A program made the position numbers and the translations under genes. From NCBI RefSeq assembly GCF_900110255.1, contig NZ_FODD01000004.1, forward strand, positions 62,001 to 126,000: a DNA stretch of 64,000 nucleotides. Reading direction: 5' to 3'. Below, piece by piece: positions 1-64,000 of the stretch. Under the pieces are notes generated by a model, which was not told the origin of the DNA, made no database searches, and saw only the letters and a list, made by a program, of their open reading frames with translations. Every line of letters begins with the position of its first letter. Positions within the stretch are counted from its first letter, which is position 1. The DNA comes from Actinacidiphila rubida. GTDB lineage: Bacteria > Actinomycetota > Actinomycetes > Streptomycetales > Streptomycetaceae.

Positions 1-255
1 ACGCCCGGGACCGCGAACCGCCACCTCACCGCGCTGCTCGGCCGGACCCGGGCGAACGCGCTGCGCGCGCTGTGCGTGCCGCACTCCACCACCGAACTGG
101 CCCGCCGCATCGGCACGACGGCGGGCTCCGCCAGCAAGCACGCGGCCGTGCTGCGCGGCTCGGGCCTCATCACGAGCACCCGCCACGGCAACACGGTGAT
201 CCACGTCATCACCCCCGTCGGGCAGACCCTCCTCGCCCCTCCCCCGGGCCCCTGA
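1..255 (+). CDS. ArsR-type winged-helix regulator, 3' end only
   Basis: Only the last 84 residues are in the window; the reading frame is open from base 1 and stops at 253-255. The visible part reads as a winged helix-turn-helix: a helix with LTALLGRTRANALRAL, then STTELARRIGTTAGSASKHAAVLRGSGLI (the recognition-helix pattern of ArsR-like proteins), then a wing with TRHGNTVIHVITPVGQTLL. This arrangement is typical of actinobacterial ArsR-family C-terminal DNA-binding domains. The effector and target cannot be read from this fragment. It converges with the DsbA-like gene downstream. Confidence 0.7.
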   Translation, partial: TPGTANRHLTALLGRTRANALRALCVPHSTTELARRIGTTAGSASKHAAVLRGSGLITSTRHGNTVIHVITPVGQTLLAPPPGP

Positions 256-464
256 CCGCCGGCCCGCCAGGTCCTGCCGCCCACGTCCGCCACGACCCCG
301 TCACGACCCCGCCACGGCCCCTCACGGCGCGCTCACGGCCCCGCGGTGCCCGCCGGGGGAAGGTGCGCCGGGGCCAGCAGGACGATCGTCAAGTCCCGTA
401 CGAGAGAGGTGCGTTCGTAGTCGTCGAGGTCGGCGAGGCCGTGCCACCCGACCGAGCGGGCGCA

Positions 465-509
465 CGAACGGCCCGTTCCGGCAGGGACTCCTGCGGAACG
501 GGCCGTTCG
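465..509 (-). terminator. Hairpin between convergent genes
   Basis: Perfect 15-bp inverted repeat (465-479 with 495-509) around a 15-base loop. It lies 35 bp past the stop of the leftward DsbA-like gene and downstream of the rightward regulator, so it can serve as a terminator for both. No clear U-tract, as is common in Streptomyces. Confidence 0.65.
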
Positions 510-544
510 GGAAGGTGCTGCGTGCCCGGCGGGTGACCCCGGTG

Positions 545-1396
545 TCAGCCCACCATCGTGCTGGTCGGCGACGGCGTCGCCTGGACCGCGATCACGTGCT
601 TGGCCTCGGCCAGGATCATCGACCGCAGCTTCTGCGGCGAGACGCCCGAGACGTCCTTCACCGGCTTGTTGTCGATCTCCACGGCCGGCACGTCACCGAG
701 CCCGGAGGCGGCGAAGTCGGTCTGCGAGGTGCTCACCCAGCCGATGTGGTCGCCCTGCTCGATGCACGGCTCGAACGTCTGCATCTTGATCTTGTGGGCC
801 TTCAGCGCGAGGTTCTTCAGGAACGCCTCGTGGGCCAGCGAGTCGGTCTGCGGGTCCGGCTGGTGCCGGAACACCTGGTCCACGAACTGCGTGAACCGGG
901 TCTGGTCCTGGGCGCAGGCCGCGGCCGCGGCCGCCTTCAGCGAGCCGTCGCCGCCGTACTTCTTGTCGGACGCGGTCACCAGGCGGTAGTGGATCTGCAC
1001 CTGACCGGTCGTCAGCAGCTGGGTCAGCATCGGCGAGTACTCGTCGTAGAACGCCTTGGAGACCGGGCTGCGCAGGTCCTCGTAGACGGTGACGGTCACC
1101 GGGACGGTCGGGTGCACCGGCACGTCGAGCTTGGGGCCCTTGGGGGTGTCGGTGGGGCTCGGGCTCACCTGCGGGCCGGTCGGGACCACCACCGGGGCTG
1201 CGGCGCCGGTCGGCTCCTTGACCTTGGTGTCCTTGTTGCCGCGCACGTGGGCGCCGATGACGGCGGAGCCGCCGAAGACCACGGCCATCACCACCAGGGT
1301 CATCGCGTAGGGACGCACCCGGTCCAGCGGGGTCTTCCGCTTCTTCTTGCCGGGGACAGCCGCGTCTCCGGCCTGGGGGCCCTTGGACTCCGTCAT
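545..1396 (-). CDS. Membrane-anchored DsbA-like thioredoxin-fold protein lacking the CxxC motif
   Basis: Encodes 283 residues. A short basic N-terminus (KKKRK near residues 17-21) precedes one membrane segment at about 31-49, then a Pro/Thr-rich spacer to about 95 and an extracytoplasmic domain with the layout of the DsbA/BdbD-like thioredoxin_4 family. The strand-active-site segment reads TVTVYEDLRSPVSKAF, so the place of the usual CPxC is held by SPVS (residues 110-113). The cis-proline region (GLGDVPAVEI, about 233-241) is kept. Only two cysteines remain, near 161 and 211. A thiol-disulfide oxidoreductase role is therefore unlikely by the normal mechanism; a chaperone-like or binding role is possible. 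The start at 1396 (MTESK) is preferred over an upstream in-frame start at 1423 because the family begins with such a short basic tail. Confidence 0.75.
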   Translation of the reverse strand: MTESKGPQAGDAAVPGKKKRKTPLDRVRPYAMTLVVMAVVFGGSAVIGAHVRGNKDTKVKEPTGAAAPVVVPTGPQVSPSPTDTPKGPKLDVPVHPTVPVTVTVYEDLRSPVSKAFYDEYSPMLTQLLTTGQVQIHYRLVTASDKKYGGDGSLKAAAAAACAQDQTRFTQFVDQVFRHQPDPQTDSLAHEAFLKNLALKAHKIKMQTFEPCIEQGDHIGWVSTSQTDFAASGLGDVPAVEIDNKPVKDVSGVSPQKLRSMILAEAKHVIAVQATPSPTSTMVG

Positions 1397-1549
1397 GACT
1401 ACGCCACCTCGATCATCCCGCACTGCTCTCGCGCATTTCTACCACCGCTCGCGCCTGTGCCCGAATTCCGGGTGCCCTCAGCGGCCGGCGGCCCTGCTCA
1501 CGGCGCTGCCCGGCGTGCGCGAGGTGCCCTCCGTCACCGTTACCGCCCG

Positions 1550-3145
1550 TTACCGCGGCGGCGCTTCCCGCGCTCCCGCGGCCTCCTCCGCGTCGCGCAC
1601 CGCCGCCGGCTCCCGCGTCCCGCCGCGGGCCAGCCGGCTGTGCGAGCGGCCGTAGCCGACGTAGACGACGAGGCCGGCCAGCATCCAGCCGGCGAAGCGC
1701 AGCCAGGTCTCGGCGCTGAGGTTGATCATGAGCCACAGCGACGCGCACACCGACAGCGACGGGAGGACCGGCACCCAGGGCGCCCGGAAGGCCCGGTGCA
1801 GGTCGGGGCGGGTGCGGCGGAGCACGATGACGCCGACGGCGACGACGACGAAGGCGAAGAGGGTGCCGATGTTCACCATCTGCTCCAGCTCGCCGACGGT
1901 GAAGAAGCCGGCGATCAGCGCCACGACCACGCCGAGCAGCACGGTGGTGCGGTACGGGGTGCCGTACCGGGGGTGGACCTGGGAGAAGGCCCGCGGCAGC
2001 AGGCCGTCGCGGCTCATCGCGAAGAACACGCGGGTCTGGCCGAGCAGCAGGATCATCACCACGGACGTGAGGCCGACCGCGGCCCCGAAGCTGATCAGGC
2101 CCGACCAGAAGGGCGCCCCGACCGCCTTGAAGGCGTTGGACAGCGGCGCGCTGGTGTCCAGGTCGGAGTACTTCTGCATGCCCGTGACGACCAGCGAGAC
2201 GGCGACGTACAGGGTCGTGCACAGGATCAGCGAGCCGAAGATGCCGCGCGGCATGTCGCGCTGCGGGTTGCGGGTCTCCTCGGCGGCGGTCGCCACGATG
2301 TCGAAGCCGATGAACGCGAAGAACACCACCGCGGCGGCCGAGAAGATCCCCATGACGCCGAAGGACGAGGGCGTGAAGCCGAACACCACCTGCACCAGCG
2401 GGGCGTGCAGCGTGGAGCCGGTGCCGGTGGTCGCCCGGGACGGCGGCAGGAACGGAGAGTAGTTGCTGCCGGTGACGTAGAAGAGGCCGGCGAAGATGAC
2501 GACGAGGACCACCGTGACCTTGGTCGCCACCACCAGGCCCGTGATGCGGGCGGACAGCTTCATGCCCATCATCACGATGCCGGTGAGCACCAGGACGAGC
2601 GCGGCCGCCAGGACGTCGAAGCCGAACCTTCCGTCGCGGTGGCTGAGCGAGGCCGGCACCTCGATCCCGGCGTGCGACAGCAGGCTCGCCACGTAGCCGG
2701 ACCAGCCGCCGGCCACCACGCCCGCGCCCAGGGCGAGCTCCAGCACCAGGTCCCAGCCGATGATCCAGGCCGGCAGCTCCCCGATGGAGGCGTAGCTGAA
2801 GGTGTAGGCGGAGCCGGCCACGGGGACCGTCGAGGCGAACTCGGCGTAGCACAGGGCCGCCAGCCCGCAGACGACCGCGGAGGCGACGAAGGCCAGGGAC
2901 ACCGCGGGGCCCGCGTACTCCTTGGCGACCGAGCCGGTCACCACGAAGATGCCGGTGCCGACGATGACGCCGACGCCGTACACGACGAGGTCCAGCGCGG
3001 ACAGTTCCTTGCGCAGCCCGTGCTCGGGCTCCTCGGTGTCCGCGATGGACTGCTCGACGGTCTTGGTGCGGAAGGCTCCGCGCGCCGGCCGCTGCGGGGC
3101 CGCACCGCCGCCGCTGCCGTCGCGGGAACCGATGTCCAGGCCCAT
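1550..3145 (-). CDS. APC-superfamily amino-acid permease (cationic amino-acid transporter type)
   Basis: A 531-residue integral membrane protein with about 12 predicted helices. The first helix carries the APC-family signature GVGVIVGTGIFVVTG, and the helix VFFAFIGFDIVATAAEETRNPQRDMPRG is typical of CAT-type permeases (TC 2.A.3.3). Family members move cationic or neutral amino acids across the cytoplasmic membrane; the substrate here is not determined by sequence. The ATG at 3145 follows a GGAGGTGG ribosome-binding site. An in-frame extension to 3265 has no such site. It follows dxs on the same strand, separated by two hairpins, so it is probably transcribed on its own. The last 30 residues are hydrophilic and Ala/Arg-rich. 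Confidence 0.88.
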   Translation of the reverse strand: MGLDIGSRDGSGGGAAPQRPARGAFRTKTVEQSIADTEEPEHGLRKELSALDLVVYGVGVIVGTGIFVVTGSVAKEYAGPAVSLAFVASAVVCGLAALCYAEFASTVPVAGSAYTFSYASIGELPAWIIGWDLVLELALGAGVVAGGWSGYVASLLSHAGIEVPASLSHRDGRFGFDVLAAALVLVLTGIVMMGMKLSARITGLVVATKVTVVLVVIFAGLFYVTGSNYSPFLPPSRATTGTGSTLHAPLVQVVFGFTPSSFGVMGIFSAAAVVFFAFIGFDIVATAAEETRNPQRDMPRGIFGSLILCTTLYVAVSLVVTGMQKYSDLDTSAPLSNAFKAVGAPFWSGLISFGAAVGLTSVVMILLLGQTRVFFAMSRDGLLPRAFSQVHPRYGTPYRTTVLLGVVVALIAGFFTVGELEQMVNIGTLFAFVVVAVGVIVLRRTRPDLHRAFRAPWVPVLPSLSVCASLWLMINLSAETWLRFAGWMLAGLVVYVGYGRSHSRLARGGTREPAAVRDAEEAAGAREAPPR

Positions 3146-3253
3146 GGGGCCACCTCCAGGCGTCCGCCGGCCCCGACCGGGCCGGCAGTCGCCACTCCAC
3201 TGGCGCGGCGGCCGCGCACCCGGACAGGCGCGCCCACGGGTACGCCCACGGCA

Positions 3254-3285
3254 CAGGGGGTCCACCCCTGCGGGTGAACCCCCTG
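3254..3285 (-). terminator. Hairpin between dxs and the permease
   Basis: An 8-bp inverted repeat (3254-3261 with 3278-3285) with a smaller nested repeat inside. It lies between the permease start and the stronger hairpin at 3292-3326. It could be a second dxs terminator or part of the permease leader. Confidence 0.4.
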
Positions 3286-3291
3286 GTGGGG

Positions 3292-3326
3292 CGCTGACGG
3301 CGGCGCGCGGCGCGTGGCCGTCAGCG
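3292..3326 (-). terminator. dxs terminator hairpin
   Basis: A perfect 10-bp stem, cgctgacggc (3292-3301) with gccgtcagcg (3317-3326), begins 9 bp after the dxs stop codon on the same strand. Confidence 0.65.
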
Positions 3327-3335
3327 GTGGCCGGA

Positions 3336-5300
3336 TCAGTCCCGGGCGATCTCCGGGGCCGCCTCCGCGGTCTTCCCCTCGGCCGCCTCGGCCGCCTCGT
3401 CGGCCTCGTCCACGAAGCGGCCGTCGATGGTGGCGACGACGCCGGTGACCTGGCGGGCGACGGCGGGCGCGGTGAGGCCGATGGCCGCCATCACGTCCTT
3501 GCGGGAGCCGTGGGACAGGAACTCCTGCGGGATGCCGAAGTCGCGCAGCGGGACGTCCACCTCGGCGTCGCGCAGCGCCTGGGCGATCGCCGTGCCGACG
3601 CCGCCGGCCCGCCCGTTGTCCTCGACGGTGACCACGACGCGGTGCCGGGCGGCCAGGCCCGGCAGCGCCTCGTCGACCGGCTTGACCCAGCGCGGGTCGA
3701 CGACCGTGGTGGTGATGCCCTGGGCGTCCAGCAGGTCGGCGATCTCCAGGCACATCGGCGCCAGCGCGCCGACCGACACCAGGAGCACGTCGGGCCGTGC
3801 CGTGCCGTCGGCGGGGGTGCGCAGCACGTCCATGCCGCCGATCCGCCCGACCGCGGGCACCGCGGGGCCCACGGCGCCCTTGGAGTAGCGGACCACGGTG
3901 GGCGCGTCCTCGACGGTGACGGCCTCCCGCAGCTGGGCGCGGACCTGGTCGGCGTCGCGCGGCGCGGCGATCCGCAGGCCGGGCACGACCTGGAGGATCG
4001 ACATGTCCCACATGCCGTTGTGCGAGGCGCCGTCGCTGCCGGTGACGCCGGCGCGGTCCAGCACGAACGTCACACCGCACTTGTGCAGGGCGACGTCCAT
4101 CAGCACCTGGTCGAACGCCCGGTTGAGGAACGTCGCGTAGACCGCGACGACCGGGTGCAGGCCGCCGGTGGCCAGGCCGGCCGCGGACACGGCGGCGTGC
4201 TGCTCGGCGATGCCGACGTCGTAGACCCGCTCCGGGAACTCGGCGGCGAACTTCGTCAGGCCCACCGGGTGCAGCATGGCCGCGGTGATGGCCACGATGT
4301 CCTTGCGCTCCCGGCCGAGTTCGAGCATCTCGTCGCCGAACACCGAGGTCCAGTCCGCGCCGCCGGCCGAGAGGGGCAGGCCGGTGTCGGGGTGGATCGG
4401 CGCGATGCCGTGGAAACGGTCGATCTCGTCCCGCTCGGCCGGGCGGTAGCCGCGGCCCTTCTCGGTGATGCAGTGCACGATCACCGGGCCGCGGAAGCGC
4501 TTGGCGCGCTGCAGCGCGGACTCGACGGCCTCGATGTCGTGGCCATCGATCGGACCGACGTACTTCAGGCCCAGGTCCTCGAACATGCCCTGCGGCGTGA
4601 TGAAGTCCTTCAGGCCCTTCTTGGCGCCGTGCAGGGTCTCGTACAGCGGGCGGCCGATGAGCGGGGTGCGCTCCAGGAGCTCCCTGGTGCGGGCCAGGAA
4701 CTGCTCGTAGCCGTCGGTGGTGCGCAGCGTCGCCAGGTGGTTCGCGAGGCCGCCGATGGTCGGCGAGTAGGACCACTCGTTGTCGTTGACGACGATGACC
4801 AGCGGGCGGTCCTTGGCGGCCGCGATGTTGTTCAGCGCCTCCCAGGCCATGCCGCCGGTCAGCGCGCCGTCACCGATCACCGCGACCACGTGGTCGTCGC
4901 GGTCCAGCAGCTCGTTGGCCTTGGCCAGGCCGTCGGCCCAGCCCAGCACGGTCGAGGCGTGGCTGTTCTCGATGACGTCGTGCTCGGACTCGGCCCGCGA
5001 GGGGTAGCCGGACAGCCCGCCCGTGCTCTTCAGCCGCGTGAAGTCCTGGCGTCCGGTCAGCAGCTTGTGGACGTAGGCCTGGTGGCCGGTGTCGAAGAGG
5101 ATGCGGTCCTGCGGGGAGTGGAAGACCCGGTGCAGGGCGATGGTCAGCTCGACCACGCCGAGGTTGGGGCCCAGGTGCCCACCGGTCTTGGACACCGCGT
5201 CGACGAGGAAGGTACGGATCTCGGCCGCCAGCTCCTCCAGCTGCTGGGGGCCGAGCGGGTCCAGGTCGCGGGGTCCGTTGATACGGGTCAGCACTGCCAC
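3336..5300 (-). CDS. dxs: 1-deoxy-D-xylulose-5-phosphate synthase
   Basis: Encodes 654 residues, the usual length. DXS joins pyruvate and glyceraldehyde 3-phosphate, with thiamine diphosphate and Mg2+, to give DXP, the first step of the MEP isoprenoid route. Seen in order: the N-terminal ThDP domain with [25 protein letters not shown] and the GDG-binding motif [16 protein letters not shown] (near residue 145); the pyrimidine domain with [13 protein letters not shown] (the catalytic Glu for cofactor activation); and the C-terminal transketolase-like domain. The GTG start at 5300 has a strong GAGGAGG site 5 bases upstream. The C-terminus has an acidic Glu/Ala tail. It follows the pentose ABC operon with a terminator between, so linkage of xylose uptake and DXP synthesis is positional only. 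Confidence 0.97.
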
Positions 5301-5433
5301 CCGTGCCTCCTCTTGCCTGTGGCTCTGCCTGCGGCTCGGCCTTCGCCTGTTGTGTCGCTGTGTACCGCGGTGGGTCCACCGCGCCTGTGCCTACCGGCCG
5401 GTCGGGCCGATCCGACGAGTCTAGACCGCACGA

Positions 5434-5476
5434 AACCGCCGGGCGGCTCTGGAGGGTCCAGGGCCGCCCGGCGGTT
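5434..5476 (-). terminator. Terminator of the XylFGH-like operon
   Basis: A perfect 14-bp GC-rich stem (5434-5447 with 5463-5476) whose apex can pair further (CTGGA/TCCAG). It starts 20 bp after the permease stop on the same strand. Confidence 0.7.
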
Positions 5477-5495
5477 CGCGTGATCTGTGTCGCGG

Positions 5496-6788
5496 TTACG
5501 CGCGCCCGGACGACTTCTGGGTGCGACGCGAGAGCGAGTCGACGATGACAGCGGCGAGCAGAACGGCGCCGGTGATCATGTACTGGATCGACTGGTTCAT
5601 GTTCAGCAGGTCGAGGCCGGTCTGGATGGACTGGATGACCAGCATGCCCAGCAGGGCGGACCAGACGTTGCCGCGGCCGCCGAAGAGGCTGGTGCCGCCG
5701 ATGACGGCGGCGGCGATGGCCAGCATCAGCAGGTTGCCGCCGCCACCCTGGAGGGTGGCCGCCTGGGTCTGGCCGGCCAGGAACAGGCCGCCGATCGCCG
5801 CGAAGCCACCGGAGATGCCGAAGACCGCCATGCGGACGACGCCCACGTTGATACCGGCACGGCGGGACGCCTCGACGCTGCCGCCGAGCGCGAAGACCTT
5901 GCGGCCGAAGGTGGTGCGGCGCAGCACGAAGTCGCAGATGATCAGCGCGATCAGGAAGAACACCAGGGCGTTGGGCACACCGCCGGCGTTGTTGAGCACG
6001 ATCGCCATGCCGTACGCCACGATCGCCAGCAGCACGGTGCGGAGCAGGATCTCGCCGGTGGTCCGGAACGGCACCCCCGCCTTGCGGCGGCGGCCCTGCT
6101 CGACCAGCGAGCCGGCCAGCAGCGCGGCGACACCGACGGTGGCCAGGACGTACGCACCGGCGATGTCCTGGTTCATGAAGTACGAGTTCTGCCCGAGCAG
6201 GTGGATCGGGCCCGTGTCGGCGATCTGCAGGGAGCCGGTGTCACCCAGCACCCACAGCATCAGACCGTTCCAGCCGAGGAAGCCGGCCAGGGTGACGACG
6301 AACGCTGGTACGCCGATCTTCGCGAAGAAGAATCCCTGGAAGACGCCGATACCGGCGCCGATCGCGACCGTGAGCACCAGCGCTAGCCACACGTTCATGC
6401 CATGTGTGGCGGTGAACACCGCGAACAACGCCGAGGCGAGGCCGCTGACCGACGCGACCGACAGGTCGATCTCACCCAGCAGCAGGACGAAGACCAGCCC
6501 GATGGCCAGCATGCCCGTGCCGGACAGGAAGTAGGTGATGTGGAGGACGTTTCCGGACGTCAGGAACTTGCTGCTCTGACTCTGGAAGATCACCCAGATG
6601 ACGATCAGCGCGACGATGACCGGGAGGGAGCCCAGCTCGCCGCCCCTGAGCCTGCGCTTGAACTCGGTGATGTAGCCCTTGAAGCCCTCTTCGCGGACCA
6701 GCAGCCGGGGGTCGACGGCCACGACCGCCGGCGGCGGAACCTCTTCCGCCGGGATGCCCTTGTCCAGGGTGGTCTTGTCGCTGCTCAC
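5496..6788 (-). CDS. xylH: Pentose-type ABC transporter permease (XylH-like)
   Basis: Encodes 430 residues with about ten membrane segments after a roughly 50-residue cytoplasmic N-terminus. It belongs to the BPD_transp_2 (ribose/xylose/arabinose, CUT2) permease family: EIDLSVASVSGLASALFA is the conserved segment after the third helix, and GGTSLFGGRGNVWSALLG near residue 370 is the conserved C-terminal loop. As a homolog of XylH it would form the membrane channel for a pentose. The GTG start overlaps the stop of the ATPase gene by four bases (GTGA), indicating translational coupling. Xylose as substrate is inferred from the gene order ROK-SBP-ATPase-permease, which matches xylFGH of S. coelicolor; the sequence alone does not fix it. 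Confidence 0.85.
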   Translation of the reverse strand: MSSDKTTLDKGIPAEEVPPPAVVAVDPRLLVREEGFKGYITEFKRRLRGGELGSLPVIVALIVIWVIFQSQSSKFLTSGNVLHITYFLSGTGMLAIGLVFVLLLGEIDLSVASVSGLASALFAVFTATHGMNVWLALVLTVAIGAGIGVFQGFFFAKIGVPAFVVTLAGFLGWNGLMLWVLGDTGSLQIADTGPIHLLGQNSYFMNQDIAGAYVLATVGVAALLAGSLVEQGRRRKAGVPFRTTGEILLRTVLLAIVAYGMAIVLNNAGGVPNALVFFLIALIICDFVLRRTTFGRKVFALGGSVEASRRAGINVGVVRMAVFGISGGFAAIGGLFLAGQTQAATLQGGGGNLLMLAIAAAVIGGTSLFGGRGNVWSALLGMLVIQSIQTGLDLLNMNQSIQYMITGAVLLAAVIVDSLSRRTQKSSGRA

Positions 6789-7573
6789 TTGGCCGCCTCC
6801 GCGTTACGCGACTGCCGACGGGTCACGGCGTTGTCCGTGGCACCGGTGATCGCCGCGATGATCTGTTCGTTCGTGGTCTCCTTCACCGGGAAGGAGCCGT
6901 TGTTGCGGCCGAGGCGCAGCACGTGGACGGTGTCCGCGACGGCGGTGACGTCGGCCATGTTGTGGCTGATGAGGATGACGCCCAGACCGCGCTCGCGGAG
7001 CCGCTCCACCAGGTCGAGGACCTGGGCGGTCTGCTCGACGCCGAGGGCGGCGGTGGGCTCGTCGAGGATGACGACCTTGGGGTCGCCGATCAGGGCGCGG
7101 GCGATCGCCACGACCTGGCGCTGGCCACCGGAGAGGCTGGCGATCGGGATCCGGACGCTGGGGATGCGGATCGACAGCGTGTTGAGCAGCTCGCGGGCGC
7201 GCTGCTCCATCGTGACCTCGTCGAGGCTGCCGAGGCGCAGCAACTCCCGTCCGAGGTACAGGTTTCCGACCACGTCGAGGTTGTCGCACAGGGCGAGGTC
7301 CTGGTAGACGGTGGCGATACCGAGCTGCTGGGCGTCCTGCGGCCGGTTGATGCTGACCGCGCTGCCCTCCCACTCGATGACGCCCTCGTCGATGGGGTGG
7401 ACCCCGGCGATCGTCTTGACCAGCGTGGACTTACCGGCACCGTTGTCGCCGACCAGGGCGACGACTTCTCCGGTGTGGACCTCCAGTTCGACATCGGTGA
7501 GGGCCTGGACCGCACCGAATCGCTTGGAGACTCCGCGCAACGCCAGCACGGGCGTAGCGGACACGTGAACCAT
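6785..7573 (-). CDS. xylG: Pentose-type ABC transporter ATP-binding protein (XylG-like, single domain)
   Basis: Encodes 262 residues and contains one complete nucleotide-binding domain: Walker A GDNGAGKST (42-50), signature LSGGQRQ (147-153) and Walker B VVILDEPTAALG (167-178). Many CUT2 ATPases, such as E. coli XylG or RbsA, carry two such domains in about 500 residues; this one has a single domain, so a homodimer must power the permease. The ATG at 7573 has GAAGGAG just upstream, which decides against an upstream in-frame start at 7636. It overlaps the permease gene by four bases and follows the binding-protein gene after a 300-bp spacer that contains a large hairpin. Confidence 0.9.
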   Translation of the reverse strand: MVHVSATPVLALRGVSKRFGAVQALTDVELEVHTGEVVALVGDNGAGKSTLVKTIAGVHPIDEGVIEWEGSAVSINRPQDAQQLGIATVYQDLALCDNLDVVGNLYLGRELLRLGSLDEVTMEQRARELLNTLSIRIPSVRIPIASLSGGQRQVVAIARALIGDPKVVILDEPTAALGVEQTAQVLDLVERLRERGLGVILISHNMADVTAVADTVHVLRLGRNNGSFPVKETTNEQIIAAITGATDNAVTRRQSRNAEAAK

Positions 7574-7744
7574 CTCCTTCGCCGCCTGACCGGCGGGGAT
7601 GCCGCGTGCTGGAACAGCCGCGGAGGGAGTGCACAAGGCACAGGACTACATAGTGAACGGGGAAGCCGCAGGAGGTCTTCCTGCGATTCCCCCTCGTTTT
7701 CCCCACGTTGCGGGAATTTCTTCCCCGTTGCCCCCAGGGTTTCC

Positions 7745-7797
7745 GTCCGGCGCCCCGCCCCGGCAGCGGGGTGGATTGGTGGGGCGGGGCGCCGGAC
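7745..7797 (-). terminator. Intercistronic hairpin between xylF-like and xylG-like genes
   Basis: A perfect 17-bp stem (7745-7761 with 7781-7797) around a 19-base loop, located 78 bp after the binding-protein stop and within the same transcription direction. Such a structure usually stops part of the transcripts or shields the upstream mRNA, so the binding protein is made in excess over the membrane parts. The rest of the 7574-7874 spacer holds a smaller repeat (cgcagga/tcctgcg near 7667-7686) and no gene. Confidence 0.6.
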
Positions 7798-7874
7798 AGG
7801 CTCTGCGGGCGGAGGCGGCCGCACACGGGGTCCCCGGGCGTTCCGGGGTCCTTGCGGGGCCGCCGTCCTGGTTG

Positions 7875-8975
7875 TTACTGGATGCCGGCGGCCGTGCAGG
7901 CCGCGGCGAACTCACCGGAGCAGAGCTGGGCGGTGGTGTACAGCCCGTCCTTGATCACGGTGTCCTTGATGTTCGCCTTGGTGACCGGGGTGGCGCCGAT
8001 CAGCAGGGCCGGAACGGTCTCGCCGGAAGCGCTGGTCGCGGTCGTGGTGGCGACGGACTTGAAGTCCTTGCCCTCGAGCAGGTCCACGGCGATCTCGGCG
8101 GTGGCGTTGGCCTCCGGAGCGTACGGCTTGTAGATCGTGGCCGTCTGCGCGCCGGTCAGGATCCGCTGCAGGCCCGCGAGTTCGGCGTCCTGGCCGGTCA
8201 GCGGCACGGTCATGCCGTTGCCCTTGAGGACCGTGGAGACACCGCCGGCCATGCCGTCGTTCGCCGAGTAGACGCCCTTGATGTTGCCCTTGCCGAGCTG
8301 GGTGACCGCCGCGGTCATCTTCTGGGCGGCGACCGTGTCCTTCCAGAGACCGCTCTGCTCGTAGGCGATCTTCACCTTGCCGTCGAGGACCTTGTGGGCG
8401 CCGGCCTTGAACATGGCGGCGTTCGGGTCCGCCGGGTCGCCGTCGATCATGACAACGTTCGCCGACGGCGTGGCCGCCGAGCCCATCGCGTCCAGCAGGG
8501 CCTGACCCTGCAGCTCGCCGATCTTCTCGTTGTCGTAGGAGACGTAGGCCGAGATCGGGCCCTGGGCGAGGCGGTCGTACGCGACGACCTTGATGCCCTT
8601 GTCGACCGCGGACTGGATGGAGCTCTTGATGGCCGCCGAGTCCTGCGGGTCCACGATCAGGACCTTGACACCCTTGGTGATCATGGTCTGAACCTGCTGG
8701 GCCTGCTTCTGCGGGTCGGCACCGGCGTTCGCGTACTCGACCGAGCAGTCGGAGCACAGGGACTTGATCTTGGCCTCGATCAGCGGCTTGTCGAACTTCT
8801 CGTACCGCGTCGTGGCGTTCTCCGGGAGGAGCAGGCCGATGGACTTGCCACCCTTGCTCGACGTGCTGTCGCTGCTGCTGCTGCTCTTGTCACCGGCCTT
8901 GCCGCAAGCGGCCATGGTGAAGGCGATCGAAACGGCGACCGATCCGATCGCGATGCGACGCGTCATTGCGTTCAT
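7875..8975 (-). CDS. xylF: Pentose-binding lipoprotein of ABC transporter (XylF-like)
   Basis: Encodes 366 residues. The N-terminus MNAMTRRIAIGSVAVSIAF is a signal peptide followed by the lipobox MAAC (Cys24), then a Ser-rich linker and a type-I periplasmic binding fold. Segments such as KVLIVDPQDSAAIKSSI, KVVAYDRLAQGPISAYVSYDN and VYSANDGMAGG are characteristic of the XylF/RbsB group (Peripla_BP_4). It would capture the sugar on the outer face of the membrane and hand it to XylH/XylG. The start has a GGGAGGC site nine bases upstream. Ends with TAA, unusual in this window. It is the first gene of the operon, transcribed from the region next to the ROK repressor gene. Confidence 0.9.
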   Translation of the reverse strand: MNAMTRRIAIGSVAVSIAFTMAACGKAGDKSSSSSDSTSSKGGKSIGLLLPENATTRYEKFDKPLIEAKIKSLCSDCSVEYANAGADPQKQAQQVQTMITKGVKVLIVDPQDSAAIKSSIQSAVDKGIKVVAYDRLAQGPISAYVSYDNEKIGELQGQALLDAMGSAATPSANVVMIDGDPADPNAAMFKAGAHKVLDGKVKIAYEQSGLWKDTVAAQKMTAAVTQLGKGNIKGVYSANDGMAGGVSTVLKGNGMTVPLTGQDAELAGLQRILTGAQTATIYKPYAPEANATAEIAVDLLEGKDFKSVATTTATSASGETVPALLIGATPVTKANIKDTVIKDGLYTTAQLCSGEFAAACTAAGIQ

Positions 8976-9057
8976 GTGAGGTTGCCTCCCTGACAGGGCC
9001 GCAACACCGCGGCCGAGGTGCTGGTGAGTCAACTCCGGCTGACGCCATGTCGTCAAG

Positions 9058-9071
9058 AAGTAAACACTTAA
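9058..9071 (-). promoter_or_regulatory. Candidate ROK operator in the xylF-like promoter
   Basis: An AT-rich island in GC-rich surroundings holds the inverted repeat AAGT-AAAC-ACTT (9058-9069), about 83 bp upstream of the binding-protein start. Read on the minus strand it contains TTAAGTGTTT. A near copy, TTGAGTGTTT, lies upstream of the ROK gene itself at 10440-10449. A shared motif in these two promoters fits control of both by the ROK protein. No experiment is implied. Confidence 0.4.
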
Positions 9072-9114
9072 CGAGATGGCAACGACCCGTTTCGTTAGCT
9101 GTGTGAACGCTCCG

Positions 9115-10317
9115 TTATGCCGAGAAGGCGGGGGTGTCAACCGGGGCATTGCCATCCAAAAGGGTCGAATCGCCCATTTCGCTCAGAACCAGGGCAAGGG
9201 CTCCCAGAACCTCCGCCCTGGCGCCCAGTGCGCCGGGGACGACCGAAAGCCGTTGGGCCGCACTGGGGATGGCGTACCGCGACACGGACTCCCTGATCGG
9301 CCCCAGGACCAGCTCACCGGCCTCCGCGAGGTCGCCGCCGAGCACGACCCGGCTGGGGTTGAGCAGGTTGCACAGGCTCGCCACGCCCATCCCTATGTGG
9401 CGCCCGACGTCGCCGATGACACGGCGGCACCCCGGGTCCCCCTCCCGCCCCAGCTGCACCATGCGCGGGATCGTCAGACCCTCGCCGTGGCTGCCGCGGA
9501 GCAGTTCCAGCACGTACCGGGCGGCGGTGAAGGTCTCCAGGCAGCCGCGGTTGCCGCAGCGGCAGACCGGCCCCGACTCGTCGAGCGTGATGTGGCCGAT
9601 CTCCCCCGCGGTGCCGCCGGGTCCGCGGTAGATCCGGCCGTCGATCACCAGGCCGGCGCCGACGCCGCTGGCCACCTTGATGTAGGCCAGGTCCTTGACA
9701 CCGCGCCCGCCGCCCCAGACCAGCTCGCCCAGCGCCCCCAGATTGGCGTCGTTGTCCACCTGGACGGGCACGCCGAGCCGGTCGGAGAGTTCCTGGCGGG
9801 GGTTGATCCCGCTCCACCCCGGCAGGATCGCGGTGGAGCCCAGCGCCCCGGTCTCCACGTCGATCGGGCCGGGCACGCCGAGGCCGACGCCCAGCACCTT
9901 TTCCGGGCTGACGCCGGTGGACTCCACCAGCCGGGCCACCAACTGCTCGGCCCTGTCGAAGCCCTGGGACGCCGAGGCGTCCACGTCGATGGGCTCGGAC
10001 TGCTCGGCGAGGACCTGGTGGGCCAGGTTGCCGACCGCGACCCGCAGGTGCGAGTGTCCGAAATCGACTCCGACGACGATTCCCGCGTCTCCCGACAGCG
10101 CCACGCTGCGGGCCCGCCGACCACCCGAGGAGGTCGGCGTGACCTGCACCGTTCCGTTGTCGCGCAGCTCGCGGACGATGTTGGACACCGTCGCCGCCGA
10201 CAGCCCCGTGCTCCGCGCGATCTCGGCCTGGGTGAGCGATCCGGCGAGCCGTACGGCCCGCACCACGCGCTCCAGGTTGGCCCGGTGCAGCGACGACTGC
10301 GATCCCGGAGTCTCCAC
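9115..10317 (-). CDS. ROK-family transcriptional repressor (Rok7B7/XylR-like)
   Basis: Encodes 400 residues from a GTG at 10317, chosen because AGGAG lies eight bases upstream; a longer frame to 10401 lacks a site. Residues 28-50 form the winged helix-turn-helix (LTQAEIARSTGLSAATVSNIV). The rest is the ROK sugar-kinase-like fold: ATP-site DFGHSHLRVAVGN (85-97), VDNDANLGALGE, and the ROK zinc site H242 plus CRCGNRGC (252-259). ROK repressors release DNA on binding a sugar or sugar phosphate. Its position next to the pentose transporter and the NgcEFG-like operon is the same as that of rok7B7 in S. coelicolor, known for links to xylose uptake, carbon control and antibiotic timing. Function here is inferred from that synteny. 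Confidence 0.9.
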   Translation of the reverse strand: METPGSQSSLHRANLERVVRAVRLAGSLTQAEIARSTGLSAATVSNIVRELRDNGTVQVTPTSSGGRRARSVALSGDAGIVVGVDFGHSHLRVAVGNLAHQVLAEQSEPIDVDASASQGFDRAEQLVARLVESTGVSPEKVLGVGLGVPGPIDVETGALGSTAILPGWSGINPRQELSDRLGVPVQVDNDANLGALGELVWGGGRGVKDLAYIKVASGVGAGLVIDGRIYRGPGGTAGEIGHITLDESGPVCRCGNRGCLETFTAARYVLELLRGSHGEGLTIPRMVQLGREGDPGCRRVIGDVGRHIGMGVASLCNLLNPSRVVLGGDLAEAGELVLGPIRESVSRYAIPSAAQRLSVVPGALGARAEVLGALALVLSEMGDSTLLDGNAPVDTPAFSA

Positions 10318-10430
10318 GACATCCACTCCTGCCCGGCAGGCGGAGACAGCTCCGTCTGCCCGCACGGGACGGGACTCGGGCCGGTGTCGATGTCGCCACA
10401 CCCGCGAGACCCCGTCGTCTACAACATGTG

Positions 10431-10449
10431 AACTCTAAGTTGAGTGTTT
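10431..10449 (-). promoter_or_regulatory. Candidate autoregulatory operator upstream of the ROK gene
   Basis: Contains the dyads AACT-CTA-AGTT and ACTC-taagtt-GAGT and the motif TTGAGTGTTT, which resembles the motif in the xylF-like promoter. It lies about 115-130 bp upstream of the ROK start codon. Confidence 0.35.
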
Positions 10450-10512
10450 GGTGTGATGTCCCGTCAAGGGGGAGAACCACACCGTTATGGGTTTTCCCCG
10501 GCCGGGAACGCG

Positions 10513-10548
10513 GACGAGCGGCTCCGCGCGATCGCGGAGCCGCTCGTC
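10513..10548 (-). terminator. Terminator of the NgcEFG-like operon
   Basis: A perfect 16-bp stem (10513-10528 with 10533-10548) around a CGAT loop, 66 bp after the last permease gene and upstream of the ROK gene. Confidence 0.75.
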
Positions 10549-10613
10549 GGGACTCGTCGTTCCGGTCCCGGTCCGGCCGGGAGGTGTCGGGACGATTCGT
10601 GACAGGGCCGGGC

Positions 10614-11561
10614 TTACTTCAGGGTGCCCGCGGTCAGGCCGGCCTGGACCTGGCGCTGGAAGGACAGGTACACCACCAGCACGGGCAGCATCGCCACGAC
10701 CATGCCGGCGAACAGCGCCGGGTAGTCGCCGGAGTAGCCCTGCTGGAGGGACAGGTTGACCAGGCCCTGGGCCAGCATCGAGCGGTCCGGGTCGGTGCTG
10801 GACTGCGGCTGCATCAGGGTCACCGGCAGGATGTACTGGTTCCACTGGCCCAGCACGTTGAAGATGCCGACGCTCAGCAGACCCGGCTTGGCCATCGGGA
10901 TCATGACCTGGAAGAACGTCCTGGTGTGCGACGCCCCGTCGAGCACCGCCGCCTCGTGGATCGCCGTCGGCAGCGTCTTGAAGAACGAGTGCATGAAGAA
11001 CGTGGTGAACGGCAGCGAGTACGCGATGTAGACCAGGATCAGACCCTGGTAGGTGTTGAGCATGCCGAGGTTCTTGACCATGAAGAACAGCGGCACCAGG
11101 GCGAGGAAGTACGGGAACATCGCGCCGCCGACGAACAGGAAGTAGAAGAACCTGTTGCCGGGGAAGGTGTACCGCGCCAGGACGTAGGCGACCATGGAGC
11201 CGAAGAGCATCGTCAGCGGCACCGAGAAGATCATCACGATCACGGTGTTCAGGAAGAACTTGCCGATGCCCTTGTCCCAGGCCCGGCCGAAGGAACCGAA
11301 GCTCCAGTGCGACGGCCAGGACCAGGCGCTGGAGCCGATCTCCGCATTGTTCTTGAACGCGCCGAGGATGATCCACAGCAGCGGCAGGATGATCAGGATC
11401 GCCCAGAGGATCAGGAAGCCGTGCGAGAAGACGTTGAGGACCCGGCCGCCGGCGCCGTCGTAGCGCTCGTCGTCGGCCGCCTTCTGCCCCTTGCGCAGCC
11501 CCCTGGCGTCGGGGGTCTGGTTGATCAGGCCCGCCTGCGACTCGGTGATGGGTGAGGTCAT
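10614..11561 (-). CDS. ngcG: ABC sugar permease, MalG type (NgcG-like)
   Basis: Encodes 315 residues with six predicted helices in the BPD_transp_1 (CUT1, MalG) pattern. The EAA loop, which docks the ATPase, is visible as EAAVLDGASHTRTFFQVMIPMAKPG near residue 205. The C-terminus ends QVQAGLTAGTLK, the usual CUT1 ending. The start at 11561 follows GGGGAAG. It lies 13 bp after its partner permease gene. No ATPase gene is in the operon; Streptomyces CUT1 importers normally borrow the shared ATPase MsiK. By synteny with SCO6005-6007 the probable substrates are N-acetylglucosamine oligomers. Confidence 0.88.
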   Translation of the reverse strand: MTSPITESQAGLINQTPDARGLRKGQKAADDERYDGAGGRVLNVFSHGFLILWAILIILPLLWIILGAFKNNAEIGSSAWSWPSHWSFGSFGRAWDKGIGKFFLNTVIVMIFSVPLTMLFGSMVAYVLARYTFPGNRFFYFLFVGGAMFPYFLALVPLFFMVKNLGMLNTYQGLILVYIAYSLPFTTFFMHSFFKTLPTAIHEAAVLDGASHTRTFFQVMIPMAKPGLLSVGIFNVLGQWNQYILPVTLMQPQSSTDPDRSMLAQGLVNLSLQQGYSGDYPALFAGMVVAMLPVLVVYLSFQRQVQAGLTAGTLK

Positions 11562-11574
11562 GGTGCTTCCCCGC

Positions 11575-12504
11575 TCAGAACTCGATGCGGTCACGGCGGG
11601 AGGCCCGCAGCGTGATCACGGACACGATCATTGTCAGCAGCATGATCATGACGCCCTGCGCACAGGCGTAGCCGCTCTTACCGAAGTACAGGAAGTTACG
11701 CATCAGGTAGGTCGACATGACCTCGCTGTGGTGGTCGGGGCCACCGCCGTAGGTTCCCTGTGTCAGGCCGGAGACCAGCGCGAAGAAGTCCATGGCGAAG
11801 ATCGAGATGTACACCCACGAGGTCTGGACCGTGTCCCACAGCAGCGGGAGGGTGACCTTGAAGAAGGTCTGCGACCGGTCGGCGCCGTCGAGCAGCGCGG
11901 CCTCGTAGATGTCCTTGGGGATGGACTGCATCGCCGCCGAGAACAGCACCAGGTAGAAGCCCACACCTGCCCAGACCTGGACGCCCAGCAGGCACCACAG
12001 CACCAGGTTCGGATCGTTCAGCCACTCGATCGGGTTGTTCGCGTCCTCCAGGTGCAGCTTCGTCAGCACACCGTTGAGGAGGCCGGCCGAGTCACTCCGG
12101 TAGATCGCGCCGAACAGCACGATCAGAATGGCCACCGACAGCACCTGCGGGAAGAAGTACACGACCTTGTAGATCGACGCGCCCCGCACACCCTGGACGC
12201 CACCCGCCGTGGAGCGCCCGCCCACGTTCACCATGAAGGCGAAGAACAGGGCGAGCAGGATGGTGACGACCGGGAGGAAGATCAGAAGCAGGATGTTGTG
12301 CCACAACGCGGTCCGGAACACGCCGTCGTGGAACAGGTCCGAGTAGTTCTGGAACCCGACGAACTTGAAGGTCTGCGACTCGCCCTGCCAGTTCGTGAGC
12401 GAATAGCCGATCGTCTGAATGTACGGCCAGATCACGAACGTGATGTAGAGGACGAGCGGAACGATGAGGAACCCCACGATGAAGGGGTATTTGCGATGCT
12501 GCAT
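11575..12504 (-). CDS. ngcF: ABC sugar permease, MalF/UgpA type (NgcF-like)
   Basis: Encodes 309 residues and six membrane helices; the first (FIVGFLIVPLVLYITFVIWPYIQ) begins only a few residues from the start, typical of UgpA-like CUT1 permeases. The EAA motif reads EAALLDGADRSQTFFKVTLPLLW. A strong AGGAG site precedes the ATG by eight bases. It pairs with the MalG-type subunit encoded immediately downstream to form the channel for the NgcE-like binding protein. Confidence 0.88.
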   Translation of the reverse strand: MQHRKYPFIVGFLIVPLVLYITFVIWPYIQTIGYSLTNWQGESQTFKFVGFQNYSDLFHDGVFRTALWHNILLLIFLPVVTILLALFFAFMVNVGGRSTAGGVQGVRGASIYKVVYFFPQVLSVAILIVLFGAIYRSDSAGLLNGVLTKLHLEDANNPIEWLNDPNLVLWCLLGVQVWAGVGFYLVLFSAAMQSIPKDIYEAALLDGADRSQTFFKVTLPLLWDTVQTSWVYISIFAMDFFALVSGLTQGTYGGGPDHHSEVMSTYLMRNFLYFGKSGYACAQGVMIMLLTMIVSVITLRASRRDRIEF

Positions 12505-12537
12505 GGATCCTGCTCCTGGTCGAGTGGCTGTGCCGGA

Positions 12538-12566
12538 GCGGGGGCCGGCAGATCTCCGGCCCCCGC
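12538..12566 (-). terminator. Intercistronic hairpin after the ngcE-like gene
   Basis: A perfect 11-bp stem (12538-12548 with 12556-12566) in the 83-bp gap between the binding-protein gene and the first permease gene. As in the pentose operon, it would favour excess binding protein. Confidence 0.6.
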
Positions 12567-12587
12567 CTCACGCACGCTGTCGGCGAA

Positions 12588-13985
12588 TCAGCTCGACTTG
12601 GCCTTGGCGGCGAGCTGCTTGGCCTTGGCGACCCACTCGGCCGGCTTCAGGCGCTTGGCCATCAGCTCGGCGCTGAGGTTCTGCAGGTCCGTGTCGAACT
12701 GGCTGTTCGTGTTCGGGTAGTTGTAGTTGAACGTGTTGGTGCCCGCGGCGGTCAGCGCGGTCACGGTCGACGCGGTACCCGGACGCAGCTGGACGTCGGA
12801 GCCGACGCCGTCCTTCAGGACCGTGAGGGAGTTGGCGGCGGCGGCGAACTTGCCGGAGCCCTCCTTCGTCAGCATCATGCGCAGGAACTCCAGGCCACCG
12901 GCCTGGTTCTTGGCCTTCGCCGGGACGATGAACGGCTCGCCGGCGCCGGCGCGGATCGCGTCCGGCGGCAGCTTGTCGCCGTCGAGCGAGGGCATCGGCA
13001 TGAACTTCATGTCGAAGTCGCTCGGCGTCGCCTTGAGCTGCTCGTTCTCCAGCCAGGAGCCACAGGGGATGAACGCGGCCTTGTACTGGTTCCACTTGGT
13101 CTGCGACTCGATGTGGGTCAGACCGTTGGTGCCGGGGAGCAGGTAGCCCTTGTCGACGATCTCGTAGATGGCCGTGATGCCCTTGAGGACGGCCGGGTCG
13201 TCCCACGCGGTGGGGTCGAAGGCGTCGATGCGCTTCTGCAGGTCCACGCCGCCGTTCTTGGCGATCAGGTCCATGATGGCGACGTTGATGTAGTACGGGT
13301 ACTTGCCCTGGTGGGCGAAGGGCGCGATGCCGGCCTTCTTGATCTCCGCGGACAGCGACATGAAGTCGGTCCACGTCTTCGGCGCGGTCCAGCCCTTCTC
13401 CTTGAAGAGCTTGCCGGAGTACCACAGACCCCACACGGTGTAGATGTAGCTCAGCGAGTACATCTTGCCGTCGAGCGTGCCGGTCTCGATCGTGCCGGGC
13501 TGCAGCACGTCGCGGATCTTCTTGCTCGGGTCGTCGATGTACGGCGCGTCGAGCAGCGGCGTCAGGTCGGAGAGCTGGCCGTTCTTCTGCAGGACGTCGA
13601 GCTTGATCTGCTGGGCGCCCGAGTCGTCGATGACGTCCGGCGGGTTGCCGCCGTTGAAGCGCGGCTGCAGCTTGCCGGTGATGTCCTGCGTCGGCAGGAC
13701 GGAGGCCTTCGAGCCCGCGTGCTTGGACTCGTACAGCTTGCCCAGCGCGGTGGCGTAGTCGTGGCCGTAACCACCGTCGAAGATGACGATGTCGAGGGCC
13801 GCGGAGTCGTTGACGCCGAAGGGGTTGTCCTTGGACGCCGCGCCCTTGGTGGGCTTGGTCGAGCTGTTGCTGTCGCTGCCACCGCTGGACGCGCACGCGC
13901 TCAGCAGACCGGCCGCGGGAACTGCCACCAGGCCAAGCGCCGCAGACCGCTTGACCAGATCCCGGCGGTTCATTTCGGATCCCAT
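12588..13985 (-). CDS. ngcE: Sugar-binding lipoprotein of ABC transporter (NgcE-like, chitooligosaccharide/GlcNAc)
   Basis: Encodes 465 residues. The N-terminus has a twin-arginine motif (NRRDLVK, residues 6-12), a hydrophobic stretch and the lipobox LSAC (Cys31), so it is probably a Tat-exported lipoprotein. The mature part is an extracellular solute-binding family 1 fold, with W-rich segments such as SYIYTVWGLWYSGKLFKEKGWTAP and KWNQYKAAFIPCGSWLENE. It resembles NgcE, the N-acetylglucosamine/chitobiose binder; SCO6005, at the same place in S. coelicolor, binds chitooligosaccharides. The ATG at 13985 has GAGGA upstream. A DasR-like site overlaps the promoter, which supports a chitin-derived substrate. 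Confidence in the exact sugar is moderate. Confidence 0.85.
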   Translation of the reverse strand: MGSEMNRRDLVKRSAALGLVAVPAAGLLSACASSGGSDSNSSTKPTKGAASKDNPFGVNDSAALDIVIFDGGYGHDYATALGKLYESKHAGSKASVLPTQDITGKLQPRFNGGNPPDVIDDSGAQQIKLDVLQKNGQLSDLTPLLDAPYIDDPSKKIRDVLQPGTIETGTLDGKMYSLSYIYTVWGLWYSGKLFKEKGWTAPKTWTDFMSLSAEIKKAGIAPFAHQGKYPYYINVAIMDLIAKNGGVDLQKRIDAFDPTAWDDPAVLKGITAIYEIVDKGYLLPGTNGLTHIESQTKWNQYKAAFIPCGSWLENEQLKATPSDFDMKFMPMPSLDGDKLPPDAIRAGAGEPFIVPAKAKNQAGGLEFLRMMLTKEGSGKFAAAANSLTVLKDGVGSDVQLRPGTASTVTALTAAGTNTFNYNYPNTNSQFDTDLQNLSAELMAKRLKPAEWVAKAKQLAAKAKSS

Positions 13986-14167
13986 GCTCAAGTCCTCGCC
14001 TTCTCCAGGACTCATGCGGTGCAGCGGAATCCGCCGACTACCGCGAACAGTTGAAGCGTGAGTGAAGCCGTACATCCAGTGAGGCGAGGAACAATATCGA
14101 AAACGACTGGCTGAGCCACTCGTCCGCCCCCCGCGCGTCCCCGCTCCCAGCGGGTTCCTTGGACGCG

Positions 14168-14183
14168 ACAGGTATAGTCCACT
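14168..14183 (-). promoter_or_regulatory. DasR-responsive (dre-like) site at the ngcE promoter
   Basis: The 16-mer ACAGGTATAGTCCACT matches the published dre consensus ACTGGTCTAGACCACT at 13 of 16 positions, with both outer half-sites intact. It overlaps the -10 of the promoter annotated here, so a bound repressor would block RNA polymerase. It lies about 185 bp upstream of the ngcE-like start. DasR is the GntR-family regulator that controls chitin and GlcNAc genes in Streptomyces. Confidence 0.65.
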
Positions 14184-14200
14184 TGGCTCGGGCAGGGCAA
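14171..14200 (-). promoter_or_regulatory. Sigma-70-like promoter of the NgcEFG-like operon
   Basis: On the minus strand TTGCCC (14200-14195) is followed after 18 bases by TATACC (14176-14171). The hexamers and spacing fit an HrdB-type promoter and the -10 lies inside the dre-like site. Confidence 0.5.
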
Positions 14201-14304
14201 GATCGAGACAACCCGGACCGCCAAGCTTTCCCGAGTTGAGACCTGGCCGAAACGTGGAAGGGGCAGCGGATCCGGCGTCGTGAGGGCCTCCAGGACAGCG
14301 CGAA

Positions 14305-14338
14305 AGGGCCGCACTCCGCCATGGCGGAGTGCGGCCCT
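14305..14338 (-). terminator. Aconitase terminator
   Basis: A perfect 16-bp stem (14305-14320 with 14323-14338), followed by TTT on the minus strand, 58 bp after the aconitase stop. It separates aconitase from the ngcE-like operon. The remainder of 13986-14396 holds only the promoter elements listed and no gene. Confidence 0.8.
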
Positions 14339-14396
14339 GTGAGTGCCGCTGAGCGGCCCTGGAACCGCTGTTGGGCGGCCCGGGGACGCGCGGGCG

Positions 14397-17354
<2,958 letters not shown>

Positions 17355-17451
17355 TCACCGGCCGCGCCCGGCGGGAGGCACGGCGCGGGGCCGGGGCGCT
17401 GCCCGGTGCGGCGTGCGGCGAGACGTCCCGCCGGGCTCGGCCATCGCGGTC

Positions 17452-17483
17452 ACGGCGTGGGCCACCCGGGTGGCCCACGCCGT
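17452..17483. repeat. Perfect 32-bp palindrome in the aconitase/methyltransferase intergenic region
   Basis: Two 16-base arms (17452-17467 and 17468-17483) are exact reverse complements with no spacer. It lies between divergently transcribed genes, so it is not at a normal terminator position. Around it, 17203-17692 is very GC-rich; three near copies of ggacacgtcccc follow at about 17521-17552. No gene was found in this stretch apart from the tiny leader ORF at 17659. Confidence 0.7.
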
Positions 17484-17658
17484 ACGGCACGCCCGCACGG
17501 CCCGCACGGGGGCGCGTCGCGGGACACGTCCCCGGGACACGTCCCCGGGGCACGTCGGCCGGCGCGGGCCCGCGGAACGCGTCACGCGGCAGGGCCGGCG
17601 GGCGGGCGCCGGACTTGCGCCGGGCCCATCGGGCAGTGGTACCAAGGAGGTTGACGCC

Positions 17659-17673
17659 GTGTCACGGCACTGA
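17659..17673 (+). CDS. Possible four-codon leader ORF
   Basis: A textbook AAGGAGG site (17644-17650), eight bases before a GTG, opens a frame of only four sense codons (fMet-Ser-Arg-His) before TGA. The methyltransferase ATG follows 19 bases after this stop and has a weaker site of its own. It may set translation of the gene by reinitiation or be a relic of an older start. Evidence is limited to the ribosome-binding site quality. Confidence 0.35.
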   Translation: MSRH

Positions 17674-17692
17674 CCGACGGGGGTTGTCCGGC

Positions 17693-18532
17693 ATGCGGGA
17701 TGGGGTCGAGCTGACGGCGTATCTCGTCAACGAGTCGCGGGCCCGCAGACCGGAACTGGCCGAGGACCGGCTGGCCGCGGCGTGGATCCCGGACGGCGAG
17801 CGCGGCGCGGTGCGCGAGCTGTGGGACGAGTACGCGGCCGCCGTGTACGCGCACGACGACCTGGTGGTGTCGCTGCGCGGCCGGTTCGTCGCCGACACCC
17901 TCACCAGGGCGCTGGCCGCCGATCCGGACACCGTGCTGGTGGTCTGCGGGGCGGGCTTCTCGTCCTACCCCTGGCTGCTGCCGTTCGCGCTCTCGGTCGA
18001 GGTGGACCTGCCCGACATGGTCGCGGCCAAGCGGCGGCGCGCCGCGGAGCTGGTCGGCGACGGGGTCGCCACGGGCCGCGAGGTGCACCACGTGGCCGCC
18101 GACCTGGGCAGCGCCGAGGACCGGGAGCGGCTGATCGGCACGGTCCGCGCGCTGGCCGGCGGGCGCCCGGTCGCCTACGTCGCGGAGGGCGTGCTGTTCT
18201 ACCTGCCGGAGACCGACGCGGAGGCCGTGGTGACCCTGGGCGCCGGCTTCGGCACCACGGCGGTGACGGCCGTCAGCTACTGGCCGGCCGCCGCCGCGGG
18301 CAGCCGCGTGCTGGCCGAGCAGCGGCACTGGTTCCGCCGCCGCGAGGTCCCCGCGGACGCCAGCTACCTCACCCACGACCGGCTGGTGCGGCTGCTCGGC
18401 CCCGGCCTGGAGGACCTCGGGCCCGAGGACCTGCAGCGCCGCTACCTCGGCGGCGTCACGGTGCCGGAGAGCGACCTGATCCCCGAGTACGTGGCCGTCT
18501 CGTGGGCGGCGCCGCGGGGAGCCGCCGGGTGA
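17693..18532 (+). CDS. SAM-dependent methyltransferase, leucine-carboxyl-methyltransferase-like
   Basis: Encodes 279 residues. The fold pattern fits the LCM (PPM1-like) class of class-I SAM methyltransferases. An RGRFVADTL helix precedes motif I (VLVVCGAGFSSYPW, near residue 83), then an acidic strand end VEVDLPDMVAAKRRR for SAM ribose binding, and YVAEGVLFYLP (near 165), the usual post-motif III. Bacterial members methylate carboxyl or hydroxyl groups of small molecules; the substrate is unknown. The next gene starts inside its stop codon (GTGA), so the two products are probably made together. The ATG at 17693 has only a GGGGG site; a strong site lies before the mini-ORF at 17659. Confidence 0.7.
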   Translation: MRDGVELTAYLVNESRARRPELAEDRLAAAWIPDGERGAVRELWDEYAAAVYAHDDLVVSLRGRFVADTLTRALAADPDTVLVVCGAGFSSYPWLLPFALSVEVDLPDMVAAKRRRAAELVGDGVATGREVHHVAADLGSAEDRERLIGTVRALAGGRPVAYVAEGVLFYLPETDAEAVVTLGAGFGTTAVTAVSYWPAAAAGSRVLAEQRHWFRRREVPADASYLTHDRLVRLLGPGLEDLGPEDLQRRYLGGVTVPESDLIPEYVAVSWAAPRGAAG

Positions 18533-19779
18533 GCGAGGTCCTGCACCTGCAGAGCAGGGCGTACCCGTTGCACCACCGTTCCCCCGACACCGGCACCGAA
18601 CTCGTCGTCGTCCCCGGTCTGGGCGAACTGCGCCCGGTCGTCGGCGCGCTGCGGTCGCTCGCGTACAACCCGGACACCACCATCGAGCTGGACCTGACCA
18701 CGGTGATCCGGTCCGCGGTGACGCTGCCGGGCGCCGAGATCATCGCCTGCCACGCGCGCATCCTGACCGCCGGCACCGTCCTCGTGGTGTACGCGCTGCG
18801 GCACGAACGGGACCTGCGGCAGCTCGGGCTGCACGAGCTGGACGCCCTCGACGCGCAGGTCAACCGGGTGCTGCGGGAGGCCGACTCGCCGGTGCTGACG
18901 GCCGTGCTGGCCGCATCCGTGGCCGGCGGCCTGATGGACGGCGTGGCGCTGCGGCCCGACCTGGCACTCGGCGGTGGCCGCTCCCCCATCGACCGCCAGT
19001 CCGCGCGCTACAACGCGCACTTCGTCACCGTCGATCCGCCGTGGGAGCCCGACGCCCGGGTGCCGGACCTGACCGCCGGTCCGGACTGCCGCCTCCTGCT
19101 GCCGTACACGTACGCGTGGGACCGCGATCCGGCCACCCCGCTGTTCGACCTGCTGACCATGACCGAGCCCACCGACATCGCGGTGGCCCAGCAGTCGCTG
19201 CTGGTGGGCGCGCTCATCGCGGGCCGGTGGGTGCTGGCCGACCTGGCGCACGGCCAGCCGGAGAGCACCGACGTGCACGCCTTCCGGCGCTTCCTGGACG
19301 GCCTGTGGTCCGACTTCCACCACCTGGACGGCTACCGGATCGAGTCGACGCAGGCGCACCGGGCCAGCTATCTGGCGGCCCGCGAGGTGATCGGCCTGGA
19401 CGACACCCAGGAGCGGGCCGACAAGCTGCTCGGCTACGTCTCCAACTCGCTGCTGGCCGCGGCGTCGCAGCGCTCCGAGGAGCTGGACGCCCGCCTCAAC
19501 CGCGTGGCCGCGGCGCTGGCGGTGGTGAGCGCCGCGTCGTTCGGCCTGGACATCGCGGTGTTCGTGCTGCCCCAGGTGTCGCTGGCCACGAAGCTCGGGG
19601 TGGTCGTCGGCCTGCTGGGCATGGCGGTCTCGTGCCTGATGGCGGTCATCGTCCCCCGTTCGGCCCGACGCTCGGCGCGCCGCCGTCTGCTGGACCGGAC
19701 GGTGCCGAGGCCCCGTACGCCGGGCGGTCTGGCCGTTCCCGGCGACGACGAGGCGCTGTTCGCCCCGCAGGGCCCGTGA
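18529..19779 (+). CDS. Unknown protein with two C-terminal membrane helices
   Basis: Encodes 416 residues; I do not recognise a family with certainty. The first 310 residues are soluble, with several beta-rich segments (TELVVVPGLGEL, TIELDLTTVIRS, AEIIACHARILTAGTVLVVYALR). A helical stretch with SNSLLAAASQRSEELDARLNRVAAALAVVSAAS leads into two membrane helices near residues 338-357 and 361-383 and a basic tail. This overall plan, a cytoplasmic domain, a long helix and two C-terminal helices, resembles CorA-like channels, but the CorA GMN signature is absent. It overlaps the methyltransferase gene by four bases and is therefore likely to act with it. Confidence 0.6.
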   Translation: MSEVLHLQSRAYPLHHRSPDTGTELVVVPGLGELRPVVGALRSLAYNPDTTIELDLTTVIRSAVTLPGAEIIACHARILTAGTVLVVYALRHERDLRQLGLHELDALDAQVNRVLREADSPVLTAVLAASVAGGLMDGVALRPDLALGGGRSPIDRQSARYNAHFVTVDPPWEPDARVPDLTAGPDCRLLLPYTYAWDRDPATPLFDLLTMTEPTDIAVAQQSLLVGALIAGRWVLADLAHGQPESTDVHAFRRFLDGLWSDFHHLDGYRIESTQAHRASYLAAREVIGLDDTQERADKLLGYVSNSLLAAASQRSEELDARLNRVAAALAVVSAASFGLDIAVFVLPQVSLATKLGVVVGLLGMAVSCLMAVIVPRSARRSARRRLLDRTVPRPRTPGGLAVPGDDEALFAPQGP

Positions 19780-19888
19780 CCGCCGCCGGGCGGCACGCCC
19801 GGGGCGGAGGTACCGTGCTCACGCGGGCTGCGGGGAATGTACGGAATCCGTTCTGGGGCTGTCACGAATGGACGCCCCCGAATGGCCG

Positions 19889-19906
19889 TATCTCACCTAT
19901 GAGATA
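19889..19906 (+). promoter_or_regulatory. Palindrome at the HTH-MurA promoter
   Basis: TATCTCACCTATGAGATA has 7-bp arms (TATCTCA/TGAGATA) around CCTA and ends 10 bp before the ATG. No clear Shine-Dalgarno sequence lies between it and the start, so the transcript may be leaderless and the palindrome may lie over the core promoter. The encoded protein carries its own XRE DNA-binding domain, so autoregulation is plausible. The hexamer arms equal those upstream of aconitase. Confidence 0.55.
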
Positions 19907-19916
19907 GCCTCGCGGT

Positions 19917-21446
19917 ATGACCGACGACTACCTCGCACGTATCGGCAGGCTCATCCGTGACGCACGGCAGCACCGTGGCTGGACTCAGGCGCAACTCGCC
20001 GAAGCGCTGAGCACCAGCCAGAGCGCCGTCAACCGTATCGAACGAGGCAATCAGAACATCAGCCTTGAGATGATCGCGCGTATCGGCGAGGCACTGGACA
20101 GCGAGATCGTCTCGCTCGGCTACGCCGGGCCGATGCATCTGCGCGTCGTCGGCCGCCGGCGGCTGTCCGGCTCGATCGACGTCAAGACGAGCAAGAACGC
20201 GTGCGTGGCGCTGCTGTGCGCGACGCTGCTGAACGCCGGGCGCACCACGCTGCGCCGCGTCGCGCGGATCGAGGAGGTCTACCGGATCCTCGAGGTGCTC
20301 GGCAGCATCGGCGTCCGCACCCGCTGGATCAACGACGGCAACGACCTGGAGATCGTGCCGCCGGCCGAGCTGCAGCTCGACGCGATGGACACCGAGGCCG
20401 CCCGCCGCACCCGCAGCGTCATCATGTTCCTCGGCCCGCTGCTGCACCGCACCGACCGCTTCCGCATCCCGTACGCGGGCGGCTGCGACCTGGGCACCCG
20501 CACGGTGCAGCCGCACATGAACGCGCTGCGCCACTTCGGGCTCGACGTCACCGCCACCGACGGCTCGTACCACGCCGTCGTGGAGCGGGACATCGTGCCG
20601 AACCGGCCGATCGTGCTGACCGAGCGCGGCGACACCGTGACGGAGAACGCGCTGCTGGCCGCCGCCCGCCACGAGGGCGTCACCGTCATCCGCAACGCCA
20701 GCTCCAACTACATGGTCCAGGACCTGTGCTTCTTCCTGGAGGAGCTGGGCGTGCGGGTCGAGGGCATCGGCACCACCACCCTCACCGTCTACGGCACCGG
20801 CCACATCGACCGCGACGTGGACTACGCGCCGTCCGAGGACCCGGTCGAGGCGATGAGCCTGCTGGCCGCGGCCGTGGTCACCGAGTCGGAGCTGACGATC
20901 CGCCGGGTGCCGATCGAGTTCATGGAGATCGAGCTCGCGGTCCTGGAGGAGATGGGCCTGGACCACGAGCTGACCCCGGAGTACCGCGCGGACAACGGCC
21001 GCACCCGGCTGGTCGACCTCACGGTGCGGCCGTCCAAGCTCAGCTCGCCCATCGACAAGATCCACCCGATGCCGTTCCCCGGCATCAACATCGACAACGT
21101 GCCCTTCTTCGCGGCGATCGCGGCCACCGCCCAGGGCTCGACGCTCATCCACGACTGGGTCTACGACAACCGCGCGATCTACCTGACGGAGCTGACCCGG
21201 CTGGGCGCCCAGGTCAAACTGCTGGACCCGCACCGGGTCCTGGTCGAGGGCCCGACCCGGTGGCGGGCCGCCGAGATGATGTGCCCGCCCGCGCTGCGCC
21301 CCGCCGTCGTCGTGCTGCTGGCGATGATGGCCGCCGAGGGCACGTCCGTGCTGCGCAACGTCTACGTCATCAACCGCGGCTACGAGGACCTGGCCGAGCG
21401 CCTCAACTCGATCGGCGCGCAGATCGAGACGTTCCGCGACATCTGA
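19917..21446 (+). CDS. XRE-type HTH fused to UDP-N-acetylglucosamine 1-carboxyvinyltransferase (MurA-like)
   Basis: Encodes 509 residues. Residues 5-62 are an XRE helix-turn-helix (LIRDARQHRGWTQAQLAEALSTSQSAVNRIE). Residues 72-505 are an EPSP-synthase/MurA fold. Residues needed by MurA are kept: K93-N94 (TSKNA), the PEP-binding cysteine C190 in YAGGCDLGTRTVQPH, and R487 in INRGYEDL. MurA transfers enolpyruvate from PEP to UDP-GlcNAc, the first committed step of peptidoglycan synthesis; most MurA proteins have about 420 residues and no HTH. The fusion could make a PEP- or UDP-GlcNAc-responsive regulator or a second MurA. A similar gene next to aconitase is known in S. coelicolor (SCO5998, annotated as a MurA paralog). 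Enzyme activity is inferred. Confidence 0.88.
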   Translation: MTDDYLARIGRLIRDARQHRGWTQAQLAEALSTSQSAVNRIERGNQNISLEMIARIGEALDSEIVSLGYAGPMHLRVVGRRRLSGSIDVKTSKNACVALLCATLLNAGRTTLRRVARIEEVYRILEVLGSIGVRTRWINDGNDLEIVPPAELQLDAMDTEAARRTRSVIMFLGPLLHRTDRFRIPYAGGCDLGTRTVQPHMNALRHFGLDVTATDGSYHAVVERDIVPNRPIVLTERGDTVTENALLAAARHEGVTVIRNASSNYMVQDLCFFLEELGVRVEGIGTTTLTVYGTGHIDRDVDYAPSEDPVEAMSLLAAAVVTESELTIRRVPIEFMEIELAVLEEMGLDHELTPEYRADNGRTRLVDLTVRPSKLSSPIDKIHPMPFPGINIDNVPFFAAIAATAQGSTLIHDWVYDNRAIYLTELTRLGAQVKLLDPHRVLVEGPTRWRAAEMMCPPALRPAVVVLLAMMAAEGTSVLRNVYVINRGYEDLAERLNSIGAQIETFRDI

Positions 21447-21458
21447 TCCGCCGCCCGG

Positions 21459-21479
21459 CGCCGGCGGCCCCGGCCGGCG
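21459..21479. terminator. Short hairpin between convergent genes
   Basis: A 7-bp stem cgccggc/gccggcg (21459-21465 with 21473-21479) in the 39-bp gap between the HTH-MurA stop and the MerR stop. It may act in both directions; it is weak. Confidence 0.35.
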
Positions 21480-21485
21480 GCGCGT

Positions 21486-22493
21486 TCACCGCCGTCCGGC
21501 CGGCTGCGGCGCCGCGCCGTCGCCGTCGGCGTCGGCGTCGAGGGCGTCGGCCAGCCAGGTGTACGCGGCGACCCGGGACACCGGGGGCTCCTGCCCGTGC
21601 ATCACGGCCAGCAGGCCGCGGTAGCGCTCCAGACGGTCGTCGATACCGGCGTCCAGCCGGGCCCGGACCCGGCCGCGCACCACGGAGCGCCGCTCCGGCC
21701 CGGGGTGGCCGAGCAGGCGGTCGACGACCTCGGTCGCCTGCGGCGAGTGGGGGGCGACACCCGCGCGCAGGGCCGCGCCGACGGTGCGGTCCAGATTCAC
21801 CGCGAACCGCCGGTGCGGGTCCGGCTCCCGACCCGGCGCGGCTCCGGAGACCGGGGTCGCCCCGCCGCCCGGCCCGGGTTCGCTGTGCTCCGCGGCCCGG
21901 CGGGCGAGCCGCTCGAACTCCGGATCGGCCAGCAACTCCGAGAGTTCCAGCCAGGCGTCCAGTTGCTGCTGCGTGGGGTCGTCCGGCAGCCGGTGGCCGC
22001 CGCCGGTCAGCCGCTCGCGCAGGTGCGAGCCGCCCGCGAGGTCCGCGCAGACGCGTGCGGCGAAGTCGTCGATGATCTGCTGCCGTTCCCGTGCCGACAG
22101 CCGTGCCATACGGTGCAGCCGGTCCATGTGCCCTGGCTCCTCTCGATCTCCCGCGGCGATGGCGGACAGCACGGCGCGGCGCAGCCGCAGAGCGGCGATC
22201 TCGGCGTCCAGCGCCGCGAGATGGACCGCGGCCACCTCGGCCACGCTGCTCTCGCGGTCGAGGACCTGCCGCACCTCGGCGTGGCTGAGACCCAACGCCC
22301 GCAGCGTGGCGACCAGTTCCAGCCGGGCCAGGGCCGCCGCGTCGTACAGCCGGTGGCCGCCCGCGCTGCGGGCGGACTCCGGGACCACTCCGGCCTCCGC
22401 CCAGTACCGGATCGTGCGCACCGGCAGTCCGGTCCTGCGGGCGAGATCGCCGATGGTGAGCAGCGGGGACGCCGCCGCGTGCGTGCCGTCCAT
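21486..22493 (-). CDS. MerR-family transcriptional regulator
   Basis: Encodes 335 residues. Residues 12-50 form the MerR winged helix-turn-helix (LTIGDLARRTGLPVRTIRYWAEAGVVPESARSAGGHRLYD), followed by a dimerising coiled coil (ALDAEIAALRLRRAVL, about 90-110). The remaining 220 residues are a helical effector-binding region unlike the GyrI or TipAS domains; it has no evident Cys metal site. The effector is unknown. It is monocistronic, convergent with the HTH-MurA gene, and a dyad near its start codon suggests self-control. Confidence 0.9.
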   Translation of the reverse strand: MDGTHAAASPLLTIGDLARRTGLPVRTIRYWAEAGVVPESARSAGGHRLYDAAALARLELVATLRALGLSHAEVRQVLDRESSVAEVAAVHLAALDAEIAALRLRRAVLSAIAAGDREEPGHMDRLHRMARLSARERQQIIDDFAARVCADLAGGSHLRERLTGGGHRLPDDPTQQQLDAWLELSELLADPEFERLARRAAEHSEPGPGGGATPVSGAAPGREPDPHRRFAVNLDRTVGAALRAGVAPHSPQATEVVDRLLGHPGPERRSVVRGRVRARLDAGIDDRLERYRGLLAVMHGQEPPVSRVAAYTWLADALDADADGDGAAPQPAGRR

Positions 22494-22509
22494 GGGGTCG
22501 AGTCTGCGA

Positions 22510-22526
22510 CTTCCACCCGCTGGAGA
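22510..22526 (-). promoter_or_regulatory. Candidate MerR operator
   Basis: The dyad CTTCCA-CCCGC-TGGAGA (one mismatch between arms) starts 17 bp upstream of the MerR start codon. CTCCA/TGGAG-type dyads are common for organic-ligand MerR regulators in Streptomyces. The rest of 22494-22852 is GC-rich and shows no gene. Confidence 0.4.
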
Positions 22527-22852
22527 TGCAAGCCCGGCACCGGACCTTCTCCGGCCTCCCGCCTCCCTCGCCCCGGGACCGGCTACCGCCCGCTACCGCA
22601 GGCAGGCCGAGCGAAGTGCACCGACGCCTCCGGCCGGGGGCCGGACCGGATGTGGCCGGCCGGGGCGGAGATCCGTGGACGGCGTCGAGACGGTGCCGCT
22701 CGTGGGCCGTTCGGCGGTGCCCACCCGCCTGTTACGGCTCCGTCCGAGTGTCGGCGCCGGACCCGGCCCGGTGGGCCGGGGTGGCGGCCCGCGTCGTGGG
22801 TCGCGGGCGGCGGCTGGTGGCATGCGGTGGGGTCCCGTGGCAGGGTGGCGCG

Positions 22853-23671
22853 ATGCGTACGGATCCTGTGGACTGGCCGGGCCTCGCCGGCGACGGCTTC
22901 CCGTTCCCCAGCCGCCTGCCCGCGGATGAACTCGCCGCGGAACTGGCGGAGATGCTGGTGTCGCCCGACCCGCGGGTGCGGGACGACCACGCCTACACCG
23001 CGGCCGCGCGGTGGATCCGGGCGGGGCACCTGGACGCGGTGCTGGCGGCGATGGGCGACACCGCGGCGGAGCGTCTCGGGCATCCCGACGTCCAGGCGCG
23101 CACGTTCGCGCCGCTGATCCTCACGCGCGTGCTGGCCCGCGGACGGGACGTGCCGGGTGCGGTGCCCGAGCCGGCAGTGCGCCGCTGGTACGCGGCGTTC
23201 ACCGCCTGGTTCCCGGCCGAGACCGACACCCGGGGCTGGGACGACGCGCTGGGCTGGCTGCACGCCGTGGCCCACGGCGCCGACGCCGCCGCGGCGTTCG
23301 CCGCCGCGCTGCCCGACCGCCGCACCGAGCTGCTGGAGACGTGCGCGCGCCGGATGACGGCGGGCGGCACCGCCCACCGCTACGTCCAGTTGGAGGACGC
23401 CCGCCTGGCCGCGGCGATCACCCGCGTCCTGCTCGCGCCCGGCCTGGACGCGGCCCAGGCCACCGGCTGGCTGGACGTCGTCATGGCGGCGTTCGAGGGC
23501 GGCGGCCCCGGTGCCGTCCCGCCGTGGGCGTTCAACACGTTCGCCACGCTCCAGTCCCTGCACCTGCACCTGAACCGCGGCCTGGCCGACGGCGGCGTGC
23601 CGCCACACGCCGGCGCGGTGTCGGCGCGGGTGCTGGAGGTGCTGCGGCTGCCCTACGGCTGGCTGGGCTGA
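22853..23671 (+). CDS. DUF2785 family protein
   Basis: Encodes 272 residues. The N-terminal block with LLVSPDPRVRDDHAYTAAARWIRAGHLD-like sequence, the central RWYAAFTAWFPAETDTRGWDDALGWLHAVAHGADA and the C-terminal helices match the all-helical DUF2785 family, whose function is unknown. No signal peptide, membrane helix or catalytic motif is seen. The ATG at 22853 has only a weak AGGGTGG site; the frame is open further upstream without a better start. The last 19 bases overlap the end of the convergent RidA gene. Confidence 0.75.
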   Translation: MRTDPVDWPGLAGDGFPFPSRLPADELAAELAEMLVSPDPRVRDDHAYTAAARWIRAGHLDAVLAAMGDTAAERLGHPDVQARTFAPLILTRVLARGRDVPGAVPEPAVRRWYAAFTAWFPAETDTRGWDDALGWLHAVAHGADAAAAFAAALPDRRTELLETCARRMTAGGTAHRYVQLEDARLAAAITRVLLAPGLDAAQATGWLDVVMAAFEGGGPGAVPPWAFNTFATLQSLHLHLNRGLADGGVPPHAGAVSARVLEVLRLPYGWLG

Positions 23672-24096
23672 ACCGGCGGTCCCGGCAGCACGGCGATGCC
23701 GTCGAGTTCGATCAGGGCCTCCTCGTCCCACAGGCGGACCACGCCCACCAGCGCCATCGCGGGGTAGTCCCGGCCCGCCGACTCCCGCCAGATCCGGCCG
23801 AGTTCGGGGGCGTGCGCCCGGTACGCGGCGACGTCGGTGGTGTAGACGGTGACGCGTGCCAGGTCGGCCGGGGTGCCGCCGGCGGCGCGCAGCGCGGTCA
23901 GCAGGTTGGCCAGCGCGCGGGCGAACTGGGCGGGGAGGCCGTCCCCGGTGACGACGCCGTCCGCGTCCAGCGCGGTCTGCCCGGCGAGCATGACGAGGGT
24001 GCCGCCGGTCGCGGTGACCGCGTGGGAGAAGCCGCTCGGCGGGGCGAGCCCGGGCGGGTTGACGCGGTGCAGGGCCGGCCGTGAGATGTCGGTCAT
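23653..24096 (-). CDS. RidA-family enamine/imine deaminase
   Basis: Encodes 147 residues of the YjgF/YER057c/UK114 (RidA) fold. Seen are GTLVMLAGQTALDADGVV (strand and turn), the helix QFARALANLLTALRAAGG, VTVYTTDVAAY and the C-terminal YPAMALVGVVRLWDEEALIELDGIAV, which has the family pattern but Val-Arg-Leu where RidA itself has a conserved Arg before leucine. RidA proteins hydrolyse reactive enamines or imines to ketones and ammonia. Its start overlaps the acyl-CoA dehydrogenase stop (ATGA), placing it in the aminobenzoyl-CoA catabolic island. There it could deaminate the 2-amino-cyclohexenecarboxyl-CoA made by ring reduction. Confidence 0.85.
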   Translation of the reverse strand: MTDISRPALHRVNPPGLAPPSGFSHAVTATGGTLVMLAGQTALDADGVVTGDGLPAQFARALANLLTALRAAGGTPADLARVTVYTTDVAAYRAHAPELGRIWRESAGRDYPAMALVGVVRLWDEEALIELDGIAVLPGPPVQPSQP

Positions 24097-25406
24097 CGGT
24101 ACAGCTCCCGGGCGATGATGGTGCGCTGGACTTCGCTGGCGCCCTCGTAGATCCTCGGTGCCCGCACTTCGCGGTACAGGTGTTCCAGCAGGTGGCCGCG
24201 GCGCAGGGCGCGGGCGCCGTGGATCTGCACGGCCGTGTCGACCGCGAACTGCGCGGTCTCGGTGGCGTAGAGCTTGGCCATCGCCGCACGTGCGGTGACG
24301 TCGGGAGCGCCCGCGTCGTACGCGGCGGCCGCCGCGTACACCAGCAGGCGGGCGGCCTCGACGCGGGTGGCCGTCTCGGCCAGCGGGTGGGACACCGCCT
24401 GCAGGTCCTTCAGCGGTCCGCCGAACGCGGTGCGTTCCCCCGCGTGGGCGACCGCCGCGTCGAGCGCGGCCTGCGCCATGCCGACCGCGAACGCGCCGAC
24501 GCTGGGCCGGAAGAGGTCGAGGGTGCCCATCGCCACCCGGAAGCCGTGGGCCTCCTCGCCGAGCAGGTCGTCGGTGCCGACCGGCACCCCGTCGAAGTCC
24601 AGGCGCCCGATCGGGTGCGGGGAGAGCATGTCGAGCGGCTCGCCGGACAGGCCGGGCCGGTCGGCGGGGACGGCGAACGCGGTGACGCCGCGGGCGCCGG
24701 CGCCGGGCCGGGTGCGGGCGAACACCGTGTAGACGTCGGCCTCGGGCGCGTTGGAGATCCAGCACTTCTCACCGGTCAGCCGCCAGCGGCCGGGGCCGTC
24801 CGGTTCCGCGGCCAGGCGGAGGGCGCCGGCGTCGGAGCCCGCGGCCTCCTCGCTGAGCGCGAAGGCGGCGACCGCCCGTCCGGCCGCGACCTCCGGCAGC
24901 CAGCGGGCGGCGATCGCGGGCGCGTGGAGCAGCGGGTGGGCGCCGAGGCCCTGGAGGGCCAGCGCGGTCTCCGCCTCGGTGCACTCGCGGGCCAGCGACT
25001 CGCGCAGTACGCACAGGTCCAGCGCGGAGGGTGGCCGGCCGGCGGGCAGGGCGCGGGCGATCAGCCCGGCGTCGGCGAGCCCGGCGAGCAGCGCCCGGTT
25101 CACCCGGCCGGGCGCGCGGGCGGGTACGGAGGGGGCCGAGGGGGCGGACGGTGCCATGGTGGACGTGACGGCCAGCCCGCCGGAGCCCCCGGTCCCGGCG
25201 CCGGCCCGGGCCTCGGCGCCGCCCTCCGCTCCGGTCCCGGGCGAAGCTCCGGTCCCGGCGCGGGCCTTGGCACCGGGGTCGTCGAACATCTCGGTGGCCA
25301 GCGGACGCAGCCGTTCCCGCGCGATCGCCCGCACCTCCTCGGCCCACGCGGCGCGGGCCGGATCGAGCCCGAATCGGGCAACGGGGTGCTCAGAAGAATC
25401 CATCAC
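24093..25406 (-). CDS. Acyl-CoA dehydrogenase
   Basis: Encodes 437 residues with the three-domain acyl-CoA dehydrogenase plan. It has the N-terminal helical domain, the middle beta domain with AFALSEEAAGSDAGAL and WRLTGEKCWISNAPEADVYTVFARTRP (FAD and substrate contacts), and the C-terminal four-helix bundle with QIHGARALRRGHLLEHLYREVRAPRIYEGASEVQRTIIAREL, which includes the usual catalytic-Glu area IYEG. A low-complexity Ala/Gly/Pro insert at about residues 45-85 is unusual. It is transcribed with RidA and divergently from the CoA ligase. A likely role is to oxidise a cyclic acyl-CoA intermediate of aminobenzoate breakdown. A second ATG at 25403 is equally possible as start. Confidence 0.9.
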   Translation of the reverse strand: MMDSSEHPVARFGLDPARAAWAEEVRAIARERLRPLATEMFDDPGAKARAGTGASPGTGAEGGAEARAGAGTGGSGGLAVTSTMAPSAPSAPSVPARAPGRVNRALLAGLADAGLIARALPAGRPPSALDLCVLRESLARECTEAETALALQGLGAHPLLHAPAIAARWLPEVAAGRAVAAFALSEEAAGSDAGALRLAAEPDGPGRWRLTGEKCWISNAPEADVYTVFARTRPGAGARGVTAFAVPADRPGLSGEPLDMLSPHPIGRLDFDGVPVGTDDLLGEEAHGFRVAMGTLDLFRPSVGAFAVGMAQAALDAAVAHAGERTAFGGPLKDLQAVSHPLAETATRVEAARLLVYAAAAAYDAGAPDVTARAAMAKLYATETAQFAVDTAVQIHGARALRRGHLLEHLYREVRAPRIYEGASEVQRTIIARELYR

Positions 25407-25428
25407 TCACACCCTTATCGCGTTCAGT

Positions 25429-25440
25429 TGACTGTCGTCA
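25429..25440. promoter_or_regulatory. 12-bp dyad in the divergent dehydrogenase/ligase promoter
   Basis: TGACTGTCGTCA (TGAC-TGTC-GTCA) lies between the divergent acyl-CoA dehydrogenase and CoA-ligase genes. The same 12-mer in the same orientation occurs at 31222-31233 upstream of the enoyl-CoA hydratase gene of this island. It is a good candidate operator for the local PaaX-like regulator. Confidence 0.6.
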
Positions 25441-25498
25441 TGAACACGTTACGCTGAAAACCGTCCGCCTTCAGGTGCCGACGAGGGGCTCTGCCGCC

Positions 25499-27097
25499 AT
25501 GGACCTGGACCTGCTGCCGTCAGCCCATGTGGACACGTTCACGCGCGACCACCTGCCCCCGCCGGACCGGTGGCCGGTGCTGGAGAACATCCCGGACTAC
25601 CCCGAACGGCTCAACTGCGCGGCCGAGTTGCTGGCCGGCGGCGCGCCGGACGCGGTGTGCCTGCGGACCCCGGACGGGCAGAGCTGGACGTACGGGGAGC
25701 TGCGGGCGCGCTCGGCGCGGATCGCGCACGTGCTGACCGGCGAGCTGGGCGTCGTGCCCGGCAACCGGGTGCTGCTGCGCGGGCCGACCACCCCGTGGCT
25801 GGTGGCCTGCTGGATGGCGGTGCTGCAGGCGGGCGCGGTCGCGGTGACGGTCCTCGCGGCCCAGCGGGCGCACGAGTTGGCGGACGTCTGCGACATCGGG
25901 CAGGTGCGGTACGCGCTGTGCGACCACCGCTTCACCGGCGAGCTGGTCAAGGCCGCGGTCCCGGACCTGCGGATCGTCCCGTACGGCGGAGGCGGCGACG
26001 ACGACCTGCTGCGGCGGGCGCAGGACCGGCCGGACTCCTACGACGCGGTGCCGACGTCGTGCGACGACGTGGCGCTGATCGCCTTCACCTCCGGCACCAC
26101 CGGGCGCCCCAAGGGCTGCCTCCATTTCCACCGGGACGTGCTGGCGATCGCCGACACCTTCTCCGCGACGGTGCTGCGGCCGTCGGCCGACGACCTGTTC
26201 ACCGGCAGCCCGCCGCTGGGCTTCACCTTCGGCCTCGGTGGCCTGGTGGTCTTCCCGATGCGCGTCGGGGCCTCCTCGCTGCTGCTGGAGAAGGCCGGGC
26301 CGGCCGAGCTGCTGGCCGCCGTCGCGGACCAGCGGGTGACGGTGCTGTTCACCGCGCCGACCGCGTACCGGGCGATGCTCGCCGAGGCCGACGCGTACGA
26401 CCTGACGAGCCTGCGGCGGTGCGTGTCCGCGGGCGAGAACCTGCCGGCCGCGACCTGGCAGGCCTGGTACGACCGGACGGGGCTGCGGCTGATCAACGGG
26501 ATCGGGGCCACGGAGATGCTGCACATCTTCATCTCCGCGGCCGGCCAGGAGGCACGCCCCGGCGCGACCGGCCGGCCGGTCCCGGGGTACGCGGCGCGGA
26601 TCGTGGACGCCGCCCTGCAGCCGGTGCCGGACGGGCAGCCGGGTCTGCTGGCGGTGCGCGGCCCGACCGGCTGCCGCTATCTGGCCGACGAGCGGCAGCG
26701 GGAGTACGTGCGCGCCGGGTGGAACCTCACCGGCGACACCTACGTCCGGGACATCGACGGCTGGTACCGCTACGTGGCGCGGGCCGACGACATGATCATC
26801 TCGGCGGGCTACAACATCGCGGGTCCGGAGGTCGAGGAGACGCTGCTGCGCCATCCGGACGTCGTGGAGGCCGCGGTGATCGGCGTGCCCGACGACGAAC
26901 GCGGCCAGGTGGTCAAGGCGTTCGTGGTGCTGCGGGAGGGCGTGCCGGCGGACGACGCCACGGTGGCGGAGCTGCGGCGGTTCGCCAAGAGCGTGATGGT
27001 GCCGTACAAGTGCCCGCGCGAGTTCCGCTTCCTGCCCGGCCTGCCCCGCACGCCCACCGGCAAGCTGCAGCGCTTCCGGCTGCGCGACGCGACGTGA
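25499..27097 (+). CDS. 2-aminobenzoate-CoA ligase type AMP-binding enzyme
   Basis: Encodes 532 residues of the ANL adenylate-forming superfamily. Core motifs: A3 FTSGTTGRPKG (near residue 195), A5 NGIGATEMLHIF (near 335), A7/A8 LTGDTYVRDIDGWYRYVARADDMIISAGYNIAGPEVE (410-440) and the catalytic lysine in PTGKLQRF near the end. The segments LHFHRDVLAIADTF and GSPPLGFTFGLGGLVVFP are those of 2-aminobenzoate- and benzoate-CoA ligases. It would activate anthranilate or a similar arylic acid with ATP and CoA. The ATG at 25499 follows GAGGGG; a GTG 24 bases earlier is the alternative. The PaaX-like regulator follows 22 bp downstream. Confidence 0.87.
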   Translation: MDLDLLPSAHVDTFTRDHLPPPDRWPVLENIPDYPERLNCAAELLAGGAPDAVCLRTPDGQSWTYGELRARSARIAHVLTGELGVVPGNRVLLRGPTTPWLVACWMAVLQAGAVAVTVLAAQRAHELADVCDIGQVRYALCDHRFTGELVKAAVPDLRIVPYGGGGDDDLLRRAQDRPDSYDAVPTSCDDVALIAFTSGTTGRPKGCLHFHRDVLAIADTFSATVLRPSADDLFTGSPPLGFTFGLGGLVVFPMRVGASSLLLEKAGPAELLAAVADQRVTVLFTAPTAYRAMLAEADAYDLTSLRRCVSAGENLPAATWQAWYDRTGLRLINGIGATEMLHIFISAAGQEARPGATGRPVPGYAARIVDAALQPVPDGQPGLLAVRGPTGCRYLADERQREYVRAGWNLTGDTYVRDIDGWYRYVARADDMIISAGYNIAGPEVEETLLRHPDVVEAAVIGVPDDERGQVVKAFVVLREGVPADDATVAELRRFAKSVMVPYKCPREFRFLPGLPRTPTGKLQRFRLRDAT

Positions 27098-27119
27098 CCC
27101 TGCCACATAAAGTGACCGT

Positions 27120-27938
27120 GTGACCGCCGATCCGCGCCCCGCCCACACGCCCGGTTCGCTCATCCTCAGCTTCTACGGCGCCTACGGCCGCTCCGAGCTG
27201 GGCGGCACCGTCCCGGTGGCGCTGCTGATCAGGCTGATGGGCGCGGCGGACGTGGACGCGCCGTCGGTGCGCTCGGCGGTGTCGCGGCTGAAGCGGCGTG
27301 GCCTGCTGGTGGCGCGCCGGGAGGAGGGCGCCGCCGCGTACGGGCTGTCCGAGGACGCGCGGCAGCTGCTCGCCGACGGCGACCGGCGGATCTACGGGAC
27401 GAGGCCCGCGGAGGACGCGGACTGGCTGCTCGCCGTGTTCTCGGTGCCGGAGTCGGAGCGGGCCAGGCGGCACGTGCTGCGCTCACGGCTGGCCGGGCTG
27501 GGCTTCGGCCAGGCGGCGCCGGGCGTGTGGATCGCGCCGGCCGCCCTGCACGAGGAGACCCGGCACGCCCTGGACCGCCTGGGCCTGGCCGCGTACGTCG
27601 ACCTGTTCCGCGGCACGCACGCCGGTTTCGAGCCGACCGCCCGCGCGGTGCGCAGGTGGTGGGACCTGGACGCGCTGGCGGACCTGCACCGCGCGTTCCT
27701 GGCCGCCCAGGAGCCGGCGCTGGCCCGCTGGTCGGAGCGGCCGCCGAGCCCGGACCTGGCCTTCCGCGACTACCTGCGGGCCCTGGACTCCTGGCGGCGG
27801 CTGCCCTACGCCGACCCCGGACTGCCACCGGCGCTGCTGCCCGCGGACTGGCCGGGCGCGCGCTCGGCTGAGGTGTTCGACGCGCTGCACTCCCTGCTGC
27901 GCGACCGCGGCGCGCGGTTCGTGCGCGACGAGGAATGA
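27120..27938 (+). CDS. PaaX-family transcriptional regulator
   Basis: Encodes 272 residues from a GTG with a weak site. The N-terminal winged helix has SLILSFYGAYGR and DVDAPSVRSAVSRLKRRGLLVARREEGAAAYGLSEDARQLL, the PaaX signature; the middle CRISPR-Cas2-like ferredoxin domain carries DWLLAVFSVPESERARRHVLRSRLAGLGFGQAAPGVWIAP; the C-terminal helical part ends the family pattern. PaaX proteins repress phenylacetate and other aryl-CoA catabolic genes and are released by the aryl-CoA. Here the ligand is likely the CoA ester made by the upstream ligase, with which it forms an operon. Confidence 0.88.
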   Translation: MTADPRPAHTPGSLILSFYGAYGRSELGGTVPVALLIRLMGAADVDAPSVRSAVSRLKRRGLLVARREEGAAAYGLSEDARQLLADGDRRIYGTRPAEDADWLLAVFSVPESERARRHVLRSRLAGLGFGQAAPGVWIAPAALHEETRHALDRLGLAAYVDLFRGTHAGFEPTARAVRRWWDLDALADLHRAFLAAQEPALARWSERPPSPDLAFRDYLRALDSWRRLPYADPGLPPALLPADWPGARSAEVFDALHSLLRDRGARFVRDEE

Positions 27939-28025
27939 CGGAGCCGACGGCACCCGCACAGAAGGGGCCGGCGGGCCGCACCCACCGCACGAGCCGCCCG
28001 GGTCGCCGGGGTCGCTTGCGGTTCC

Positions 28026-30353
28026 TCAACCGTCCAGCGTGAGGCGGGGCTTGGGGGCGTCGGTGCGGCCGGTCGGGGGCGGTCGCCGGCCGGCCAGGTA
28101 GGACGGCGGCCAGGGGGCGGCCGGTCCCTCGTAGCCCTGCTCGGCCGCGGCGTGCAGCGTCCAGTGCGGGTCGTACAGGTGCGGGCGGGCCAGCGCGCAC
28201 AGGTCGGCGCGGCCCGCCAGCAGCAGGGAGTTGACGTCGTCCCACGACGAGATGGCGCCGACCGCGATGACCGGCAGCCCCGTCGCGTTGCGGATGCGGT
28301 CGGCGAACGGCGTCTGGTAGGAGCGGCCGAACGCCGGGGCCTCGTCGGCGACGACCTGCCCGGTGGACACGTCGACGGCGTCGGCACCGTGCGCCGCCAG
28401 CGCGCGGGCGATCTCCACCGCGTCGTCACCCGAAGTGCCGCCGTCGGCCCAGTCGGTGGCGGAGATCCGGACGCTCAGGGGGCGGTCGCCCGGCCACACC
28501 CGCCGTACCGCGTCGAGCACGTCGAGGGGGAAGCGCAGCCGGCCGGCGAGGTCGCCGCCGTAGGCGTCGGTGCGGTGGTTGGTGAGCGGGGAGAGGAAGG
28601 AGGACAGCAGGTAGCCGTGGGCGCAGTGCAGTTCGAGCAGGTCGAAGCCGGCGCGGGCGCCGCGTTCGGCGGCGGCGGCGAACTGGTCGCGGATGCGGGC
28701 GAGTCCGGCCTGGTCGAGCGCGTGCGGCACCTGGTTGACGCCGCTCCGGTAGGGCAGTGCGGACGGCGCGACGACCGGCCAGTTGCCGTCGGGCAGCGGC
28801 TGGTCGATGCCCTCCCACATCAGGCGGGTGGAGCCCTTGCGGCCGCTGTGGCCGAGTTGCAGCCCGACGGCCGCGCCCTGCCCGGAGGCGTGCACGAAGT
28901 CGGCGACGCGGCGCCAGGCCGCCTCCTGCTCGTCGGACCACAGGCCGGTGCAGCCCGGGGTGATGCGCCCTTCGGGACTCACGCACACCATCTCGGTCAT
29001 CACCAGGCCGGCGCCGCCCAGCGCCCGCGCGCCCAGGTGGACGAGGTGGAAGTCGCCGGGCAGGCCGTCGCGCGCGGTGTACAGGTCCATCGGCGAGACG
29101 ACGACGCGGTTGCGCAGGGTCAGGCCGCGCAGGGTGAACGGGGTGAACATCGGCGGCGTGCCGGGCGGGGCGCCGAACGCGGCCTCCACGGTGTCGGTGA
29201 ACTCCCGGTCGCGCAGCCGCAGATTGTCGTGGGTGACGCGGCGGCTGCGGGTGAGCAGGTTGAACGCGAACTGCAGCGGCGGCTGGTCGACATACTGGGC
29301 GATCCGCTCGAACCACTCCGAGCTGGCCAGCGCCGCCCGCTGGGTGCTCGCCACGACCGGGCGGCGCTCGGCCTCGTACGCGGCGAGCGCGGTGCCGGTG
29401 TCCGGGTGCTCACGCAGGCAGGCGGCGAGCGCCAGGGCGTCCTCCATGGCCAGTTTGGTGCCGGAGCCGATGGAGAAGTGCGCGGTGTGCGCGGCGTCGC
29501 CGAGCAGCACCGTGTTCCCGTGCCGCCAGCGGTCGTTGACGACGGTGGTGAAGTACTGCCAGCGCGAGCGGTTGCCGCGCAGCGGGCGGCCGTCGAGGAC
29601 CTGGGCGAACAGCTTCTCGCAGGCGGCGATGCTGCCGGCCTCGTCCAGCGCGTCGAACCCGGCGCGCCGCCACACGTCCTCGGCCATCTCGACGATGAAG
29701 GTGGCGGCGTCGGCACGGTAGGGGTAGGCGTGCGCCTGCATCACGCCGTGCGGGGTCTGCAGGATCTCGAACCGAAAGGCGTCCAGCGGGAGTTCGGCGG
29801 AGAGCCAGATGTAGCGGCAGCCGTGCGGGGTCAGATGGGGGCCGAACGCGTCGGCGTGCCCGGCGCGGGTGGCGCTGCGCGCGCCGTCGGCGGCGACCAC
29901 GAGGTCGTACGCGGCGGCGAGTGCGGCGGCCGGCGGCGCCGGGGTGCGGACATGGACCCGCACGCCGAGAGCGCGGCAGCGCTCGGCGAGCAGCACGAGC
30001 AGCCGGCGCCGGTCGAGGGCGGCGAAACCGTGGCCGCCGCTGCGGACCGCGCGGCCGCGGTGGTGGATCTCGATGTCCTGCCAGCGGACGAACTCCCGCT
30101 GCACGGCATCGTGCAGGACCGGGTCGGCCTGGGCGATGCCGCCGAGGGTCTCGTCGGAGAACACGACGCCGAAGCCGAAGCTGTCCTCGGGGGCGCCGCG
30201 CTCCCAGACGGTCACCGAGCGGTCCGGGTCGAGGCGTTTGAGCAGGGCGGCGGCGTAGAGGCCGCCGGGTCCGCCGCCGACGACGGCGACCCGCAGGCCG
30301 GTGTTCGGACCCGCGTCCGGGACGGTGTCCGGGCCGGCGGCGGGCCCGGTCAC
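28026..30353 (-). CDS. Fused FAD monooxygenase/old-yellow-enzyme (2-aminobenzoyl-CoA monooxygenase/reductase type)
   Basis: Encodes 775 residues in two halves. Residues 20-385 are a class-A flavin monooxygenase: GGGPGG (26-31), DRRRLLVLL and LLGDAAHTAHFSIGSGTKLAMEDALALA (near 285, the second FAD motif). Residues 400-760 are an NADH:flavin oxidoreductase barrel (old yellow enzyme): FTLRGLTLRNRVVVSPMDLY, FDLLELHCAHGYLLSSFLSPLTNHRTDAYGG and the phosphate-site segments VIAVGAIS and ADLCALARPHLYDP. This fusion is known for 2-aminobenzoyl-CoA monooxygenase/reductase of Azoarcus and for salicylyl-CoA 5-hydroxylase-type proteins. It hydroxylates the ring and reduces it. The GTG at 30353 lies two bases after the hydratase stop with GGGAAGG upstream; a GTG at 30371 is possible. 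Confidence 0.88.
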   Translation of the reverse strand: MTGPAAGPDTVPDAGPNTGLRVAVVGGGPGGLYAAALLKRLDPDRSVTVWERGAPEDSFGFGVVFSDETLGGIAQADPVLHDAVQREFVRWQDIEIHHRGRAVRSGGHGFAALDRRRLLVLLAERCRALGVRVHVRTPAPPAAALAAAYDLVVAADGARSATRAGHADAFGPHLTPHGCRYIWLSAELPLDAFRFEILQTPHGVMQAHAYPYRADAATFIVEMAEDVWRRAGFDALDEAGSIAACEKLFAQVLDGRPLRGNRSRWQYFTTVVNDRWRHGNTVLLGDAAHTAHFSIGSGTKLAMEDALALAACLREHPDTGTALAAYEAERRPVVASTQRAALASSEWFERIAQYVDQPPLQFAFNLLTRSRRVTHDNLRLRDREFTDTVEAAFGAPPGTPPMFTPFTLRGLTLRNRVVVSPMDLYTARDGLPGDFHLVHLGARALGGAGLVMTEMVCVSPEGRITPGCTGLWSDEQEAAWRRVADFVHASGQGAAVGLQLGHSGRKGSTRLMWEGIDQPLPDGNWPVVAPSALPYRSGVNQVPHALDQAGLARIRDQFAAAAERGARAGFDLLELHCAHGYLLSSFLSPLTNHRTDAYGGDLAGRLRFPLDVLDAVRRVWPGDRPLSVRISATDWADGGTSGDDAVEIARALAAHGADAVDVSTGQVVADEAPAFGRSYQTPFADRIRNATGLPVIAVGAISSWDDVNSLLLAGRADLCALARPHLYDPHWTLHAAAEQGYEGPAAPWPPSYLAGRRPPPTGRTDAPKPRLTLDG

Positions 30354-30355
30354 GG

Positions 30356-31183
30356 TCAGCGGCCTTCCCACTCGGGTTCGCGCCGTGCGGTGAACGCGGC
30401 GTGGAACTCGGCGTAGTCGGCGCTGGTCATCAGCAGCGCCTGGGCGGCGGCGTCCATCTCGACGGCGGCGCCGAGCGGCATGTCGAGTTCCGCGGTGAGC
30501 AGCGCCTTGGTCTGGCGGTAGGCCAGCGCGGGGCCGTCGGCGAGCTTCCGGGCCAGGGCCGCGGCGGCCGCGTGCGCGCCGCCCTCCGGCGCGGTCTGGC
30601 TGACCAGCCCGATCCGCTCGGCCTCCGCCGCGTCGACCGCGTCGCCGAGCATCAGCAGCCGGGTGGCGTGGCCGAGGCCGACCAGGCGCGGCAGCAGGTA
30701 GGCGGCGCCCATGTCGGCGCCGGCCAGTCCGACGCGGGTGAACAGGAACGCGAAGCGGGCGCCGGGTTCGACGATCCGGAAGTCCGAGGCGAGCGCCAGG
30801 ACCGCGCCGGCCCCGGCGGCCACGCCGTGCACGGCGGCGATGACGGGGAACGGGGCCTCGCGGATGGCGCGGACGACCTGGCCGGTCATGCGGGTGAAGT
30901 CCAGCAGTTCGCCGGCGCTCATGGCGAGCGTGGCGCCGATGATCTCCTCCACGTCACCGCCGGAGCAGAAGCCGCGGCCGGCGCCGCCGAGCACCAGGGC
31001 GCGGGTGTCGCCCTCGCGGGCCAGCTCGGCGAGCAGGTCGCGCAGGTCGGCGTAGGCGCCGAAGGTGAGGGCGTTGAGCCGGTCGGGACGGTCGAGCGTG
31101 ACGGTGGCGACGCCCTCGGAGCGGTCCAGGCGCAGATGGCGCCAGTGGCCGGTGGGGCTCGCGGAGCTGGGGTGCGGACTCAT
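30356..31183 (-). CDS. Enoyl-CoA hydratase/isomerase
   Basis: Encodes 275 residues of the crotonase family. The oxyanion-hole segments are visible as RGFCSGGDVEEI (near residue 70) and VAAGAGAVLALASDFRIVEPGARFAFLFTRVGLAGADMGAAYLLPRLVG (120-165). The position of one catalytic Glu is Asp or Gly in this last segment (GLAGADMG), as in several crotonase subfamilies that act on cyclic or aromatic acyl-CoAs. A strong GAGGAGG site precedes the ATG. It is the first gene of an operon with the fused oxygenase/reductase; its promoter holds the shared TGACTGTCGTCA dyad. A hydration or ring-opening step after ring reduction fits. Confidence 0.88.
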   Translation of the reverse strand: MSPHPSSASPTGHWRHLRLDRSEGVATVTLDRPDRLNALTFGAYADLRDLLAELAREGDTRALVLGGAGRGFCSGGDVEEIIGATLAMSAGELLDFTRMTGQVVRAIREAPFPVIAAVHGVAAGAGAVLALASDFRIVEPGARFAFLFTRVGLAGADMGAAYLLPRLVGLGHATRLLMLGDAVDAAEAERIGLVSQTAPEGGAHAAAAALARKLADGPALAYRQTKALLTAELDMPLGAAVEMDAAAQALLMTSADYAEFHAAFTARREPEWEGR

Positions 31184-31221
31184 GGCGCGGCCTCCTCGCG
31201 CTCGACGGTATCACCAGTTCG

Positions 31222-31233
31222 TGACTGTCGTCA
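31222..31233. promoter_or_regulatory. Second copy of the 12-bp dyad, hydratase promoter
   Basis: TGACTGTCGTCA, identical to 25429-25440, lies 39 bp upstream of the enoyl-CoA hydratase start. A downstream GTAACGC resembles GTTACGC that follows the first copy. Confidence 0.6.
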
Positions 31234-31291
31234 GTAACGCGAGACAAGGCCGTGCCGTGGTCCGCTCCGGCCGGGAGCCGCCTCCCCGGGG

Positions 31292-32290
31292 TCAGCCCAG
31301 GGTGGCGACCATGATCGCCTTGATGGTGTGCATGCGGTTCTCCGCCTGGTCGAACACCACGGAGCGCGGGGACTCGAAGACCTCGTCCGAGACCTCGAGG
31401 AAGTCCAGGCCGTGGCGGGCGTGGATGTCCCGGCCGACGGTGGTGCCCAGGTCGTGGAAGGCCGGCAGGCAGTGCAGGAAGGTGGCCTCGGGGTTGCCGG
31501 TGGCGCGCATGACGTCGGCGGTGACGGCGTAGGGGCGCAGCAGCGCGATCCGCTCGTCCCAGATCTCCTTGGGCTCGCCCATCGAGACCCACACGTCGGT
31601 GTGGATGTGGTCGGCGCCGCTGACGCCCTCCTCCACGTCGTCGGTGAGGGTGATGCGGGCACCGGAGCTCTCGGCGACCCGGCGCGCCTCGGCGACGACG
31701 TCGGCGTCGGGCCACAGGCCCTGCGGCGCGGCGATGCGCACGTCCATGCCGAGCAGCGCGCCGGTGACCAGCAGGGAGTTGCCCATGTTGGAGCGGGCGT
31801 CGCCGAGGTAGGCGTAGGCGATCTCGCCGAGCGGCTTGGGGTTGTGCTCGGTCATGGTGAGGACGTCGGCGAGCATCTGGGTGGGGTGCCACTCGTCGGT
31901 GAGGCCGTTCCACACCGGCACACCGGCGTGCGCGGCCAGCTCCTCGACGACGGTCTGGCCGTGGCCGCGGTACTGGATGCCGTCGAACATCCGGCCCAGG
32001 ACGCGCGCGGTGTCCTTGACCGACTCCTTGTGGCCGATCTGCGAGCCGGACGGGTCGAGGTAGGTGGAGGAGGCGCCCTGGTCGGCGGCGGCCACCTCGA
32101 ACGAGCACCGGGTGCGGGTGGAGGTCTTCTCGAAGACCAGCGCGATGTTCTTCCCGCGCAGCCGCTGCTGCTCGGCGCCCGCCTTCTTGGCGGCCTTGAG
32201 CTCCGCGGCCAGGTCCACCAGGGAGCGGAACTCCTCGGCGGTGAAGTCCAGCTCCTTCAGGAAGTGCCGGCCCTTGAGGTCGACGGCCAT
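31292..32290 (-). CDS. argF: Ornithine carbamoyltransferase
   Basis: Encodes 332 residues, full length. The carbamoyl-phosphate signature [12 protein letters not shown] (near residue 56), the HPTQMLAD segment (near 134), ornithine-binding DVWVSMGE and [10 protein letters not shown] (near 273) are all present. It makes citrulline from ornithine and carbamoyl phosphate, or runs in reverse in the arginine deiminase route. It follows the arginine deiminase gene on the same strand with a 116-bp gap that holds an AT-rich island, so it may have its own promoter. No carbamate kinase or arginine/ornithine antiporter gene is nearby. Confidence 0.95.
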
Positions 32291-32353
32291 GCGGATACTC
32301 CTATGGTGCGTACGGTGCGGTGCGCGCTCGGCGGACGCGGGAACACTGGAACC

Positions 32354-32379
32354 CTATACGATAGTCAGCATTCTTATAC
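32354..32379 (-). promoter_or_regulatory. AT-rich promoter island upstream of argF
   Basis: About 26 bp with TATAC repeated at both ends and little GC, 65-90 bp before the argF start, in a region otherwise above 70% GC. It is the likely promoter, and ArgR-type boxes are AT-rich, but the match to a known ARG box is poor. Confidence 0.35.
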
Positions 32380-32406
32380 ACCCCCTTCTCGGCTGGCGGA
32401 CGACGG

Positions 32407-33630
32407 TCAGACGGCCTCCCGCTCGACCGGGCAGCTCATGCAGCGCGGCCCGCCGCGGCCGCGGCCCAGCTCGCTGCCGGGGATCTCGATGACCTCGATG
32501 CCGCGCTTGCGCAGGAAGGTGTTGGTGGTCGCGTTGCGCTCGTAGGCGACGACCACGCCCGGCTCCACGGCCAGCACGTTGCAGCCGTCGTCCCACTGCT
32601 CGCGCTCGGCGGAGTGCACGTCCTGGGTGGCGGTGAGCACCGTGATCATGTCCAGGCCGAGGGCCGCCGCGATCGCGCGGTGCATGTGCTCCGGCGGGTG
32701 GTCGGTGACCTTCAGCTCGCCCGGCTCGGCGCCCGGCTCGATGGTGTAGGAGCGGAGCATGCCCAGGCCCGCGTACTGGGTGAAGGTGTCCCCGTCGACC
32801 ATCGTCATGACCGTGTCCAGGTGCATGAACGCCCGCGCCTTGGGCATGTCCAGCGCCACGATGGTCTGTGCGGACCCGGTCGCGAACAGGCCGCGGGCCA
32901 GCATCTCCACCGCCTGCGGGGTGGTGCGCTCGCTCATCCCGATGAGCACCGCGCCGCGCCCGATCACCAGCACGTCGCCGCCTTCTATGGTCGACGGGTA
33001 GGCGCTCTGGCCCTCGGACCACACGTGGAAACCGCCGCCCGCGAACAGCGGGTGGTGCCGGTAGATCGCCTCGAAGTGCACGGTCTCGCGCTGCCGCGCC
33101 GGCCAGCGCATCGCGTTGATGCTCACGCCGTCGTACACCCACGCCGAGGTGTCGCGGGTGAACAGGTGGTTGGGCAGCGGGCTGAGCAGGAAGTCGTCCA
33201 GGTCCATGGCGTGGAACAGCACGGACACCGGCTCGGGGAAGCGCTCCAGGTACTCGCGCTTGGTCATGCCGCCGACCAGCGCCTCGGTCAGCTCGGCCGG
33301 GGCCAGCTCGTCGAAGGCGGCCCGCAGCCGGTCGGTGGCGAGCGGCCCGTACTCCTTCTCGTGGAACACCCGGTCGAGAACCAGCCGCCGCGCCTCGGGC
33401 ACCGCCAGCGACTCCGCGAGCAGGTCCCCGAACAGGTGGACCTGCACTCCGCGGTCGCGCAGCACGTCGGCGAAGCCGTCGTGCTCGGCGCGCGCCCGGC
33501 GCACCCACAGCAGGTCGTCGAAGAGCAGCGCGTCCTTGTTGCTGGGGGTCAGGCGCTTCAGCTCGAGGTCCGGGCGGTGCAGGATGACGCTGCGCAGCCG
33601 CCCGGCCTCGGAGTCGACGTGGAATCCCAT
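32407..33630 (-). CDS. arcA: Arginine deiminase
   Basis: Encodes 407 residues, the usual ADI length. It hydrolyses arginine to citrulline and ammonia. Catalytic elements are present: [18 protein letters not shown] and [27 protein letters not shown] in the guanidine-modifying fold, the catalytic His in [16 protein letters not shown] (near residue 278) and the nucleophilic Cys in [13 protein letters not shown] near residue 397. The ATG at 33630 starts the family-typical [20 protein letters not shown]. With argF downstream, citrulline could be phosphorolysed to ornithine and carbamoyl phosphate. A hairpin separates it from the RNA-repair gene upstream. Confidence 0.95.
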
Positions 33631-33650
33631 GGCACCAGACCTTCCCACTT

Positions 33651-33686
33651 TTCCCGTGCCGTCACGCCGGAGTGACGGCACGGGAA
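33651..33686 (-). terminator. Terminator of the Hen1-Pnkp operon
   Basis: A perfect 15-bp stem (33651-33665 with 33672-33686) and a 6-base loop, 12 bp after the Pnkp stop and followed by AAGTGGG on the minus strand. Confidence 0.8.
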
Positions 33687-33697
33687 GGAGGGCTCGG

Positions 33698-36250
33698 TCA
33701 CAGCCGCGGGTCGACCGGCTCCGACTCCAGCGCGAGGACCGCGAACACCGCCTCGTGGACGCGCCACAGCGGTTCGCCGCCCGCCAGCCGGTCCAGGGCC
33801 TCCAGGCCGAGGGCGTACTCGCGCAGCGCCAGCGACCGCTTGTGTCCCAGCGACCGGCCGCGCAGCCGTGCCAGGTGCTCGGGTCGGGTGTACTCCGGGC
33901 CGTAGATGATCCGCAGGTACTCCCGGCCGCGGCACTTGACGCCCGGCTGCACGAGCCGCCCGGACTCCGTCCGTGCCAGCGCCGCGAGCGGCTTGACGAC
34001 CATGCCCTCACCACCCGCGGCGGTCAGGTCCAGCCACCAGTCCGTGCCGGCCGCCACCGACGCCTCGTCCCCGGTGTCGACGACCAGCCGCCGGGTGGTG
34101 CGCAGCAGCCCGCTGGGGTCGGCCTCCACCAGCCGGTCCAGCAGCGCGAGCTGCTGGTCGTGCGGCAGCCCGGCCAGGCTGCGGCCCTGCACCGCGAGCA
34201 GCTGGAACGGCGCGAGGTGCACGCCCTCCAGGCCGTCCGTGGTCCAGCAGTAGCGGCCGTAGGCGTCGGTGAACGCGCCCGCGTCGGCGGCGCGTTCACG
34301 CTGCCTGCCCAGCAGCGGGGACACCTCGGCGCCGCGGCCCGCGGCGGCCTCCAGCGCGGCCAGCGCCGGCGGGAAGACCGCGCCCGCGGCCGCGCCGACC
34401 GCCGCGTACTGGCGGCGCAGCAGCCCGGACGCCTTCAGCGACCAGGGCAGCAGCTCGGCGTCGAGCAGCAGCCAGCCGGTGCCGAACTCCTCCCACAGGC
34501 CGGCGGCCGTCGCGGCCGCCCGCAGCCGGGCCAGCACCTCCTCGGTGACCTGGGGGTCGTCGAAGAACGGCCGCCCGGTGCGGGTGTGCAGCGCGCCGGT
34601 CACGCCCCGGGTGCCGAACCGTTCGGCGGCCGCCTCCTCGTCGCGGCACACCAGGGCGACCGCCCGGGAGCCCATGTGCTTCTCCTCGCACACCACGTGC
34701 CGCACGCCGTCCTCGCGGTAGGCGGCGAACGCCTCCCGCGGGTGCTCCAGGTAGCCGTCCCGCAGGGACGTGGCGCACGGCGCCATCGTCGGCGGCAGGT
34801 AGGCCAGCAGCCGCGGGTCGACGGCGAACCGGCTCATCACCTCCAGCGCCGCCGCCGCGTTCTCCTCGCGCACGGCGAGCCGTCCCATGGCGGAGGTCTC
34901 CACCACGCGCCGGCCCGCGACGTCCGCGAGGTCCAGCGGGCGGCCCTCCCGGCCGCCGGGTGCCTCCGTCTGCAGCGGCTTGGCCGGCTCGTACCAGACC
35001 CGCTCAGCCGGCACGTCGACGATCTCTCGCTCCGGCCAGCGCAGCGCGGTCAGGCGGCCGCCGAACACCGCGCCGGTGTCCAGGCACAGGGTGTTGTTGA
35101 TCCACGAGGTGCGCGGCACCGGGGTGTGGCCGTAGACCACGGCGGCGCGGCCGCGGTAGTCCTCGGCCCACGGGTAGCGCACGGGCAGGCCGAACTCGTC
35201 GGTCTCGCCGGTGGTGTCGCCGTACAGGGCGTGCGAGCGCACCCGGCCCGAGGTGCGGCCGTGGTACTTCTCCGGCAGGCCGGCGTGGCAGACCACGAGC
35301 CGGCCGCCGTCCAGCACGTAGTGGCTGACCAGGCCGTCCACGAAGGTGCGCACCCGCTCGCGGAACTCCGGGTCCCGGGCGTCCTCGCGGGTGAACTGCT
35401 CGATGGTCTCGGCCAGGCCGTGGGTGTGCTGGACGGCGCGGCCCTTGAGCCAGCGCCCGAGCTTGTTCTCGTGGTTGCCGGGCACGCACAGCGCGGTGCC
35501 CGCCTCGACCATGCCCATGACGCGGCGCAGCACGCCGGGGCTGTCCGGGCCGCGGTCGACCAGGTCGCCGACGAACACGGCGGTGCGGCCCTCGGGGTGC
35601 GCCCCGTCGCGGTAGCCGAGCTTCGCCAGCAGCGTGTCCAGCTCGGAGCTGCAGCCGTGCACGTCGCCGATGATGTCGAACGGGCCGGTGAGGTGGGCCA
35701 GGTCGTTGTACCGGCGCTCGGTGACGATCCGGGCGGCGTCGATCTCCGCGGTGCCGCGCAGCACGTGCACCTTGCGGAAGCCCTCGCGCTCCAGACCGCG
35801 CAGGGAGCGGCGCAGCTCGCGCTGGTGCCGCTGGATGACGTGGCGGGGCATCCCGGCCCGGTCGGGGCGGGCGGCGTTGCGCTCGGCGCACACCTGCTCG
35901 GGCACGTCGAGGACGATCGCGATGGGCAGCACGTCGTACTCGCGGGCCAGCCTGACCAGCTGCCGGCGGGACTCGGGCTGGACGCTCGTCGCGTCGACGA
36001 CGGTACGGCGGCCGGCCGCCAGCCGCTTGCCGGCGATGTAGTGGAGCACATCGAACGCGTCGGAGCTGGCGCTCTGGTCGTTCTCGTCGTCGCTGACCAG
36101 GGCGCGGCAGAAGTCCGACGAGATCACCTCGGTCGGCGTGAAGTGCCGGGCGGCGAACGTGGACTTGCCCGATCCGGTGGCTCCGATCAGCACGACCAGG
36201 GACAGGTCGGTGACGGGCAGGGTGCGGACGGCGGCGGACTGCTCGGTCAT
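33698..36250 (-). CDS. pnkp: Polynucleotide kinase-phosphatase (bacterial RNA repair)
   Basis: Encodes 850 residues with the three catalytic modules of bacterial Pnkp. The 5'-kinase has P-loop GATGSGKST at 23-31. The binuclear metallophosphatase has [11 protein letters not shown] (near 195), [12 protein letters not shown] and GNHENK. The C-terminal adenylyltransferase has motif I EKHMGSR (near 520), where the lysine takes AMP. Bacterial Pnkp removes 2',3'-cyclic phosphate, phosphorylates 5' ends and, only together with Hen1, seals cut RNA such as ribotoxin-cleaved tRNA. Its ATG overlaps the Hen1 stop by four bases, so the pair is translationally coupled. The length and order match the Clostridium thermocellum-type protein. 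Confidence 0.95.
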
Positions 36251-37800
36251 GCCGCTGCCTCCTTCGCGCTGGTGCGGGAACCGTTCTCGGAACCGGTGCC
36301 GGTCGAGTCACCGGTACCGGTCGTGCTGCCGGTGCGGGTCGTGCTGCCGTCGCGGGCGCCGGCGAGGGTGAGCACCGCCATCTGGGTCGGCGGGCCCACC
36401 TCGGGGTCGTCGGGGCCGACGGGGGCGAACGCCACGGTGTAACCGTGCCGTTCGGCCACCGCGCCCGCCCACGCGGCGAACTCCGCGCGGGTCCACTCGA
36501 AGCGGTGGTCGGCGTGCCGGACGTGGCCGTGCGGCAGCGACTCCCAGCGCACGTTGTACTCGGCGTTCGGGGTCGTCACCACGACCGTGCGGGGCCGCGC
36601 GGCCCCGAACACCGCGTACTCCAGCGCGGGCAGCCGCGGCGGGTCGACGTGCTCGACGACCTCGCAGAGCACTGCCGCGTCGTAGCCCTTCAGCCGCTGG
36701 TCGGTGTACGTCAGCGCGCCCTGGAACAGCGTGACCCGGGACGCCTGCCGCTCGCCCATCCGGTCCAGGTGCAGCCGGCGCGCGGCCATGTCGAGTGCGC
36801 GTACCGACACGTCCACCCCCACGACCTCGGTGAACCGCGGGTCCTTCAGCAGCGCGGCCACCAGCTGGCCCTGGCCGCAGCCGAGGTCCAGCACCCGGGC
36901 GGCCCCGGCCTCGCGCAGCGCGGCCAGGATCGCCTCGCGGCGCTGCACGGCCAGCGGGGCCGGGCGCTCCTCGGCGCCTTCGGGCGCCTCGGCCTCGACC
37001 GCGTTGTCCAGGTCCTCGACCTCGACGTCGTCGGCGTCCGCGAGCCGGGCCAGCTCCAGCCGCTCCCTGGCCTGACGGGTCAGCGACCAGCGGCGCGCCA
37101 GGTAGCGCGTGGTGATCAGGCTCTGCTCGGGGTGGCGCGGCAGCCATCCCTCGCCGAACCGCAGCAGCTTGTCGACCTCGTCCTCCGACACCCAGTAGTG
37201 CTTGGCGTCGTCGAGCACAGGGAGGAGTACATAGAGGTGGCGCAGCGCCTCCGACAGCCGCAGGTCGCCCTCCAGCGTCAGCGCCACGTAGCGCGACTCG
37301 CCCCACTCGGGGAACCGGGCGTCCAGCGCGACCGGTTCCGCCGTCACCCGCCAGCCCAGTGGCTCGAAGAGCCGGGCGACGAGCGCGGCGCCGCCGCGCG
37401 CGGGCACTGCCGGCACCTCGACGCGCAGTGGCATCGGCGCCGCCGCCCGCTCCGGGTGGCTGCGGCACTCTCCCTTGAGCGCGCTGGAGAACACGGTCCG
37501 CAGCGCGACCGCGAGCAGCGACGACGCCGCGTACGGCCGGTCGTTGACGTACTGCGCCAGCGCCGCGTCGGGCGCCCCGCCACGGCCCCTTCCCCGCCCG
37601 CGCCGCAGCAGCGCGGGCGGATCGACCTCCAGCAGCAGTGCCGCGGTGGTGCGCTCCTGCGACGCCTCGGGGTAGAACACGTGGGCGTCGCCGTAGGACG
37701 TCGAGAACGTCTGCGCCTTGTCCGGGTGCTTGTGCAGCAGGAAGCCGAGGTCGGTGGCAGGGGCCGCCGCGGTGCCGGTGGTGGTGAGGGTCAGGAACAC
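36247..37800 (-). CDS. hen1: 3'-terminal RNA ribose 2'-O-methyltransferase Hen1
   Basis: Encodes 517 residues from a GTG. The first 250 residues are the bacterial Hen1 N-terminal ligase-activating domain (HKHPDKAQTFSTSYGDAHVFYPEAS near residue 22). The C-terminal methyltransferase has SAM motif DLGCGQGQL (near 305) and the metal site formed by EVVEHVD (near 379) and RHADHRFEW (near 430). Hen1 adds a 2'-O-methyl to the break end so that the repaired RNA resists a second cut, and its N-terminal part activates Pnkp ligation. An acidic linker (about 265-285) separates the halves. The C-terminus carries a run of Thr-Gly repeats before a short tail, perhaps flexible. Confidence 0.95.
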   Translation of the reverse strand: MFLTLTTTGTAAAPATDLGFLLHKHPDKAQTFSTSYGDAHVFYPEASQERTTAALLLEVDPPALLRRGRGRGRGGAPDAALAQYVNDRPYAASSLLAVALRTVFSSALKGECRSHPERAAAPMPLRVEVPAVPARGGAALVARLFEPLGWRVTAEPVALDARFPEWGESRYVALTLEGDLRLSEALRHLYVLLPVLDDAKHYWVSEDEVDKLLRFGEGWLPRHPEQSLITTRYLARRWSLTRQARERLELARLADADDVEVEDLDNAVEAEAPEGAEERPAPLAVQRREAILAALREAGAARVLDLGCGQGQLVAALLKDPRFTEVVGVDVSVRALDMAARRLHLDRMGERQASRVTLFQGALTYTDQRLKGYDAAVLCEVVEHVDPPRLPALEYAVFGAARPRTVVVTTPNAEYNVRWESLPHGHVRHADHRFEWTRAEFAAWAGAVAERHGYTVAFAPVGPDDPEVGPPTQMAVLTLAGARDGSTTRTGSTTGTGDSTGTGSENGSRTSAKEAAA

Positions 37801-37896
37801 CCGATCGAGTATCCCCGCAGGTCGCCCGGGTGACGAGCCGTTTTCCCTCCCCCGTCACCCCCCGCGCCGGACCGCGCCCGTTGCCCGCGGACCGCG

Positions 37897-38799
37897 TCAG
37901 GTGTGGAGCGCCTGGGCCAGGGCGGCGATCACCGGCGGGCCGACGCGGCAGCAGCCGCCGATGAGGCGGGCCCCGGAGGCGCGCCAGCTGACGGCCCGGG
38001 CGGGGTCGAGGGACGTGCCGCCCGTCCAGGCGCGGGCGTCCGGGTCCCAGCGCTCGCCGCTGTTGGGGTAGGCGACGACCGGTTTGCCGGTGGCCGCCGC
38101 GGCCAGTTCGACGGCGGCGTCCACGTCGGCGGGTGCGCAGCAGTTCACGCCCACGGCCACCACCTCGGGACGTCCGGCGGCCACCGCGAACGCCTCGGCC
38201 AGGGGCTGGCCCGCGCGGGTGCGCTCGCCGTCGACCGTGTAGGAGAGCCACACCGGCACGCCCGTGCCCTCGGCCGCCCGCAGCATGGCCTCCGCCTCGT
38301 CCGCGTCCGGGACGGTCTCCAGCGCCAGCGCGTCCGGAGCGGCCTCGGCGAGCGTCTCGATCCGCGGCCGGTGGAACGCGGCCAGTTCCCGCACCGATCT
38401 GCCGTACCGGCCGCGGTACTCGCTGCCGTCCGCGAGCATCGCCCCGTACGGGCCGACGGACGCCGCGACCCGCACGTCCGTGCCGCCCGCCGCGGCCCGC
38501 CGGGCCAGCTCCACGCTGGAGCGGAGCAGCCGGGCGGCCTCCGCCCGGTCGGTGCCGCGGTGCGCGAAGCCTTCGTACGTCGCCTGGTAGCTGGCCGTGA
38601 TGAGCACCTGCGCCCCCGCCCGGACGTAGGCGGCGTGGGCCGCCTCGATCTGCCCGGGCGCGTCGGCCAGCAGCCGGGCCGACCACAGCGCGTCGGACAG
38701 GTCGCAGCCCTGGTCGGCGAGCTGGTTGGACAGCCCGCCGTCCAGCACCAGCGTCGTGCCGGACGCCAGTACCTGGCCCAGGGGCGCGAGGGTGCTCAT
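37897..38799 (-). CDS. mmuM: Homocysteine S-methyltransferase
   Basis: Encodes 300 residues of the S-methylmethionine/SAM-dependent homocysteine methyltransferase family. Zinc ligands are seen as one Cys in VAVGVNCCAP (near residue 227) and the pair in LIGGCCRVGP (near 285); the barrel start has LDGGLSNQLADQG (here Asp-Gly-Gly-Leu-Ser rather than Asp-Gly-Gly-Met-Gly). It makes methionine from homocysteine. It starts seven bases after the LLM oxidoreductase gene. Hen1 follows 97 bp downstream; Hen1 uses SAM, but a functional link is only positional. Confidence 0.9.
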   Translation of the reverse strand: MSTLAPLGQVLASGTTLVLDGGLSNQLADQGCDLSDALWSARLLADAPGQIEAAHAAYVRAGAQVLITASYQATYEGFAHRGTDRAEAARLLRSSVELARRAAAGGTDVRVAASVGPYGAMLADGSEYRGRYGRSVRELAAFHRPRIETLAEAAPDALALETVPDADEAEAMLRAAEGTGVPVWLSYTVDGERTRAGQPLAEAFAVAAGRPEVVAVGVNCCAPADVDAAVELAAAATGKPVVAYPNSGERWDPDARAWTGGTSLDPARAVSWRASGARLIGGCCRVGPPVIAALAQALHT

Positions 38800-38806
38800 C
38801 GCGGAG

Positions 38807-39730
38807 TCACCCCAGCTGGGCCTGGACCTGCGAGGAGATCAGCTCCAGGTGGTCCAGGTCGTGGAGGTCGAGGATCTGGAGGTAGAACCGGCTCGCGCCC
38901 TGCTCGGCGTACCGCCCGATCTTGTCGACCACCTCGGCGGGCGAGCCGGCCAGGCCGTTCTCCTTCAGCTCGTCGGCCTCGCGGCCGATGGCGGCGGCGC
39001 GCCGGGCCACCTCGGCGTCGTCCCGGCCGACGACCGCGACCAGCGCGTTGGAGTACACCAGGTCGCCGGGGTCCCGGCCGGCCGCCCCGGCCGCTTCCCT
39101 GACGCGGGTGAACTGGGTCCCGGTGTCGGCGACCGACGCGAACGGCACGTTGAACTCGTCGGCGTACCGGGCGGCCAGCTCCGGCGTGCGGCGGGCGCCC
39201 ATGCCGCCGATCAGCACGGGAATCCTCGACTGGGCGGGCTTGGGCAGCGCGGGCGAGTCCTTGAGCTGGTAGAACTGCCCGTCGTAGGTGAAGGTCTCGC
39301 CGGCGGGCGTCCCCCACAGGCCGGTGACGACGGCCAGTTGCTCCTCCAGCCGGCCGAACTTCTCCTTGGGGAACGGGATGCCGTAGGCGGTGTGCTCCGC
39401 CTCGTACCACCCGGCGCCCAGCCCGAACTCGACGCGCCCGCCCGACATCTGGTCGACCTGCGCCACCTGGATGGCGAGGACGCCCGGCAGCCGGAACGTG
39501 CCGGCGGTCATCAGGGTGCCGAGCTTGATCCTGCTGGTCTCGCGGGCCAGGCCGGCCAGGGTGATCCACGCGTCCGTGGGTCCGGGGAAGCCGTCCCCGT
39601 CCCCCATCACCAGATAGTGGTCGGAGCGGAAGAAGGCGTCGAAGCCGAGGTCCTCGGTCGCCTTGGCGACGGCCAGCAGCGTGTCGTAGCTCGCCCCCTG
39701 CTGGGGCTCGGTGAAGATTCGCAGATCCAT
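38807..39730 (-). CDS. LLM-class F420-dependent oxidoreductase
   Basis: Encodes 307 residues of the luciferase-like monooxygenase barrel. Family features: RIFTEPQQGASYDTLLAVAKATEDLGFDAFFRSDHYL at the N-terminus, TSRIKLGTLMTAGTFRLPGVLAIQVAQVDQMSGGRVEFGLGAGWYEAEH (75-125) and IPVLIGGMGARRTPELAARYADEFN. Actinobacterial members of this group use cofactor F420 to reduce or oxidise organic substrates; substrate unknown. The ATG at 39730 gives the conserved MDLRIF start, but GGAGGA touches it; ATG 39745 (MQDGGMD) is an alternative. Cotranscribed with mmuM. Confidence 0.85.
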   Translation of the reverse strand: MDLRIFTEPQQGASYDTLLAVAKATEDLGFDAFFRSDHYLVMGDGDGFPGPTDAWITLAGLARETSRIKLGTLMTAGTFRLPGVLAIQVAQVDQMSGGRVEFGLGAGWYEAEHTAYGIPFPKEKFGRLEEQLAVVTGLWGTPAGETFTYDGQFYQLKDSPALPKPAQSRIPVLIGGMGARRTPELAARYADEFNVPFASVADTGTQFTRVREAAGAAGRDPGDLVYSNALVAVVGRDDAEVARRAAAIGREADELKENGLAGSPAEVVDKIGRYAEQGASRFYLQILDLHDLDHLELISSQVQAQLG

Positions 39731-39822
39731 TCCTCCATCCTGCATCCCTGCCGCCCCGTCCGGGGCGGCGCCCTGCTGTCGGCCCGCGGAACGACCGGTC
39801 GCCCGGCGCACGCGTCCGCCCC

Positions 39823-40233
39823 TCAGCCCCCTTCGTCCCGGGCCAGGCCGCGCACCGCGTCCTTGGCCTCGTCCACCGCGTCCAGCGCCTCGATGCACTG
39901 CCAGTACGCGGCCTCGTCCTCGGCCGAGCTCGTCAGGCCCACCAGCGCGAGGCCGATCTCGCCGAGGAGCACGTGCAGGGCACGCAGCGTGCCGGGCGCG
40001 TCCCGCACACCCGTGAGGCGCGCGGCTCTGGGCGGACCCGCGCCCGTGGCCGCCCCGGGGGGCAGCCCGGGCCCGCGCCGCCGGCCGGACCCCGGCCCCG
40101 CCCCCTCCGCCAGCAGCAGCCCGACCGCCCCGGCCAGCTCGTAGGCCTGCCATGCCTCCGCGAGGACGTCCTCAGGACGCGGGCAGCCCCGCATCCTCCG
40201 CTCCGCCTCCGCCACCAGCCGTGCCGCGTCCAT
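39823..40233 (-). CDS. Small actinobacterial protein of unknown function
   Basis: Encodes 136 residues from ATG 40233 (or 156 from 40293). It is mostly helical: MDAARLVAEAERRMRGC, EDVLAEAWQAYELAGAVGLLLAEG, a Gly/Pro/Arg-rich loop, and a second helical part with LRALHVLLGEIGLALVGL and EDEAAYWQCIEALDAVDEAKDAVRGLA. No catalytic motif or membrane helix is evident. Codon use is like its neighbours, so it is a real gene. Similar short proteins occur in Streptomyces genomes as DUFs; I do not assign one. Confidence 0.6.
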   Translation of the reverse strand: MDAARLVAEAERRMRGCPRPEDVLAEAWQAYELAGAVGLLLAEGAGPGSGRRRGPGLPPGAATGAGPPRAARLTGVRDAPGTLRALHVLLGEIGLALVGLTSSAEDEAAYWQCIEALDAVDEAKDAVRGLARDEGG

Positions 40234-40377
40234 CTCCCGGCCCCCGCTTCCCCGTTCCCACGAGGCGGCCTCGTGCCGCCCCGCCGTCGTCATGTCACCC
40301 AGCGTGACAGAGTCGGCGGGGGCGGGAACGGGCCGGAGCCGGATCTGTGGACAACGGGCCGCCTGTGGACAACTTCG

Positions 40378-40773
40378 TCACCCCGGCGAGTGACCGTCCG
40401 CCTCCGGCCGGGGAAACCGCAGCTCATTGCGGTCGATCTTCGCCGCGAGCGCGGCCAGCGGATCGACGCCCAGCACCTCGCAGAACTGCAGCAGATACGC
40501 CAGCACGTCCGCCACCTCGTCCCTGACGCGGTGGGCGGACGCGGCATCGTCCATCACCGCGGCGGACTGCTCGGGCGTCAGCCACTGGAAGATCTCCAGC
40601 AGTTCCGACGCCTCGACGCTGAGGGCGACGGCGAGGTTCTTCGGCGTGTGGAAGGGCTGCCACCGCCGCGCCGCGGCGAACTCGGCCAGGCGAGCCTGGA
40701 GCGCGGCGAGTCCGGGCACGGGCGACGGCTCGGAGGAGCTGGACTGGGCATCCTGCGCGGGTCGTTCGGTCAC
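40378..40773 (-). CDS. MazG-like nucleotide pyrophosphohydrolase
   Basis: Encodes 131 residues of the all-alpha NTP pyrophosphatase (MazG-like) family. The metal-binding helices are clear: LSVEASELLEIFQWL (E-x-x-E) and VRDEVADVLAYLLQFCE (E-x-x-D). The form (FHTPKNLAVALSVEASEL) is that of the dCTP-pyrophosphatase-like group, which hydrolyses non-canonical or excess nucleoside triphosphates. Its ATG overlaps the stop of the upstream ATPase gene by four bases, so the two are coupled. Confidence 0.88.
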   Translation of the reverse strand: MTERPAQDAQSSSSEPSPVPGLAALQARLAEFAAARRWQPFHTPKNLAVALSVEASELLEIFQWLTPEQSAAVMDDAASAHRVRDEVADVLAYLLQFCEVLGVDPLAALAAKIDRNELRFPRPEADGHSPG

Positions 40774-41984
40774 CCGGACTGGTCTACCTCATCCTGCCGG
40801 CCGGGCGCACCGCCCTGCTCGGCGCCCAGCGCCCGCACCGACACCCCGCCCACGCCCTCCACGCACGCCGCGTCCTGCACCGTGCCCAGGAGCCGGATGT
40901 GCCCGCGGGCCGCGGCGAGGCCCGCGAGCCGCAGCAGTTCGCGCACCTGCCGCCGGTCGAGCCCGAGGTCGAGCCCGTCAGCCAGTACGGTCAGCACCTG
41001 GCCGGCCGGAAGATGCTCGGTGCTGGTGTCCACGTCCAGCACGCCCGGCCCGGTGAGCAGCACCAACGCCTGTGCGAGGAAACGCAGTTCGCCGTCCCCG
41101 AGGCGGTCGATGGGCAGCGTGCCCTGCGGGCCGCGGTCGACCGCGGCGATCACCGCGTCGACGGCCGGGCCGCGCGCGTCGCCCGGCAGCACCGCGGGCA
41201 GCGTGGTCAGCCCCTCGACCGGCCCGCTGCACACCCCGCGCATCGCGTGGACGAGCGCGGCGTGCCGCGTGGCGCACTCCCCCTCCGTCCTGGCCAGCAC
41301 CGCCGAGAGGTTGTCGCACGCCTCGCGCAGCCGGCCGTCGCCGAGCGGCACGGCCGCGCGCATCAACTCCGGCCGCGGCGCGACCGGGAACACCCCGCGC
41401 AGCGCGACGACCACCTGCTCGGCCGCGGCCAGCACCAGCCGCTGCCCGTCGGTGCGCCCGGCGACGCGCAACGGCAGCAGCGCTGTGGCGAGCAGGTCGT
41501 CGGGCAGCGGTGCCCGGGTGACCGGGACGACACCGGCGGTGTGCCACGCGGCCTGCACCGAGGACCGGGCCGGGTCCCGCAAAGCGGTCGTCAGCAACGT
41601 CTCCCCCGCGCCGGTGAGCCGTTCGCCGACGATGCGCAGGCAGGGTTCGGCCTGGATCGCGACGTCGAGCCGCACCGGGCCGACCGGGCCGGTGACCGTG
41701 CAGCCGATCCGGAAGCCGCGCCTGCCCTCCGCGTCGGGCAAGGCGGCCTGCGGCACGCACGCGGCCGCGCCCCCGCGCACCACCGTGCCGAAGACCTCCT
41801 CCAGCGAGGCGCCGCAGGCCAGCCGGCCGAGCGCGGCGAGCCCTTCGAGCACGCTGGACTTGCCCGTGCCGCTGCCGCCGGTGAGCAGGGTCAGCGGCCC
41901 GAAGGAGAACGTGGCTCCCCGGTGCGACTTGAAGGCCGACAGCCGCAGTTCGGTGACGACGGGCCGGTGGTGCCTGGTGCTCAT
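40770..41984 (-). CDS. RecF-like AAA ATPase coupled to MazG
   Basis: Encodes 404 residues. It starts like RecF/SMC-type ATPases, with VTELRLSAFKSHRGATFSFGPLTLLTG then Walker A GGSGTGKSS (about 35-43). Near the C-terminus are LGDGELRFLAQALVLLTGPGVLDVDTSTEH and IRLLGTVQD, which match the signature and Walker B regions of this AAA_21-like class, but the second Walker B acidic residue is replaced by a Thr-Ser pair (VLDVDTST), so hydrolysis may be slow or absent. No coiled coil or nuclease domain is visible. The overlap with the MazG gene suggests joint action on nucleotides or nucleic acids; the role is unknown. Confidence 0.75.
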   Translation of the reverse strand: MSTRHHRPVVTELRLSAFKSHRGATFSFGPLTLLTGGSGTGKSSVLEGLAALGRLACGASLEEVFGTVVRGGAAACVPQAALPDAEGRRGFRIGCTVTGPVGPVRLDVAIQAEPCLRIVGERLTGAGETLLTTALRDPARSSVQAAWHTAGVVPVTRAPLPDDLLATALLPLRVAGRTDGQRLVLAAAEQVVVALRGVFPVAPRPELMRAAVPLGDGRLREACDNLSAVLARTEGECATRHAALVHAMRGVCSGPVEGLTTLPAVLPGDARGPAVDAVIAAVDRGPQGTLPIDRLGDGELRFLAQALVLLTGPGVLDVDTSTEHLPAGQVLTVLADGLDLGLDRRQVRELLRLAGLAAARGHIRLLGTVQDAACVEGVGGVSVRALGAEQGGAPGRQDEVDQSG

Positions 41985-42121
41985 GGGCGCGAACGTAACG
42001 AGCCCGACGGCCGCCGAACCGTTCCAGCGGGCGAGGGTTCCTTCGAAAGAAGGACAACACGCATGATTCGCGTGGCCGGTGGATAACGGGCCCTCGCGAC
42101 GGCGCCCAGTAGCGTGGCCGC

Positions 42122-42709
42122 GTGACGAGGACGACGGGCACATCGGGGACGGCGAAGGACGCGGGGACGACTCCCCGGTACGTGGCGCTTCTGCGCGGCA
42201 TCAATGTCGGCGGCCACAACAAGGTGCCCATGCAGACACTCCGCGAGCTGCTGGCCGGGATCGGCGGCACCGAGGTGCGCACCCATCTGCAGAGCGGCAA
42301 CGCGGTGTTCGCCCACGACGAGCGCGACCCGGCGCTGCTGGCCGCCGATCTGGAGCGGGCGCTCGCCGACGAACTCGGCCTGACCATCACCTGCATGGTG
42401 CGCACCGGCGCGGATCTGCGCCGCGTCGTGGATGCGAACCCCTACGCGATGGACGACGTCAACGGCTCGCGTTTCCTGGTGGTGTTCCTGTCCGGGCCCG
42501 TCCCGCTGGACAAGCTCGCCGCCATCGACCGGAGCACGTACGCGCCGGACAGCCTGGAGCCGGGCGAGCGGGAGATCTACGGGCACTTTCCGGACGGCAT
42601 CCGGGACTCGAAGCTGGCGGCGCTGCTGACCGACCGCCGTCTCGGGGTGAGCGCGACCGCCCGCAACTGGAACACGGTGACCAAGCTGCTGGAGTTCGCT
42701 GAGGCATGA
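42122..42709 (+). CDS. DUF1697 family protein
   Basis: Encodes 195 residues of the DUF1697 family. The signature YVALLRGINVGGHNKVPMQTLRELLAGIGGTEVRTHLQSGNAVF is at residues 20-64 and NWNTVTKLLEFA closes the protein. The function of the family is unknown. A GTG start lies very close to a TAGCGT hexamer, so the mRNA may be leaderless. It is divergent from the ATPase/MazG pair. Confidence 0.88.
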   Translation: MTRTTGTSGTAKDAGTTPRYVALLRGINVGGHNKVPMQTLRELLAGIGGTEVRTHLQSGNAVFAHDERDPALLAADLERALADELGLTITCMVRTGADLRRVVDANPYAMDDVNGSRFLVVFLSGPVPLDKLAAIDRSTYAPDSLEPGEREIYGHFPDGIRDSKLAALLTDRRLGVSATARNWNTVTKLLEFAEA

Positions 42710-42728
42710 CGCCCCGGCATGACATGGG

Positions 42729-42767
42729 CCGGGGCCCGTCCGGCGGATCGCGGCGGACGGGCCCCGG
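42729..42767. terminator. Bidirectional terminator between DUF1697 and GH27 genes
   Basis: A perfect 14-bp stem (42729-42742 with 42754-42767) lies 19 bp after one stop codon and 17 bp after the other, between convergent genes. Confidence 0.8.
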
Positions 42768-42784
42768 GGTGGAGGAGCGCGGAC

Positions 42785-44950
42785 CTACGGCTTCACGGCG
42801 AGGGCGAAGACGTGGATCGCGGGCTGGTTCGGCAGGGTCACGGTGCGCACCGTCTTGCCCGCGGTGAGCGGGACGGTGTTGGAGAACACCCGGTAGCTGA
42901 CGCCGAAGTTGGCGGGACCGGCCTGGGTGTTGCGGTGGTCCATCGTGAGCACGGTCTTCGCGCCGTAGTCCGTGGTGGTCGAGCAGCACCAGTTCGGGAA
43001 GCCGAGCGTGCCGGTGCTGGTCGTGCCGTCGGTGTACGTGACGACGACCGGGCCGGAGGTGAAGCCCGTCTCGGTGCCGAGGAAGGCCAGCGCGCTGCCC
43101 TGGCCCGTGAGTTCGACGGCCTGGCCGCCGGTCGCCACGTTGTCGGGGGTGCCGGGCGCGGCGGCCGGCCAGGTGAAGGACGCGCCGTCGGAGGTGACGG
43201 TGGCGCCGGGGGTCGCGCCGGCCGCGGCGAGCGCGTCAGCGGAGTAACTGTCGCCGCCGCCGTCCAGGTTGCCCGGCGCGGTGTCGCTCTCCAGAGTGGC
43301 ACCGACATTGTTGAAGGCGTCGGCGAGCGTCGGGTAGGGCACCACGCTGGTGATCGTCAGCGGTCCGCTCACCGAGTCGGCGCCGGCCGGCGCGGCGACG
43401 TACCGCGCGGTGGCGGTGACGGTGCTGACCGTGGTGCCGGGTGACGCCTTGGGCGCGGTGACGGTGACCGTCGTGGTGGCGGTCTGCCCGGGGTCCACCC
43501 GGTTGATGCGGACCGACGACGGGGTGACGGTCCAGCCGGCGGGCGCGGTGAGCGTCAGCGTGGTGGCGGACAGGCCGGTCGCCCCGTGGTCGGTCAGGCC
43601 GACGGTGTAGGTGCCGGGGTGGGCGGCGGTGCTGACGTCCTTCCAGGTCAGGGCAGTGGCGGGCGCGGTGGAGCGGTCGCCGCCAGCGCTGACCCGGTAC
43701 AGGACGGTGGCGTGCGGCGGGACGTCCGCGGCGATGGTGCCGGTGGTCCGGGTGACGTGCTTGGTCACCAGGTCCTTGAGCAGGAACGACGAGCCGGGGC
43801 CGAAGCCGGCCGCGGCGGCCGACGTGGTGACGGTCTGCGCGGAGTCCGACTCGTTGAACAGCGCGACCGCGCGGTCGCCGTTCGCGAGCGGCTTGGACAG
43901 CACGTCGTAGCCGTCGCCGTGCTGGACGACCCGCCCCTGGAGGCCGGTCGGGTCCTGGTCGACGGCGATGACGTCGGGGTTGCCGAGGACGGCGAGGGCG
44001 TCCGCGGACAGATGGGTGAGGTCCGTGCTGGAGATGAGCGGGGCGGCCATGACGGACCACAGCGACATCTGGCTCTGGATCTCGTCGCGGGTCAGCCCGG
44101 AGTCGCCGGCGAGCAGGAAGTCCGGGTCGTTCCAGCGGCCCGGCCGCTGGAGGTCGGCCAGGCCCACGTTGTAGCCGTAGTTGTACTTCAGGGAGCTCCA
44201 CTTGGCGCCGGCGCTCTCCTGGCCGAGGGCGACGTCGGCGCCCTCGCGCCAGAGGTTGCCGACCTCGGCGGACCAGCCGATGACGGTGTCCCAGTCGGGC
44301 CCGCCCTCGAAGTACGCGGGCGCGGACACCGAGAAGACCATGGGGCGGCCGGTGTTGAGCATCGCCTGGCTCCACGCCGCGTAGGTGTCGTGGTAGCTCT
44401 GCTCGTCGGTCTCGCCGGTTTTCGTCGGCACGTTGCAGCCGTCGAGCTTGACGTAGTCGACGCCCCACTTCGCGAACAGGTCGGCGTCCTGCTGCCAGTG
44501 GCCGAGGGAGCCGGGGTAGCCGCCGCAGGTGGCTGTTCCGGCGTCCTCGTAGATGCCGAACTTCAGCCCCATCGCGTGGAGTTGCTGCCCCACGTAGTCC
44601 ATGCCGTGCGGGAACTTCAACGGGTCGGCGACGAGGTTGCCGGAGCTGTCGCGGGTGTGCGCCATCCAGCAGTCGTCGGTGGTGACGGTGTCGTAGCCCT
44701 TGGCGGCCAGTCCGGTGCTCACCAGCGCGCGTGCGTTGCCGAGGATGGTGTTCTCGTCGATGTCGCACTGGTAGTACGACCAGTCGTTCCAGCCCATGGG
44801 CGGCGTGGGCGCGTAGTTGGGGTACTGCGCGGCGGCCGCGGGTGGAGCGGCGAGCGCCGCGGGCGCGGCCACGAGTCCGGCGAGTGCGAGGGCGAGCGAG
44901 CCGCATCCGGCGGCTGCGATGCGCAGCCGCCGGGCGAGAGGTGATGTCAC
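42785..44950 (-). CDS. Secreted GH27 alpha-galactosidase with NEW3 and C-terminal NPCBM-like domains
   Basis: Encodes 721 residues from GTG 44950, which has GAGG ten bases upstream. A signal peptide with an Arg-rich start covers about 1-41. The GH27 barrel runs from TPPMGWNDWSYYQCDI: the nucleophile is the Asp in DYVKLDGCN (near 170), and an acid/base candidate is the Asp in LWREGADVAL (near 250); RWNDPDFL is also kept. A beta-sandwich follows to about 500. Then come a NEW3 (alpha-galactosidase-associated) domain with LTLTAPAGWTVTP, and a C-terminal jelly roll with DTAPGNLDGGGDSYSADAL, of the NPCBM-like type. It removes alpha-galactosyl groups from galactomannan or raffinose-like sugars outside the cell. 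Confidence 0.92.
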   Translation of the reverse strand: MTSPLARRLRIAAAGCGSLALALAGLVAAPAALAAPPAAAAQYPNYAPTPPMGWNDWSYYQCDIDENTILGNARALVSTGLAAKGYDTVTTDDCWMAHTRDSSGNLVADPLKFPHGMDYVGQQLHAMGLKFGIYEDAGTATCGGYPGSLGHWQQDADLFAKWGVDYVKLDGCNVPTKTGETDEQSYHDTYAAWSQAMLNTGRPMVFSVSAPAYFEGGPDWDTVIGWSAEVGNLWREGADVALGQESAGAKWSSLKYNYGYNVGLADLQRPGRWNDPDFLLAGDSGLTRDEIQSQMSLWSVMAAPLISSTDLTHLSADALAVLGNPDVIAVDQDPTGLQGRVVQHGDGYDVLSKPLANGDRAVALFNESDSAQTVTTSAAAAGFGPGSSFLLKDLVTKHVTRTTGTIAADVPPHATVLYRVSAGGDRSTAPATALTWKDVSTAAHPGTYTVGLTDHGATGLSATTLTLTAPAGWTVTPSSVRINRVDPGQTATTTVTVTAPKASPGTTVSTVTATARYVAAPAGADSVSGPLTITSVVPYPTLADAFNNVGATLESDTAPGNLDGGGDSYSADALAAAGATPGATVTSDGASFTWPAAAPGTPDNVATGGQAVELTGQGSALAFLGTETGFTSGPVVVTYTDGTTSTGTLGFPNWCCSTTTDYGAKTVLTMDHRNTQAGPANFGVSYRVFSNTVPLTAGKTVRTVTLPNQPAIHVFALAVKP

Positions 44951-45012
44951 GGGGGCAACCTCACTGATCGGTCGGGCCGCCGGAGCGGCTGATCCAGAAC
45001 CGTTGCGAGGTA

Positions 45013-45042
45013 TATCTAGGCAGTCCTGCACAGACATGACAA
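45013..45042 (-). promoter_or_regulatory. Promoter of the GH27 gene
   Basis: On the minus strand TTGTCA (45042-45037), an 18-base spacer and TAGATA (45018-45013) form a good sigma-70-like promoter, 63 bp before the start. The rest of 44951-45292 has the DeoR terminator hairpin and no gene. Confidence 0.55.
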
Positions 45043-45230
45043 GAGTCTGGCGCCAACACGCAGAAACACGCAGCGCCGCACACGCGGTGTGCGCAGTCGG
45101 ATTCCCCTGGCCCGTGCCGCGTCGGAGCTGGTGACGGTGATTCAGGGCCGTCGCGCGTACACGGGGACGCCGCTCACGCCCGCGCTCACCTGCCCGGGCA
45201 CCGGGGGCGGCAGCCATCCCCGGCGGCACC

Positions 45231-45253
45231 GCGCGGTCCCGACGGGACCGCGC
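45231..45253 (-). terminator. Terminator of the DeoR-type gene
   Basis: A perfect 10-bp stem gcgcggtccc/gggaccgcgc with a three-base loop, 40 bp after the regulator stop. Confidence 0.65.
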
Positions 45254-45292
45254 AGCCAAGGGGCACCGGCGTCCGTGCGGTAGGGCGCCGCG

Positions 45293-46078
45293 TCAGACGC
45301 ACTGCACCTCGACGCCCTGCGCGGTGAACCGCTCGACCAGCTCCTCGGGAGCGTCCTTGTCGGTGATCAGCACCGCGATCGCGGCGATGTCGCAGACCTG
45401 GGCGAACGCGCGCTTGCCGAGCTTGGTGGAGTCGGCGACCACGATGACCTTCTCGGCGCGCTCCGCCATCGCGCGGTTCGCGCTGGCCTCGCCCTCGTCG
45501 TGGGTGGCCGCGCCGAACCGGGGGTCGACCGCGTTCACGCCGAGGATCGCGTAGTCGAGCGAGATGGCCTGGAGCACCATGGTGGCCAACGGACCCGTCA
45601 GCTCGTAGGAGTTGGGCCTGGCCACCCCACCGGTGACGACCGTCTTCACGTAGGGCCGCACGGCCAGCTCGTTGGCGATGTTGATCGCGTTGGTGACGAT
45701 GGTCAGCGCGGTCGCGGTGCCGCGGTCGGCGATGTCGGCGCGGATCGCCAGCTCCCGGGCGACGTCCGACGCGGTGGTCCCGCCGTTGACGCCGACCACC
45801 GCGCCCGGCGGGACCAGGCCGGCCGCCGCCTTGGCGATGCGGTGCTTCTCGTCGGCCTGGCGCGCGGCCTTGTAGCGCAGCGGCAGGTCGTAGGCGACAC
45901 CACTGAGCACGGCTCCGCCGCGGGTGCGGGTCAGCAGCTGCTGCCGCGCCAGTTCCTCCATGTCGCGCCGGACCGTCGCCGTGGAGACGCCGAGCAGTTC
46001 GGCCGCCTCGGCGACCTGGATGCGGCCCTTGTCGCCCAGGACCTCCAGCAGCCGCGTCCACCGCTCGTGCGTGCCCAT
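45293..46078 (-). CDS. DeoR/GlpR-family transcriptional regulator
   Basis: Encodes 261 residues. The N-terminal DeoR helix-turn-helix is RIQVAEAAELLGVSTATVRRDMEELARQQLLTRTRGGAV (19-57). The effector domain is the sugar-phosphate isomerase-like DeoRC fold with GVNGGTTASDVARELA and ILGVNAVDPRFGAATHDEGEASANRAMAERAEKVIVVADSTKLGKRAF. It senses a phosphorylated sugar. The GH27 alpha-galactosidase is the next gene on the same strand, but has its own promoter, so control of it is a guess. Confidence 0.9.
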   Translation of the reverse strand: MGTHERWTRLLEVLGDKGRIQVAEAAELLGVSTATVRRDMEELARQQLLTRTRGGAVLSGVAYDLPLRYKAARQADEKHRIAKAAAGLVPPGAVVGVNGGTTASDVARELAIRADIADRGTATALTIVTNAINIANELAVRPYVKTVVTGGVARPNSYELTGPLATMVLQAISLDYAILGVNAVDPRFGAATHDEGEASANRAMAERAEKVIVVADSTKLGKRAFAQVCDIAAIAVLITDKDAPEELVERFTAQGVEVQCV

Positions 46079-46415
46079 CGCCGCCCCGCTCTCCGCCGTC
46101 GCCCGTTGCCCCGTACCCCGCCGCCCGTCCACCGGAAGGGCGGGCTGCCGAGATTACCGCGCGCACGGTCGCGGAGTACCCGCCCTGCGGGCACCTGCTC
46201 GTTCGTGACACATCGCGCACGAACGCGTCACATCCGCGCATCGTCTCGCACGCCCGTGCAGGTCGCCGCCCCCGCTGCCCTTGCGCGCTCGGCGGCGGCG
46301 AACCGCGCAACGGCGGAGCGCGGCGCTCGGCACGACGCGCGGCACGACGCACGGCCCCCGCACGGCCCGGCGCTCGGCGCTCGCCGCCCCGTCGGCGGGT
46401 GGCGTCCGAGCCCGG

Positions 46416-46465
46416 GTGTCCGGACCTGCGGTCGGTGCCCGTGTCCGGACCTGCGGTCAGTGCCG
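46416..46465. repeat. 25-bp tandem repeat, two copies
   Basis: Two adjacent copies (46416-46440 and 46441-46465) that begin gtgtccggacctgcggtc and differ at two positions are followed by shorter gtcagtgg(g)ccggt repeats up to the VOC gene start. The rest of the 46079-46508 gap is GC-rich without a gene. Confidence 0.75.
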
Positions 46466-46508
46466 TTGTCAGTGGGCCGGTGTCAGTGGCCGGTGCCAGG
46501 ATGGGCGG

Positions 46509-46880
46509 ATGCTGAGGATGGGTTCTGTGGTGATGGGCGTCGCGGACATGGAACGCGCCGCGGCCTTCTGGAAGGCGGCGCTGGAGTACGTGCCGCGCGA
46601 GGAGATGTCGGACGACTGGGTGGTGCTGGTCCCGGCGCGAGGGGCGGGCCCGCAGCTCTCCCTCGGTCTGAGCGAGACGCCGGTGCAGGACCGCCCCCGG
46701 GTCCACCTGGACCTGTACGCCGGTGACGCCGCGGACCAGGCCGCGGAGGTGGAGCGCCTGGTGGCCCTCGGGGCGACGCGGGTGGACTGGGACGCGTATC
46801 CGGACGACGCGGACTTCGTCGTCCTCGCCGACACCGAGGGCAACCGCTTCTGCGTCATCGACACCGGCCACGGCGGCTGA
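46509..46880 (+). CDS. VOC (glyoxalase/bleomycin-resistance) family protein
   Basis: Encodes 123 residues, a single VOC unit. The N-terminal strand and helix are VVMGVADMERAAAFWKAALEYV and the C-terminal strand is FVVLADTEGNRFCVIDTG, with the possible metal ligand Glu absent at the usual end position, as in many actinobacterial VOC members. The middle VHLDLYAGD matches the second half-site. Function unknown; such proteins bind or transform small molecules. Alternative ATG at 46518. Confidence 0.8.
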   Translation: MLRMGSVVMGVADMERAAAFWKAALEYVPREEMSDDWVVLVPARGAGPQLSLGLSETPVQDRPRVHLDLYAGDAADQAAEVERLVALGATRVDWDAYPDDADFVVLADTEGNRFCVIDTGHGG

Positions 46881-46956
46881 GACGCCGTGGTCGGCCGGGC
46901 CGGCGCACGGCGACGCGCGGCGACGCGCGGCAGTTGCGACCAACACCCGGACAAGG

Positions 46957-47703
46957 TCAGGTCGCGTCGTGGAAGACCAGGCCGAGGGTGTGCCTGCGCC
47001 CCGAGCGCACGGTGCTGACGCCGTGCCGCATCGGCGCGCTCGACCAGCCGCGGCGGGAGGCCACCGGCCGGTCGCGGGTGGTGAAGACCAGCCCGCGGCC
47101 CTGCGGGAGCACGGTCGCCGACCCGCGCGACTGGGCACGCGGCCGCTGCTCCGTCATCAGGAACTCGCCCCCGGTGAAGTCCTCACCGGGCACGTCGAGA
47201 CCGATCACCACCTGGAGCGGGAAGACCCGCTCGCCGAACAGGTCGCGGTGCAGCGCGTTCCAGTCCCCGGCCCCGTACCGCAGCAGGATCTGGGCCGACC
47301 TGGACTGCCCGGCCGCGTGGCAGAGCGCGATCCACTCGTCGAGGCGGTCGGGCCAGGGCGCGGGCCGGCCGAGCCGCGCGGCCCAGTCCCGTGCGACCGG
47401 CAGCAGCCGCGGGTACAGCGCCTCGCGCAGCGAGCGGACGCCGTCCGGCAGGTCACGGGTGAAGTAGCGGTACTGCCCGGAGCCGAAGCGGTGCCGGGCC
47501 ATGTCGACGGTCGACCGGAACCGCGTGTCGTCGCCGTACAGCGCGCTGAGCCCGCGGCACTCGTCGGCCGTGAGCAGCGGGCCGGTCAACGCGCTGCCGT
47601 AGGTGTCCAGTTCGGCGGTCAGGGCGGTCCAGTCGGTGGCGGCCACCCGCTGGGCGAGGGTGCCGCCGGGGCGGACGGTGGTGGTCATGGCGGTGGTGGT
47701 CAT
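46957..47703 (-). CDS. 2-oxoglutarate/Fe(II) oxygenase
   Basis: Encodes 248 residues. The iron triad is visible as His and Asp in NALHRDLFG (about 153) and a distal His in MRHGVSTVRSGRRHTLGLVFHD (about 230); the Arg of SGRRHTLG would bind 2-oxoglutarate. It fits the prolyl-hydroxylase-like group of uncharacterised bacterial 2OG oxygenases. The ATG at 47703 follows GGAGG by nine bases; the next Met five codons later is possible, and the start region repeats MTTTA. No other gene is linked to it. The 47704-47997 gap shows nothing clear. Confidence 0.85.
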   Translation of the reverse strand: MTTTAMTTTVRPGGTLAQRVAATDWTALTAELDTYGSALTGPLLTADECRGLSALYGDDTRFRSTVDMARHRFGSGQYRYFTRDLPDGVRSLREALYPRLLPVARDWAARLGRPAPWPDRLDEWIALCHAAGQSRSAQILLRYGAGDWNALHRDLFGERVFPLQVVIGLDVPGEDFTGGEFLMTEQRPRAQSRGSATVLPQGRGLVFTTRDRPVASRRGWSSAPMRHGVSTVRSGRRHTLGLVFHDAT

Positions 47704-47997
47704 GGCGGTGGTCCTCCGCTGGGGTTGCGCGGCACGGCGCCGTTTCCCGGCGCCCGCCTGGTCACCCCCAGCCTCGGTGCGGACCGGCCGCACTGCTGGC
47801 GGGAATCGGACGCCGCGCACCGCGGAGGCCGCCCCTGCCGACGCCGCCCCTGCGGACGGCGCGCGACCACGGACACCGCCCTCACGACGCCCGCCGTCAC
47901 GGACGGCACCACCACGCACGAGACCCCACGTGCACGCGCCCCGGCACGCCATCGCCATGCGGCCGGCGCGTCATCGACGCGCCCCGCGGTCAGGACG

Positions 47998-50067
47998 TCA
48001 GCACACCTCGGCGACGAGCAGCGCGATGTCGTCCGGGTGGTCCGGGGGCGGCAGCGCGGCCAGCAGCCGGTCGCAGGTGTCCTCCAGGGGGATGCGCGGC
48101 TGGGTGACCACGTCGAGCAGGGCGCGCAGCCGGTCGCCGATGGCCTGGCGGCGGCTCTCCACCAGGCCGTCGGTGTAGAGGACGAGGCGGTCGCCCGGCT
48201 CCACGTCCACGGTCGTGGTGGTGAACGGCACGCCGCCGACGCCCAGGGGCGCGCCGGTGGGCAGGTCGAGCAGCACGGGCGGGCGGTGGGCGTGGTCCAG
48301 CACCGGCGGCGGATGGCCGGCCAGCGAGATCCTGCACTGGCCGCGCTGCGGGTCGTACACCGCGTACACGCAGGTCGCGATGATCTCGTCGAGTTCCAGG
48401 GTGGCCTTGTCGAGGTGGCCGAGTATCTCGGCCGGGTCCAGGTCGAGACGGGCGAGCGTGCGGGTCACGGTGCGGAGCTGGCCCATGGTGGCGGCCGCGT
48501 TGATGCCGTGTCCCATGACGTCGCCGACCACCAGCGCGGTCTTGTCGCCACCGAGCCGTATCGTGTCGAACCAGTCGCCGCCGGCCTGCTGCGCGGTCCC
48601 GGCCGGCTGGTAGCGGTAGGCGACCTCCAGGCCGGGCAGCTCCGGCGGGCGCTGCGGCAGCAGGTGCCGTTGGAGGGCGACCGCGGCGTGGCGCTGGCGC
48701 TGGTACCAGCGCGCGTTGTCGATGGCGACCGCGGCACGGGCGGCCAGCTCGCCGGCCAGCACGAGGTCGTCCTGGGTGAACGGGTTCGGGTTGCGGGTCC
48801 GCGCGAGGTCCAGCACGCCGAGCACCTGGCCGCGCGCGATGAGCGGCACTATCAGGTACGAGTGCAGCCCCGCCCGCTCCCACCTGGCCGCGGACCGCTC
48901 GTCGCGGGCGATGCGCCGCAGGTCGTCGGGCCGGACGTGCGGGACGAGGATGGGGCGCCGGGTGCGCGCGGACCGGGTGACCAGCCGGTGCGCCCCGTAC
49001 GCGGCTATCTCCCCGGCCGGGTCGGCGGCCTCCATCACGTCGGTGGCGTAGGAGGTGGCCATCGCCAGGGCCCGGAAGTTCGCCGGGCCGAAGCCGGGAT
49101 CGGTCGGGTCGTCGTCGCGCAGTACCGCGTCCAGCACGTCGACCGCCGCGAGGTCGGCCAGGTCGGTGACGACCACGTCGGCCAGCTCGCGCGCGGTGCG
49201 CTCCAGGTCGAGGGTGGTGCCGATGCGGACGGAGGCGTTGGCGATGACGGCGAGGCGGCGGCGGGCCTCGGCGGCCTCGGCCGCCGCCCGGTACTGGTCG
49301 GTGATGTCCACGACGGAGATCGCCACGCCGATGACCCGGCCCGAGGGGTCCTGCAGCCGGTAGTAGGACGCGTTCCAGGTGTGGTCGGTGCCGGGGTCGG
49401 CCGCGGTCCTGCCGGTGCGCACCCGGTCCAGCAGCGGCTTGCCGGTGGCCAGCACCTGCCGCATGTCGGCCTCGATGGCCTTGGTGTCGAGCTTCGGCAC
49501 CACTTCGGAGACCGAGCGGCCCAGGTGGTCCTCGGCGCGTATGCCGGTGATGTGCTCCATCACCGGGTTGACCAGGACGTAGCGCAGGTCCTCGTCGAGG
49601 ACGGCGAGGCCGATCGGCGAGTGCGAGACCAGGCCGACGGTCAGCGCCACGTCCCGTTCGAGGTCACGCAGCGTGGTCGCGTCGGTGGCCAGGCCCAGCG
49701 CGTAGTACTCGCCGTGTTCGCCCTGCAACCGCACGTTGCGGAACTCCACGGGGCGCGTCGTGCCGTCCTTGTGCCGGACGGGGAAGACCCCGGCCCAGGG
49801 CTCGCCGCCGCCCATCACGCGCGAGAAGAGCTCCAGCACCAGCCCGATGTGCTCGTCGGCGACCATCCGGCCCGCCGCGGGGCGGCCGAGGACCTCCTCC
49901 GCGCTCCAGCCGAAGAGCTCCTGTGCCTGCGGGCTCCACAGCACGACCCGCCCCTCGGCGTCGAGCACCACGGCGGCGACGCCCAGCACGTCCATCAGCC
50001 CTCCCGCCTCGGACGTGACGAGGCCCGCGGGACCGGGCACGGCCCGCACACTCTCGGAGGTTGTCAC
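47998..50067 (-). CDS. PAS-PAS-GAF-SpoIIE (PP2C-type) phosphatase
   Basis: Encodes 689 residues from a GTG with AAGGAGG seven bases upstream. Order: PAS 1 (about 20-135, with AAVVLDAEGRVVLWSPQAQELFGWSAEEVLGR), PAS 2 (about 145-265, with LAVLDEDLRYVLVNPVMEHITGIRAEDHLGR), GAF (about 285-440) and SpoIIE phosphatase (about 460-689, with AGGDWFDTIRLGGDKTALVVGDVMGHG and YTDGLVESR). SpoIIE-type enzymes dephosphorylate anti-anti-sigma factors; Streptomyces have dozens. No kinase (HATPase) domain follows, unlike many of them. No sigma or anti-sigma gene is adjacent, so the target is unknown. Cytoplasmic. Confidence 0.92.
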   Translation of the reverse strand: MTTSESVRAVPGPAGLVTSEAGGLMDVLGVAAVVLDAEGRVVLWSPQAQELFGWSAEEVLGRPAAGRMVADEHIGLVLELFSRVMGGGEPWAGVFPVRHKDGTTRPVEFRNVRLQGEHGEYYALGLATDATTLRDLERDVALTVGLVSHSPIGLAVLDEDLRYVLVNPVMEHITGIRAEDHLGRSVSEVVPKLDTKAIEADMRQVLATGKPLLDRVRTGRTAADPGTDHTWNASYYRLQDPSGRVIGVAISVVDITDQYRAAAEAAEARRRLAVIANASVRIGTTLDLERTARELADVVVTDLADLAAVDVLDAVLRDDDPTDPGFGPANFRALAMATSYATDVMEAADPAGEIAAYGAHRLVTRSARTRRPILVPHVRPDDLRRIARDERSAARWERAGLHSYLIVPLIARGQVLGVLDLARTRNPNPFTQDDLVLAGELAARAAVAIDNARWYQRQRHAAVALQRHLLPQRPPELPGLEVAYRYQPAGTAQQAGGDWFDTIRLGGDKTALVVGDVMGHGINAAATMGQLRTVTRTLARLDLDPAEILGHLDKATLELDEIIATCVYAVYDPQRGQCRISLAGHPPPVLDHAHRPPVLLDLPTGAPLGVGGVPFTTTTVDVEPGDRLVLYTDGLVESRRQAIGDRLRALLDVVTQPRIPLEDTCDRLLAALPPPDHPDDIALLVAEVC

Positions 50068-50503
50068 CCCGGGCCCTCCTTCCCCCAGGTCACCGCGCCG
50101 CGTAAGCCCCCGCGCGCGTGCGCCGGGGCCGCGGTGAGCCGGGACACCATCCAGCGCGCACGTCCCATGGTCTCTCCGCCCCACGCGGGCGGCAGCCCGG
50201 GACGCCGGCCGATGTGCGCCGGCGGCGTCCCCGGCCGCTTCCCCGTTGTCTCACATGGCGGTCGTCCGGCCGCCGAAGGCGCCCATTGTGCCGTACGCCC
50301 GGCGTCCGCGCCCCAGGGGGGAAGCACTGGCGCCTCCCCGTGCGGGGTACCGTCCAGAGTGCCCCGCGCGGGCCGCCGCCGCCAGATGTGCGGGGTGCCG
50401 AATTCGTCCAGGTCAGGCGGGCCCGACCGGAGGCGGGACGCGCCCCGCGGGCGGTGCCGCCGCTCGCGGGGCGCGGTGGCCGGTCCGCCGGCCGGTGGTG
50501 GGA
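50068..50503. other. Intergenic region without a recognised gene
   Basis: GC-rich 436 bp between the SpoIIE gene start and the glycosidase stop. Open frames here are shadows of no recognisable protein. I see no clear terminator and no strong dyad. Confidence 0.5.
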
Positions 50504-51850
50504 TCAGGCGCAGGTGGTGGCGAAGGCACCGGCGGTCAGCAGGGAGCAGAACGCGGCGCGGCCCTGCGGATAGCGGCTGACGAGCGAGTTGACGTACCAG
50601 CCGCTGGTGGGCGGCAGGGCGATGGGGGCGCCGGGCGAGGTCTGCCCGTCGAATCCGTACCGCCAGTCGACGTTGATGTAGGTGACCGCCCTGATCACCT
50701 GCGACAGGTCGTAGCCGGTGCCGATGAAGTGGGTCGGGGCGCCGTCGACGACGCCGTTGGGCAGCGGCCCGCGGTACGTGGTCAGCGTGGCCAGCCGCTG
50801 CATGAACGCGGTGACGTCGCTGTCGTGCTGGGTGCCGTCGGCGGCGAGGTCGTCGGACATGCGCTGCACGCCGGACTCGGCGACGAGCATCGGCTTGCCG
50901 TGGGACTGCGCCCACCACATCATCCGCAGGATGTTCAGGTCGACCGGGTAGCCGTGCGGGATGGCGTTGACGTTGCCGTTGACGTAGTCGTCGTAGTAGC
51001 CGGAGCAGGTGCGGGCGGCGGTGTCCTCGGTACCGTTCCAGTAGGTGGTGCCGTTCTCCCGGTAGGGCTGGCACAGGTCCTGGTCGAACACGCTGACGCC
51101 GACCCAGTCGGTGACGTCGTCGCCGGGGTAGAGCTTGTCGAACTCGCCCCGCACCGGGTGGTAGACGAACTGCACGCGGCTGCCGGCGCCGCTCTGCCCG
51201 CGCACCAGCTGGACGACGTGGCGGAAGGCGTTCTTGTACGGGGTGCAGTCGGTGCCGCCGGCGCAGAAGAAGGCACTGCTGACCTCGTAGTCGACGCGGA
51301 TCAGGAACGTCGCGGCGGGGTGGGCGGCGATGAAGGAGGACAGGGCGGCGAACTGCCCGTCGTAGCCGCCTTCGGCGATGGCGGCCGTGGCCTGCTGCGA
51401 CGCGGTCTGCTTGTCGGCGTCGGCGCCGTCCCAGCCGGGCGGGTCGTCCTTCCAGCTGACGCCGACCTCGATCTGCTTGCCGCGGTCGGCGAGGAAGGAG
51501 GCGTAGCCGGTCTCACATCCCGTGCCGCAGGCGCCGGAGAAGCCGCCGTCGCGGACGCTGTAGTACACCGAACCGCCCTGCGGGTTCGCCCCGGTGGACG
51601 AGGTCAGGTCGTTCCACGCGCCGGTGTTGCTCTGCCCGACGAGCAGGGCGCGGGGTCCGGCCGCGGCGGGAACGGCCTTCGCGGACGCGGAGTTCGGGGC
51701 GGCGGGGGCGGGAGCGGCGGAAGCGGGCGCGGCGGCGTGGGCCGCGGTCCCCGCGGTGAGGACGGCGGCGGCCGCGAGCAGCGCGGAGGTGAGGGCCGCG
51801 GCGAACCTGCGTGGGGCGCGGGTTCGGACGCGCCTGGGGGTGGGGGGCAC
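50504..51850 (-). CDS. Secreted glycosidase-like protein, distant clan GH-A type
   Basis: Encodes 448 residues from GTG 51850, with AAGGAG five bases upstream. Signal peptide (RRVRTRAPRRFAAALTSALLAAAAVLTAG, about 5-40), then an Ala/Pro linker. The catalytic candidates are the Glu in FLIRVDYEVSSAF (near 180) and the Glu in KPMLVAESGVQRM (near 325). Both places, and the ending pattern YINVDWR, are shared with the secreted protein at 58548 (RIGYEFDG, KPAMIAEASPQG, YINTDWD). Several Cys pairs suggest disulfides. It probably acts on a beta-glycan, but I cannot place it in a numbered family. It follows the GH43 gene on the same strand. Confidence 0.65.
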   Translation of the reverse strand: MPPTPRRVRTRAPRRFAAALTSALLAAAAVLTAGTAAHAAAPASAAPAPAAPNSASAKAVPAAAGPRALLVGQSNTGAWNDLTSSTGANPQGGSVYYSVRDGGFSGACGTGCETGYASFLADRGKQIEVGVSWKDDPPGWDGADADKQTASQQATAAIAEGGYDGQFAALSSFIAAHPAATFLIRVDYEVSSAFFCAGGTDCTPYKNAFRHVVQLVRGQSGAGSRVQFVYHPVRGEFDKLYPGDDVTDWVGVSVFDQDLCQPYRENGTTYWNGTEDTAARTCSGYYDDYVNGNVNAIPHGYPVDLNILRMMWWAQSHGKPMLVAESGVQRMSDDLAADGTQHDSDVTAFMQRLATLTTYRGPLPNGVVDGAPTHFIGTGYDLSQVIRAVTYINVDWRYGFDGQTSPGAPIALPPTSGWYVNSLVSRYPQGRAAFCSLLTAGAFATTCA

Positions 51851-51960
51851 GGTGACTCCTTCGGCGTGGGGGGCGGGAGTTGGTGCGTCGGTGGTGCGGG
51901 CGCCGGCCGCCGCGGACGGATGACCACGCGGCGGCCGGCGGCTTGTGGGGGGGTGGCGGC

Positions 51961-53610
51961 TCAGTGCTCCCGGTAGGTGGCGAAGTCGAAGTCGGCGTAG
52001 GCGCCGTCGGCCCCGATGTCCTGCACCCACAGGCCGAGGAAGGCGCCGGTGAAGGCCGGGCTCGCGGCCCGCCCGTCCGGGGCCTGCTTCTCGCCGGCGT
52101 ACTCGTCGGACAGGATGGTGGCGTTCAGCGCCGGGCCGAGCGCGCTCCATGCCCCGTCCTCGAGCCGGTGGTCGAACAGCACGTGCTCGCCGTCGAGCGT
52201 GACCCGCAGCTCGACCGGCCCGGTGCCGGGCAGCGCGAAGTCGGCGGCCGGGTAGGCGATGCGGTCGCCGTCGTCGCATGTGAGCAGCGACAGCACGGTG
52301 CGGCCCTCGTCGTCGCGGGTGACGTAGGCGAAGTGCCAGTTGCGGCTGTCGTAGTAGGCGGTGACGCCGGCGAGCTGGCGCACGTCGGCGGGCCGGAACT
52401 CCAGCGAGGTCTCCAGCGAGCAGTGCAGCGAGCCGGCCCTCCGGGCGACCAGGCTGGGGCTGCGCAGGCCGCGCGGCGACTGCCCGCCGTGCACCCGCAG
52501 ATGCGAGCGGCGGGCGCTCGGATCGGCCCAGTCGGGGGTGGCGGGCCGGCGCAGCGTCGCCCAGTGCGGGCCGAGCCGGGCGCCGTCGAACTCGTCCCGC
52601 TCGGGCTCCGCGGGGAACGGGTGGGCGGGCAGCCGGGGCGCCGGGACCTCTTCGGCGGGGACGCCGCCGGCCACCCGCGGCCAGCCGTCCGGCGTCCAGT
52701 CGACGCGCTGGATCGCCGTCTCCCGGCCGAGCACGCAGCGGCCGAGCCGGGAGTCGGGGCGGCCGGTGAGGTGCGCCAGGTACCACTCGCCGGTCTGCGT
52801 CTCGACGAGGCTGCCGTGCCCGGCCTTCTGCAGCACCAGGTCGGGGCGGCCGCGGGAGGTGAGGGTGGGTCCGGCGGGGTCGGACTCGTAGGGGCCGAGC
52901 AGGGTGCGGGAGCGGGCGACGGTGACCTGGTGGTCGTAGGCGGTGCCGCCCTCGGCGGTCATCAGGTAGTACCAGCCGTCACGGCGGTAGAGGTGCGGGC
53001 CCTCGGTGACGCCGGCGTCGGTGCCGTCGAAGAGCATGTGCACCTCGCCGGTCAGCCGGCTCGCGGAGCAGTCCCACGCCTGGGCCTGGATGCCGGCGAA
53101 CGGGTCCCGCCGCGGCCGCCAGTCGCCGGTCAGCGACAGCATCCAGCAGGAGCCGTCCTCGTCGTGGAAGAGCGACGGGTCGAAGCCGCGGGCGTGCACC
53201 GGTACCGGGTCGGACCACGGCCCCTCGGGCGAGGGGGCGGTCGTGACGTAGTTCTGCGCGTCCCACCAGCCGCCGTGGTGGTTGTCGACGCGGGTGAAGA
53301 CCAGGTGGAACAAGCCGTGCGCGTACGACAGGCAGGGGGCCCAGACGCCGCCGGAGTCGGGCACGCCGGACAGGTCCAGCAGCCGGGTCTCGCCCAGTGC
53401 GCCGGGCAGCGGGCGCCAGTGCACCAGGTCGCGCGAGTGGTGGATGCGGACCCCGGGGTGCCACTCGAAGGTGGAGGTGGCCAGGTAGTAGTCGTCCCCG
53501 ACGCGCAGCACGGAGGGGTCGGGGTGGAAGCCGGTCAGGACCGGGTTGCGGATGACCTGCCCGTCGCCGTCGGCGGGCGGGGCGTCGAGGGTGGTGGCCT
53601 CGGTCGTCAT
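51961..53610 (-). CDS. GH43 beta-xylosidase/arabinofuranosidase-type enzyme
   Basis: Encodes 549 residues without a signal peptide, so it is intracellular. The five-blade propeller has the GH43 triad: Asp base in GFHPDPSVL (near 34), the pKa-modulating Asp in FDPSLFHDEDGS (near 150) and Glu acid in VTEGPHLYRR (near 205). A C-terminal beta-sandwich (about 340-545, EFDGARLGPHWATLRRP) matches the XynB-like GH43 subfamily. Such enzymes cleave xylosyl or arabinosyl ends from imported oligosaccharides. It follows the ABC importer genes, so it probably acts on what they bring in. Confidence 0.92.
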   Translation of the reverse strand: MTTEATTLDAPPADGDGQVIRNPVLTGFHPDPSVLRVGDDYYLATSTFEWHPGVRIHHSRDLVHWRPLPGALGETRLLDLSGVPDSGGVWAPCLSYAHGLFHLVFTRVDNHHGGWWDAQNYVTTAPSPEGPWSDPVPVHARGFDPSLFHDEDGSCWMLSLTGDWRPRRDPFAGIQAQAWDCSASRLTGEVHMLFDGTDAGVTEGPHLYRRDGWYYLMTAEGGTAYDHQVTVARSRTLLGPYESDPAGPTLTSRGRPDLVLQKAGHGSLVETQTGEWYLAHLTGRPDSRLGRCVLGRETAIQRVDWTPDGWPRVAGGVPAEEVPAPRLPAHPFPAEPERDEFDGARLGPHWATLRRPATPDWADPSARRSHLRVHGGQSPRGLRSPSLVARRAGSLHCSLETSLEFRPADVRQLAGVTAYYDSRNWHFAYVTRDDEGRTVLSLLTCDDGDRIAYPAADFALPGTGPVELRVTLDGEHVLFDHRLEDGAWSALGPALNATILSDEYAGEKQAPDGRAASPAFTGAFLGLWVQDIGADGAYADFDFATYREH

Positions 53611-53704
53611 GGGGGCCTTTCGGATAGGGGTGGGCGGCGGCCCGGAGGAGGCGGTCGGCACGCGGGGGCGGACGGCCGGCGCGCGGGCGCGGATCCGGCG
53701 GCGG

Positions 53705-54616
53705 CTACTTGCCGAAGCCGGCGGTCAGGCCGCTGAGGAGGTGGCGGCGGCCGAACAGGTACGCGGCGAGCAGCGGCAGGAGGGACAGCACGACCGCGGC
53801 CATCGTGGCGGGCACGTTGATGCCGCCCTGCTGGCCCTGGTAGTTCCACAGGCCGAGGGTGACGGTGCGCCGGGCGTCGCTCTGGGTGAGGACCAGCGGG
53901 AAGATGAAGCCGTTCCAGGCGCCGAGCGCGGTGTAGACGCCGACGGTGACGAGGCCAGGCCGGGTCAGCGGCAGCACCAGGGCCCGCAGCGTGTGGGTGG
54001 CGTCGGCGCCGTCCACGGTCATGGCCTCGTACAGCTCGCCGGGGATGTCCCGCATGGTGGAGGTGAGCACGAGGATCGCCATCGGCAGCGAGAACGCCGC
54101 GGTGGGCAGCACGATCGCGGTGAGCGTGTCGTAGATGTGCAGCCGGGTGATGAGCAGGTAGACCGGCACGATCGTGGCCTGTGCCGGGATGGCCAGGCCC
54201 ATCAGCATGACCGAGAAGCCGAGCGACACGAACCGGCTGCGGCTGCGCACGATCGCGTACGCGGCGGGCAGCGCCAGGGCGAGCACCAGCGCGACCGTGC
54301 AGAGCGTGACGAGGACGCTGTTCCACAGGTAGGTGGCGAAGCCGGAGTCCAGCACGGTGCGGTAGTTGGACAGCACCACGTGGTGCGGCAGGCTGAGCGG
54401 GCCGGCGTCGAGGTAGTCGCTCTTGTCGCGCAGGCTGGAGGCGAGCACGTAGTACAGCGGCACGGCGACGACGGCCAGCCACACGGCGGCGCCGAGGCCG
54501 CCGAGCCAGTCGGGCCGCCGGTACAGGTGCCCGGTGCCGCGCCGCCGCGCCCGTCCGGGGGCGGGCCGCGGCCCGCGCACGGCGGGTTCGACGGTGGACA
54601 GGGTGCGGCTGCTCAT
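53705..54616 (-). CDS. ABC sugar permease, MalG type
   Basis: Encodes 303 residues with six membrane helices after a 35-residue basic N-terminus. The EAA loop reads YEAMTVDGADATHTLRALVLPLTRPG (near residue 195) and the protein ends LLSGLTAGFGK, the CUT1 ending. Its ATG shares a base with the stop of the partner permease (TGATG). With the binding protein and MalF-type subunit it forms an importer for an oligosaccharide; the ATPase must be supplied in trans, normally MsiK. Confidence 0.9.
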   Translation of the reverse strand: MSSRTLSTVEPAVRGPRPAPGRARRRGTGHLYRRPDWLGGLGAAVWLAVVAVPLYYVLASSLRDKSDYLDAGPLSLPHHVVLSNYRTVLDSGFATYLWNSVLVTLCTVALVLALALPAAYAIVRSRSRFVSLGFSVMLMGLAIPAQATIVPVYLLITRLHIYDTLTAIVLPTAAFSLPMAILVLTSTMRDIPGELYEAMTVDGADATHTLRALVLPLTRPGLVTVGVYTALGAWNGFIFPLVLTQSDARRTVTLGLWNYQGQQGGINVPATMAAVVLSLLPLLAAYLFGRRHLLSGLTAGFGK

Positions 54617-55575
54617 CACAGGCCTTCCCGCTGGCTGGTCATGCGCCGGAAGCCGGTGACCCGGACGACCAGCAGGGACAGGGCCGTGCCGGCGACCAGC
54701 AGCAGCACGGCGAGCACGCTGGCGTACCCCATGTCGAAACTGCTGAAGCCGGTCAGGTACATGTGCAGCGGCAGGATCCGGGTGGACGTCCCCGGGCCGC
54801 CGTTGGTGAGGATCAGCACGATGTCGAAGTAGGTCAGCGAACCGACCAGGATCAGCACGGACGACGTGACGACCGTGTTGCGCAGCTGCGGCAGCGTGAT
54901 GGAGAGGAACTGACGCCACCGGCCGGCGCCGTCGATCGTCGCGGCCTCGTAGAGCTGGACCGGGACCTGCCGGGCGGCGGCCTGGTAGAGCAGCGTGTGG
55001 AACGGCACGAACTGCCAGGTGATGACGGCCATGACGGTCCACAGCGCGAGGTGCGGGTCGCCGATGAAGTTGCCGTCCTTCACGCCCAGCCAGGGCCCGA
55101 GGGTGTGCGCCAGGCCGAAGTTGGGGTCGAGCAGTGCCGAGAACAGCAGCGCGACGGCGGCGCTGGACATCAGCAGCGGGACGAAGAACAGGGTGCTGAG
55201 CACCGCACGGCCGCGCTGGTGCCCGGCGCACCACACGCCCAGCGGCAGGCAGATGAGGGTCTGCACGCACCAGGTGACGACGGTCAGCAGCACCGACAGC
55301 CGCAGCGACTGGCCGAGTTGGGGGTCGTGGAAGAGCCGGGACCAGTTCGCGGTGCCCGCCCAGTGCGGGCTGCCGAGCCCGTTCCAGCGGCAGAAGCTGA
55401 GCGCGACGACGAGCGCCATGGGAACCACGGCGAACAGGGCGAAGTAGAGCAGCGCGGGGACGGCCCACAGGGCGCCGGGCCGTCCGTCGCCCCGCCGGGG
55501 GGCGGCGCCCCGGCGGGACGTGCCGGCCCCGCGGCGGGTCGCCGCGAGGCCGCCGCGCGATGCGGTGATGGTCAC
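54616..55575 (-). CDS. ABC sugar permease, MalF type
   Basis: Encodes 319 residues from a GTG that overlaps the binding-protein stop by four bases. Six helices begin with ALLYFALFAVVPMALVVALSF. The EAA loop is YEAATIDGAGRWRQFLSITLPQL near residue 218. It is the second membrane subunit of the CUT1 importer. The first 38 residues are Arg/Gly-rich. Confidence 0.9.
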   Translation of the reverse strand: MTITASRGGLAATRRGAGTSRRGAAPRRGDGRPGALWAVPALLYFALFAVVPMALVVALSFCRWNGLGSPHWAGTANWSRLFHDPQLGQSLRLSVLLTVVTWCVQTLICLPLGVWCAGHQRGRAVLSTLFFVPLLMSSAAVALLFSALLDPNFGLAHTLGPWLGVKDGNFIGDPHLALWTVMAVITWQFVPFHTLLYQAAARQVPVQLYEAATIDGAGRWRQFLSITLPQLRNTVVTSSVLILVGSLTYFDIVLILTNGGPGTSTRILPLHMYLTGFSSFDMGYASVLAVLLLVAGTALSLLVVRVTGFRRMTSQREGL

Positions 55576-56876
55576 TTGGCGTCCATGGCGGACACGAACT
55601 GCTGGGGCGTGGACTGCTTGTTGAAGACCTTCTGCAGGTTGGTCAGCATCGTCTGCGCGGTGGCCGGGTCCAGCGCCTGGTCCCAGGACTGGGTGAACGA
55701 CGGCGCGTTCTGCACCAGTTGGTAGACGAACGTGGTGTAGTCCGCGTTCGGCGCGGAGCGCAGCTGGCCCTCGATGCCGGCGATGGCCGGGACCTGGCCG
55801 ATGTCGATGAGGTCCTTGACGTAGGACGGCTCGGCGACGGTCTTCTTGATGAAGTCGGCCGCGTCGGACCTGTGGGCGGACTTGGCGGTCACGGAGAAGA
55901 AGTTGGACGGGTTGCCGACGACGTCCTTCGGGTCGCCCTTGCCGTTCGCGACGGTCGGGAAGGTCGTCCAGCCGAGCTTGCCGGCCTTCACGAAGTCCGG
56001 CGCGGTGGCGAGCTGGCCCGCGTACTCCCAGGAGCCCATCAGCTCCATGCCGGCCCGGCCCTTGGACAGCAGCGCGTCGGCGCCGCCGGAGTCCTGGCCG
56101 ACGGAGCCGTAGTTGCTGCCGAAGGCGCCGCGGTCGACGAGGTCGCGGATCATGCCGAGCGCGGTGGCCACGGCCGGGTCCTGCCAGGCGCCGGGCTTGC
56201 CGGCCTGGATGCCCGCGAACACCCCGGGTCCGCCGACCCGGTCGAGCAGGTACTCCATCCACATCAGCTCGGTCCACGCCTGGGAGCCGGCCAGGGCGAT
56301 CGGGGTGACGCCCTCGGCCTTCATCAGGTCGATGTCGTGCAGCAGGTCCTGCCAGGTGGCGGGAGGCGTGCTGATGCCGGCCTTGGTGAAGACGTCCTTG
56401 TTGTAGAAGAGCGCGACGGGCTGCACGCCCTCCATGGGGACGCCGTAGACCTTGCCGTCGACGGTGCCGCCGGCGAGCACGCTGGGCAGGAACCTGGACC
56501 TGAACGCGGGGTCGAGGTCGGCGCTGAGGTCCGCGACGTTCCCGGACTTCACGTACGTCGACAGGTTGCCGCCGCCCCAGTTGAGGAAGACGTCCGGGGC
56601 GTTCGGCGAGCCGAGCGCGGTCTGGAGCTTCTGCTTGTACGGGTCGTTGACGAAGAACTGCAGCGTGGCCTGGGAGTCCTTGGACGCGGCGTTGTACGTG
56701 CCGGCGGACTTCTTCTGGACGGGGTTCAGCGCGGTGTCCTGGAGGGACCAGACGGTGACCTTGCCGGAACCGCCGCCGGAGCCGGGGCCGCTGCTGCCGC
56801 AGGCGGTGGCGGTGGCGGCGAGGACCACGGCGGCCGCCACGGCGGTGGCGGCTCTGAGGGTGAGTGCACGCTGCAT
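55572..56876 (-). CDS. Sugar-binding lipoprotein of CUT1 ABC transporter
   Basis: Encodes 434 residues. Signal peptide with lipobox ATAC (Cys26), then the SBP family 1 fold: VTVWSLQDTALNPVQ, DVFLNWGGGNLSTYVKSGNVADLSADL, YGVPMEGVQPVALFYNKDVFTKAGI and GMELMGSWEY. The plan is that of xylo-, cello- or other oligosaccharide binders; sequence alone does not choose. It heads the importer operon, with an operator for the divergent LacI regulator at about 60-80 bp upstream. The GGAGGAG site lies rather far (12 bases) from the ATG. Confidence 0.9.
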   Translation of the reverse strand: MQRALTLRAATAVAAAVVLAATATACGSSGPGSGGGSGKVTVWSLQDTALNPVQKKSAGTYNAASKDSQATLQFFVNDPYKQKLQTALGSPNAPDVFLNWGGGNLSTYVKSGNVADLSADLDPAFRSRFLPSVLAGGTVDGKVYGVPMEGVQPVALFYNKDVFTKAGISTPPATWQDLLHDIDLMKAEGVTPIALAGSQAWTELMWMEYLLDRVGGPGVFAGIQAGKPGAWQDPAVATALGMIRDLVDRGAFGSNYGSVGQDSGGADALLSKGRAGMELMGSWEYAGQLATAPDFVKAGKLGWTTFPTVANGKGDPKDVVGNPSNFFSVTAKSAHRSDAADFIKKTVAEPSYVKDLIDIGQVPAIAGIEGQLRSAPNADYTTFVYQLVQNAPSFTQSWDQALDPATAQTMLTNLQKVFNKQSTPQQFVSAMDAK

Positions 56877-56920
56877 CGTCGGAACACGCTCCTCCGGGAG
56901 CCGGAAGACGTCGGCTCCAC

Positions 56921-56957
56921 TCGATGGAAACTTCGATGGAAAGTTGCGATACTTTCC
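56921..56957 (-). promoter_or_regulatory. LacI-type operator upstream of the importer operon
   Basis: GGAAAGTTGCGATACTTTCC (56938-56957) has 7-bp arms around TGCGAT. A direct repeat of tcgatggaaa(c/g)tt starts at 56921 and again at 56933, adding a further half-site. It lies between the binding-protein gene and the divergent LacI gene. A related element is found at 58371. Confidence 0.7.
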
Positions 56958-57114
56958 GTTCGACGGACCGTAGAGTTTTCTGCCGAACGGCGTCAACGGA
57001 GCGGCAGGTAACAGTGCGGTCACGGGCGGACGGGCCCAGCCGCGGGCCGCCCATGACCAGGGAGAGCGTCGGCGGCTTCGTCTACGCTGGCCGCGACCGA
57101 CAAAGAGCAGTGAG

Positions 57115-58173
57115 GTGACCGTGGTCGACAGCGACCGCACCAAAGCGCCGCAGGCGGACCTGCAGCCCCGTGTGACGATCGCCGAGATCGCCCGCAAGGC
57201 GGGGGTGTCGGTCGCCACCGTCTCCAAGGTGCTCAACGGCCACGCACACGTCGCCGACGCGACCCGCGAGCGGGTCGAGGGGCTGCTGGAGAGCCACAAC
57301 TACCTGCGCCGGCGCAGCCGTCCGACCCGGACGGTGGGGCTCATCGACCTGGTCATCAACGAGCTGGACAGCCCGTGGTCGGTCGAGGTGGTCCGCGGGG
57401 TGGAGGAGACCACCGCGCAGCACGGCAGCGGCCTGGTGGTCACCGCCGTGCACGGCCGGCCCGCCGACACCCTGCGCTGGCTGGACAACCTCACCAAGCG
57501 CGGCAGCGACGGCGTGATCCTCGCGGTGACCGAACTGCCGCCCGGCCAGCGGCGGAAGGTGCAGGAACTGGACGTCCCACTGGTCGTCGTCGACCCGGTG
57601 GGCAACCCTGACCCGGCCATCCCCTCGGTCGGCGCCACCAACTGGCACGGCGGGCTGGCGGCCACCCAGCACCTGCTCGACCTGGGGCACCGCAGGATCG
57701 GCATCATCACCGGACCGGACGACGTGCTCAGCGCGCGGGCCCGGCTCGACGGCTACCGGGCCGCGCTGGAGAGCGCCGGTGTCGGGGTCGATCCGGCCCT
57801 GGAGATCCGCGGCGACTTCCACCACGAGACCGGCTTCAGCGGCGCCCGCGAACTGCTGGCGCTGCCCGAGGCGCCCACCGCGATCTTCGCCAGCAGCGAC
57901 CTGCAGGCACTCGGCGCCTACGACGCGATCCGGCGGGCCGGGCTGCAGGTCGGACAGGACGTCAGCGTGGTCGGTTTCGACGACCTGCCGGCCGCGTCGT
58001 GGGCCTCGCCGCCGCTGACCACCGTGCGCCAGCCGCTCAGCGACATGGCGGCGATGGCCGCGCGCATCGTCCTGCAGGGCGTCGAGGCGGTGCTGCCCGG
58101 CGGCATGCGCCGGATGGAGCTCGCCACCGCGCTCGTGGAGCGCGAGAGCACGGCGCCGCCGCACGCCCGCTGA
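57115..58173 (+). CDS. LacI-family transcriptional repressor
   Basis: Encodes 352 residues. LacI helix-turn-helix and hinge are at 18-68 (VTIAEIARKAGVSVATVSKVLNGHAHVADATRERVEGLLESHNY). The effector domain is a type-I periplasmic-binding fold with GLIDLVINELDSPWSVEVVRGVEE, RIGIITGPDDVLSARARLDGYRAAL and VVGFDDLPAASWASPPLTTVRQP. It is divergent from the importer operon and precedes the secreted glycosidases, both of which have related operators. The inducer is probably the imported oligosaccharide. GTG 57115 is chosen; GTG 57121 is possible. Confidence 0.92.
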   Translation: MTVVDSDRTKAPQADLQPRVTIAEIARKAGVSVATVSKVLNGHAHVADATRERVEGLLESHNYLRRRSRPTRTVGLIDLVINELDSPWSVEVVRGVEETTAQHGSGLVVTAVHGRPADTLRWLDNLTKRGSDGVILAVTELPPGQRRKVQELDVPLVVVDPVGNPDPAIPSVGATNWHGGLAATQHLLDLGHRRIGIITGPDDVLSARARLDGYRAALESAGVGVDPALEIRGDFHHETGFSGARELLALPEAPTAIFASSDLQALGAYDAIRRAGLQVGQDVSVVGFDDLPAASWASPPLTTVRQPLSDMAAMAARIVLQGVEAVLPGGMRRMELATALVERESTAPPHAR

Positions 58174-58333
58174 CGCGGGGCACGCGCCACCGGCCGGCCC
58201 ATGTGCCCGCGGCCGCCAGGACGGTGGCGACTGTGGCACCTCCACAGGCGCGCCCTGACGCGCCGCGCTTCCCCGGAGTCCCCGCGCGGGGCACCGCGTT
58301 CCCCTGCCCGCACCGCGGATTCGGTCCGATCCA

Positions 58334-58391
58334 TTGACGTGACCGCGGATGCCTCCTACGGTTCCGCACCGGAAACACTGCGAGAGTTTCC
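58334..58391 (+). promoter_or_regulatory. Promoter and LacI-type operator of the secreted hydrolase gene
   Basis: TTGACG (58334-58339), a 17-base spacer and TACGGT (58357-58362) form a promoter. Directly downstream, 58371-58391, GGAAAC and GTTTCC arms enclose ACTGCGAGA. It resembles the importer operator, with the same TGCGA centre. The position after the -10 fits simple repression. The rest of 58174-58547 holds the 9-bp repeats and leader. Confidence 0.6.
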
Positions 58392-58448
58392 GATCTACGA
58401 AGGCTGTCTTTCAGCGGTACGACGCGTTCCCAGTCGTCCGCCGCGTGC

Positions 58449-58508
58449 CGCTCCGACCGCTCCGACCGCTCCGACAGTTCCGACAGTTCTGACAGCTCCG
58501 ACAGCTCG
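58449..58508 (+). repeat. 9-bp minisatellite in a 5' leader
   Basis: Six to seven tandem units of the form (c/a)g(c/t)tccgac cover 58449-58508: three of cgctccgac, then agttccgac, agttctgac, agctccgac. They lie in the untranslated leader of the gene at 58548. Confidence 0.8.
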
Positions 58509-58547
58509 GCCTTCGTACCCCCCACCGCACCGACCGAGGAGTCCTCA

Positions 58548-60194
58548 GTGAGACTTCGCACCGCCCTCGCGGCGTCCACCGCCGCGGTGGCCGCCACCCT
58601 CGCCCTGCTGGCCGCGGGCACCACCTCCGGAGTGCCCGCCGCCGCCGCGGGCCTGACGGCCCGCAACCTGCCCGCGGACGGGAAGATCCTGCCGGTCATG
58701 GGCCAGGACTCCGACACCCTGTCCGACTACAAGAGCCAGGTGCTGGACAACGCCTCGCTCAACGCCCCCCAGCCGGGCGCGGTCACCCTGTACACCAACC
58801 TCGTCGAGGGCGGCAGTCCCGCACCGCTGGCCGGCATGTTCTCCCCCGCGAACTGGGGCAGCGGCACGATGGACTTCGCCAAGACGCTCTCCCAGTACCC
58901 GAATTCGGGACTGGCGGTCGGCCTGTACCTGTCCGACGCGACCAGCGGGTGCGGCAACCAGCCGCTGCGCGCGATCATCGGCCGCACGGACGCCGACATC
59001 ACCCCGCAGCTCACGCAGCAGTACCGCAGCGACATCGACCGCATGGTCAACCAGTTCAAGTCCTGGAACCGGCAGGTGTTCCTGCGCATCGGCTACGAGT
59101 TCGACGGCCCCTGGAACTGCTACAACGCCGACTACTACAAGCAGGCGTTCCAGTACATCAAGGGCCGCATCGACGCGCTCGGCGCCACCAAGGTGGCCAC
59201 CGTCTGGCAGGCCGCGGCCTGGCCGCTGAACGCCTCGCCCGACCATCCCGAGTACGACTACACGGTCACCGACCCCCACCACCTCGATCCGTGGTATCCC
59301 GGTGACGCCTACGTCGACTACGTCGGGCTCTCGGACTTCTACAACTCCGGTTCGCTGAGCACCCAGTGGGGATGCAGCAGCTACGACGTCGACCCGGTGA
59401 CGCTGCAGAACCGGGTGCTGGACTTCGCCCGCTCCCACGGCAAGCCGGCCATGATCGCCGAGGCGTCGCCGCAGGGCTACAGCACCTCGGGCCACACCAA
59501 GAGCTGCATCATGCGCAAGAACCCGCAGTCCACGACCGCCGCCACGCTGCTCAGCGAGTGGTACGCCGGCTACTGGAACTGGATCGAGACCAACAGCGAC
59601 GTCATCCGCGTGGCCTCCTACATCAACACCGACTGGGACGCGCAGACCCAGTGGCAGTGCGCGGACGGCGCGTCGGCGGGCGGCACCGGCTGCTCCAACG
59701 GCTACTGGGGCGACGCCCGGATCCAGGCCGACAGCACCATCCGCGACGCGTTCCTGACCCAGTTGCGCACGTGCGCGTTCGTCGGCGGCACCACCGGCAC
59801 CTGCGGCGGCGGCACGACGGGCGGGACCACCGGTGGAACGTCCGGCGGCACCACGACGCCCCCCACCACCCCGCCGACCACGCCGCCCACCACTCCCCCG
59901 ACCACCCCGCCCGGCGGCAGCGGCTTCACCCAGGGCGTGGCGGCCGGAGCGAGCGGCAGCGACACCCTGTGGTTCGCGCCGGCCGCGGGCGCCAGCGAGT
60001 CCTTCGTCGCCGTGCACTACAGCCTCGACGGCGGCGGCCAGCTCAACTACATGGCGACGTGGAACGGCTCGGCCGGCCGCTGGGAGCAGCCGGTGACCGT
60101 ACCCGCCGGGCACACCCTGTCGTACTACTTCGACTACCAGCCGACCACCCAGACCTACCAGAACACCACCCCGCACTACACGTTCACCGGCTGA
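58548..60194 (+). CDS. Secreted glycosidase-like protein with CBM56-like C-terminal module
   Basis: Encodes 548 residues from GTG 58548 with GAGGAG six bases upstream. Signal peptide about 1-34. Catalytic domain about 40-410: KILPVMGQDSDTLSDYKSQV, the Glu in FLRIGYEFDGPWN (near 183) and the Glu in KPAMIAEASPQG (near 306). A Gly/Thr then Thr-Pro-Pro repeat linker (about 415-460) joins a C-terminal beta-sandwich (FTQGVAAGASGSDTLWFAP to the end) that looks like the CBM56-type beta-1,3-glucan binder. The catalytic part resembles the protein at 50504 and may be a distant GH-A member. Substrate unknown; LacI-controlled. Confidence 0.7.
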   Translation: MRLRTALAASTAAVAATLALLAAGTTSGVPAAAAGLTARNLPADGKILPVMGQDSDTLSDYKSQVLDNASLNAPQPGAVTLYTNLVEGGSPAPLAGMFSPANWGSGTMDFAKTLSQYPNSGLAVGLYLSDATSGCGNQPLRAIIGRTDADITPQLTQQYRSDIDRMVNQFKSWNRQVFLRIGYEFDGPWNCYNADYYKQAFQYIKGRIDALGATKVATVWQAAAWPLNASPDHPEYDYTVTDPHHLDPWYPGDAYVDYVGLSDFYNSGSLSTQWGCSSYDVDPVTLQNRVLDFARSHGKPAMIAEASPQGYSTSGHTKSCIMRKNPQSTTAATLLSEWYAGYWNWIETNSDVIRVASYINTDWDAQTQWQCADGASAGGTGCSNGYWGDARIQADSTIRDAFLTQLRTCAFVGGTTGTCGGGTTGGTTGGTSGGTTTPPTTPPTTPPTTPPTTPPGGSGFTQGVAAGASGSDTLWFAPAAGASESFVAVHYSLDGGGQLNYMATWNGSAGRWEQPVTVPAGHTLSYYFDYQPTTQTYQNTTPHYTFTG

Positions 60195-60253
60195 CCCGGC
60201 CGACCCCCGGCGTGCGTCGCCGCCCACCGGCGCGCGCCTCCGTTCCCCCCACC

Positions 60254-60293
60254 AGAGCCGCCGGACCGCCTGGGCGCGGTCCGGCGGCCTCTG
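60254..60293 (+). terminator. Terminator after the secreted hydrolase gene
   Basis: A GC-rich stem with 13 perfect pairs (60257-60269 with 60276-60288) that extends by five more with one bulge, 60 bp after the stop codon. Confidence 0.7.
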
Positions 60294-60313
60294 CCGACGG
60301 AAAAGGAGTGTCC

Positions 60314-62566
60314 GTGAGGCGTTCACCCCGCAGGAGATCCACCAGGAAACGCGGTGCAGCCAGGGCCTTCGCCGCGGCCCTGCTGGCCGCCGCGGTGCTC
60401 GGGCCCGCCGTGCCCCGGTCCGCGGCCGCCGGCCCGGCCGACGCGGCCGCGCCCGAGGTCATCACCGTGGACACCGGCCAGCAGAGCGGCCCGATGAAGA
60501 AGCCCGGCCTGGGCTCGCTGTTCGGCGTGGCCTCCCAGCCCGACACGCCCGCCGGCCTGGCGGACGCGTCGCAGAACCTGCTGGCCCAGCACGCCGCCCT
60601 CGACGGCGACACCTCCTACCCCACGTCCACCGAGAGCGTCGCCGGCAAGCTCGCGGGCACCGGCGTCCGGATGATCGTGCGCTACAACGACCTGATGGGC
60701 GGCTGGCCGTACGTCTGGAAAGGGTTGCAGCCCTGGCTCGACGAGGTCGACAGCGCCACCCGCTCCCTCCAGGCCTACCGGTCGCAGGTCTACGCCGTCG
60801 CCCCCCTGAACGAGCCGGACAACAAGCTCGGCACCTCGGCGTCCAGCCCGTTCATGACCGACCCCCAGGTCCAGGGCGGCACCTACGACGACAAGGTGAA
60901 CTGGCTCTGGACGCAGACCGTGCGCCGCATCCGGGCCATCGACCCCACCGTGCCGATCATGGGGCCGAACTACGAGCACTACAACCCGTGGGAGTCCGCC
61001 GACCGGCAGCCGCGGATGCGGGCGTTCCTGGTCAACGCGATGAACACCGGGACGGTGCCCGACGTCATGGGCTGGCACAGCCTGGGCCCGAGCCCGGGTG
61101 ACGTGCCCGAGAGCCTGACGCACTACTACCGTCCGCTGGAGCAGGAACTGCACCTGCCCGGCGCGCCGAAGCCCGTGGTGATCGAGGAGTACGGGCCGGG
61201 CAGCGGCGACTTCGAGGGCGTGCCCGGCACGATGGTCAAGCACTGGGCGGAGTTCGCCCGCCACGGCGTCGACGCGGCGGCGATGGGCACGTACACGAAC
61301 GTGGGTCTGCTCGGGAACACCCTGCGCCGGACGGCGGACGGCACCCTGCAGCCCAACGCCGGCTGGTACTTCGAGAACTGGTACCAGCAGATGCAGGGCA
61401 GCCAACTCGCCGTCAGCCGCTGGGACACCCGTCACTACCAGGCGGCCGACGGCGTCGCCTCCTACGACCCGGGCAGCCGCAGCGTCACCCTGCTGGTCGG
61501 CGGCGAGACCACCGACCTGGACGCGCAGATCCTCGGCCTGGCCGCCCGCGGCCTCGGCCCGCAGGTCCGGGTCCGGGTCGACGACGCGCACTGGACCACC
61601 GACCCGGGGGCCGCGGACCGGACGGTCGAGCACGGCGGCGACCCGCAGAGCGGCGGCTACGCCGTCCTCGACACGACCATGACGCTCGACGGGTCGGGCA
61701 ACCTGACGGTGCCGCTGCGCGGCCTGACCCAGTACGACGGCTACCGCGTCACCGTCGCGCCGGCGGCCGCGCCGGCGCCGTCCCCCACGAAGTACGAGGC
61801 GGAGCAGGCGCACTGGACGGACGCGGTGCTGCACAACGGCTCCGACGCCGCGCTCGCCTCCGGTCACGCCTACCTCGGCGGCATCGACCACGCGGACTCC
61901 TCCGTCGCGTTCACCGTCAACGCCCCCTCGGCTGGCCTGTACACGATGGCCGTCCGCTACGCCAACGGCGGCACCTCGGACGCCACCCACACCGTCACCG
62001 TCAACGGCCGCGCCGAGGGAGCGGTCGACTATCCGCCGACCGGCGGCTGGCTGGACCGCGAACCGCACCTCGCCTCCACGGAGCTGCTGCTGGACGCGGG
62101 CACCAACACCGTGACCCTCGCCAAGGGCACGCAGTACGCCGAACTGGACGACATCGACGTGCGGCCGGACACCCACCGCTACGAGGCCGAGTACGCGTCC
62201 GTCACCGACGCGCGCACCTCCCCGTTCAAGTGGAACGGATTCCCCGACTACGTGGGCGGCATCGACAACGCGGACAGCGCCGTCGACTTCACCGTCCAGG
62301 CGCCGGCCGCCGGCAGCTACCGGTTCACCGTCGGGTACGCCGACGGCACGGCCTCCCCCGCCACACACCAGGTGCTGGTCAACGGCGGCCGGCAGGCCAC
62401 GATGGCCTACCAGCCGACCGGTTCCTGGTTCGACAGCGCCCAGCAGGACCGCGCCGAGGGGCGAAGCTCCGTGCAGGTGGTCCTGCAGCAGGGCGCCAAC
62501 CACATCCGCCTGCAGAAGGGAGACGGCTACGCCGAGCTCGACTGGGGTCTGCTGAGCCCCACCTGA
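60314..62566 (+). CDS. Secreted clan GH-A glycosidase with two CBM6/CBM35-like modules
   Basis: Encodes 750 residues from a GTG five bases after AAAAGGAG. Signal peptide with an Arg-rich start about 1-40. The TIM-barrel domain (about 55-380) has the acid/base Glu in VAPLNEPDN (near 175) and the nucleophile Glu in PVVIEEYGPGSG (near 295), the layout of GH39/GH5-like enzymes. A beta-domain to about 490 is followed by two related jelly rolls: YEAEQAHWTDAVLHNGSD (about 495-615) and YEAEYASVTDARTSPFKW (about 620-750), each with a GGID(N/H)ADS core. These are CBM6/CBM35-type calcium-sugar modules. It would act on a plant or fungal polysaccharide outside the cell. Confidence 0.75.
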   Translation: MRRSPRRRSTRKRGAARAFAAALLAAAVLGPAVPRSAAAGPADAAAPEVITVDTGQQSGPMKKPGLGSLFGVASQPDTPAGLADASQNLLAQHAALDGDTSYPTSTESVAGKLAGTGVRMIVRYNDLMGGWPYVWKGLQPWLDEVDSATRSLQAYRSQVYAVAPLNEPDNKLGTSASSPFMTDPQVQGGTYDDKVNWLWTQTVRRIRAIDPTVPIMGPNYEHYNPWESADRQPRMRAFLVNAMNTGTVPDVMGWHSLGPSPGDVPESLTHYYRPLEQELHLPGAPKPVVIEEYGPGSGDFEGVPGTMVKHWAEFARHGVDAAAMGTYTNVGLLGNTLRRTADGTLQPNAGWYFENWYQQMQGSQLAVSRWDTRHYQAADGVASYDPGSRSVTLLVGGETTDLDAQILGLAARGLGPQVRVRVDDAHWTTDPGAADRTVEHGGDPQSGGYAVLDTTMTLDGSGNLTVPLRGLTQYDGYRVTVAPAAAPAPSPTKYEAEQAHWTDAVLHNGSDAALASGHAYLGGIDHADSSVAFTVNAPSAGLYTMAVRYANGGTSDATHTVTVNGRAEGAVDYPPTGGWLDREPHLASTELLLDAGTNTVTLAKGTQYAELDDIDVRPDTHRYEAEYASVTDARTSPFKWNGFPDYVGGIDNADSAVDFTVQAPAAGSYRFTVGYADGTASPATHQVLVNGGRQATMAYQPTGSWFDSAQQDRAEGRSSVQVVLQQGANHIRLQKGDGYAELDWGLLSPT

Positions 62567-62655
62567 GCAGACTCCGGCGCTGGTGTCCGGACGGGCGGCG
62601 CCGACCCCCGCCCGGACCCGGTCCGTGCCCCACCACCGACCAACGAGGAGAATCC

Positions 62656-63855
62656 ATGCGCACGTCGCACCTCCCGGCGCTCCATCGCGCGGCCGCCGCG
62701 CTCGCGGTCCTGCTGCTGGCCGCCGCCGCGGCCCTGCTGCATCCGGCCGCCGCCCACGCCGACACCCAGATCTGCGACCAGTTCGGCAGCGCGTCCATCG
62801 CGGGCGGCCACTACATCGTGCAGAACAACGAGTGGGGGGACACCTCCCCGCAGTGCATCGACGTCACGAGCACCGGCTTCGCCGTCACCACGGCCGGCCA
62901 CAACGTGCCGACCAACGGCGCCCCCGCCGCGTACCCGTCGATCTACGCCGGCTGCCACTACGGCAACTGCAGCACGGGCAGCGGACTCCCACTGCAGGTC
63001 AGCGCGTTCGGCAACCCCGAGAGCACGGTGGCGTACCACACCTCCGGCGGTTCCTGGGACGCCGCGTACGACATCTGGTTCGACTCCAGCCCCAACCCGG
63101 CGGGGCAGAACAACGGCGCCGAGCTGATGATCTGGGGCAGCCACGCCGGCGCCCCGCAGCCCGCGGGCGGCAAGGTCGGCACCGCGAACCTCGAGGGCGC
63201 CACATGGGACGTGTGGGAGGGCCGGCTCTCCAACGGCGGCATCTCCTGGAACGTGATCTCCTACGTCCGCCAGCAGACCACCGGCAGCCTCGACGTCCAC
63301 GTCAAGGACTTCACCAACGACATCACCGGCCGCGGCTACATGAGCAGCGCCTGGTACATGACGAGCGTGCAGTTCGGCTTCGAGCCGTGGGTCGGCGGCA
63401 CCGGCCTGGGCGTGGACGACTTCACCTTCACCGCCAACGGCACGTCCGGCGGCGGGGGCGAAGGCGGGAGCGCCGTCGTGGGCCAGGGCAGCGGGCGTTG
63501 CGTCGACGTCAACGCGGCCGGCACGGCCGACGGCACCGTCGTCCAGTTGTGGGACTGCAACGGCACGGTCGCGCAGAAGTGGAGCCGGGTGGGCGGCACC
63601 TTCGTCAACCCGAACTCCGGGAAGTGCCTGGACGTCTCCGGCGGCCGCACGGCCGACGGCACCGTCGTCCAGCTGTGGACCTGCCTGAACAACGCCGCCC
63701 AGCAGTGGGTGGTCAACGGCAACGGCACGATCGTCAACCCGAACTCCGGGAAGTGCCTGGACGCCACGGGCCAGGGGACGGCCAACGGCACGCGGCTGCA
63801 GATCTGGGACTGCTACGCCGGCGGCACGCAGGCCAACCAGGTCTGGACGCTGTGA
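62656..63855 (+). CDS. Secreted GH12 endoglucanase with ricin-B lectin domain
   Basis: Encodes 399 residues; GAGGAG lies nine bases before the ATG. Signal peptide about 1-36. The GH12 jelly roll (about 37-262) starts CDQFGSASIAGGHYIVQNNEWGDTSPQCIDV; the nucleophile Glu is in NNGAELMIWGSH and the acid/base Glu in FGFEPWVGG. After a Gly-rich linker a beta-trefoil ricin-B lectin (about 275-399) shows three QxW units (VAQKW, AAQQW, ANQVW). GH12 enzymes cut beta-1,4-glucan, xyloglucan or mixed-linkage glucan. Fusion to a ricin-B lectin is common in Streptomyces hydrolases. Confidence 0.93.
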   Translation: MRTSHLPALHRAAAALAVLLLAAAAALLHPAAAHADTQICDQFGSASIAGGHYIVQNNEWGDTSPQCIDVTSTGFAVTTAGHNVPTNGAPAAYPSIYAGCHYGNCSTGSGLPLQVSAFGNPESTVAYHTSGGSWDAAYDIWFDSSPNPAGQNNGAELMIWGSHAGAPQPAGGKVGTANLEGATWDVWEGRLSNGGISWNVISYVRQQTTGSLDVHVKDFTNDITGRGYMSSAWYMTSVQFGFEPWVGGTGLGVDDFTFTANGTSGGGGEGGSAVVGQGSGRCVDVNAAGTADGTVVQLWDCNGTVAQKWSRVGGTFVNPNSGKCLDVSGGRTADGTVVQLWTCLNNAAQQWVVNGNGTIVNPNSGKCLDATGQGTANGTRLQIWDCYAGGTQANQVWTL

Positions 63856-63862
63856 CGTCGGG

Positions 63863-63894
63863 GGCCGCCGGCACCCGCGAGGGGGCCGGCGGCC
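63863..63894. terminator. Terminator between GH12 and SDR genes
   Basis: A 10-bp stem ggccgccggc/gccggcggcc (63863-63872 with 63885-63894) lies 8 bp after the GH12 stop, between convergent genes. Confidence 0.65.
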
Positions 63895-63940
63895 TCACCC
63901 CGGCGTCCGGCCGCCGGGCGCGAGGTGACCCGTGCGCGGG

Positions 63941-64000
63941 TCAGCCGGCGTCGGGCCACACGGGGTAGCCGCCGTCCACGCGGATCGCGGTGATCCCGCT
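63941..64000 (-). CDS. Short-chain dehydrogenase/reductase, C-terminal end only
   Basis: The last 19 codons and stop of a minus-strand gene that runs off the window edge. The translated end SGITAIRVDGGYPVWPDAG has the VDGGY ending typical of classical SDR enzymes. Substrate and length cannot be judged. Confidence 0.6.
   Translation of the reverse strand, partial: SGITAIRVDGGYPVWPDAG

What the first reader, a model, noticed from the sequence alone, without database searches (positions are those of the whole stretch)
23653..31233. CoA-dependent 2-aminobenzoate (anthranilate) island with a built-in RidA deaminase
The ligase, the fused monooxygenase/old-yellow-enzyme, the hydratase, the acyl-CoA dehydrogenase and a PaaX-like regulator sit together. 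The fusion is known (Azoarcus) to turn 2-aminobenzoyl-CoA into 2-amino-5-oxo-cyclohexene-carboxyl-CoA, which is an enamine. A RidA protein, whose family hydrolyses enamines and imines, is translationally coupled to the dehydrogenase. I infer that RidA removes the amino group as ammonia, a step I do not know to be assigned to a gene in this route. Related salicylyl-CoA pathways exist in Streptomyces, so the aryl substrate could differ.
Basis: partly seen in the sequence, partly recalled or inferred. Interest (0 to 1): 0.75.

Follow-up and report, generated by a model that had tools for sequence, protein, structure and literature searches.

The report
Anthranilate-CoA island with conserved RidA partner
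This Streptomyces-type gene cluster almost certainly breaks down anthranilate as its coenzyme A ester, and its small RidA protein turns out to be a near-constant partner of the key enzyme across bacteria and haloarchaea, which makes it the best candidate for the unassigned step that removes the amino group.

Summary
RidA, acyl-CoA dehydrogenase, CoA ligase, PaaX-type regulator, fused monooxygenase/OYE and a crotonase lie at 23653-31183. RidA overlaps the dehydrogenase by 4 bp. Anthranilate is well supported as substrate: the ligase and fusion are 55% and 61% identical to Arthrobacter pAL1 proteins whose ligase was shown to be an anthranilate-CoA ligase (PMC3534580), and related clusters carry kynureninase or tryptophan dioxygenase. 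In 296 Actinomycetota genomes a distinct RidA type occurs in 36/36 genomes with the fusion and 5/260 without it, and those five carry it beside other pathway genes. It recurs in Pseudomonadota, Deinococcus and haloarchaea, and is absent from four checked clusters where the fusion sits with a gentisate-type dioxygenase. It is retained in lineages lacking the crotonase, so it probably acts right after the fusion. This RidA type is one clade that lacks the arginine held essential for imine hydrolysis: Met in 111 of 119 readable copies, never Arg. This fits a CoA-thioester substrate without a free carboxylate, but also means deaminase activity cannot be assumed. The activity itself is inferred, not shown.

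The parts
23653..24096 (-). RidA-family protein, 147 aa, cluster type: Met114 at the place of E. coli RidA Arg105, Glu130 kept
   Evidence: Pfam PF01042 59 bits; fold Z 13-15.6 to RidA structures; residues; one clade with other cluster RidAs
24093..25406 (-). Acyl-CoA dehydrogenase, 437 aa, translationally coupled to RidA
   Evidence: PF00441/PF02770; 4-bp ATGA overlap
25475..27097 (+). Aryl-CoA ligase, probably 2-aminobenzoate (anthranilate)-CoA ligase, 540 aa
   Evidence: Best solved match 4wv3 anthranilate-CoA ligase; 55% to the assayed Arthrobacter pAL1 ligase (PMC3534580); FTFG pocket motif shared with 4wv3
27120..27938 (+). PaaX-family transcriptional regulator, 272 aa
   Evidence: PF07848, PF20803, PF08223; TIGR02277 below cut-off
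28026..30371 (-). Fused FAD monooxygenase / old yellow enzyme, 2-aminobenzoyl-CoA monooxygenase/reductase type, up to 781 aa
   Evidence: NF006101 over cut-off; 61% to Arthrobacter pAL1 protein
30356..31183 (-). Crotonase-family protein (PRK08258), PaaG-like Asp157, 275 aa
   Evidence: NF006107 over cut-off; closest characterised solved relative PaaG 4fzw; Asp157 invariant
25429..25440 (+). TGACTGTCGTCA, shared promoter site between dehydrogenase and ligase; candidate PaaX-type operator or promoter element
   Evidence: Exact 12-mer occurs only twice in the window, both in cluster promoters; recurs in relatives
31222..31233 (+). TGACTGTCGTCA, the second copy, upstream of the crotonase-fusion operon

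Best explanation
A catabolic island for anthranilate. Ligase: anthranilate to 2-aminobenzoyl-CoA. Fusion: monooxygenation and reduction to 2-amino-5-oxocyclohex-1-ene-1-carboxyl-CoA, an enamine thioester. RidA (cluster type, Met in place of Arg105): hydrolytic deamination to 2,5-dioxocyclohexane-1-carboxyl-CoA plus ammonia. The crotonase and dehydrogenase then open and oxidise the ring product, with general beta-oxidation enzymes finishing. PaaX probably controls both promoters. Ligase and fusion steps rest on homology to characterised enzymes; the RidA step is inferred from comparative genomics and chemistry; the order of later steps is conjecture.
For: Ligase: best solved match is an anthranilate-CoA ligase; 55% identity to an assayed anthranilate-CoA ligase. 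Tryptophan-to-anthranilate genes sit in related clusters and the host genome has a kynureninase. RidA: 36/36 Actinomycetota genomes with the fusion versus 5/260 without, all five with pathway genes beside it; linked in at least 76 of 88 plasmid records with the fusion, counting one joined across a record start; kept unlinked in 8 of 9 Streptomycetaceae genomes that lack it in the cluster. Kept in two genomes without the crotonase but absent from four clusters with a gentisate-type dioxygenase. One clade, support 95/94, never Arg at position 105. The mass of a deaminated CoA ester was seen only in anthranilate-grown Arthrobacter.
Against: No biochemistry. Arg105 is missing, and its mutation to Ala nearly abolishes activity in RidA proteins. 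The deaminated CoA ester in Arthrobacter was found after a formic acid quench, and the enamine is acid-labile, so it could be an artefact. The score cut for the RidA type was set after seeing a gap (98 to 114 bits), and related genomes are not independent. Unlinked Streptomyces RidA copies lack the shared promoter site.
Confidence: 0.66

Rival explanations
1. The crotonase (PRK08258), not RidA, removes the amino group, by adding water at the enamine carbon; RidA acts later, or helps as a tautomerase, chaperone or thioester-handling protein.
For: The crotonase is in 34/36 fusion genomes and is often directly beside RidA. RidA lacks the catalytic Arg.
Against: Two fusion genomes lack this crotonase family but keep RidA, as do the pAL1 and Rhodococcus BG43 loci. 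The crotonase resembles PaaG, with an invariant Asp, rather than a classical hydratase (my reading of the motif).
Confidence: 0.18
2. RidA is a protective scavenger: the pathway enamine hydrolyses by itself, and RidA only stops reactive imines from harming other enzymes.
For: Known damage-preemption role of the RidA subfamily; the pathway enamine is hydrolytically labile in acid.
Against: The genome has seven other RidA-family genes, yet this clade tracks the fusion exactly and is not the archetypal type.
Confidence: 0.13
3. The island degrades salicylate through salicylyl-CoA and gentisate, as the database name of the fusion says.
For: NCBIfam name 'bifunctional salicylyl-CoA 5-hydroxylase/oxidoreductase'.
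Against: No gentisate dioxygenase in the cluster; the OYE half is not needed to make an aromatic product; best ligase match is to anthranilate-CoA ligase; clusters with a gentisate-type dioxygenase lack RidA.
Confidence: 0.05
4. RidA belongs with the neighbouring ornithine carbamoyltransferase in carbamoyl phosphate metabolism.
For: RidA genes often cluster with carbamoyl phosphate genes; ornithine carbamoyltransferase and arginine deiminase flank the island in 77-78 of 80 relatives.
Against: RidA sits at the far end, coupled to the dehydrogenase; outside Streptomycetaceae it follows the fusion without those genes.
Confidence: 0.03

Closest known systems
Aerobic 2-aminobenzoyl-CoA pathway of Azoarcus evansii (Schuhle et al. 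2001; reviewed in PMC4539516)
   Same: Ligase, fused monooxygenase/reductase and beta-oxidation-type enzymes; the fusion family is shared
   Different: Actinobacterial gene order and PaaX regulator. Whether the Azoarcus clusters hold a RidA gene could not be checked: that paper is not in the library
Anthranilate-CoA cluster of Arthrobacter sp. Rue61a plasmid pAL1 (PMC3534580)
   Same: Ligase 55% and fusion 61% identical; PaaX regulators; cluster-type RidA 55% identical
   Different: No dehydrogenase or crotonase there; instead a fumarylacetoacetate-hydrolase-family protein, a small cupin and a thioesterase
2-Aminomuconate deaminase AmnE (PMC6742747)
   Same: RidA-family deaminase in aromatic amine catabolism; same fold (6izh, Z 13.6)
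   Different: Acts on a free dicarboxylate and keeps the cleft arginine (Arg117); ours has Met and a presumed CoA-ester substrate
RidA/YjgF imine hydrolases, Rid1-Rid7 scheme (PMC4433059)
   Same: Fold and conserved Glu
   Different: Lacks the Arg of RidA and Rid1-3; forms its own clade here

Membership tests
2-aminobenzoyl-CoA (anthranilate) degradation clusters | Full-length fusion of FAD monooxygenase and old yellow enzyme | tested here: met
   NF006101 over cut-off; PF01494 and PF00724
2-aminobenzoyl-CoA (anthranilate) degradation clusters | Anthranilate-CoA ligase | tested here: inconclusive
   By sequence yes; substrate not assayed
2-aminobenzoyl-CoA (anthranilate) degradation clusters | Product 2-amino-5-oxocyclohex-1-ene-carboxyl-CoA | not testable with these tools
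   Needs enzyme assay
RidA/YjgF/YER057c/UK114 family | PF01042 domain and the RidA fold | tested here: met
   59 bits over cut-off 27.3; VIA Z 13-15.6 to RidA chains; trimer not tested
Imine-hydrolysing RidA and Rid1-Rid3 subfamilies | Arginine equivalent to E. coli RidA Arg105 | tested here: not met
   Met114 in the window; M111 I4 L2 V1 T1 in the clade, never Arg
Imine-hydrolysing RidA and Rid1-Rid3 subfamilies | Conserved Glu120 | tested here: met
   Glu130 invariant in A1 and A2
Salicylyl-CoA 5-hydroxylase / gentisate pathway | Gentisate 1,2-dioxygenase with the hydroxylase | tested here: not met
   None in the cluster; present in L102, L190-L192, which lack RidA
PaaX phenylacetate repressor | TIGR02277 equivalog score | tested here: not met
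   136.5 bits, cut-off 264.6: PaaX family, not PaaX itself

The most novel reading that the evidence does not exclude
Probability: 0.58. Interest if true: 0.72.

Novelty: new variant of a known kind. Interest (0 to 1): 0.6.

Why it matters
The deaminating step of a widespread anthranilate, tryptophan and auxin breakdown route has no gene in the papers I could read. A perfect phylogenetic match to a small, easily purified protein makes it directly testable. The protein also breaks the accepted rule that a Rid protein needs the cleft arginine, and would explain why: the arginine grips a carboxylate that a CoA thioester does not have. The curated database model names the fusion 'salicylyl-CoA 5-hydroxylase', which hides the pathway in genome annotations.

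Tried and rejected
A shared regulatory site before the unlinked RidA copies was sought and not found. Salicylate was considered and set aside. The dioxygenase-bearing clusters were first taken as salicylate controls; one (L191) also holds indolepyruvate oxidoreductase genes and a cyclase-family gene, so their substrate is open and I call them only 'gentisate-type ring cleavage'. Literature searches for a RidA assignment in this pathway found none, but the library lacks most subscription papers; Schuhle et al. 2001 is not held. No Azoarcus plasmid was among the plasmid records listed. The place of the clade in the Rid1-Rid7 scheme could not be fixed without the CDD models.

Full report
What is there. 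The window lies in a 9.0 Mb, high-GC actinobacterial genome of the Streptomyces family. At 23653-31183 six genes form two divergent transcription units plus a separate operon: ligase and PaaX-family regulator rightward from 25475; dehydrogenase and RidA leftward from 25406; crotonase and fusion leftward from 31183. RidA overlaps the dehydrogenase stop by 4 bp. The 12-mer TGACTGTCGTCA occurs exactly twice in the window, once in each of the two cluster promoters, and its core recurs in the same promoters of relatives; it may be the PaaX-type operator or part of the promoters.

Conservation. Eighty related loci from other genomes, all Streptomycetaceae as far as their titles tell, keep the gene set: crotonase 80, ligase 76, dehydrogenase 75, PaaX 72, RidA 64; 7 of the 16 RidA-less loci are cut by contig ends. 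In the 9 others, 8 genomes carry the same RidA type elsewhere at 148-156 bits, and the ninth has a copy with an internal stop. Those unlinked copies have no pathway genes beside them and no copy of the promoter site, yet keep the clade's residues.

Substrate. The ligase's best solved relative is an anthranilate-CoA ligase (4wv3), ahead of benzoate-CoA ligases. It is 55% identical to an Arthrobacter pAL1 ligase shown by assay to make anthraniloyl-CoA. It shares the FTFG segment with 4wv3 where benzoate ligases have FAYG. Related clusters carry kynureninase and tryptophan dioxygenase (Thalassospira), kynureninase and indoleamine dioxygenase (Haladaptatus) or tryptophan dioxygenase (Ruegeria); similar hits recur in Actinomycetota. 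The host genome has a kynureninase. The salicylate name given by NCBIfam is therefore probably misleading. In Cupriavidus a 2-aminobenzoyl-CoA gene cluster is reported as vital for anthranilate degradation (PMC6221969).

RidA as a pathway member. I built a profile from 12 cluster RidA proteins and searched the same 296 Actinomycetota genomes for the fusion and for RidA. RidA scores split into two groups (114 bits and more; 98 and less). All 36 genomes with the fusion have the high group; 5 of 260 others do. Those five carry it beside dehydrogenase, crotonase, ligase or a weaker fusion match. In 25 of 36 the two genes lie within 10 kb; the rest are mostly in fragmented drafts. A nominal hypergeometric value of 3e-41 is not a true probability, as the genomes are related and the cut was chosen after the fact. 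On plasmids, 75 of 88 listed fusion records have the RidA within 15 kb, plus one joined across a record start. The phyla include Pseudomonadota, Deinococcota and haloarchaea.

Where in the pathway. 34 of 36 fusion genomes also have the crotonase, but two do not, and they keep RidA with a fumarylacetoacetate-hydrolase-family protein, a small cupin and a thioesterase; the pAL1 and Rhodococcus BG43 loci look the same. Four clusters in which the fusion sits with a gentisate-type dioxygenase lack the RidA type; a whole-record search of those replicons found only weak RidA paralogs. Their chromosomes were not searched. So RidA follows both routes that process the dearomatised product but not the route that cleaves an aromatic ring. 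This points to the fusion product as its substrate.

Mechanism. The fusion product is an enamine of a beta-keto thioester. Hydrolysis gives a cyclohexanedione carboxyl-CoA; an ester of that formula was seen only in anthranilate-grown Arthrobacter cells, though after a formic acid quench of an acid-labile parent (PMC3534580). The predicted RidA fold is ordinary (pLDDT 85; Z 13-15.6). The difference is in the cleft: E. coli RidA Arg105 is replaced by Met in 111, Ile 4, Leu 2, Val 1, Thr 1 of the clade, never Arg, while the conserved Glu stays. That arginine binds substrate carboxylates and its loss nearly abolishes activity in known RidA proteins (PMC4433059). The aromatic-pathway relative AmnE, which acts on a free dicarboxylate, keeps it (PMC6742747). 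A CoA thioester has no free carboxylate, so a hydrophobic residue there is what one would expect; this is inference. The clade is one side of a branch with support 95/94 against 17 other Rid proteins.

The crotonase. Its closest solved relative is an uncharacterised structure (3g64, named a putative enoyl-CoA hydratase), then PaaG. Asp157 is invariant in its family, at the place of the PaaG Asp. I read it as an isomerase or ring-opening enzyme rather than a simple hydratase; this is not tested.

Judgement. The pathway is known. The conserved RidA partner, its clade and its lost arginine appear to be new, within the limits of an open-access library that lacks the original Azoarcus gene paper. 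Anthranilate as substrate: about 0.9. RidA as an integral pathway member: about 0.9. RidA as the deaminating enzyme: about 0.65.

Noticed in passing
window 31292-33618: Ornithine carbamoyltransferase and arginine deiminase flank the island in 77-78 of 80 relatives; the reason for this fixed neighbourhood is unknown.
   Followed up: partly
window 33698-36250: An 850-aa polynucleotide kinase-phosphatase-ligase (PNKP_ligase, AAA_33, Metallophos domains), an RNA-repair type enzyme, lies next to the arginine genes.
   Followed up: no
window 19917-21446: A protein with an N-terminal helix-turn-helix domain fused to an EPSP synthase/MurA-type domain; a similar gene follows the dehydrogenase in Streptantibioticus loci that lack RidA there.
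   Followed up: no
L102, L190, L191, L192: A second cluster type pairs the fusion with a gentisate/5-aminosalicylate-type dioxygenase and a fumarylacetoacetate hydrolase, without RidA and without the ligase; L191 also has indolepyruvate oxidoreductase genes and a cyclase-family gene.
   Followed up: partly
L127-L139 and haloarchaeal L107: A shorter fusion subtype (about 716 positions, below the NCBIfam cut-off) in other Actinomycetota and haloarchaea, whose RidA has Ile, Leu, Val or Thr as well as Met at the lost arginine.
   Followed up: partly
L213 (G304): Streptomyces endophytica carries only a broken copy of the cluster-type RidA (internal TGA or frameshift), so either the pathway is decaying there or the assembly has an error.
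   Followed up: no
window 55275: A one-mismatch copy of the shared promoter 12-mer (TGACGACGGTCA) lies outside the island; its gene context was not examined.
   Followed up: no
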